Assembly (NCBI GenBank): GCA_025935735.1
Contig: JAICUS010000004.1
Span: forward strand, 1-30,488
Reading direction: 5' to 3'
Source: Solirubrobacteraceae bacterium
Lineage (GTDB): Bacteria; Actinomycetota; Thermoleophilia; Solirubrobacterales; Solirubrobacteraceae
Length of the DNA: 30,488 bases
Position 1 is the stretch's first letter. Each line of letters opens with the position of its first letter. Position numbers and translations under genes: made by a program. Under the pieces are notes generated by a model. That model did not search any database and was not told the origin of the DNA. It saw nothing but the letters and a program-made list of their open reading frames with translations. This document shows, in pieces, positions 1 to 30,488 of the stretch.

Positions 1-1089
1 CGCGGTGCCGACGCCGGCGCCGACGAGCAGCAGCCGCCGGCTCCGCGCGGCGTCGGCGGTGAAGGCGCCGTACGGGCCCTCGATCGCCACGCGGGTGCCG
101 GGGCGCAGGCGGGCGAGGTGCGCGCTGTGGTCGCCGAGGTCCTTGACCGTGATCCGCAGCTCGTCTCCCACCGGCGCCGCGGACAGCGAGTACGGGTGCG
201 CCTGCCACCACAGCCCGCGGCGCAGGAAGCGCCACTGCAGGAACTGGCCGCCGGCCACGGGCAGCCGGTCGAGCCGGCGGCCGCGCAGGCGGATCGTCAC
301 GACGCCCGGGCCGGCGGGCGTGACGCCGACCACCCGGACCCGGTGGCGCAGCGAGCGCCAGGCCGGCAGCCCGATCCGCGCGGCCACGACGACGGCGAGC
401 GTGCCGACCCACAGCGCCGTCCACCACGCGCGGGCCACGGGGTGGCCGACGAACGACGCGCCGGTGTCGACCTGGTGCGAGAACGAGAGGAAGAGCGCCA
501 GGTAGGTGTAGAGGTGGACCGACCACCAGGTCTCGTAGGCCATCCGCCGGCGGGCGAGCCGGTAGGAGGAGATCCCGGCGGCGAGCAGCAGCGCGGTGGC
601 CACCGTCGCGGCGAGGACGCCCGGGTAGGTGGCGATCAGCTGCCACAACTGGCTCAGCAGGCCGGTCCGGGCCTGCGCGGCGTAGCCGGCCGTGATCAGC
701 AGCGCGTGGGCGAGCAGAAGGTAGAGCGGCCACGGGCCCAGCCGGCGGTGCCAGCGGACGAGCCGGTCCTGGCCGACCGCGCGCTCCAGCGGCGGCACGC
801 GTGCCACCAGCAGCACGACGACCACCATCGCGTACGCGGCGAGCAGCCCGCTCAGGCGCCCGAGCGCCGTCGCCGCCCCGCCGGGCGCGCGCAGCGAGCC
901 CGCGCTCTCGGCGGTGACGGCCAGCGCGATCGTGATGCCCAGCCCGAGCCCCGCGGCGGCGGCGAGCCAGTCGACGACGACCGGCCGCGGCCGCGGCGGG
1001 CGCACCCGGGCCGCGGGCGCCGGGGTCCGGGCGGCCGCGGGCGGGTCCTGCCACAGCGAGGCCCGGGCGGGAGCGAACGTCTCGCTCAT
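1..1089 (-). CDS. Ferric-reductase-like transmembrane oxidoreductase (partial, C-terminus beyond window)
   Basis: Reading from an ATG at 1089, 363 residues are visible and the frame is still open at base 1. An N-terminal membrane region of about six helices (residues ~38-215) carries two His pairs, H114/H128 and H192/H205. Their 14- and 13-residue spacing is typical of the bis-heme core of ferric reductase/NADPH-oxidase-like membrane domains. A cytoplasmic FAD-binding FR-type domain follows (from ~residue 235), with an HPYSLS motif for flavin binding and a GPYGAF segment. The last visible residues, GAGVGTA, begin the NAD(P)H-binding lobe. Predicted role: moving electrons from NAD(P)H through FAD and two hemes across the membrane, to ferric iron or another acceptor. 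The missing end is probably about 80-100 residues. It lies 8 nt behind the PepSY gene, so the two are probably co-transcribed. The family is well supported; the acceptor is unknown. Confidence 0.88.
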   Translation of the reverse strand, partial: MSETFAPARASLWQDPPAAARTPAPAARVRPPRPRPVVVDWLAAAAGLGLGITIALAVTAESAGSLRAPGGAATALGRLSGLLAAYAMVVVVLLVARVPPLERAVGQDRLVRWHRRLGPWPLYLLLAHALLITAGYAAQARTGLLSQLWQLIATYPGVLAATVATALLLAAGISSYRLARRRMAYETWWSVHLYTYLALFLSFSHQVDTGASFVGHPVARAWWTALWVGTLAVVVAARIGLPAWRSLRHRVRVVGVTPAGPGVVTIRLRGRRLDRLPVAGGQFLQWRFLRRGLWWQAHPYSLSAAPVGDELRITVKDLGDHSAHLARLRPGTRVAIEGPYGAFTADAARSRRLLLVGAGVGTA

Positions 1090-1097
1090 GCGATCGC

Positions 1098-1550
1098 TCA
1101 GGACTGCGTCCCGCCGGGCGTGCCGCCGGGCGCAGCCTGGCCGCCCGGTGCCTGCCCGGCCGGCGGCCCGCCGCCGAGGTCGCGCTGCTCGGTGCCGGTC
1201 ACCTTGAAGTCCCGGCTCACCAGCACGTGGACCTCTTGGCCGCTCGACCGGATGACGTGCACCTCATAGGAGCCGTCGGGGAGCTTCACCGCGCGCTCGA
1301 CCGTCCCCGGGTACTGCGCGGCGACGGCGGACTTCAACTTGGCCAGCGTGGCGCCGGTCACCGGCGAGAACATGCCCGGGCCACCCTGCGGCGCGCCCTG
1401 GCCGCCCGGCTGCGCGGCGGACGGCGACGAGCCGTGCCGGGCCACCGCGCTCGCGCCGAACGCGAGCACGGCCACGGCGGCGACGGCGGCGACGATCTTC
1501 AGCACGGGCGACTGCCGGGGCGCCGGCATGGACGTGTCGGAGGAGCTCAT
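1098..1550 (-). CDS. Small membrane-anchored PepSY-like domain protein
   Basis: A 150-residue protein. I chose the ATG at 1550 because it places a hydrophobic anchor directly after a short N-terminus (residues ~16-37, rich in Ala/Val). A Gly/Pro/Gln linker follows, then one compact domain (~61-120) with the PepSY pattern: PVTGATLAKLKSAVAAQYPG, then a strand ending SYEVHVIRSSGQEVHVLV and DFKVTGTEQ. The C-terminus is Gly/Pro-rich and disordered. PepSY domains often act outside the membrane as modulators or ligand-binding modules, including next to flavin or heme redox proteins. Here the domain is predicted to face outward. It is the first gene of a two-gene minus-strand unit, with the ferric-reductase-like gene starting 8 nt downstream, so the two probably work together. 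The match rests on the pattern alone, and the family is short and divergent. Confidence 0.72.
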   Translation of the reverse strand: MSSSDTSMPAPRQSPVLKIVAAVAAVAVLAFGASAVARHGSSPSAAQPGGQGAPQGGPGMFSPVTGATLAKLKSAVAAQYPGTVERAVKLPDGSYEVHVIRSSGQEVHVLVSRDFKVTGTEQRDLGGGPPAGQAPGGQAAPGGTPGGTQS

Positions 1551-1715
1551 GGCCCCACCATCGGCCACCTCCGTCAGAGCGGCTTTGGAGGAGCCTGGGA
1601 ATCGGCTGGGAACGGCCCCGGCAGTCGTCAACCGGGCTTGACGCATGCGTTTCGGGCATCTGGCCGTGGGCAGAACAGGCGGAAACCGGACCAATGCGAT
1701 GGGAGTGATTCCGCG
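1551..1715. promoter_or_regulatory. Divergent intergenic region between PepSY and repeat-protein genes
   Basis: A 165-bp spacer between two divergent units, so it should hold both promoters. It is less GC-rich than its neighbours towards the plus-strand gene. A TTGACG hexamer lies at 1638-1643, but I see no convincing -10 at standard spacing. A perfect 10-bp palindrome, ACGCATGCGT, lies at 1641-1650 and overlaps that hexamer. GGGAG at 1701-1705 is a possible ribosome binding site for the ATG at 1716. None of these is decisive. Confidence 0.35.
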
Positions 1716-2579
1716 ATGGGCAAGGAGCTCGAGCGCGTATCGATGGAGGAAGTCGAAGCAGAGGGTGCGACCCCGCTTCCGGACAAGGAAGTGATGTCGC
1801 TCCTGGACGTCAACGCGAACGTGGACCTGGGGCTTGACCTGGCCGCGCCGGTCGACCTCGCGGTCGCGGCGAACCTCAATGTCGCGGCGCCGATCGAGGC
1901 CTCCGCGGCGGCGAACCTGCTGAGCCCGGACGCCCAGGCCGTGGCGGCCGCGCAGCAGACCGGCGCGATCCACCAGGGCATCAGCGGCTCCGCGGACGCC
2001 ACGGCTCCGCAGCACGCCCAGATCGACCAGAACGCCAATCCGCCCGAGACCGGCGGCGGCACGGTGGCCGGCGGCGAGACGCCGCAGATCGCCGCGCCCA
2101 CGGCCGACGGCACCACGACCGACCCGGTCGCCGGGGCGACCGACGGTGCCACCGGCGCAGTCGATGGCGCGACCGGCACGGCCGGCGGCGTGGTCGACGG
2201 TGCGACGGGCGCCGCGGGCGGCGCGGTCGATGGCGCGACCGGTGCGGCCGGTGGCGTGGTCGACGGTGCCGGCGGGGCGGTCGACGGCGCCGCGGGCGAC
2301 GTCACCGGCGGCGTGAACTCGCTGCTGTCCGGCGGCAGCCTGCTCGACGCCAACATCAACGTCCACGCGAACGCGAACCTCACGGCGCCGATCGACGGCG
2401 CGGTGGCGGCGAACGCGAACGTCGCGGCGCCGGTCGACGCCGCCGTGGCGGCCAACATCGGGTCCGACCACGCGGTCGCCGAGGCGGTGGCCCCGCAGCA
2501 GGTCGACGTCGAGCAGACGCTCGACAACGTCGAGGCCAACGCCACGGCCACCCAGGACGCCGGCATCCATCAGCAGTAA
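1716..2579 (+). CDS. Acidic Ala/Asn-repeat protein with duplicated module, possible substrate of the adjacent M50 protein
   Basis: 287 residues from the ATG at 1716 (GGGAG 10 nt upstream). There is no signal peptide or membrane helix. The composition is extreme: no Cys, Phe, Trp or Tyr, and the only basic residues besides His are K3, R7 and K24. The N-terminus looks like a leader (acidic, with LPDKEVMSLL at 21-30). Two copies of one module follow, at residues 28-67 and 208-247. They align without gaps at an offset of 180, with about 25 of 40 identities, and each has two 14-residue units of the form AAPxDxAVAANxNV. Each copy leads into a Gln/His-rich segment ending in an IHQ or IDQ motif. A linker of VDGATGxAGG repeats (~139-197) separates them. 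The protease gene begins 20 nt downstream. I do not know the function. A secreted, structural or protease-processed protein is possible; a Cys-based modified peptide is excluded by composition. Confidence 0.75.
   Translation: MGKELERVSMEEVEAEGATPLPDKEVMSLLDVNANVDLGLDLAAPVDLAVAANLNVAAPIEASAAANLLSPDAQAVAAAQQTGAIHQGISGSADATAPQHAQIDQNANPPETGGGTVAGGETPQIAAPTADGTTTDPVAGATDGATGAVDGATGTAGGVVDGATGAAGGAVDGATGAAGGVVDGAGGAVDGAAGDVTGGVNSLLSGGSLLDANINVHANANLTAPIDGAVAANANVAAPVDAAVAANIGSDHAVAEAVAPQQVDVEQTLDNVEANATATQDAGIHQQ
2130..2306 (+). repeat. In-frame short tandem repeat encoding VDGATG(A/T)AGG(V/A)
   Basis: A degenerate tandem repeat of about 30 bp with the core gtcgacggtgcgacgggc, in frame within the repeat-protein gene. 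It encodes a flexible Gly/Ala/Asp linker between the two Ala/Asn modules. The copies differ mostly at third codon positions, so the repeat is being kept at protein level. The number of copies is likely to vary between strains by slippage (inference). Confidence 0.7.
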
Positions 2580-2599
2580 CGGCACACGCCCGGAGCCGC

Positions 2600-5068
2600 A
2601 TGAGCGCCACCCTCGATCGGCAGTCCGCCGCCGCCGCCGCACGTGCGGCGGCGGCGCCATCTTCTCCCGGCGGGGGTGGCGGGCGGGCCTCCGTCCTGGG
2701 GCGAGCGGAGGGCCTCGAGCTGCTCGGGGACGTCAGCGGCTCCGGTTACAAGGACGGCATCGCGCTCGCCCAGCGGGGCGACGGCCAGATGGTCCAGCTC
2801 GGCCCGCTGATGTACGCGGTACTCGAGGCGATCGACGGGACGCGCGACACCGAGGCCGTCGCGGCGGCGGCTTCGGAGCGGCTCGGCCGCACGCTCGGCG
2901 CCGAGCACGTGCTCAAGCTCGCGGAGAAGCTCGCCGCGCAAGGGCTGCTGCGCGGCTCCGAGGACAACGCGCCCCCGCGGCTGAACCCGCTGCTGGCGCT
3001 GCGCTGGAAGGTCCTGCTCACCGACCCGAAGGTGACGCGCCGGCTCACCGCGCCATTCAAGCCGCTGTTCCGGCCGTGGCTGATCGTCCCGGTCGTCGCC
3101 GGCTTCCTCGCCGTCTGCTGGTTCGTGCTCATCCACAAGGGCATCGCCTCCGCCACCGCGCAGGCGTTCCACAGCCCGGAGCTGCTGCTGCTCGTGCTCG
3201 GGCTGGGCATCGCCTCGGCCGCGTTCCACGAGGTCGGCCACGCGAGCGGCTGCCGCTACGGCGGCGGGCGCCCCGGCGGCATGGGCGCCGGCATCTACAT
3301 GGTCTGGCCGGCCTTCTACACCGACGTCACGGACGCCTACCGGCTGCCCCGCCGCGCGCGGCTGCGCACCGACCTGGGCGGGATCTACTTCAACGCGCTG
3401 ATCGCCGTCGCCACGCTCGGCGTGTGGCTGGCGGTGCGCGCCGACGCGCTGCTGCTGCTGATCGGCCTTCAGCTGCTCGAGATCGTCAAGAACCTCTCGC
3501 CGGTCATCCGCTCCGACGGCTATCACGTGCTGTCGGACGCCACCGGCGTGCCGGACCTCTACGCGCACATCGGCCCGACGCTGCGCCGGCTGCTGCCCTG
3601 GCGGCGGCGCGAGCCGTCCGCGCTCACCGGCCGGGCCCGCGCGCTCGTGACGGTCTGGGTGCTCGTCGTCGTCCCCGTCCTGCTGAGCATGGGCCTGAGC
3701 GCGATCCTGCTGTTCCCGAAGCTCGCGGCCAGCACGTGGGTCAGCGCCTCGCACATCGCCTCCGGCATGCCGGACCAGGCCGGCGACGGCCGGATCTTCC
3801 CGCTGCTGGCGTCCGTCGTCCGGCTGTTCGCGCTGGCGCTGCCGGTCCTCGGCACGGCGCTGATGGTCCAGCGCTTCTCGCGCTCGACGGCCACGAAGGC
3901 GGTCCGCTGGAGCGCCGGCGATCCGCGGCGCCGGGCGGTGCTCGCGCTGGCCACGGCCGGGCTGGCCGCGCTGCTGGCCTGGGCCTGGTGGCCGTCCGGC
4001 CAGTACCAGCCGGTGCGGGCGAGCGACCGCGGGACGCTGCTCAGCGCGCCGAAGCTCGTCTCCGCGCAGGTCACGCCGCCGCCGGTCGCGCAGGCGCAGG
4101 CCGCGCCCGTCGTCCTGTCGCCCGGCCGCCACCTCGCGCTGGCGCTGATCCCGCGCGGCGGCCCGACCCGCGAGCACCCGGCGATCGTGATGATCAAGGG
4201 CGGCCACGGCACCAAGCCCGCGGTCGTGGTCACCGACCGGATGCCGAGCACGACCGGCGCGCCCACGCTGCAGCCGGCGGCCACGACCACCACCAGCACC
4301 GCACCGCCGCCCGCCGCGAGCAGCCCGGTCGCCGCCACCGCGTTCCCGTTCAAGCTGCCGGCCAAGCCGGGGCCGAACGACTCGCAGGCGCTCGCCACCA
4401 ACTCGACCGACGGCGGGATCAGCTACGACGTCGTCTACTCGCTGGTCACCGTGCGCGACGGCGACGCGGTGCACGAGGAGAACTCCGCCTACGCGCTGGC
4501 GAGCTGCAAGGCCTGCACGACCGTCGCGGTGTCGTTCCAGCTCGTGCTGATCGTCGGCCAGACGGACACGATCATGCCGATCAACGTCGCCGAGGCGCTC
4601 AACTACAACTGCCCGTCCTGCGTCACGACGGCGATCGCCGACCAGATCGTGGTCACGCTGCGCGCCGCGCCGTCCGACGAGCTCGTCCGGCGGCTGACCG
4701 CCGAGCTGCAGCAGCTGGACGCGATCGACGCCCTCGGCGCCGGCGGCACGCCCGCCGCGGTGGCGGCGCAGGTGGCCGACGTCCAGCGGCAGATCGAGCA
4801 GGAGCTGCGCGACAGCGGGCTCCTCGCCGTGACGCCCACCCCCACGGCCACGGCGACGCGCACCGCGACCGCCACGGCAACGACGACGCCATCGCCGACG
4901 GGGACCGCCACGGCCACAGCCGGCGCGACAACCACGCCGAGCCCGTCCGCCACCGCCACGTCACCGCCGAGCCCCACGGCGACGGCTACGCCATCGCCCA
5001 GCGACACGCCGACGCCGAGCCCGACCGCGTCGGCGAGCGACACCGCGACCGCGACCCCAACACCCTAA
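2600..5068 (+). CDS. PqqD-like/M50 zinc metalloprotease fusion with CxxC domain and Thr/Pro-rich tail
   Basis: 822 residues from the ATG at 2600, with GGAG at 2592-2595. Domains in order: a disordered Ala/Gly start; a PqqD-like winged-helix segment (~55-118; LGPLMYAVLEAIDGTRD and a following helix pair), the fold used by RiPP recognition elements; a membrane core of about six helices (~158-465) with the M50 site H210-E-V-G-H214 and the third ligand motif SDGYH (D306). This arrangement is typical of proteins annotated as putative peptide zinc metalloproteases (YydH-like). Then come an extracytoplasmic stretch, a domain at ~600-690 with paired cysteines C636/C639 and C671/C674, a short helical segment, and a 78-residue Thr/Pro/Ala tail (~745-822) that could span or decorate the cell wall. 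It sits 20 nt after the repeat-protein gene. Inference: the PqqD-like domain recognises a partner leader and the M50 core cuts or helps export it. The TAA stop lies inside a palindromic repeat. Confidence 0.85.
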   Translation: MSATLDRQSAAAAARAAAAPSSPGGGGGRASVLGRAEGLELLGDVSGSGYKDGIALAQRGDGQMVQLGPLMYAVLEAIDGTRDTEAVAAAASERLGRTLGAEHVLKLAEKLAAQGLLRGSEDNAPPRLNPLLALRWKVLLTDPKVTRRLTAPFKPLFRPWLIVPVVAGFLAVCWFVLIHKGIASATAQAFHSPELLLLVLGLGIASAAFHEVGHASGCRYGGGRPGGMGAGIYMVWPAFYTDVTDAYRLPRRARLRTDLGGIYFNALIAVATLGVWLAVRADALLLLIGLQLLEIVKNLSPVIRSDGYHVLSDATGVPDLYAHIGPTLRRLLPWRRREPSALTGRARALVTVWVLVVVPVLLSMGLSAILLFPKLAASTWVSASHIASGMPDQAGDGRIFPLLASVVRLFALALPVLGTALMVQRFSRSTATKAVRWSAGDPRRRAVLALATAGLAALLAWAWWPSGQYQPVRASDRGTLLSAPKLVSAQVTPPPVAQAQAAPVVLSPGRHLALALIPRGGPTREHPAIVMIKGGHGTKPAVVVTDRMPSTTGAPTLQPAATTTTSTAPPPAASSPVAATAFPFKLPAKPGPNDSQALATNSTDGGISYDVVYSLVTVRDGDAVHEENSAYALASCKACTTVAVSFQLVLIVGQTDTIMPINVAEALNYNCPSCVTTAIADQIVVTLRAAPSDELVRRLTAELQQLDAIDALGAGGTPAAVAAQVADVQRQIEQELRDSGLLAVTPTPTATATRTATATATTTPSPTGTATATAGATTTPSPSATATSPPSPTATATPSPSDTPTPSPTASASDTATATPTP
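4832..5065 (+). repeat. Low-complexity Thr/Pro/Ala/Ser-coding tail
   Basis: This stretch of the M50 gene is a degenerate array of acc/acg/gcc/ccg codons encoding TPTPTAT-like and PSPT-like runs. Such tails are common on surface-exposed actinobacterial proteins and may be glycosylated or pass through the wall. No LPxTG-type sorting motif or C-terminal membrane anchor follows, so attachment would come from the upstream membrane helices. Confidence 0.65.
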
Positions 5069-5087
5069 AGGGGTCAGACCCCTTTAG
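5065..5087. repeat. GGGGTC palindrome, copy 1 (possible terminator)
   Basis: A perfect palindrome with 11-bp arms (CTAAAGGGGTC and its complement GACCCCTTTAG) around a single A at 5076. It contains the TAA stop of the M50 gene (5066-5068). It is a strong hairpin with an A-rich start and T-rich end, lying between two convergent genes, so it can act as a bidirectional terminator. The same core recurs in opposite orientation at 5099-5117, which marks it as a dispersed extragenic palindrome rather than a private terminator. Confidence 0.75.
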
Positions 5088-5098
5088 CCGGTGGAGTT

Positions 5099-5117
5099 AA
5101 AGGGGTCTGACCCCTTA
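5099..5117. repeat. GGGGTC palindrome, copy 2 (inverted relative to copy 1)
   Basis: AAAGGGGTCTGACCCCTTA, the reverse complement of copy 1 over its core, with 8-bp arms around T5108. Both copies lie within 53 bp in the convergent gap between the M50 and crotonase genes. A 9-bp direct repeat, GCCGGTGGA, occurs on either side of this copy (5087-5095 and 5128-5136). It could be a trace of insertion, or chance in GC-rich DNA. Confidence 0.7.
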
Positions 5118-5166
5118 TGTTCAGGCGGCCGGTGGAAATCGCGGCCGCCGGCGGCGCGGCGGCGGT

Positions 5167-5940
5167 TCAGCGTGCTCCGAAGCGCGGGGCGCGCTTCTCC
5201 AGGAACGCCGCTACGCCCTCGCGGCCGTCCTGCCCGTCGGCCAGCGCGGCGATCGTCCGGGCCTCCTCGGCCATCTGCTCGGCGAAGCCCCGCGTGGCCG
5301 ACTCCCGGAGGAGCCGCTTGACGGCGCCGTGCGCACGGTTCGGGCCGTCCGCCAGCCGCCGGGCGAGCGCCGCGGCCTCGGCGTCGAGCACCTCGTCGGC
5401 CACCACGCGCGTGACGAGCCCGAGCTCCCGGGCCTGCGCGGCGTCGAGGCGCTCGTTGAGCAGCATCAGCTCGGCCGCCCGGCGCGGGCCGACCAGCCGC
5501 GGGAGCGTCCAGCTCGAGCCGCCGTCGGGGGAGAAGCCGATCGCCGTGTAGGCCATCGTGAACCGGGCGGACTCGGCGGCGAGCACGATGTCGGCGGCGA
5601 TCGCCAGGCTCATGCCGCCGCCGGCCGCGGCGCCGCGCACCGCGCTGATGACCGGCGCGTCGAGCTCGGCGAGCGCCGCGAGCGCGCCGTGGAACTGGGT
5701 GGCCAGCCGCAGCACGGCGTCGCCGACGCTGGCCGCCTCGCGCATGTGGCCGAGGTCGCCGCCGACGCTGAACGCCCTGCCGGCCCCGGTCAGGATCACG
5801 GCGCCGACGTCGCTGCCGCGCAGGCCTTCGGCGGCCCGGCAGAGCGCCGTCGCCAGCTCGAGATCGAGCGCGTTGCCCACGTCCGGCCGGTTGAGCGTGA
5901 TCCGCGCGATCCGCTCGCGCACGTCGATTTCGACGCTCAT
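5167..5940 (-). CDS. Crotonase-fold enoyl-CoA hydratase/isomerase family protein, PaaG-like active site
   Basis: 257 residues from the ATG at 5940, the usual family length. The crotonase core is clear: an oxyanion-hole segment AFSVGGDL (56-63), a GAAAGGGMSLA turn (~103-113) and PRLVGPRRAAELMLL (~147-161). The two catalytic glutamates of true enoyl-CoA hydratases are absent: the GGGCE position is S111 and the QPE position is Y131. Instead there is an Asp in GFSPDGG (D139). That matches the arrangement in PaaG-type enoyl-CoA/oxepin-CoA isomerases, where one Asp does the proton transfer. So this is more likely a double-bond isomerase acting on an acyl-CoA than a hydratase. No other acyl-CoA genes are nearby, so the pathway cannot be named. 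It is transcribed towards the palindrome pair and divergently from the hydrolase at 5978. Confidence 0.85.
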   Translation of the reverse strand: MSVEIDVRERIARITLNRPDVGNALDLELATALCRAAEGLRGSDVGAVILTGAGRAFSVGGDLGHMREAASVGDAVLRLATQFHGALAALAELDAPVISAVRGAAAGGGMSLAIAADIVLAAESARFTMAYTAIGFSPDGGSSWTLPRLVGPRRAAELMLLNERLDAAQARELGLVTRVVADEVLDAEAAALARRLADGPNRAHGAVKRLLRESATRGFAEQMAEEARTIAALADGQDGREGVAAFLEKRAPRFGAR

Positions 5941-5977
5941 CGCGCAACCGTACCTGTGCGTCGGGCATGATGCCGCG

Positions 5978-7174
5978 ATGCCCGAGACCTGGCCCCAGCT
6001 CGGCCTGATGCGGGGGACGCCCCCGCCGGCCGACAAACTCGTGACGTCCGACAACTGGATCGAGGGGCCGTTCAACCGCTGGGGGTTCCTGCACGTGCGC
6101 GAGCTGGCGCACACCGCGCGGATCTCGCGCGGGAGCGGGCCGGTGCGCGAGCTGCCGGACGACCCCGCCGGGCTGGAAGACATCACGGTGGCCTTCGACG
6201 GCGCGACCGTGCCGCTGGCCCGCGCGCTGGACGAGAGCTACGCCGACGGGCTGTGCGTCGTCCACGACGGCCGGATCGTGCACGAGCACTACGTCGAGGG
6301 CATGGGCCCGGCGGACACGCACCTGCTGATGTCGGTGTCCAAGTCGCTCACCGCCACGCTCGTCGGCGTGCTCGTGGGGGAGGGGGCGGTCGACCCGGCC
6401 GCGCAGGTCACGGAGTACATCGCCGAGCTGCGCGGCACGAGCTGGGAGGGTTGCACCGTCCAGCACCTGCTCGACATGCGCGCCGGGACGAAGTTCAACG
6501 AGGAGGACTACGGCGACGAGCTCAGCGACGGCGTGCTGATCGACGAGGTGTCGGGCTACCGCACGCCGCGCACCCCCGGGCTGCCGCCGGACACCTACAC
6601 GTGGATCAAGGGGCTGCCCAACGACGGCGAGCACGGCGGCCCGTTCAAGTACCGCTCGATCCTCACCGACGTGCTCGCCTGGGTGGCCGCGGCGGCGACC
6701 GGGACCCGCTTCCCGGACGTGTTCTCCGAGCGGCTGTGGAGCCGGATCGGCGCCGAGCGCGACGCCGAGATCATCGTCGACTCGGCCGGCTTCCCCGCCG
6801 CCGAGGGCGGCATCTGCACGACCGTGCGCGACCTCGCCCGCGTCGGCCTGCAGTACCTGGACGACGACGGCGGTGTCGTGCCCGCGGACTGGCGCGCCCG
6901 GCTGCGCCGCAGCGACCCGGAGCTGATCGCCGCGTTCACGCACGAGGAGCCGCTGGAGCGCTTCCCCCACCGCTTCTACCACGACTGCTGGTGGGTGTCG
7001 GACGCCGAGGCCGGCGTCTACAGCGGCTACGGCATCAACGGCCAGCAGCTGTTCATCCATCACCCGACCAACACGGTCGTCGCCCGCTTCTCCACCTGGC
7101 CCGTGCGCTGGGACGAGGACCTGCTGCGCTACGCCGACGCGATCGTCGGGGCGATCATCGACCGGCTGTCCTGA
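5978..7174 (+). CDS. Serine hydrolase of the beta-lactamase/NylB (6-aminohexanoate-dimer hydrolase-like) family
   Basis: 398 residues from the ATG at 5978, 37 bp from the divergent crotonase gene. The nucleophile motif SxxK appears as S119-V-S-K122 in a typical LMSVSKSLTA context. The later YSGYGINGQQLFIHHP segment resembles the Tyr-containing and C-terminal strands of class C beta-lactamase-fold esterases and nylon-oligomer hydrolases. There is no signal peptide, so it should act in the cytosol on an ester or amide, rather than as a secreted lactamase. A small cupin gene follows after 13 nt and may be co-transcribed. The family is confident; the substrate is not known. True antibiotic resistance is unlikely given the absence of an export signal. 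Confidence 0.85.
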   Translation: MPETWPQLGLMRGTPPPADKLVTSDNWIEGPFNRWGFLHVRELAHTARISRGSGPVRELPDDPAGLEDITVAFDGATVPLARALDESYADGLCVVHDGRIVHEHYVEGMGPADTHLLMSVSKSLTATLVGVLVGEGAVDPAAQVTEYIAELRGTSWEGCTVQHLLDMRAGTKFNEEDYGDELSDGVLIDEVSGYRTPRTPGLPPDTYTWIKGLPNDGEHGGPFKYRSILTDVLAWVAAAATGTRFPDVFSERLWSRIGAERDAEIIVDSAGFPAAEGGICTTVRDLARVGLQYLDDDGGVVPADWRARLRRSDPELIAAFTHEEPLERFPHRFYHDCWWVSDAEAGVYSGYGINGQQLFIHHPTNTVVARFSTWPVRWDEDLLRYADAIVGAIIDRLS

Positions 7175-7187
7175 ACCGGGTCGGCAT

Positions 7188-7526
7188 ATGATCGCGGGGG
7201 TGACCGATCCCCAGGCGATCTCCCTGTCCGGCAGCGAGCCGGTCAGCCACGACCCCGGCGTGCGCGACCGCGAGGCCGACGTCGGCGGCACCCGGTGGGC
7301 GCTCGTGGAGTACGAGCCGGGCGCCGGCCGCGAGGAGTGGTGCGACACGCCGCACAGCGGCTACGTGCTCAGCGGGTCGATCTCATATGCGTTCGACGAC
7401 GACCGCCCACCGCTGGTCATCGGGGCCGGCGAGGCGTTCGTGCTCCCGCCCGCGCCGCGCCATCGCGGCACGAACACCGGCACAGAGACCGTCCGGCTGT
7501 TCATCATCGACGCGCTCCCCGGTTAG
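7188..7526 (+). CDS. Small single-domain cupin protein
   Basis: 112 residues from the ATG at 7188; a GTG at 7200 (MTDPQAISL if used) is an equally reasonable start. One cupin beta-barrel is visible: EEWCDTPHSGYVLSGSISYA as the first motif and a second motif GAGEAFVLPPAPRHRGTN with the usual Gly, Pro and His. Metal ligands would be His55 or so in the first motif and the HRG His in the second. Small cupins of this kind bind a small ligand or act as dioxygenases, isomerases or sensors. Its stop codon overlaps the stop of the convergent response regulator (7523-7526). Specific function unknown. Confidence 0.75.
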   Translation: MIAGVTDPQAISLSGSEPVSHDPGVRDREADVGGTRWALVEYEPGAGREEWCDTPHSGYVLSGSISYAFDDDRPPLVIGAGEAFVLPPAPRHRGTNTGTETVRLFIIDALPG

Positions 7527-8188
7527 CCCTGCGCGGAGTGGCCGGGCTCGACGATCCCGTGCTCATAGGCGAAGACGACCGCCTGGACGCGGTCGCGGAC
7601 CGCGAGCTTTCGCAGGATGCTCGCCACGTGCGTCTTGACGGTGGCCTGGCCGAGGATCAGGTGGTCGGCGATCTCCGCGTTGTTGAGGCCGCGGGACATC
7701 AGCCGCAGCACCTCGAGCTCGCGCGGGCTGAGCTCGGACAGCGCGGATGAGGCGTCCGCGGTGGGCGTGCGCGTCACGAAGCGCTCGATCAGGCGCTGAG
7801 TGACGGCCGGCGCGAGCAGCGCCTCGCCGCGGGCGACGGTCCGGATCGCCGTCACGAGCTGCTCGCGCGGGGCGTCTTTCAAGAGGAAGCCGCTCGCGCC
7901 CGCCTTGAGCGCGCCGTAGACGTAGTCGTCGAGGTCGAACGTCGTCAGGACCAGGATCCGCGCGTCCACGCCGGCGTGCTGGAGGCGCTGGGTCGCCTCG
8001 ATCCCGTCGAGCTCGGGCATCCGGACGTCCATCAGCACCACGTCGGGGTGCAGCTCCTTGGCCAGCCGCACCGCCTCGCGCCCGTCGGCCGCCTCGCCGA
8101 CGACCTCGATGCCCTCGGCGAGGTCGAGGATGAGCCTGAACCCGGAGCGGACCAGCTCCTGGTCGTCGACGAGCAGGACCCGGATCAT
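7523..8188 (-). CDS. Two-component response regulator, NarL/LuxR family
   Basis: 221 residues from the ATG at 8188. The receiver domain (1-~120) has the acidic pair D8/D9, phospho-acceptor D54 in VLMDVRMPELDG, T82 and K104. The LuxR-type helix-turn-helix (~150-210) has LSPRELEVLRLMSRGLNNAEIA and the recognition helix segment ATVKTHVASILRKL. The start overlaps the kinase stop by 4 nt (8185-8188), so the two proteins are made together as a cognate pair. All key residues are present, so it should be phosphorylated by the kinase and then bind DNA. Targets are not visible; the divergent membrane protein at 9458 is a reasonable candidate by position. Confidence 0.95.
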   Translation of the reverse strand: MIRVLLVDDQELVRSGFRLILDLAEGIEVVGEAADGREAVRLAKELHPDVVLMDVRMPELDGIEATQRLQHAGVDARILVLTTFDLDDYVYGALKAGASGFLLKDAPREQLVTAIRTVARGEALLAPAVTQRLIERFVTRTPTADASSALSELSPRELEVLRLMSRGLNNAEIADHLILGQATVKTHVASILRKLAVRDRVQAVVFAYEHGIVEPGHSAQG

Positions 8189-9402
8189 CTGAGCGGCAGG
8201 ACGACGCGCAGGGCGAACCCGCGCGGCCCGGGTCCGGCGACGACGTGGCCGCCGAGGATCGCCACCCGCTCGCGGACGCCGGCCAGCCCCTTGCCGCTGC
8301 CGCCGCCCGTCCCCGAGCCGTCGCCGTCGTCGACGACCTCGACGTCGACCGTGTGGTCGCGGTAGCGCACGATCACGTCCGCCCGCCGGGCGCCGGAGTG
8401 CTTGCGCACGTTGGTCAGCGCCTCCTGCACCACGCGGTAGGCGGCGACGTCCAGCGGCGCGGGCAGCGGGCGCGGCTCGCCCTCCACGGACAGCTCGACC
8501 GTCAGGCCGCCGGACCGCGCCGCCTCGACGAGCGAGCCGAGGCGGGCCAGGCCCGGCTCCGACGCCTCGGCCGGCCCCGCGTCGCCGCCGCCCAGCGCGC
8601 CGAGCACCCGGCGCATGTCGGCCAGCGCGCCGCGGGCGGTGTCGCGGATGGCCACCAGCGGCGTCCGGACGAGGCGGGAGTCGTGCGCCAGCGCACCCTC
8701 GGCCGCGTCGGCCTGGACGGCGATGATGCTCATCGCGTGCGCGACCTCGTCGTGCAGGTCGCGGGCGATCCGGGCGCGCTCCTCGGCCACCGCCGTGCGG
8801 ACGCGATCCTCGCTGAGCCGCTCCAGCATGTCGGCCCGCAGTCGCAGCTGCCGGACCCACAGCCCGGCGAGCAGCGCCCCGGCGAGCAGGAACACCGCGG
8901 CCGCGACGTTCGCCGTCGCCCCGCCGCCCTGCGCGAGCGCCGAGGCGATGCCGGCCGGCACGAACGCCGCGAGGCCGATGACGAGCTCGCGCGCGCTGGA
9001 ACGGTGCGCCGCCAGCGAGTACGGGACGATGACGAAGCACGCCAGCTCGACGATCGAATCCTGGTAGCCGACGGTCGCCAGCTCCAGCAGCGCCGCCGCC
9101 GCCACGGCGACCGCCACGTGCGCGGGGCGGACGCGCCGCCAGGCCAGCGGCAGTGTCCAGAGCGGCAGCAGGAGATAGCTGATCGCCCCGGCGCTCTCCT
9201 GGATGCCGCCGACGAGCGTGACGAGCTTGACGCAGAACAGCCCGACCGCCAGGGCGATGTCCGAGACCGCGATCACGCCGAACTTGCGCACGACGCGAAG
9301 GTAACGCGAACCGGCCGCGCCGGCATCCGCCCACAGGCTGAGCGGGCGGCCGCGCGAATCCCCATTCCGGCGGAGCGCGTTCGCCCTCCCGCCCGACGAC
9401 AC
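8185..9402 (-). CDS. Two-component sensor histidine kinase, HisKA_3 (NarX/DesK-like) family
   Basis: Up to 405 residues from a GTG at 9402. A GTG at 9291 giving 368 residues is also plausible because it starts just before the first membrane helix; neither has a strong ribosome binding site. About five or six helices fill residues ~42-183. The dimerisation/phosphoacceptor box reads ARIARDLHDEVAHAMS (H217 in the long form). The HATPase domain has an N-box VVQEALTNVRKHSGA, a G1 motif VVDDGDGSG and a G2 motif GKGLAGVRERV. There is no separate sensor domain, so the signal is probably sensed in or at the membrane. It overlaps the response-regulator gene by ATGA. Confidence 0.93.
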   Translation of the reverse strand: MSSGGRANALRRNGDSRGRPLSLWADAGAAGSRYLRVVRKFGVIAVSDIALAVGLFCVKLVTLVGGIQESAGAISYLLLPLWTLPLAWRRVRPAHVAVAVAAAALLELATVGYQDSIVELACFVIVPYSLAAHRSSARELVIGLAAFVPAGIASALAQGGGATANVAAAVFLLAGALLAGLWVRQLRLRADMLERLSEDRVRTAVAEERARIARDLHDEVAHAMSIIAVQADAAEGALAHDSRLVRTPLVAIRDTARGALADMRRVLGALGGGDAGPAEASEPGLARLGSLVEAARSGGLTVELSVEGEPRPLPAPLDVAAYRVVQEALTNVRKHSGARRADVIVRYRDHTVDVEVVDDGDGSGTGGGSGKGLAGVRERVAILGGHVVAGPGPRGFALRVVLPLR

Positions 9403-9457
9403 GGCCCCGCCCCGGACCTAGCTTCCCCGGCGTTGCAGTCGACGACGGAGGATCGAG

Positions 9458-10042
9458 ATGGTGAGCAGGGTGGCTTTGGCGGATCGCGCGACGACCCGGG
9501 ACGGACGGCTCGCGCTGTGGCGCGCCGCGGAGGGCGCGCTCTACCTGGGGATCGCCACGGCGATCGTCCTCACGGCGGTGTGGTTCATCCATCCCTCGAG
9601 CTCGGACGGCGGGACCTTCCACAGCGTCGCCGACTACGTGTTCACCGGCAACGGGGTGCCGCTCGGGGTCGCGCCGCTGGTCCTGCTGTGGTCGCTGCTC
9701 GCGCTGCACGGCGACCGCGTCGGGCGGATGGCGACGACCGGCGTGGTCCTGGCGTCGGCGTCGCTCGCGGTGCTGATCGCGATCCTCGCCGCCTCGGTCG
9801 CGCTGGGCGAGGAGGTGCAGGTCGGGCCGGCGTACCCGCTGGCCACGCTGGGGTCGATCGTGGGGATCGCGCTGTTCTGCGCCGACGCGGCGCGCGCCCG
9901 ACTGCTCCCGCGCGCGGCGCTGTGGTTCTGGGTGGCCGGCTGGACGGTCGGCGGGATGCTCGGCCCGAAGGGCTCGCAGCTGCTGCTGGCCGCCGCCTAC
10001 ACGGTGCTGCTGGTCTACGTGCGCCGGCGCGCGCGGGGCTGA
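9458..10042 (+). CDS. Multi-pass membrane protein of unknown function
   Basis: 194 residues, ATG at 9458 with a strong GGAGGA at 9447-9452. It has about five or six hydrophobic helices (residues ~25-45, 67-83, 91-115, 125-143, 152-168, 172-188) separated by short loops, and no catalytic motif. The opening HPSSSDGGTFHSVADYVFTG is the longest soluble loop. It is divergent from the sensor kinase, a common position for a target or accessory of a two-component system. I do not recognise a family. Confidence 0.8.
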   Translation: MVSRVALADRATTRDGRLALWRAAEGALYLGIATAIVLTAVWFIHPSSSDGGTFHSVADYVFTGNGVPLGVAPLVLLWSLLALHGDRVGRMATTGVVLASASLAVLIAILAASVALGEEVQVGPAYPLATLGSIVGIALFCADAARARLLPRAALWFWVAGWTVGGMLGPKGSQLLLAAAYTVLLVYVRRRARG

Positions 10043-11013
10043 GGCAGCGGCGCGGTGGAGCCGCGTACGACCAGGCGGGGCGCGAGGCGGCGCTGCTCCG
10101 GCGCCGCCGCGTGGCCGCGGTCGATGCGGTTGCGCAGCAGCGCGACCGCCTGGGTCGCCAGCTCGCCGGCGGGCTGGGTGACGGTGGTGAGCGCGATGCG
10201 GGCGAGCGCGCCGATCGCGATGCCGTCGAAGCCGACGAGCGAGACGTCGCCCGGGACCGACACGCCCGCCGCCTCCAGCCGCTCGATCAACCCGATCGCG
10301 ATGTGGTCGGTGGCGGCGACGAGCGCGGTGGGCCCGCCCGGCGCGATCGACACGGCGTCCTCGCTGAACATCCAGCGCACGGGCAGCCCGCGGCGCTCCA
10401 AAGCGCGCTCGAACGCCTCCGCCCGGGCCCGGCGCGTGGTGGCCTCCATCGTCGGCTGGTCGACGTAGCCGATCCGCTCGTGGCCGAGCTCGGCCAGGTG
10501 GCGGACGGCCAGCTCGATCCCCGCCTGGTCGTCGACCGCCACGCAGTCGGCGTAGTCGGCCCAGCAGGACACCATCACCACCGGCACGCGGTCGGCCAGC
10601 AGCCGCGAGAGCACGGCGCGGTCGCCGGTGAAGTCGACCAGCGCGATGCCGTCCACGCGCTGCTCGAGCAGGGCGTCGATCCGCGAGGCCTCGAGCTCCG
10701 GGTGGCCGCCGGTGTTGCCCACGACCGTGGTGTAGCCGCCGGCCGACGCGGCCTCCTCGAGCCGCTTGACGAGCTCGGCGTCGAACGCGTTCGCCAGGTC
10801 CCACACCACCACGCCGATCAGGTTCGTCCGCCGCTGGACGAGGTTGCGCGCGGCCGCGTTCGGGCGGTAGCCGAGCGACTCCACCGCGGCCAGCACCCGC
10901 GAGCGGGTGTCGGCCGAGACGCCGGCGGCGCCGCGCACCACGTTCGACACGGTCGACTTCGAGACGCCGCTGGCCGCGGCGACGTCGACGATCGTCGGGC
11001 GACGGGCGGTCAT
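10015..11013 (-). CDS. LacI-family transcriptional regulator (second of a tandem pair)
   Basis: 332 residues from the ATG at 11013. The N-terminal LacI helix-turn-helix (residues 6-~50) reads PTIVDVAAASGVSKSTVSNV, then the hinge helix region GYRPNAAARNLVQRRT. The periplasmic-binding-protein-like effector domain follows, with LIGVVVWDLANAFDAELVKR and the C-terminal VPGDVSLVGFDGIAIG. The start overlaps the stop of the paralogue at 11010 by ATGA. The recognition helix is identical to that of the paralogue while the effector domain differs, so both should read the same or overlapping operators but answer to different ligands. The 3' end overlaps the convergent membrane-protein gene by 28 bp. Likely controls the adjacent sugar locus. 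Confidence 0.93.
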   Translation of the reverse strand: MTARRPTIVDVAAASGVSKSTVSNVVRGAAGVSADTRSRVLAAVESLGYRPNAAARNLVQRRTNLIGVVVWDLANAFDAELVKRLEEAASAGGYTTVVGNTGGHPELEASRIDALLEQRVDGIALVDFTGDRAVLSRLLADRVPVVMVSCWADYADCVAVDDQAGIELAVRHLAELGHERIGYVDQPTMEATTRRARAEAFERALERRGLPVRWMFSEDAVSIAPGGPTALVAATDHIAIGLIERLEAAGVSVPGDVSLVGFDGIAIGALARIALTTVTQPAGELATQAVALLRNRIDRGHAAAPEQRRLAPRLVVRGSTAPLPQPRARRRT

Positions 11014-11990
11014 CGCGACGCCGTGGAGGCCCGCACCACCAGCTCGCCCCGCAGCCGCACGCCGCGCGGCCCGTCGCCGCCGCCGGCCAGCCGCTCGCGC
11101 AGCAGCTCCAAGCCGCGGGCGATCAGCTCGCCCCGCGGCTGCGCGACCGTGGTGAGGCCGATCCGCGGGTGCGCGCCGAGGTCGGTCCCGTCGAAGCCCA
11201 CCACCGACACGTCGCCGGGCACGCGCCGCCCCGCGGACTCGAGCGCGTCGATCAGCCGCACCGCGATCAGGTCGTTGGCGGCGGCGAACGCGGTGACCCC
11301 GTCCGGCGGGCCGGCCCACGCGTCGGCGTCCAGCAGCCGCGGCGCCAGCCCGTGCGCGCGCATCGCGTCCTCGTAGCCGGCGGCGCGGGCAGCGCGCGTG
11401 CTGTCCTCCACGAGGTGGCTGCTGACGTGGGCGATCCGCTCGTGTCCCAGCGCCGCCAGGTGCTCGACCGCCGCGGCCATCCCCGCCCGGTCGTCCACCG
11501 CGACGCAGTCCGCGCGCTCCTCCCAGCAGCTCACCACCACCACGGGCACGCCGGCGGCGGCCAGCTCGTCCAGGACCGCGCCGTCGCCGCTGAACTGCAG
11601 CATCACCACGCCGCTCACCGCGCGCTCGAGCAGCATCTCCACCCGCGCGCGCTCGCGCTCCGAGCGCCCGTCGGTGTTGCAGACGATCGTCGTGTACGCC
11701 GCCTCGGAGATCCGCCGCTCGAGCAGCTTCACCAGCTCGGCGTAGAACGTGTTCGCCAGGTCGCCGAGCACGACGCCGATCGTCTGCGAGCGCCGGCGCA
11801 CGAGGTCGCGAGCGAGCGAGTTGGGCCGGTAGCCGAGCGCGTCGATCGCCTCCAGGACGCGCGAGCGTGTCTCGCCGGACACGCGGCCGGCATCCCGCAG
11901 GACGTTGGAGACGGTCGACTTCGAGACGCCGCTCAGCGCGGCCACGTCGACGATCGTCGGCCGCCCGGTCGCCCAGCGCTCAGGCGGCAT
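11010..11990 (-). CDS. LacI-family transcriptional regulator (first of a tandem pair)
   Basis: 326 residues from the ATG at 11990. The LacI helix-turn-helix (residues ~9-55) has PTIVDVAALSGVSKSTVSNV, almost the same as its downstream neighbour, and the hinge GYRPNSLARDLVRRRSQ. The effector domain has IGVVLGDLANTFYAELVKLL and a conserved VSCWEERADCVAVDD segment that also aligns with the paralogue. The start overlaps the end of the Gfo/Idh/MocA gene by 11 nt, so the dehydrogenase and both regulators form one message. The pair clearly arose by tandem duplication followed by divergence of the ligand pocket. Confidence 0.93.
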   Translation of the reverse strand: MPPERWATGRPTIVDVAALSGVSKSTVSNVLRDAGRVSGETRSRVLEAIDALGYRPNSLARDLVRRRSQTIGVVLGDLANTFYAELVKLLERRISEAAYTTIVCNTDGRSERERARVEMLLERAVSGVVMLQFSGDGAVLDELAAAGVPVVVVSCWEERADCVAVDDRAGMAAAVEHLAALGHERIAHVSSHLVEDSTRAARAAGYEDAMRAHGLAPRLLDADAWAGPPDGVTAFAAANDLIAVRLIDALESAGRRVPGDVSVVGFDGTDLGAHPRIGLTTVAQPRGELIARGLELLRERLAGGGDGPRGVRLRGELVVRASTASR

Positions 11991-13044
11991 GGGCCAACAC
12001 GATGTCGCGGCACAGCGCCACGTCGCGCAGCCCGTCCGCGCCGTCGGTGCGGGGCGCGCGGCCCTCGGCGATCGCGGCGCCGAACTCGACCAGCTCGCGC
12101 TTGAACGCCTCCTCGTAACAGATGACGTGCTCGGTCCGCCGGGACGCGACGCCGCCGGGCTCGCCCTCCTCGAAGACGAGGCGGGTGGGGTAGCTGCGCA
12201 GCAGCGGCGAGGGGAACTCGAGCGTGGCCCGGCGGTCGGGGCCGTAGAACGACCAGTCCTGGGCGTAGCGGGCGATGCCGGGCAGGTCGATCCAGGCGAA
12301 CACCGCCTCGACGTCGCCGAAGGACGCGTTGACGGTCAGGCCGGTGCCGAAGATGCGCGCGGAGCGCAGCGCCGTGGGCTCGCCCAGCAGCCCGCGCACG
12401 CCGTTGAGCTCGTGCACCATGCTGTCCAGCAGCACGGACTTGTAGGCGCGCAGGAGGTCGGGGTCGTCGCGGCCGAGCCCGGCCCGCAGGCGGCGCTCGT
12501 CGTCGGCCTGGAGCGCGGCGAGCGTCTCGGGATCCAGCGGCGTGCGCTCCGACAGGGGATGGTGCAGCGCGTAGGGCTCGATCGGCGACTCGAGCGTGGT
12601 TATGCGCGCGAACGTCATGCCGTCCAGGTGGCCGAGCAGCGCCTCGTAGGACGGGTCGTAGCGCTTCATGTAGCCGACCATCAGCACGACGCCGTTCGCC
12701 GCGGCGGCGGCGACCATCGCCTCGCCCTCCTCCACGGAGAAGCACATCGGCTTCTCCACGAAGACGTGGACGCCCGCCTCGGCGGCGGCGATCGCCACCG
12801 GCGCGTGGCTGCCCGCGGTGAGGACGAGCACCGCGTCGACGTCGCCCAGCACGTCCTGCCAGGCGGTGTGCCGGCGGGCCTCCGGGAACATCGCGCCGGC
12901 GAACTCCAGCGGGCCGGAGGCGAGGTCGCACACCGCCGTCACGGCGAAGCGGTCGCCCAGCTCGCGCAGGTGCGGCAGGTGCATCACCTGCGCCACCAGG
13001 CCGCAGCCGATCACCCCGACCCGGATTTTGGAACGGTTCACCAT
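11980..13044 (-). CDS. Gfo/Idh/MocA-family NAD(P)-dependent dehydrogenase
   Basis: 354 residues from the ATG at 13044. The Rossmann fold opens with VGVIGCGLVAQ (9-19). The signature EKP is at E97-K98-P99, the Lys being the usual catalytic or cofactor-contacting residue. The C-terminal substrate domain has D207-S-M-V-H211, matching the DxxxH catalytic pair of inositol and glucose dehydrogenases of this family. Expected reaction: NAD(P)-dependent oxidation of a hydroxyl on a sugar, glycoside or cyclitol to a ketone. It is the first gene of a minus-strand operon with two LacI regulators, divergent from the isomerase/ABC operon, so the products probably share one substrate. Confidence 0.92.
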   Translation of the reverse strand: MVNRSKIRVGVIGCGLVAQVMHLPHLRELGDRFAVTAVCDLASGPLEFAGAMFPEARRHTAWQDVLGDVDAVLVLTAGSHAPVAIAAAEAGVHVFVEKPMCFSVEEGEAMVAAAAANGVVLMVGYMKRYDPSYEALLGHLDGMTFARITTLESPIEPYALHHPLSERTPLDPETLAALQADDERRLRAGLGRDDPDLLRAYKSVLLDSMVHELNGVRGLLGEPTALRSARIFGTGLTVNASFGDVEAVFAWIDLPGIARYAQDWSFYGPDRRATLEFPSPLLRSYPTRLVFEEGEPGGVASRRTEHVICYEEAFKRELVEFGAAIAEGRAPRTDGADGLRDVALCRDIVLAHAA

Positions 13045-13129
13045 CGCGCCGACAGCCTGACGATACGAACCTTTGCCGTCAAGGGCTTGACAAGCGCAGC
13101 GTCAGCGTGGAATCGTCGCGAACCAGCGT
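13045..13129. promoter_or_regulatory. Divergent promoter region of the sugar locus with candidate LacI operator
   Basis: An 85-bp gap between the divergent dehydrogenase and isomerase operons, so both promoters and the LacI operators should be here. A palindrome GCTTGACAAGC (13085-13095, 5-bp arms) overlaps a consensus -35 TTGACA (13087-13092) for the plus strand. A good -10 is not visible at 17 bp, where gaatcg lies. LacI operators are often palindromes of this size overlapping the promoter, so a tandem LacI protein could bind here. This is position plus symmetry only. Confidence 0.4.
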
Positions 13130-14014
13130 ATGGAACCTTCCATCACGACGGTCGCGCTGCTCACTGACGCGCTGGCGGACCGCTCGCTCGGCGAGGTCGA
13201 GGCGTGGTGCGCCGCGCGCGGCATCGCGGCGCTGGAGATCGGCGTCGGCGGATACTCGCCCGCGCCGCACGTCGCCGCGCTGCCGGGAACGCTCGAGGTC
13301 GTCGCGCTCAACGCCTCCGGCAACCCGCTGCACCCCGACCCGGAGGTGGCGGCGCGCCACGACGCGGCGCTGCGGACCGCGCTCGGGCTGGCGGCCGAGC
13401 ACGGCATCTCCCGCGTGGTGGCCATGAGCGGCTGCCCCGGCGCCGGGCGTTGGCCGATCTTCGCCGGCGGCGCCTGGCTGCCGGACATGGAGCGGCTGTG
13501 GGACGAGCAGTGGCCGCAGATCGCGCGCTACTGGGAGGCGCTGTCGGCCTGGGCGCCGGCCGGCGTCGACGTCTGCCTGGAGCTGCACCCCGGCACCTCG
13601 ATCTACAACCCGGCGTCGTTCGCCCTGCTGGCCGAGGTGACCGGCGACAACGTGAAGGTCAACCTCGACCCGAGCCACTTCTGGTGGCAGGGCATCGACC
13701 CGGTGACCGCCGTGCACGCGCTGGCCGGCCGGATCGGCTTCGTGCACGGCAAGGACACGCTGATCCATCCCGAGCGCGTCGCGCTGCACGGCGTGCTCGA
13801 CTTCCGCTGGCCCGGTCCGGAGATGCCGTGGCACTTCTGCGCGGTCGGCCGCGGCCGCCCGCTGGATGAATGGCGGGCCCTGTTCGACGCGCTGGCCGAG
13901 GCCGGCTACCGCGGGCCGGTGTCGATCGAGCACGAGGATCCGGACCTCTCGCCGGAAGCGGGCATCGAGGCGTCGCTGCACGGGCTGCACGCCGCGATGA
14001 GGGCGGCCGTCTGA
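13130..14014 (+). CDS. Sugar phosphate isomerase/epimerase-like TIM-barrel protein
   Basis: 294 residues from the ATG at 13130. This is a xylose-isomerase-like TIM barrel with a full set of metal ligands in the expected strands: E151 (CLELHPG), D180 and H183 (NLDPSHFWW), H206 (FVHGKD) and E267 (SIEHED). These barrels isomerise, epimerise or eliminate from keto-sugars and inososes using one divalent metal. It begins the plus-strand sugar operon and its stop overlaps the ATPase start (TGATG at 14012-14016). With Gfo/Idh/MocA enzymes on both sides, a 3-keto-glycoside or inosose substrate is the simplest reading. It is not a close duplicate of the enzyme at 18169. Confidence 0.88.
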   Translation: MEPSITTVALLTDALADRSLGEVEAWCAARGIAALEIGVGGYSPAPHVAALPGTLEVVALNASGNPLHPDPEVAARHDAALRTALGLAAEHGISRVVAMSGCPGAGRWPIFAGGAWLPDMERLWDEQWPQIARYWEALSAWAPAGVDVCLELHPGTSIYNPASFALLAEVTGDNVKVNLDPSHFWWQGIDPVTAVHALAGRIGFVHGKDTLIHPERVALHGVLDFRWPGPEMPWHFCAVGRGRPLDEWRALFDALAEAGYRGPVSIEHEDPDLSPEAGIEASLHGLHAAMRAAV

Positions 14015-15105
14015 TGGAGGTCCGCTACGACGCCGTGGCCAAGAGCTTCGGTACGACCGAGGCGCTCGCGCCGCTCGACGTCACCGTTCCCGACGGCCGC
14101 TTCCTGGCCATGCTCGGGCCGTCGGGCTGCGGCAAGACGACCGCGCTGCGGCTGCTGGCCGGGCTCGAGCTGCCCACCTCCGGGCGGATCTTCATCGGCG
14201 AGCGCGACGTCACGCGACTGGAGCCGCGCCACCGCGACATCGCGATGGTCTTCCAGAGCTACGCGCTGTACCCGCACAAGACCGTGGCCGAGAACATCGC
14301 CTACCCGCTGCGGCTGCGGCGCTCGGGCAGCGCCGAGCGCGACGAGCGGGTGCGCAAGGTGGCCGAGCTGCTGGACATCGGGTCGCTGCTGGCCCGCCGC
14401 CCGCGCCAGCTCTCCGGCGGCCAGCGCCAGCGGGTGGCGCTCGCCCGGGCGATCATCCGCCATCCGCAGGCGTTCCTGATGGACGAGCCGCTGTCGAACC
14501 TCGACGCGCAGCTGCGCTCCCAGATGCGGGTGGAGATCAAGCGCCTGCAGCGCGAGCTCGGGGTGACGACGCTCTACGTCACCCACGACCAGATCGAGGC
14601 CATGACGATGGCCGACCTGATCGCGGTGATGCGCGCGGGCCGGCTGCAGCAGCTCGCCACGCCGGCCGAGCTCTACGCGCACCCGGCGAACCTGTTCGTG
14701 GCCCGCTTCTGCGGCTCGCCGCCGATGAACGTGCTCGACGGCGAGATCGCCGACGGCGTCTTCCGGCACGGCAGCGGCGAGCTGCCGGTGCCGGGCGTGC
14801 CCGCGCGCGGACCGGTGACGCTCGGGTTCCGGCCCGAGCACGTCGAGCTCGCGGCGCCGGGCGACGGGCTCGCCGGCGAGATCTACGTCGTCGAGCCGCT
14901 GGGCAACGAGACGCTCGTCACGGTCCGGGCGGGCGACGCGCTCGTCAACGTCCGCGCGGGCGCCGACTTCGCGCGGCCGGTGGGCGAGGCGTGCGCCCTG
15001 CGCCCACAGCCGCAGCAGGTCCACGTGTTCGACCGCGAGTCAGGCCGTCGGTACGAAGGAGGAGAGAGGGAATGGGTGACAGATTCACGCGCCGCAAGGC
15101 GATAG
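14014..15105 (+). CDS. Sugar ABC transporter ATP-binding protein (MalK/UgpC-like, with TOBE-type C-terminus)
   Basis: 363 residues. Walker A GPSGCGKTT (35-43), Q-loop Q81, signature LSGGQRQR (133-140), Walker B MDEP (D157/E158) and H-loop H191 are all intact. A C-terminal regulatory OB/TOBE-like region runs ~230-345 (VTLGFRPEHVEL and EPLGNETLV). This length and tail place it among carbohydrate uptake ATPases of the MalK/UgpC/MsmX group. Having a dedicated ATPase beside its permeases is notable, since many actinobacterial sugar permeases share one distant ATPase. The end overlaps the start of the binding-protein gene by 34 bp. Confidence 0.95.
   Translation: MEVRYDAVAKSFGTTEALAPLDVTVPDGRFLAMLGPSGCGKTTALRLLAGLELPTSGRIFIGERDVTRLEPRHRDIAMVFQSYALYPHKTVAENIAYPLRLRRSGSAERDERVRKVAELLDIGSLLARRPRQLSGGQRQRVALARAIIRHPQAFLMDEPLSNLDAQLRSQMRVEIKRLQRELGVTTLYVTHDQIEAMTMADLIAVMRAGRLQQLATPAELYAHPANLFVARFCGSPPMNVLDGEIADGVFRHGSGELPVPGVPARGPVTLGFRPEHVELAAPGDGLAGEIYVVEPLGNETLVTVRAGDALVNVRAGADFARPVGEACALRPQPQQVHVFDRESGRRYEGGEREWVTDSRAARR
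15056..15070 (+). promoter_or_regulatory. Strong ribosome binding site for the sugar-binding lipoprotein
   Basis: AAGGAGGAGAGAGGG lies directly before the ATG at 15072, inside the 3' end of the ATPase gene. It fixes the start of the binding protein at 15072 rather than an earlier in-frame codon. It also fits the need to make the binding protein in excess over the ATPase. Confidence 0.75.
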
Positions 15106-16424
15106 AGCGCGGCGCGCTCGGCGCCGCCGGCTTGTGGCTGGCCGCCTGCGGCGGCTCGTCGTCGTCGGGCGGAGGAGGCGGCGCGGGCGCGAAGAAGGCG
15201 AGCGGGTCGATCACCATCGGCTCCTTCCAGGACAACGCGATGGCGCCGTTCCGGGACACGTTCATCAAGAAGTTCCAGACCGAGACCGGCATCAAGGTCA
15301 AGTACAACGAGACCAGCTACGACGCCTGGTACCAGAACGCCAAGAACGACGGCCTCAACAAGACCGGCGCCTACGACATCTACGTCATGGACGACAACTG
15401 GGTGCCGGAGTTCGCCGCGGGCAACATCATCAAGAACCTCGACGAGATCGGCTTCAAGGCCAACTCGGACATCCTCCCGAAGGGGCTCGACCAGGGCTAC
15501 TGGCCGCCCCGCAGCGGCGCCCGGCTGAAGGACTTCGCCAACGACAAGCCGGCGCTCTATGCCGTCGTGATCATCGACGACGTCGAGATCCTCTACTACA
15601 ACAAGGACTACTTCGGCGACGCGCCCAAGACCTGGGACGACATCGCGCAGGTGGCCAAGGCCAAGGGCAAGCCGGGCAAGCTCTACGGCTGGTCGGCCCG
15701 CGGCGTGAAGGGCAACCCGATCGTCCAGACCTACCTGCCGCTGCTCAACAGCTACGGCGGCAGCTTCGTCAACGACGACTGGTCGCCCGGGTTCGCCGGC
15801 GCCGAGGGCGTGGGCGCGCTCGAGCGGCTGATGAGCTTCATCCCCTACATGCCCGCCGGCGTCGCCGAGTTCGACACCGACCAGGAGACCCAGGTCCTGC
15901 TGCAGGGCAAGTGCACCGCGCTGACCGAGTACACCGGGCTGGTCCACCAGGTCGACAACGCGTCCGCCTCCCAGGTGGCGAACAAGATCGACATGGCGGC
16001 GACGCCGTCGCAGGAGAAGAGCGGCCCGGCCATCGGCACGTTCATCTGCGGGATCGCGTCGGGCACGAAGAACCCCGACGCGGCGGTCAAGTTCCTCGAG
16101 TGGTTCACCTCCAGCGACGTCCAGAAGGACTTCGCCCGCGACGGCGGCAGCGCGGCGGTCACCGGCTCGGCGCTCACCGACCCGGAGGCGGTCAAGCAGT
16201 ACCGCTGGCTGCCCGCGATCAAGGACGCGGTGGAGAACTCGGTGCCCAAGCCCAAGACGCCGGACGAGCCGAAGTTCGAGGACATCCTCGGCACGCACCT
16301 CAACGAGGCGCTGGTCACGGCGATCCAGCAGAAGGGCGGCTACACGCAGACCGCCCAGAAGGCGCTGACCGCCGCGGCCAACGAGATCACGTCGTTCATC
16401 AAGCAGCAGGGCGGCTACGTCTAG
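15072..16424 (+). CDS. Sugar-binding lipoprotein of ABC transporter (family 1 solute-binding protein)
   Basis: 450 residues. The N-terminus has a twin-arginine pair (TRRKAIE, R7/R8), a hydrophobic stretch, and a lipobox LAAC with the modified Cys at C26, so it is probably exported by Tat and lipid-anchored outside the membrane. A Ser/Gly linker follows. The mature part has SITIGSFQDN, a typical first strand of family 1 binding proteins, and DIYVMDDNWVPEFAAGN in the ligand cleft region. It captures the substrate and hands it to the two permeases downstream. Ligand identity cannot be read from sequence; the surrounding enzymes point to a sugar, glycoside or cyclitol. Confidence 0.93.
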   Translation: MGDRFTRRKAIERGALGAAGLWLAACGGSSSSGGGGGAGAKKASGSITIGSFQDNAMAPFRDTFIKKFQTETGIKVKYNETSYDAWYQNAKNDGLNKTGAYDIYVMDDNWVPEFAAGNIIKNLDEIGFKANSDILPKGLDQGYWPPRSGARLKDFANDKPALYAVVIIDDVEILYYNKDYFGDAPKTWDDIAQVAKAKGKPGKLYGWSARGVKGNPIVQTYLPLLNSYGGSFVNDDWSPGFAGAEGVGALERLMSFIPYMPAGVAEFDTDQETQVLLQGKCTALTEYTGLVHQVDNASASQVANKIDMAATPSQEKSGPAIGTFICGIASGTKNPDAAVKFLEWFTSSDVQKDFARDGGSAAVTGSALTDPEAVKQYRWLPAIKDAVENSVPKPKTPDEPKFEDILGTHLNEALVTAIQQKGGYTQTAQKALTAAANEITSFIKQQGGYV

Positions 16425-16437
16425 TCACGCGACAGCG

Positions 16438-17340
16438 ATGCCCGCCGCCCCCCGGCGGCGGGAGCTGTGGGCGCGCCTGGTGGCGAGCCCCTGGCTGCTG
16501 CTCGCGCCCGCGGCCATCGCGCTGGCGGCGGTGGCCGCGTATCCGCTGGTGTCGGGTGTGCGGGCGAGCTTCCGCACGTACCGCTACGGGCGCGACCTCG
16601 GCTCGGCGGGCCTGGAGAACTACCGCGTGGTGTTCGGCGACCACGTGTTCTGGACGGCGCTCGGGACGACGGCCCGCTACGTGTTCTTCGCGGTGGCGAT
16701 CGAGACGCTGCTCGGGCTCGGGCTCGCGCTGCTGGTCAACGAGCAGCTGCGCTTCAGCCGCGTGTTGCGGGTCGGCCTGATCCTGCCGATGACCATCGCG
16801 CCGGTGGTCGTCGGCGTGATCTGGCGGCTGATGTACGCGTCGGACATCGGCGTGGTCAACCCGCTGTTCTCGTCGCTCGGGCTGGGGACGCCGAACGTCC
16901 TCGCGCACCCGTCGAGCGCGTTCATCGGCGTCGTCGCCGTGGACGTGTGGGAGTGGACGCCGCTGCTGTTCCTGATCATCCTCGCCGGGCTGCAGTCGCT
17001 GCCGCAGGAGCCGATCGAGGCGGCGCGAGTGGACGGCGCCGGTCCGGTGCGGGTGTTCTTCGACCACACGCTGCCGCTGCTGACGCCGGTGCTGATGGTG
17101 GCGGTGGTGCTGCGGCTGATCGACGCCATCGGCACCTTCGACCAGATCTTCGTGCTGACCAAGGGCGGCCCCGGGACCTCGACGCAGCTGATCTCCACCT
17201 ACGCCTACAACACCGCGTTCCAGTTCACCCAGTACGGGCGCGGGATGGCGATGGTGGTGGCGCTGCTGGCGATGACGCTGCTGCTCACGGTGGCGGCGAT
17301 CCGCTACATGCGCCGCGCGTCGGCGAGGACGGCGGGATGA
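16438..17340 (+). CDS. Sugar ABC transporter permease (MalF/UgpA-like)
   Basis: 300 residues from the ATG at 16438, 13 nt after the binding protein. Six membrane helices are visible, with the first at ~19-40. The ATPase-contacting EAA motif begins at E194 (EAARVDGAGPVRVFFDHTLP). The order binding protein, UgpA-like, UgpE-like is the standard CUT1 layout. Its stop overlaps the next permease start by ATGA (17337-17340), so the two are made in equal amounts and form a heterodimer. Confidence 0.94.
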   Translation: MPAAPRRRELWARLVASPWLLLAPAAIALAAVAAYPLVSGVRASFRTYRYGRDLGSAGLENYRVVFGDHVFWTALGTTARYVFFAVAIETLLGLGLALLVNEQLRFSRVLRVGLILPMTIAPVVVGVIWRLMYASDIGVVNPLFSSLGLGTPNVLAHPSSAFIGVVAVDVWEWTPLLFLIILAGLQSLPQEPIEAARVDGAGPVRVFFDHTLPLLTPVLMVAVVLRLIDAIGTFDQIFVLTKGGPGTSTQLISTYAYNTAFQFTQYGRGMAMVVALLAMTLLLTVAAIRYMRRASARTAG

Positions 17341-18152
17341 GGCGCGGGCTGCGCTGGGTCGCCCTCGCGGCCGCGCTGCTGGTCGCGCTGTTCCCGTTCT
17401 GGTGGATGCTGGTGACGTCGCTGAAGGAGCCGCGGGACATCTTCGCCGGCGTGTCCCTGCTGCCCCAGCACCCGACCGGCGCGAACTACGAGCGGCTGTT
17501 CAGCGCCTACCACATGGGCTCGTTCCTGGTGAACAGCCTCGTCGTGGTCTCGGTGTCGGTCGCGGCCAGCCTCGTGCTGGGCACGCTGGCCGCCTACGCG
17601 CTGGCCCGCTTCACGCTCCCGTTCGGGATGAACGGCTCGGCGCTGGTGGTGGCGATGCTCGTCCGCTCGCTGCCGCCGATCCTGCTGGTCATCCCGCTCT
17701 ACATCACGCTGGCCCGCAACGGCCTGCTCAACACGCGGCTCGGGCTGATCCTCGTCTACGGCGGCCTGAACACGAGCTTCGTGATCTGGATGATGCAGAG
17801 CTTCTTCGCCGAGATCCCGCGCGACATCGAGGAGGCGGCGATGGTCGACGGCGACTCGCGGCTGCGCGCGCTGCGGCGCGTCGTGCTGCCGCTGGCCGCG
17901 CCGGGGATCGCGGCGACGGCGATCTTCAGCGTGATCGCCACCTACAACGACTTCCTGCTCGCGCTCACGCTGACCTCCACGCCGGACGCGCAGACCGTGC
18001 CGGTGGGCGTCTCCACGCTGATCGGCAAGATCCAGATCGAGTGGGGGCCGATGGCCGCCGCGGGCGTCATCGGCGCGCTGCCGATCATGGTCTTCGCGAT
18101 CCTGGTCCAGCGCCACTTCGTGCGCGGGCTCACGCTGGGCGCCGTCAAATGA
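17337..18152 (+). CDS. Sugar ABC transporter permease (MalG/UgpE-like)
   Basis: 271 residues from the ATG at 17337. It has six helices, starting with WVALAAALLVALFPFWWMLV at once after a short cytoplasmic tip. The EAA loop is at E166-A-A-M-V-D-G-D-S, followed by LRRVVLPLAAPG. FPFWWMLVTSLK near the N-terminus and the C-terminal QRHFVRGLTLGAVK are hallmark UgpE/MalG segments. It pairs with the preceding permease. Confidence 0.94.
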   Translation: MRRGLRWVALAAALLVALFPFWWMLVTSLKEPRDIFAGVSLLPQHPTGANYERLFSAYHMGSFLVNSLVVVSVSVAASLVLGTLAAYALARFTLPFGMNGSALVVAMLVRSLPPILLVIPLYITLARNGLLNTRLGLILVYGGLNTSFVIWMMQSFFAEIPRDIEEAAMVDGDSRLRALRRVVLPLAAPGIAATAIFSVIATYNDFLLALTLTSTPDAQTVPVGVSTLIGKIQIEWGPMAAAGVIGALPIMVFAILVQRHFVRGLTLGAVK

Positions 18153-18168
18153 GGCAAGGAGACACGTT

Positions 18169-19047
18169 GTGAGCATCCTCGATCGCATCGCCGCCGCGCC
18201 CATCTCCTGGGGCGTGTGCGAGGTGCCCGGCTGGGGCGCGCAGATGGCCCCGGAGCGCGTGCTGGCCGAGATGCGCGAGCTGGGCATCGCGGCCACGGAG
18301 GCGGGGCCGGACGGCTACCTGGGCGACGATCCGGACGCCGCCGCGGAGCTCGTGCGCGCGCACGGGCTGCGGCTGATCGGCGGCTTCGTGCCCACCGTGC
18401 TGCACCGGCCGGGTGCGCTGGAGCCGGTCGAGCGCGCGGCGGACCTGTTCGCGCGGGCGGGCGCTGACGTGCTGGTGGTGGCGGCGGCGACGGGCGTCGA
18501 GGGCTATGACTCCAAGCCGTCGCTGTCGCAGGCGGAGTGGGCGACGCTGCTGTCCGGGCTGGACGCCGCGCGCGAGATCTGCGCGGTCCGCGGGCTGCGC
18601 TGCGCGCTGCACCCGCACACCGGCACGATGGTCGAGGGGCCGGAGGAGATCGCGACGGTGCTGGAGCGCTCGAGCGTCGACCTCTGCCTGGACACCGGCC
18701 ACCTGGTGATCGGCGGCAGCGACCCGGTGGCGCTCGCCGAGCGCGCGGCCGCGCGCGTGAGCCACGTGCATTTGAAGGACGTCGACGGCCCGCTGGCCGC
18801 GCGCGTGCTGGCCGGCGAGCTCAGCTACTCCGACGCGGTGCGCGAGGGCCTGTACCTCCCGCTCGGCGCCGGCTCGGTCGACGTGGCGGCGTTCGTGGCC
18901 GCGCTCGAGCGCGCCGGCTACTCCGGCTGGTACGTGCTCGAGCAGGACGCGATGCTGGCGGGCGAGCCGCCCGCCGACGCCGGGCCGATCTCCGACGTCC
19001 GCGCGAGCCAGGCCTTCCTGCGGGCGGTGCTGGCGCCCGCGGCGTGA
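18169..19047 (+). CDS. IolE-like TIM-barrel protein (inosose dehydratase/isomerase family)
   Basis: 292 residues from a GTG at 18169, supported by AAGGAGA at 18156-18162. The N-terminus APISWGVCEVPGWG and the TEAGPDGYL segment are strongly reminiscent of inosose dehydratase and related TIM barrels. Putative metal ligands are D175 and H178 (CLDTGH), H201 (VHLKD) and E258 (VLEQD), with LHPHTGT (H148/H150) at the position of the first ligand. Predicted step: dehydration or isomerisation of an inosose or keto-sugar made by one of the Gfo/Idh/MocA enzymes. The stop overlaps the start of the next dehydrogenase by 4 nt. Without IolB/C/D neighbours a complete inositol pathway cannot be claimed. Confidence 0.87.
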   Translation: MSILDRIAAAPISWGVCEVPGWGAQMAPERVLAEMRELGIAATEAGPDGYLGDDPDAAAELVRAHGLRLIGGFVPTVLHRPGALEPVERAADLFARAGADVLVVAAATGVEGYDSKPSLSQAEWATLLSGLDAAREICAVRGLRCALHPHTGTMVEGPEEIATVLERSSVDLCLDTGHLVIGGSDPVALAERAAARVSHVHLKDVDGPLAARVLAGELSYSDAVREGLYLPLGAGSVDVAAFVAALERAGYSGWYVLEQDAMLAGEPPADAGPISDVRASQAFLRAVLAPAA

Positions 19048-19949
19048 GTGCGCGCCTGCGGCTCGCGGTCGTCGGCGCGGGCCGCATGGGCCGCACGCAC
19101 CTCGCCGCCCTCGAGCGGAGCCACCGCGCCGCCGCCGCGGCGATCGTCGACCCCGACGGGGCGGCACGCGAGCGCGCGGGCGCGCTCGCCGGCTTCGCCA
19201 CCGTCGACGATCTGCTCGCGGCCGGCGAGTTCGACGCGGCGCTGATCGCCGCCCCCACGGATCTGCACGTGGGGCTCGTGCGCCGCCTCGCCGCGGCCGG
19301 CGTGCCGGTCCTGTGCGAGAAGCCGTGCGGGCTGACCCCCGGGGACGCCGCGGACGCGGGGCGGGCCGCCGCCGACGCGGGGGTCCTGCTCCAGGTCGGC
19401 TACTGGCGCCGCTTCGTGCCCGAGCTGGTCGCGCTGCGCGACCGCCTCCGCTCCGGCGACCTCGGCACGCCGAGCCTGCTCATCTGCCACCAGTGGGACG
19501 AGCTGCCGCCGCCCCCCGGCTTCCGCGCGCGCAGCGGCGGCATCGCCGTGGACATGGCCGTCCACGAGATCGACCAGGCGCGCTGGCTGCTGGGCCAGGA
19601 GTTCGGCGAGGTCGCGGCGGTCGGCGGCGCGCCCGGCGCGGACCCCGACACCGCAGTGGCCACCGGCCGGCTCTCCGGCGGCGCCGTGGCCGCCGTGACC
19701 CTCGGCCGCCGCTTCCCCGCGGGCGACTCCTGCTGGTGCGAGCTGTTCGCCACGGGCGGCTATGAGCGCGTGGGGTTCATGACCGGCGCCGGCGCGCAGG
19801 ACGCGTTCCTGGCCGCGCTCGCCGCTCAGGCCGACGCGTTCGCCGCCGCGGTCGCCGGCGAGGAACCGCGCGGCGCCGGCGGCGCCGACGCCGAGGCGGC
19901 CCTGCGCACCGCCGCGCGGATCGAGCGCGCGCTGACGCACCCGCGGTGA
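19044..19949 (+). CDS. Gfo/Idh/MocA-family dehydrogenase (inositol dehydrogenase-like)
   Basis: 301 residues from a GTG at 19044 that overlaps the previous stop (GTGA). This start leaves two or three residues before the Rossmann strand LRLAVVGAGRMGRTH. EKP is at E92-K93-P94. The catalytic pair D170-M-A-V-H174 lies in GGIAVDMAVHEIDQARWLLG, the pattern of inositol 2-dehydrogenases. It is shorter than its homologue at 11980 and not a recent copy. It is the last gene of the plus-strand sugar operon. Likely role: oxidising or reducing the imported substrate or its product with NAD(P). Confidence 0.92.
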   Translation: MSARLRLAVVGAGRMGRTHLAALERSHRAAAAAIVDPDGAARERAGALAGFATVDDLLAAGEFDAALIAAPTDLHVGLVRRLAAAGVPVLCEKPCGLTPGDAADAGRAAADAGVLLQVGYWRRFVPELVALRDRLRSGDLGTPSLLICHQWDELPPPPGFRARSGGIAVDMAVHEIDQARWLLGQEFGEVAAVGGAPGADPDTAVATGRLSGGAVAAVTLGRRFPAGDSCWCELFATGGYERVGFMTGAGAQDAFLAALAAQADAFAAAVAGEEPRGAGGADAEAALRTAARIERALTHPR

Positions 19950-19957
19950 GACGCGCT

Positions 19958-19963
19958 TACCAT
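19958..19963 (+). promoter_or_regulatory. Candidate -10 element for a leaderless FHA-protein transcript
   Basis: TACCAT at 19958-19963 lies 6 bp before the ATG at 19970, so initiation at the usual distance would start the transcript at or near the ATG. Leaderless messages are common in actinobacteria. There is no clear -35, so this is a weak call. Confidence 0.3.
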
Positions 19964-19969
19964 GCGGCC

Positions 19970-20407
19970 ATGCGCCGGCAGGTGTCCGAGCGGCTGCGCG
20001 ACCGGGCGGTCGGCCGGCTCCGCTCGGGCTACTGCCGCGGCGCGCTCGGGACCGACACGTTCGAGCGGCGGCTCGAGGCCGTCCTGACCGCCGACAGCCG
20101 CCGCGCGCTGCGGCGCGCGACCCGCGGCGTGACCCGGACGGTGCCGGAGACCTCCGCCTCGGGACTCCTGGACGCGCTCGCGTCCGACCGGCCCAGCGTG
20201 ATCGGGCGGTCGCGGTCGTGCGACCTCGTCCTGCGCGACGACTCCGTCTCGCGCCGGCACGCGATGCTCACCGTCGACGGCGACCACGTCGTGGTCACGG
20301 ACCTCGGCTCCACGAACGGCACGCTGTTGAACGGGCGCTGGATCACGCAGGCGGAGGCGCGGCCCGGCGACCTCCTGCAGCTCGGCGAGATCGAGCTGCT
20401 CCTCTGA
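19970..20407 (+). CDS. DUF1707-FHA domain protein
   Basis: 145 residues from the ATG at 19970; a GTG at 19946 overlapping the previous stop would add eight residues. The N-terminus (~4-45, VSERLRDRAVGRLRSGYCRG and TFERRLEAVL) matches the DUF1707 helical pattern seen at the start of many actinobacterial proteins. The C-terminal FHA domain has GRSRSCDL, DDSVSRRHAML and DLGSTNGTLLNG, with the phosphothreonine-binding Arg, Ser, His and Asn residues all present. It should bind a phosphothreonine peptide made by a Ser/Thr kinase not encoded here. Its stop is one base from the stop of the convergent PolX-like gene. Confidence 0.88.
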   Translation: MRRQVSERLRDRAVGRLRSGYCRGALGTDTFERRLEAVLTADSRRALRRATRGVTRTVPETSASGLLDALASDRPSVIGRSRSCDLVLRDDSVSRRHAMLTVDGDHVVVTDLGSTNGTLLNGRWITQAEARPGDLLQLGEIELLL

Positions 20408-20408
20408 G

Positions 20409-22007
20409 TCACCGGTCCAGGAGCTCACTCAGCGGGCGGGTGTTGAGGACGTCCGCGGCCGTGGCGCCGCCGCGGCGGGCGGTGTGGACCGAGAGCGGCA
20501 TGCCGGCCAGGCCGCGGGTGGAGTGCGCGTCGGTGGAGCAGACGATCCGCACGCCGGCGCCCAGCGCGTCGCGGACGTGGGCGCCGCTGAGGTCCAGCCG
20601 GGGGGAGAGGCCGTTGACCTCGAGCGCGACGTCGTGCTCGAGCGCGACCTCGAAGATCCGGTCGAGGTCGAGCGCGTTCTCCGGGCGGCGGCCGATGATC
20701 CGGCCCGTGGGATGGCTGAGGCAGCGCACGGCCGGGTGGCGCAGCGCCTCCTCGACCCGGCGGGTCATCTCGGCCCGCGGCATGCGCTGGCCGGCATGCA
20801 CGCTGGCCTGCACCCAGTCGAGCTCGGCGAGGACGTCGCCGGGCAGGTCGAGCCGGCCGTCGGGCAGGATGTCGCACTCGATCCCGCGCAGGACGCGGAA
20901 CGGCGCCAGGCGCTCGTTCGCGGCCGCGATCTCCTCGCCCTGGCGGCGGACGTCGTCCGCGGTCAGGCCCTGCACCGCGCCGACGGCCGGCGTGTGGTCG
21001 CAGATGGCCACGTAGTCGTAGCCGCGGTCGCGGGCGGCGCGGCCCATCTCCTCGACGCTCGCGCGGCCGTCGGACCACGTCGTGTGGCAGTGCAGGTCGC
21101 CGCGGATCTCCGCCACCTCGACGAGCACCGGCGGCTCGCCGCGGAACGGCGCCTCGCGCAGCTCGGGCGGGACCCAGGGCAGGCCGAGCGCCTCATAGAC
21201 CGCGTGCTCGCTCGCGGCGTCCGGCAGCGGCTCGAGCGCGGCGACGTAGGCCGCCGAGCCGGTCGCGCGCACGAGCTCGGTGCCGAAGCGCTCCGGCGGC
21301 GCGACGACCAGGTCGATCGCCAGGCCCTCGACGGTCAGCCCGCGCGCGGGCCCGATCACCGCCACGATCTGCGGCAGCTCGCCGAAGCGGGCCAGCACCG
21401 GCGCGGGGTCGGCGGCGCCCACCACCACCGCCAGGCGCTCGCACGTGTCGCGCCAGCGGCGCGGGTCGCCGGCCATCTCGCCGCCCAGCGCGTTCGCGAC
21501 GTCGCCCACCAGCCCGCGCGCCCGGTCGAGCAGCAGCCCGGGCGCCGGGCGCGGCTCGCCCTCGCGCGCCAGCGCCTCCCGCACGCGCGCCTCGGTCATC
21601 GGCCCCACGCCGGGCACGGCGCGCAGCCGCCCGGCCGCCACCGCCGCGCGGAACTCGTCCGGCGTGCGCACGCCGAGCGCCCGGGCGATCTCCACCGAGC
21701 GGCGCGTCGTCAGCCCGAGGAAGCGGCCGAGGCCGACGAGCCCGGGCACCAGCTCGCGCTCGAGCTCGCGCAGCTCGGCGATCTCGCCCGTCTCCACCAG
21801 CTCGCGCAGCCGCGCGGCGATCCCCGGCCCGATGCCCCGCAGCGAGCGCACCCGCCCGGCGCGGACGAGCGGCTCGATCGGCGCCGGCGCGGCCCGGATC
21901 GTCTCCGCCGCCCGCCGGTAGGCGCGCGGCTGGTACGGGTTCGCCTCGGCCAGCTCGAGCAGCGTGGCGAACGCGTCCAGGCGGTCGGCGATCCGCGCGT
22001 TGTCCAT
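20409..22007 (-). CDS. PolX-like protein: degenerate X-family polymerase region with intact PHP phosphoesterase domain
   Basis: 532 residues from the ATG at 22007. The order is PolX-like: an N-terminal helical domain, helix-hairpin-helix segments (LRGIGPGIAARLREL ~56-70; VPGVGPMTEARVREAL ~131-146), a palm-like region, and a C-terminal PHP domain (~300-532). All nine expected PHP metal ligands are visible: H306, H308, D313, H338, E377, H404, H432, D493, H495. In the polymerase the GSxRR...DxD catalytic motif reads GDPRRWRDTCERLAVV (180-195), with R191 and A193 where the two metal-binding Asp residues belong. Only the third Asp, D232 (AIDLVVA), remains. After ATGS (248-251) the HNxxLR and LNEYGL segments are missing. 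It is therefore probably a nuclease or phosphoesterase without polymerase activity. It retains the LGLPWVPPELRE linker typical of PolX. Confidence 0.88.
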   Translation of the reverse strand: MDNARIADRLDAFATLLELAEANPYQPRAYRRAAETIRAAPAPIEPLVRAGRVRSLRGIGPGIAARLRELVETGEIAELRELERELVPGLVGLGRFLGLTTRRSVEIARALGVRTPDEFRAAVAAGRLRAVPGVGPMTEARVREALAREGEPRPAPGLLLDRARGLVGDVANALGGEMAGDPRRWRDTCERLAVVVGAADPAPVLARFGELPQIVAVIGPARGLTVEGLAIDLVVAPPERFGTELVRATGSAAYVAALEPLPDAASEHAVYEALGLPWVPPELREAPFRGEPPVLVEVAEIRGDLHCHTTWSDGRASVEEMGRAARDRGYDYVAICDHTPAVGAVQGLTADDVRRQGEEIAAANERLAPFRVLRGIECDILPDGRLDLPGDVLAELDWVQASVHAGQRMPRAEMTRRVEEALRHPAVRCLSHPTGRIIGRRPENALDLDRIFEVALEHDVALEVNGLSPRLDLSGAHVRDALGAGVRIVCSTDAHSTRGLAGMPLSVHTARRGGATAADVLNTRPLSELLDR

Positions 22008-22050
22008 CGGGACAGTCTTGCCCGCGGCGGTCCGCCACTCCGTACAACAT

Positions 22051-22073
22051 CGCTGTCAACACTGTTGACAGCG
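22051..22073. promoter_or_regulatory. Perfect 23-bp palindrome, likely TetR operator
   Basis: Arms CGCTGTCAACA and TGTTGACAGCG (11 bp each, no mismatch) around C22062. It sits 31 bp before the TetR start and 44 bp before the divergent PolX-like start. Each arm contains TTGACA reading outward; the plus-strand copy (22065-22070) is followed at 18 bp by TACGGT (22089-22094), a fair -10 that would give a nearly leaderless TetR message. A repressor on this site would cover the -35 of its own operon, which fits autoregulation. Confidence 0.78.
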
Positions 22074-22103
22074 GTGGCGCGGCGCCGCTACGGTCGCCGC
22101 GGG

Positions 22104-22784
22104 ATGGAGGGCAGCGTTCGCCAGCGCGACGCGCACGTCGCCGTGCGCCTGGACCGCGAGCTGATCGTGCAGGCCGCGCAGCGCGTGCTCGCGACCGAGG
22201 GCCTGAGCCGGCTGACGATGCGGCGCATCGGGTCCGAGCTGGGTGCCGACCCGACCGCGGCCTACCGGCACTTCCGCTCCAAGCACGAGCTGGTGACCGA
22301 GCTCGCCAACCGCGCGTTCCTGAGCGTGCCCGAGCCCGACCCGGCGCTGCCGTGGCAGGAGCGCCTGCGGGAGCTGGCGCGTCACGTGCTCGAGCTCTAC
22401 CGCGACAACCCCGACTTCGCCATCCAGCTCTCCCACCAGGACGACGACACGCCCGGCCTGCGGCGGCTCGCCGAGCTCAGCCTGGGCATCCTGGCCGAGG
22501 CCGGGCTCGACCCGCGCCAGCGCGCGGTCGTCGACCAGCTGCTCGTCAACTACGTCGTGGGCTCCGGCCTGTTCATCAGCCAGCTGACGCTGGACGACTG
22601 GGGCCCGAACACGCTGCCGGCGACGCGCCGCGCCTACGCCGCGCTGCCGCCGGAGGAGTTCCCCCGCTGCGTCGAGTCGGCGCCCCACCTGTTCCCCGAC
22701 CTGGACGACGTCTACGGCCTCGGACTCGACATGTTCATCGAGGCCATCGAGGAGCGCGCGCGCTCAAACAAGGAGTCAGACTGA
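22104..22784 (+). CDS. TetR-family transcriptional regulator
   Basis: 226 residues from the ATG at 22104. The N-terminal helix-turn-helix (~18-66) reads IVQAAQRVLATEGLSRLTMR, then RIGSELGADPTAAYRHFRSK, standard for the family. The C-terminal helical ligand and dimer domain resembles TetR_C-type regulators, with no specific ligand readable. Its stop overlaps the start of the binding lipoprotein (TGATG at 22782-22786), so it is the first gene of the transporter operon and probably controls it through the palindrome just upstream. Confidence 0.93.
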   Translation: MEGSVRQRDAHVAVRLDRELIVQAAQRVLATEGLSRLTMRRIGSELGADPTAAYRHFRSKHELVTELANRAFLSVPEPDPALPWQERLRELARHVLELYRDNPDFAIQLSHQDDDTPGLRRLAELSLGILAEAGLDPRQRAVVDQLLVNYVVGSGLFISQLTLDDWGPNTLPATRRAYAALPPEEFPRCVESAPHLFPDLDDVYGLGLDMFIEAIEERARSNKESD

Positions 22785-24451
22785 TGCACCTCCGCCGTCC
22801 GGCGGCCATCGCCGCCGCCGTGCTCATCGCGCTCCCCGTCGCCGCGTGCGGGCGCAAGGCCACACCGACGTCCAACGGCGTCTCCGGCAACGGCTCCGGC
22901 GGCGCCGGCGCCGGCGGCGGCGCGAGCGCGCAGCAGAAGCCGACGACGCCCGCCGCCTCCGGCACCACCGGCGCGGTGACCTGGGCGACCTACCGCGAGG
23001 TGCAGACCCTGGACCCGATCCAGGCGTTCGACTACCCGGAGAACACGGTCATCACCTCGATGTGCGACTCGCTGCTCCAGCAGCAGCCCGACGGCAGCTC
23101 GCAGCCCGGCCTGGCCACCAAGGTCGACCAGCCCGATCCCACCACGATCGTCCTGACCATCAACACGAGCGCGAAGTTCTGGGACGGCAAGGCCGTGTCG
23201 TCCGCGGACGTCGTCTACAGCCTCCGGCGCAACACCAACAAGGCGCTGGCGGGCTTCTACGGCGCCGTGTTCGAGAACGTCTCCTCGATCTCGGCCGGCG
23301 GCGCCGACAAGGTCACGATCAAGCTCTCCAAGCCGGACAACTGGCTGCTGGGCGAGCTCTCGCAGATGCCGGGGATCGTGCTCGAGAAGGCCTACGTGGA
23401 GCGCAAGGGCAAGTCCTTCGGCACGCCGTCGGGCGGGACGATGTGCACCGGCCCGTTCAAGCTCGACTCCTGGAAGCCGGGGACGTCGCTCACCGCGGTC
23501 AAGAACGACGGCTGGTGGGGCTCGCCCAAGCCGCAGGCGCAGTCGGTGGTGTTCAAGGGCGTGCCGGACGACTCGAGCCTCACCACCGGCCTGCTGACCA
23601 ACGAGATCACCGGCACCTACCCGCAGCCGCTGACCACGCTCGACCAGCTCAAGGCCAGCCAGAAGGTCAAGGTCTACGCGGGCCCGTCGTTCGCCTCCGA
23701 CGCGCTGGTGATCTCCGATCTCAAGGGGACGCTGAAGGACGTCAAGGTGCGCCAGGCGCTGTCGATGGCCATCGACCGCCAGGCCTACATCAACACGCTC
23801 TACAAGGGCTACGCCACGATGCCGCGCACGCTGGCCAACCCGGGCACGTGGGGCTATGAGAAGGACGTCTTCCAGGCCGACTGGAACAAGCTGCCCGAGC
23901 CGAAGATGAACGTCGCCAAGGCCAAGCAGCTCATCCAGCAGGCGCACGCGGCCGGCCAGGAGATCGTCATCGGCACCAGCAGCGAGATCAACTCGCTGGA
24001 GACCGCGGCCAACGCGGTCCGCCAGGCCGCGATCAGCATCGGCCTGAAGGCGCGGCTGAAGTCGGTGTCGGCGGCCAACTACATCAACTTCTTCACCGAC
24101 CCCAAGGCGCGCGAGGGCGTCGACGGCTTCCTCACCGTCAACTACCCCGACTACGCCGACCCGGCGGCGCTTTACAACACGGTCGTGATGCCGGACGGCA
24201 GCCAGAACTACGACGGCTTCAGCGACCCGCGGATCACGGCGGCGATGAACGAGGCGCGCACGACGACCGACCAGTCCAAGCGCGCGCAGATGACCGCCAA
24301 GGCCGGCGACCTGATCATGGAGACGCTGCCCTGGATCCCGCTGGCCGATCCGGACACGGTGGTGATCATGGACAGCCGCGTGACCGGCGCGCCGTCGTCG
24401 TTCCAGTACATGGGCGGCCCGTGGGCCGCGTCGATCGGCGCCGCGAAGTAG
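22784..24451 (+). CDS. Family 5 solute-binding lipoprotein (peptide/nickel/opine ABC transporter)
   Basis: 555 residues, ATG at 22784, with AAGGAG at 22770-22775 inside the TetR gene. A Sec signal ends in the lipobox PVAAC (C22), followed by a Gly/Ser/Ala linker to about residue 60. The mature part follows the family 5 pattern: REVQTLDPIQAFDYPEN, a FWDGKAVSSADVVYSLRR segment (the classic family 5 signature), VRQALSMAIDRQAYI and LMETLPWIPL-like C-terminal features. It binds the substrate outside the cell for the DppBCDF-type transporter encoded downstream. Confidence 0.95.
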   Translation: MHLRRPAAIAAAVLIALPVAACGRKATPTSNGVSGNGSGGAGAGGGASAQQKPTTPAASGTTGAVTWATYREVQTLDPIQAFDYPENTVITSMCDSLLQQQPDGSSQPGLATKVDQPDPTTIVLTINTSAKFWDGKAVSSADVVYSLRRNTNKALAGFYGAVFENVSSISAGGADKVTIKLSKPDNWLLGELSQMPGIVLEKAYVERKGKSFGTPSGGTMCTGPFKLDSWKPGTSLTAVKNDGWWGSPKPQAQSVVFKGVPDDSSLTTGLLTNEITGTYPQPLTTLDQLKASQKVKVYAGPSFASDALVISDLKGTLKDVKVRQALSMAIDRQAYINTLYKGYATMPRTLANPGTWGYEKDVFQADWNKLPEPKMNVAKAKQLIQQAHAAGQEIVIGTSSEINSLETAANAVRQAAISIGLKARLKSVSAANYINFFTDPKAREGVDGFLTVNYPDYADPAALYNTVVMPDGSQNYDGFSDPRITAAMNEARTTTDQSKRAQMTAKAGDLIMETLPWIPLADPDTVVIMDSRVTGAPSSFQYMGGPWAASIGAAK

Positions 24452-24453
24452 CC

Positions 24454-25401
24454 ATGCTGAAGTTCGTCGCCCGCCGGCTGGGGATGCTGGTGCTGGCGCT
24501 GCTCGTGGCCAGCTTCGTCATCTACGCGTCGCTGTCGATCGCGCCCGGCAACCCGCTGTCGGTGCTGACCGGCGGGCGGACGCTGCCGCCGGAGGCGCTC
24601 GCCGTGCTGCGCGCCCGCTACCACCTCGACGAGTCGCTGCCCGCCCAGTACTGGCACTGGCTGACGGGCGCCCTGCACGGAGACCTGGGCGACTCGATCG
24701 CGCTGCGCGAGAGCGTGAACACGCTGATCGGCCAGCGCGCCGGGGTGACGCTCGGGCTCGTGGCGTACGCGTCGGTGCTGATCCTGCTGTTCGGTATCGG
24801 CTCCGGCATCCTGGCCGGGCTGCGCCGCGGCGCCGTGGACACGTCGGTGATCGTGAGCACGACCGTGCTCGCCGCCGTGCCGTCGTTCGTGGCGGCGATC
24901 GTGCTGATCAGCGTGTTCGCGGTCAAGCTCGGCTGGTTCCCGGCGCTGGACGCTGGCACCGGCTTCGGCGACCGCCTGTGGCACCTGACGCTGCCGGCCG
25001 TCGCGCTCGCGCTCTCCGCGCTGGCCATCGTCGCCCGCGTGACCCGGGTGAGCGTGCGCGAGGAGATGGGGCGCGAGCACGTGCAGACCGCGGTGAGCCG
25101 CGGCCTGCCCGGCCACCTCGTGCTGCGCCGGCACGTGCTGCGCAACGCCGCGATCCCGATCACCACGGTGACGGGCATCACGATCGCCTCGCTGATCGCG
25201 CTGTCCGCGGTGGTCGAGCGGGCGTTCAGCCTCAACGGGCTGGGCTCGGCCCTGGTCAGCGCCGCGGCGTCGAAGGACTTCGCGGTCGTGCAGGGCATCT
25301 CGCTGCTGCTGGTCACCGCGTTCGTCGTGGTCAACACGGTGGTCGACCTGCTCTACGCGGTGCTCGACCCGCGGGTCGCGCTGGGGAGCCGGGCGCAGTG
25401 A
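24454..25401 (+). CDS. Peptide-type ABC transporter permease (DppB-like)
   Basis: 315 residues from the ATG at 24454, two nt after the binding protein stop. The N-terminal FVARRLGMLVLALLVASFV and the DESLPAQYWHWLTGALHGDLG loop are typical DppB/OppB features. Six membrane helices and the ATPase-contact loop with VQTAVSRGLPGHLVLRRHVL are present. The stop overlaps the next start (GTGA at 25398-25401). Confidence 0.95.
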   Translation: MLKFVARRLGMLVLALLVASFVIYASLSIAPGNPLSVLTGGRTLPPEALAVLRARYHLDESLPAQYWHWLTGALHGDLGDSIALRESVNTLIGQRAGVTLGLVAYASVLILLFGIGSGILAGLRRGAVDTSVIVSTTVLAAVPSFVAAIVLISVFAVKLGWFPALDAGTGFGDRLWHLTLPAVALALSALAIVARVTRVSVREEMGREHVQTAVSRGLPGHLVLRRHVLRNAAIPITTVTGITIASLIALSAVVERAFSLNGLGSALVSAAASKDFAVVQGISLLLVTAFVVVNTVVDLLYAVLDPRVALGSRAQ

Positions 25402-26255
25402 GCACGGTCGCCGTCTCCACCGCCATCCGCCGCCGCGGCCGCTCGGCGGTGCGCAGCGACAAGGTGGCGATCGCCTGCCTGATCGTGATCGGGCTGGCCG
25501 TCTTCGTGGCGATCTTCGGCACCGCGATCGCGCCGCACGACCCCAACGAGTCCAACCTCAACAACGCCTACCTCGGGCCGTCCGCCGACCACCTGCTCGG
25601 CTTCGACGGGCAGGGCCGCGACCTCTTCTCGCGGCTGCTGGCCGGCGCCCGGACGGCGATCCTCGGGCCGGCCGCGGTGGTCGGGCTGTCGCTGATCGCC
25701 GGGGTGCTGCTCGCCGTGGTCGCCGCCTGGCGCGGCGGCTGGCTGGACTCGGCGATCTCGGTGACGCTGGACATCCTGTTCGCGTTCCCCGGCATCCTGC
25801 TGGCCGTCCTGGCGGCGGCCGTGTTCGGGCCCGGGCTGACCGCCGCCGCGCTCTCGCTCGCCGTGGCCTACACGCCGTACGTGGCCCGCGTGCTGCGCAG
25901 CGCGGCCGTGCGCGAGCGGGCGCGCGAGTACATCGCGGCCTGCGAGGTCCAGGGGCTGTCGGCCTGGGCGATCTGCGGCCGCCACCTCGTGCCCAACGTG
26001 GCGCCGCTGATCGTCGCCCAGGGCACGCTGCTGTTCGCCTACGCCATGGTCGACCTCGCGGCCGTCTCGTTCCTCGGGCTCGGCGTGCAGGCGCCGCAGT
26101 CGGACTGGGGCGTGATGGTCGGCACGGGCCAGCCGGGCGTGCTGCAGGGCTACCCGGAGGAGTCGCTCGCGGCCGGCCTCTCCATCGTGGTCGTCGTCGT
26201 GGCCGTCAACCTGCTCGGCGAGCGGCTCGCCCAGCGCCACCAGGAGCGCCGATGA
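25398..26255 (+). CDS. Peptide-type ABC transporter permease (DppC-like)
   Basis: 285 residues from a GTG at 25398. It has the DppC/OppC pattern: a first helix at ~27-46, an external loop with IAPHDPNESN and HLLGFDGQGRDLFSRLLAGA, then five helices and the coupling loop YIAACEVQGLSAWAICGRHL. It pairs with the preceding DppB-like permease. The stop overlaps the amidase start by ATGA. Confidence 0.95.
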   Translation: MSTVAVSTAIRRRGRSAVRSDKVAIACLIVIGLAVFVAIFGTAIAPHDPNESNLNNAYLGPSADHLLGFDGQGRDLFSRLLAGARTAILGPAAVVGLSLIAGVLLAVVAAWRGGWLDSAISVTLDILFAFPGILLAVLAAAVFGPGLTAAALSLAVAYTPYVARVLRSAAVRERAREYIAACEVQGLSAWAICGRHLVPNVAPLIVAQGTLLFAYAMVDLAAVSFLGLGVQAPQSDWGVMVGTGQPGVLQGYPEESLAAGLSIVVVVVAVNLLGERLAQRHQERR

Positions 26256-27667
26256 CCGATCTGCACTACCTGTCCGCCACCGAGGCCATCGCGGCGTTCC
26301 GCGCGCGCGAGCTCTCGCCGGTCGCGCTGCTGGAGGCGGTGATCGCCCGCGCCGAGGAGGTCGAGCCGACCGTCAACGCGCTCTGCCACACGTTCTACGA
26401 GGAGGCGCGCGAGCAGGCCCGCGCGGCCGAGCGCCGCTACGCGAGCGGCGACGCGCGGGCGCTCGAGGGTCTCCCCGTGGCGATCAAGGAGGAGGAGGCG
26501 GTCGCGGGCCAGCCGTGGACGCAGGGCTCTCTGATCTACAAGGACCAGGTGGCCGACTACAGCTCGGCGTTCGCCCGCCGGCACCTCGACGCCGGCGCGA
26601 TCGTCCACGCCCGCACGACCGCGCCGGAGTTCTCCTGCGCGGGGTTCACGCGGTCGCGGCTGTGGGGCGTGACCCGCAACCCGTGGAACCCGCGCTACGG
26701 GGTCGGCGGCTCCTCGGGCGGGTCGGGTGCCGCGCTCGCCGCGGGCACGACGACGCTGGCGTCCGGCTCGGACATCGGCGGCTCGATCCGCATCCCGGCC
26801 TCGTTCAACGGCGTGGTGGGCTTCAAGCCGCCGTACGGGCGCGTGCCCTGCGACCCGCCGTTCAACCTCGACACGTACTGCCACTGCGGCCCGCTGGCCC
26901 GCACGGTCGCCGACTGCGCCTTGTATGAGAACGTGCTGGCCGGCCCGGACCCGTCGGACATCGTGTCGCTGCGGCCGAAGTACGAGCTGCCCGCGACGTT
27001 CGACGCCGAGGGCCTGCGCGTCGCGCTGAGCGCCGACCTCGGCTGGGCCGTCGACCCCGAGGTGCGGGCGAACACGCTGGCGGTGGGGGAGGCGCTGCGC
27101 CGCGCCGGCGTGACCGTGGACGAGGTCGACCTGGTCGTCCCGCGCGACGACGTCATGATCGCCACCGCGATCCACTTCCGGGCGATGTTCATCGACTGGA
27201 TCGCCAAGACGGTCCGCGAGCACCCGGACGAGGTGTGTGCGTACTCGGCGGACCAGGAGCGCTGGTGCGACGAGATCGCGGGCGGGCGCACGTACGCCGA
27301 CGGCCTCGAGCTCGAGGCGCAGTTGTACGCGCCGGTGGGCGCGCTGCTGGAGGACTACGACGCGCTGATCTGCCCGACGAGCGGCACGCGCGGCCTGGAC
27401 GCCGACGACGAGTACGTCGGCCACGGCCTGGAGGTGGGCGGCGAGGAGATCCCGTACTACTTCGCCTCGCTGCTCACGCCGGTGTTCAACGTGATGAGCC
27501 GGCTGCCGGTGCTCGCCGTCCCGTCCGGGTTCGCCGACAACGGCGTGCCCACCGGCGTGCAGATCGCCGGGCGCTCCTACGACGACGTCACGGTCTTCCG
27601 GGTCGGCGCGGCGCTGGAGCGCGAGCGGCCGTGGCACGAGCACCCGGCGACGGTGATTCCCGCATGA
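26252..27667 (+). CDS. Amidase-signature family hydrolase
   Basis: 471 residues from the ATG at 26252. The Ser-cisSer-Lys triad is complete: K79 in LPVAIKEEE, S155 in GGSSGGSG and nucleophile S178 in GSDIGGSIRIPA. The residue after K79 is Glu rather than the common Asp. Size and order match amidases that hydrolyse small amides, aryl-alkyl amides or carbamates. There is no signal peptide, so it acts on imported substrate. Its location between the permease and ATPase genes of one transporter, with overlaps on both sides, strongly suggests that it cleaves what the transporter brings in. Confidence 0.94.
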   Translation: MTDLHYLSATEAIAAFRARELSPVALLEAVIARAEEVEPTVNALCHTFYEEAREQARAAERRYASGDARALEGLPVAIKEEEAVAGQPWTQGSLIYKDQVADYSSAFARRHLDAGAIVHARTTAPEFSCAGFTRSRLWGVTRNPWNPRYGVGGSSGGSGAALAAGTTTLASGSDIGGSIRIPASFNGVVGFKPPYGRVPCDPPFNLDTYCHCGPLARTVADCALYENVLAGPDPSDIVSLRPKYELPATFDAEGLRVALSADLGWAVDPEVRANTLAVGEALRRAGVTVDEVDLVVPRDDVMIATAIHFRAMFIDWIAKTVREHPDEVCAYSADQERWCDEIAGGRTYADGLELEAQLYAPVGALLEDYDALICPTSGTRGLDADDEYVGHGLEVGGEEIPYYFASLLTPVFNVMSRLPVLAVPSGFADNGVPTGVQIAGRSYDDVTVFRVGAALERERPWHEHPATVIPA

Positions 27668-28642
27668 CCGCGCTGCTGGAGATCGCCGGGCTGAGCGCCG
27701 AGCTGCCGGTGGAGGGCTCCTACCGGACGGTGCTGCACGACGTCTCGCTGGCGATCGGCGAGGGCGAGGCGCTCGGGCTGGTCGGCGAGTCGGGCTCGGG
27801 CAAGTCGATGACCGCCCGCGCCGTGGCCCGGCTGCTGCCGCTCGGCGCGCGCACCACGGGCGCGATCCGCTTCGACGGCGCCGACGTGCCGGCGGGCGGC
27901 GGCGCGCTGCGCCGCTATCGCGAGCGCGTGGTGACGATCTTCCAGGACCCGCGCGCGCACGTGAACCCGGTCCGGCGGATCGGCGACTTCATGACCGAGG
28001 GGCTGCGGATGCACGACGTGCCGCGCGCCGAAGCGGCCCGGCGGGCGGTCGACGCGCTGCGCGACGTGGGCATCGAGGACGGCGCGCGCCGCCTGGAGCA
28101 GTACCCGCACGAGCTCTCCGGCGGCCTGCTGCAGCGGGTGATGATCGCCACCATGCTGCTGGGCGAGCCGCGGCTGGTGCTGGCCGACGAGCCGACCACG
28201 GCGCTCGACGTCACCACCCAGGCCGAGGTGATGGCGATCCTCGACGAGCTGCGGCGCGACCGCGGCCTCTCACTGCTGTTCATCACCCACGACCTCGAGC
28301 TGGCCGCCGCCGTCTGCGACCGCACCGCGGTGATGTACGCCGGCCAGATCGTGGAGACCCGCGCGTCCTCGCTGCTGGACCGCGACCCGCTGCACCCGTA
28401 CACGGCGGCGCTGGCCGCCGCCCGGCCGGACATCGGCGCCACCGCGCACCGGCTGGCGGCGATCCCGGGGCGGCCGGTGTCGGCGTTCGAGGCGCCGGAC
28501 GGCTGCCCGTTCGCCCCGCGCTGCGCGTTCGCCCAGGACCGCTGCCGCGCCGGCCGGCCGCCGCTGCGCGCGCTGGACGGCGGCGAGGTCCGCTGCGTGC
28601 GGGCCGAGGAGCTGCGCGGCCGGCTGATGGAGGCGATGGCCC

Positions 28643-28650
<8 letters not shown>
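27664..28650 (+). CDS. Peptide-type ABC transporter ATPase (DppD/OppD-like)
   Basis: 328 residues from the ATG at 27664, overlapping the amidase stop by ATGA. Walker A GESGSGKS (41-48), Q-loop at FQDP, signature LSGGLLQR (151-158; LL in place of the more common QR pair), Walker B ADEP (D175/E176) and H209 are present. The C-terminal oligopeptide-transporter extension ends in GCPFAPRCAFAQDRC, a Cys-rich motif usual in this subfamily. It works as a heterodimer with the ATPase at 28643. Confidence 0.95.
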
Positions 28651-29430
<780 letters not shown>

Positions 29431-29434
<4 letters not shown>

Positions 29435-30488
29435 ACCTTGCCCTGGTCGGCGCCGCCGTGCGCACGCTCGACCCCGCGAAGCCGTCCGCCACCGCCGTGG
29501 CCGTGCGCGACGGGACGATCGCCGCGGTCGGCTCCGACGCCGAGATCCGCGAGTTGTGCGACGCGCGGACCGAGGTCGTCGACCTGGGCGGCGCGGCCGT
29601 CGTCCCGGGCCTGATCGACAGCCACATGCACCCGTTCATGGGCGCGCTGACCGCCCGCGGCGCGGACCTGCTCGGCGTCACCTCGCTCGAGGAGGTGCTG
29701 CGCCGGGTGGGCGACGAGCGGGCGCGCTGCGCGCCCGGCGAGTGGGTGCTCGGCTGGGGGCTGGAGTACAACGCGCTGGCCGGCGTGGACACCCACGGCG
29801 CGCTGTTCGAGGCGGCGACCGGCGGCGCGCCGATGCTGCTCACCTACATGGACTTCCACACGGCGCTGGCCTCGCCGCGGGCGCTCGAGCTGGCCGGCGT
29901 GACCGGGCCGCGCACGTTCGAGGAGCACGCCGAGGTGGTGTGCGTGGACGGGGCGCCGACCGGCGAGCTGCGCGAGCGCGCGGCGATGGACCTCGTGCAC
30001 GACGCGATGCCCGAGCTGACCGCCGAGCAGCGCTACCGGCTGTGCGCGCAGCAGCTGCGACGGCTTGCCGCGGTCGGGATCACCGGCACGCACGCCATGG
30101 ACGGCGACCTGTCGACCCACGAGCTGCTGCGCGAGCTGGAGGGCAACGGCGACCTGGTGACCCGGATCGTCACGCCGTTCTGGTTCGGGCCGGAGTCGAC
30201 CGAGGCGGAATGGGCCGCGGTCGCGCCGCACCGCGACGCCCGCGGGCGGCGCTGGAAGGGCGGCTCGGCCAAGTTCTTCATCGACGGCGTGATCGACTCG
30301 GGCACCGGCTGGCTGTACGAGCCGGACGCGCTCGGCGACGGCACCGCGCCGTTCTGGCCCGACCCCGCGCACTATCGCGCGGCGGTGAAGTACTTCGCGT
30401 CGCGCGGCTACCGCTGCGCCACCCATGCCACCGGCGACCGCGGCGTGCGCGAGGCGCTGGACGCCTACCGCGAGGCCGGCGCCGCGCC
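29431..30488 (+). CDS. YtcJ-like amidohydrolase (Amidohydrolase_3), partial at window end
   Basis: The first 352 residues are visible from the ATG at 29431, overlapping the DppF-like stop by ATGA; the gene runs past the window. The N-terminus is a beta-sandwich opening (NLALVGAAVRTLDPAKPSAT), then VVPGLIDSHMHPF with the HxH metal pair H65/H67. Later come the FFIDGVIDSGTGWLYEP segment and THATGDRGVREALDAY, both typical of the YtcJ/Amidohydrolase_3 group. Full proteins are usually about 530-570 residues, so roughly 200 are missing. Predicted role: metal-dependent hydrolysis of a C-N bond, probably in the same pathway as the amidase. Confidence 0.92.

Follow-up and report, generated by a model that had tools for sequence, protein, structure and literature searches.

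The window, the whole 30,488-nucleotide stretch of DNA analysed here, carries a gene for a repeat protein (RP) followed on the same strand by a gene for an M50 intramembrane metalloprotease (Table 1). At the protease stop codon, paired palindromes are predicted to form a hairpin, possibly a terminator or a REP-like element; no RNA family reached its gathering score between positions 1200 and 5300.

Table 1. Features of the RP–M50 locus, in window coordinates.
Feature	Position	Strand	Basis or detail
RP, 287 aa: leader, two β-rich core modules, Gly/Ala/Val/Asp/Thr linker	1716..2579	+	
RP leader, residues 1-30, includes ELERVSMEEVEAEGATPLPDKEVMSLL	1716..1805	+	aligned rows, motif count
Core module 1, residues 31-107	1806..2036	+	homology to module 2; β in model
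Variable linker, GAVDGATG-type	2037..2339	+	pLDDT <50 at residues 131-204
Core module 2, residues 209-287	2340..2576	+	homology to module 1; β in model
M50 intramembrane metalloprotease, 822 aa, with RRE-type domain and CxxC ectodomain	2600..5068	+	NCBIfam matches
RRE/PqqD-like domain, residues 36-119	2705..2956	+	predicted structure
Membrane core, residues 160-464: six hydropathy segments, one broad enough for two helices	3062..3997	+	
HEVGH zinc site	3227..3241	+	
DGYH, presumed third-ligand motif	3515..3526	+	
Ectodomain repeat 1 (CKAC), residues 623-655	4466..4564	+	
Ectodomain repeat 2 (CPSC), residues 658-690	4571..4669	+	
Thr/Pro/Ser/Ala low-complexity tail	4826..5065	+	24-bp tandem repeats
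Hairpin from paired palindromes at M50 stop	5068..5116	+	-41.6 kcal/mol for 5055-5125, z -5.4

Conservation of the gene pair

A protease scan retained 80 actinobacterial loci, 77 of which have an RP directly upstream; in one further locus part of an RP is visible where the contig ends, one was not assessable and one is without RP. Counted by row, a same-strand RP precedes the M50 gene in 75 of the 78 rows scored, and reading L016 and L075 separately, where no M50 frame was scored, gives the 77/80. The gap between the two genes has a median of 11 nt and a range of -4 to 56 nt (73 loci measured, L009 and L077 excluded). When the search started from RP, a same-strand M50 gene came next in 7/7 further genomes, and across 19 of the genomes that host the loci all RP matches sit at M50 loci. 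The adjacency spans Thermoleophilia to Mycobacteriaceae and Acidimicrobiia as the other neighbors vary, with no broadly conserved neighbor gene (each neighbor cluster is confined to 11 or fewer of 75 loci); one host of the pair is Arthrobacter globiformis (locus L032). These data confirm the conserved RP–M50 pair and rule out chance; the adjacency described by an earlier, sequence-only reading of this DNA is near-exceptionless. The unit, a membrane protease with a predicted leader-bearing β-strand repeat protein as its probable substrate, is common to many soil actinobacteria. Searches of the open-licence literature returned no description of the pair.

Two loci count against the explanation proposed below: L072 has the protease and no RP, and L130 has precursors and a CxxC gene with no protease within the 19 kb seen. 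An RP–M50 fusion suspected in L072 from an extended ORF was rejected, as the extension is not RP. No RiPP-modifying enzyme was recognized among the 10 ORFs of the window (best 25 families per ORF), in keeping with the sequence-only reading, which had seen none adjacent. The M50 tree excludes the array genes L127, L128, L131 and L133, which are cut by contig ends.

The repeat protein and its short relatives

Homologs of RP number at least 2827 among 7993 scored candidates, and lengths reach 506 aa. Leader residues L21, P22, K24 and E25 are invariant over 85 aligned rows, and of 75 upstream RPs all but three, which lie at contig ends, have the leader motif (72). The two core modules are homologous to one another (E 2.5e-28); the linker between them differs in length among homologs and in the window contains 21/33/66-bp tandem repeats at 2125-2309. 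The absence of aromatic residues and Cys, to which the earlier reading drew attention, is true of the window RP and fails as a family-defining trait.

An AF2 model of RP, weak overall (mean pLDDT 55.5, and about 47-61 in the first half of each module), shows strands and no helix in both modules, with pLDDT of about 73-74 at residues 81-110 and 251-287. A Foldseek search with the RP fold gave zero matches, and there are no meaningful sequence relatives in the PDB. Conservation follows period 2 in the RP modules (lag 2 r 0.49 and 0.65) and in the core of short relatives (lag 2 r 0.57, p 0.0005; lag 3 r -0.54) but not in the leader (r -0.11). Such alternation of conserved and variable positions, found in the cores and not the leaders, is typical of β strands and suggests them here. 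Alignment A3 excludes L046, L051, L054, L059 and L073 (RPs of 460-506 aa), L077 and those loci whose RP is cut or unread; the L077 row of alignment A4 was dropped for the periodicity test and the ectodomain/core comparison.

By its sequence, RP belongs, as a two-core relative, with a very large family of precursors, mostly 63-75 aa long, a kinship that the earlier reading did not spot; core module 1 is homologous to the short-precursor core (prob 98.6-98.7). A search for short precursors gave at least 7997 significant matches of 7998 scored candidates, and among the 120 matches listed the source function names are all ‘hypothetical protein’ except two ‘predicted peroxiredoxin’. Short precursors occur in tandem arrays of 3-4 distinct members, which adjoin an RRE protease in most contexts; beside the unit in these arrays only an ectodomain gene recurs, plus two further genes in L126/L131. 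The leader is common to short single-core, multi-gene and multi-core forms as core number varies, which strengthens the earlier guess that the RP N-terminus is a leader. The cores are strongly conserved across lineages, not diversified. The window RP ends in HQQ and many short relatives in ST; other C-termini are TN, LS, SI, GI and NQ. As in RiPP loci generally, a leader–core precursor adjoins an enzyme with a leader-recognition fold.

Scans of precursors and ectodomain proteins returned no curated Pfam or NCBIfam family at cut-off. The Cys-bearing precursors of L135 and L136 resemble chaplins by eye; Pfam (8 precursors scanned) and NCBIfam listed no chaplin family at E up to 10, and we set this tentative identity aside. 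A DRY_EERY Pfam match of the L129 precursor (E 0.00086, 20 bits vs 25) falls in a charged tail and was set aside.

The protease and its ectodomain

At least 4385 protease homologs were found among 7995 scored candidates. HExGH and DGY motifs are present in 78/78 proteases, which with the multi-TM hydropathy places them in the M50 family; the DGYH motif is presumably the third ligand, as in M50 proteases generally. Among the proteases of the window, L125 and L136, Pfam Peptidase_M50 is listed only for L136 and there below cut-off (25.2 vs 27.2 bits). Six hydropathy TM segments would place both termini on the same side of the membrane, unless the broad segment comprises two helices.

The N-terminus models as a PqqD/RRE fold, a winged helix of three strands and three helices, and the PqqD-like winged helix proposed by the earlier reading thus has its counterpart in the model; the PqqD-like sequence model scored under its cut-off. 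The β2–β3 region (residues 54-67) is the most conserved part of the domain, with R59 and D61 identical in 86/86 rows that have a residue there (87 rows aligned). The modeled RRE match shows a fold and not a function: it is common also to methyltransferases and the carbamoyltransferase GdmN. Outside the RRE domain the protease model is unreliable (mean pLDDT 47.1).

The ectodomain holds two repeats that resemble one another (prob 94; 0/150 shuffles as high). Repeat 2 resembles the precursor core, with Cys standing in place of Ser (prob 88, E 3.1e-6, 26 ungapped columns), a comparison of single repeats and short cores chosen post hoc after two repeats and four RP cuts had been tried. None of 150 column shuffles or 200 parity-preserving shuffles scored as high. 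For repeat 1 no match to the precursor core was detected (106/150 shuffles as high), and homology of a whole RP module to the whole ectodomain was rejected as not significant (prob 5.7 and 1.7); RP module 1 alone matched weakly (prob 23; 1/100 shuffles as high in one of two cuts). The core-like repeat 2, overlooked by the earlier reading, probably lies outside the membrane. The ectodomain also occurs as a separate gene in six loci (L125, L126, L127, L130, L131 and, by eye, L077), in some with an N-terminus resembling a signal peptide. It is missing from the complete M50 of L129 and from the M50s of L135 and L136, and no separate ectodomain gene was found in the contexts of these three loci.

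Interpretation and comparison with known systems

Our preferred explanation, which we consider probable, is that the two genes form a system in which an RRE guides the intramembrane processing, and probably also the export, of a β-repeat protein that bears a leader and is apparently unmodified. Docking, clipping and export of RP are what we infer. Besides L072 and L130, several points weigh against it: the weak RP model and the unreliable protease model outside the RRE, the RRE match shared with other enzymes, the M50s of L129, L135 and L136 that lack the ectodomain, the absent or weak core matches of repeat 1, whole modules and RP module 1, and the same-side termini expected from six TM segments. 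The cytosolic RRE would likely dock the RP leader (ELEAE..LPDKEVMSLL) through its β3 edge. The M50 core would then probably clip RP near the SLL/D-N junction and release the modules across the membrane. Outside, more tentatively, the Cys repeat of the protease might hold, cap or nucleate the modules, which could join edge to edge in a β-rich surface or secreted material. The earlier interpretation as a whole is partly supported: two outcomes that it named as refuting, an N-terminus with no winged-helix fold and genes that are rarely adjacent, did not occur, and the ‘unmodified product’ that it proposed is consistent with there being no broadly conserved neighbor. As precedents, PMC10036551 describes MpaP as a leader-removing, RRE-dependent intramembrane peptidase, and PMC10885120 supposes that EpeP performs both cleavage and export.

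A bolder form of this explanation makes one polypeptide the RRE-guided protease, exporter and nucleator, its Cys-bearing ectodomain templating or capping a surface β-polymer of unmodified cores; even taken together with its alternative form, in which protease and secreted nucleator are separate proteins, it is rather unlikely. The data hint at an undescribed route to surface or secreted material. If the preferred explanation is true, leader recognition through an RRE, known from modified peptides, extends in common soil bacteria to a product that is apparently unmodified and perhaps structural. A protease that bears the repeat of its substrate would then provide a testable means of coupling export to assembly.

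The cores might otherwise be secreted signaling or antibiotic-like peptides, made by a plain RiPP-type producer of leader peptidase and precursors with no assembly of material. Tandem arrays of several distinct short precursors, mostly beside the RRE protease, would suit such a producer, the closest protease models come from peptide antibiotics, and multi-core precursors are known in RiPPs. However, RPs as long as 506 aa, cores conserved between lineages instead of diversified, and the lack of a broadly conserved modifying enzyme, transporter or immunity gene nearby argue against it, and we regard it as doubtful. A constant leader with a varying number of cores, in arrays or in one chain, fits a substrate. 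This and the core-like repeat of the protease's outer domain argue against RP as an uncleaved cytosolic regulator or chaperone-like partner that docks on the RRE and controls an M50 acting in reality on a different membrane protein. Site-2 proteases have known regulatory partners and the window RP has no visible export signal, but we consider this role unlikely. A pairing devoid of functional meaning, left over from shared inheritance or produced by GC-rich low-complexity sequence, is highly improbable: RP is indeed GC-rich and of low complexity, and mechanical ORFs abound in the window, but the adjacency persists across distant lineages despite changing neighbors and the four leader residues never vary.

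Comparison of the preferred two-gene system with known ones reveals both likenesses and differences. In curli, CsgA/CsgB provide a works-like parallel only, with Gln/Asn-bearing period-2 β repeats and a partner with a related repeat; the curli-like features here are limited to period-2 conservation and the weak strand-only module model. Moreover, Pfam scans list no curlin family, the window RP has no visible Sec signal and no pore-type partner was seen. The pearlin proteases TglG/TmoG are also membrane M50 enzymes working on a ribosomal scaffold peptide, but they remove a modified C-terminal residue, to which nothing seen here is comparable. Against the epipeptide EpeP/YydH family (LiaK model NF058609) the window protease scores E 1.4e-10 and 41.3 bits vs a 225-bit cut-off; the pair is not accompanied by a conserved ABC transporter or radical-SAM epimerase, and no such epimerase was recognized among the 10 window ORFs (best 25 families per ORF). 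The match to daptide MpaP/DapP (NCBIfam NF041824, daptide_HExxH) is stronger at E 6.8e-36, and both are M50 membrane proteases with an RRE and a partner with an acidic leader. Yet the window protease reaches 124.2 bits of the 300-bit cut-off, no decarboxylase, aminotransferase or methyltransferase was recognized in the same window ORFs and families, and HQQ replaces the invariant C-terminal Thr. The window partner is moreover a 287-aa two-module protein, and the protease adds a CxxC ectodomain. On sequence grounds, the protease is related to the daptide and epipeptide proteases, yet is a distinct variant.

The RP-M50 gene pair and its recurrence across genomes

The leader-bearing repeat protein RP comprises an acidic leader, two modules homologous to each other (hhalign E 2.5e-28) and a variable linker containing tandem repeats of 21, 33 and 66 bp. 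A mechanical ORF list also offers a longer alternative frame with an upstream GTG start; the residue matching the tabulated ATG is the start, or near the start, of several close RP homologs. The intramembrane metalloprotease M50 runs from a winged-helix domain through a membrane core, where HEVGH and DGYH are located, to an outer part carrying two CxxC repeats and a terminal Thr/Pro tail. At the M50 stop, two perfect palindromes (GGGGTCWGACCCC type) fold into a single hairpin (-41.6 kcal/mol, z -5.4), possibly a terminator or REP-like element; an exact match to these palindromes was absent from the 156 other loci compared. Further along, the window encodes ABC transport and catabolic functions of sugar/inositol type together with a LacI-type regulator; these genes have no relation to the RP-M50 pair.

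Positions of features in the window and in loci from other actinobacterial genomes (L-numbers)
Feature	Sequence	Start	End	Strand	Start codon
RP gene	window	1716	2579	+	ATG
M50 gene	window	2600	5068	+	ATG
Longer alternative RP frame	window	1227			GTG
Palindromes/hairpin	window	5068	5116		
Sugar/inositol-type genes	window	11010	17340		
Cys-bearing precursor	L135	9336	9620		
Cys-bearing precursor	L136	7713	7982		
Two-core-unit precursor	L129	2989	3531		
Two-core-unit precursor	L132	9208	9642		
Lipoprotein-like gene	L126	5666	6442		
Lipoprotein-like gene	L131	4997	5842		

From a genome-contig scan with the M50 alignment A2, the best 80 of 199 relatives were taken as loci. RP was called upstream of M50 in 75 of the 78 with a scored M50 frame, and since L016 and L075, whose M50 frames were unscored, both carry RP, the pair is found in 77/80 of these best-scoring loci. 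The frame given an M50 score in L009 is RP itself, with an M50 start after the RP stop; the end of RP is visible at the contig edge of L055, and the L080 contig begins within M50. The one clear exception to pairing is a Mycolicibacterium M50 copy (L072) with no RP nearby. The leader motif is present in 72 of the 75 upstream RPs, the remaining three being at contig ends, and the gap between the genes spans -4 to 56 nt (median 11; 73 loci measured). No broadly conserved neighbor of the pair emerged from neighbor clustering, where the widest cluster covered 11/75 loci. Searching from RP instead, a phylum draw yielded eight genomes with strong matches; apart from the starting genome, M50 lies directly downstream on the same strand in 7/7. 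Across 19 host genomes of the loci, RP matches were confined to M50 loci; one of these genomes (G006) has two, L025 and L054.

A larger family of short precursors

The RP profile matches at least 19 of the 396 genomes in the phylum draw, a lower bound because at most seven candidates were scored per genome. Eight give strong full-length matches, ten have short, mostly tandem frames, and one (G256) a single weak match. Twelve sequence contexts from eleven genomes were examined for M50 and precursors; M50 is present in ten, and was not seen in the 19 kb examined of L130 or on the short contig of L134. Among the precursors, 23 of 63-75 aa have the common consensus LTxEELEAQxGExLPEREEMSLI-NANVAAPVNAAVAANVLSDDSVAYANAEQxxxIDQST, and their cores match the RP modules at probabilities of 98.6-98.9. 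A database search with these short precursors returned at least 7997 matches (7997/7998 scored candidates). Some of twelve hits inspected feature two leader-core units, and P0246 has a single leader and three cores separated by Gly-rich linkers. Two hits, P0242 and P0247, bear the source label 'predicted peroxiredoxin', at odds with their leader-core sequences. In the precursors of L129 and L132, stretches rich in Asn, Gln, Phe and Asp come after two core units. Those of L135 and L136 combine the same leader with different, Cys-bearing cores beside a shorter M50 lacking the ectodomain; this type is a sister system.

In an M50 tree of 83 rows, including six of ten array-type proteases (those beside the short, mostly tandem precursors) and midpoint-rooted for drawing only, the window and 75 other genome-contig rows fall together on one side of a branch with support 100/98. 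The window groups with Solirubrobacter (100/90). Next to join the window-side group is L077, with three separate leader-core genes ahead of M50; the array types are on the opposite side. The simplest history is one shift, in either direction, between separate short genes and a single multi-core protein.

Beta-strand pattern and the CxxC ectodomain

Every second residue of the short core is highly conserved (lag 2 r 0.57, p 0.0005; lag 3 r -0.54; 2000 column shuffles for each such test). Both RP modules share this periodicity (lag 2 r 0.49 and 0.65), which the leader lacks (r -0.11). A weak AF2 model of RP has the modules forming strands, without any helix; a structure search with it gave no match.

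Two CxxC motifs 25-50 residues apart occur in 77/78 M50 proteins, the exception being L077. Loci L125, L126, L127, L130 and L131 encode the ectodomain as a gene of its own, as does L077 on visual inspection. The contig ends within the protease of L127 and L131, such that an additional fused copy is possible there. By eye, the readable starts of these separate genes resemble Sec signal peptides, which fits a location outside. Directly after the separate CxxC gene, L126 and L131 feature a common lipoprotein-like gene with no Pfam match, possibly a third component in that lineage. The ectodomain is not universal, being absent from the M50 of L129, L135 and L136; in L129 a Gly/Ser/Tyr/Asp-rich tail replaces it.

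Ectodomain repeat 1 resembles repeat 2 (probability 94). Repeat 2 in turn aligns with the short core over 26 gap-free columns (probability 88, E 3.1e-6), a score reached by 0/150 column shuffles and 0/200 parity-preserving shuffles, and both of its cysteines lie opposite Ser positions of the core. This likeness is good but post hoc, as the pieces were picked after a whole-domain comparison failed. Against repeat 2, two cuts of RP module 2 gave probabilities of 52 and 76 (0/100 shuffles as high each), and two cuts of module 1 gave 23 in both (0/100 and 1/100). Repeat 1 did not match the short core (106/150 shuffles as high).

Proposed mechanism and known systems

No RiPP-modifying enzyme was recognized among ten window ORFs. 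The simplest account of these analyses is that the RRE would recognize the RP leader and M50 would cleave RP at the membrane, with the product released outwards. The product may then assemble on or near the protease, as suggested by the beta pattern together with the likeness of an ectodomain repeat to the core; this is the boldest and least supported step. Cleavage at the membrane with outward release is likewise proposed for epipeptides (PMC7026026, PMC10885120), as is leader removal for daptides (PMC10036551). The M50 protease and RRE are of known kinds. An apparently unmodified multi-core beta substrate and a substrate-like ectodomain repeat are not seen in the families tested, and the RP-M50 system is thus best described as a variant of these known protease/RRE kinds.
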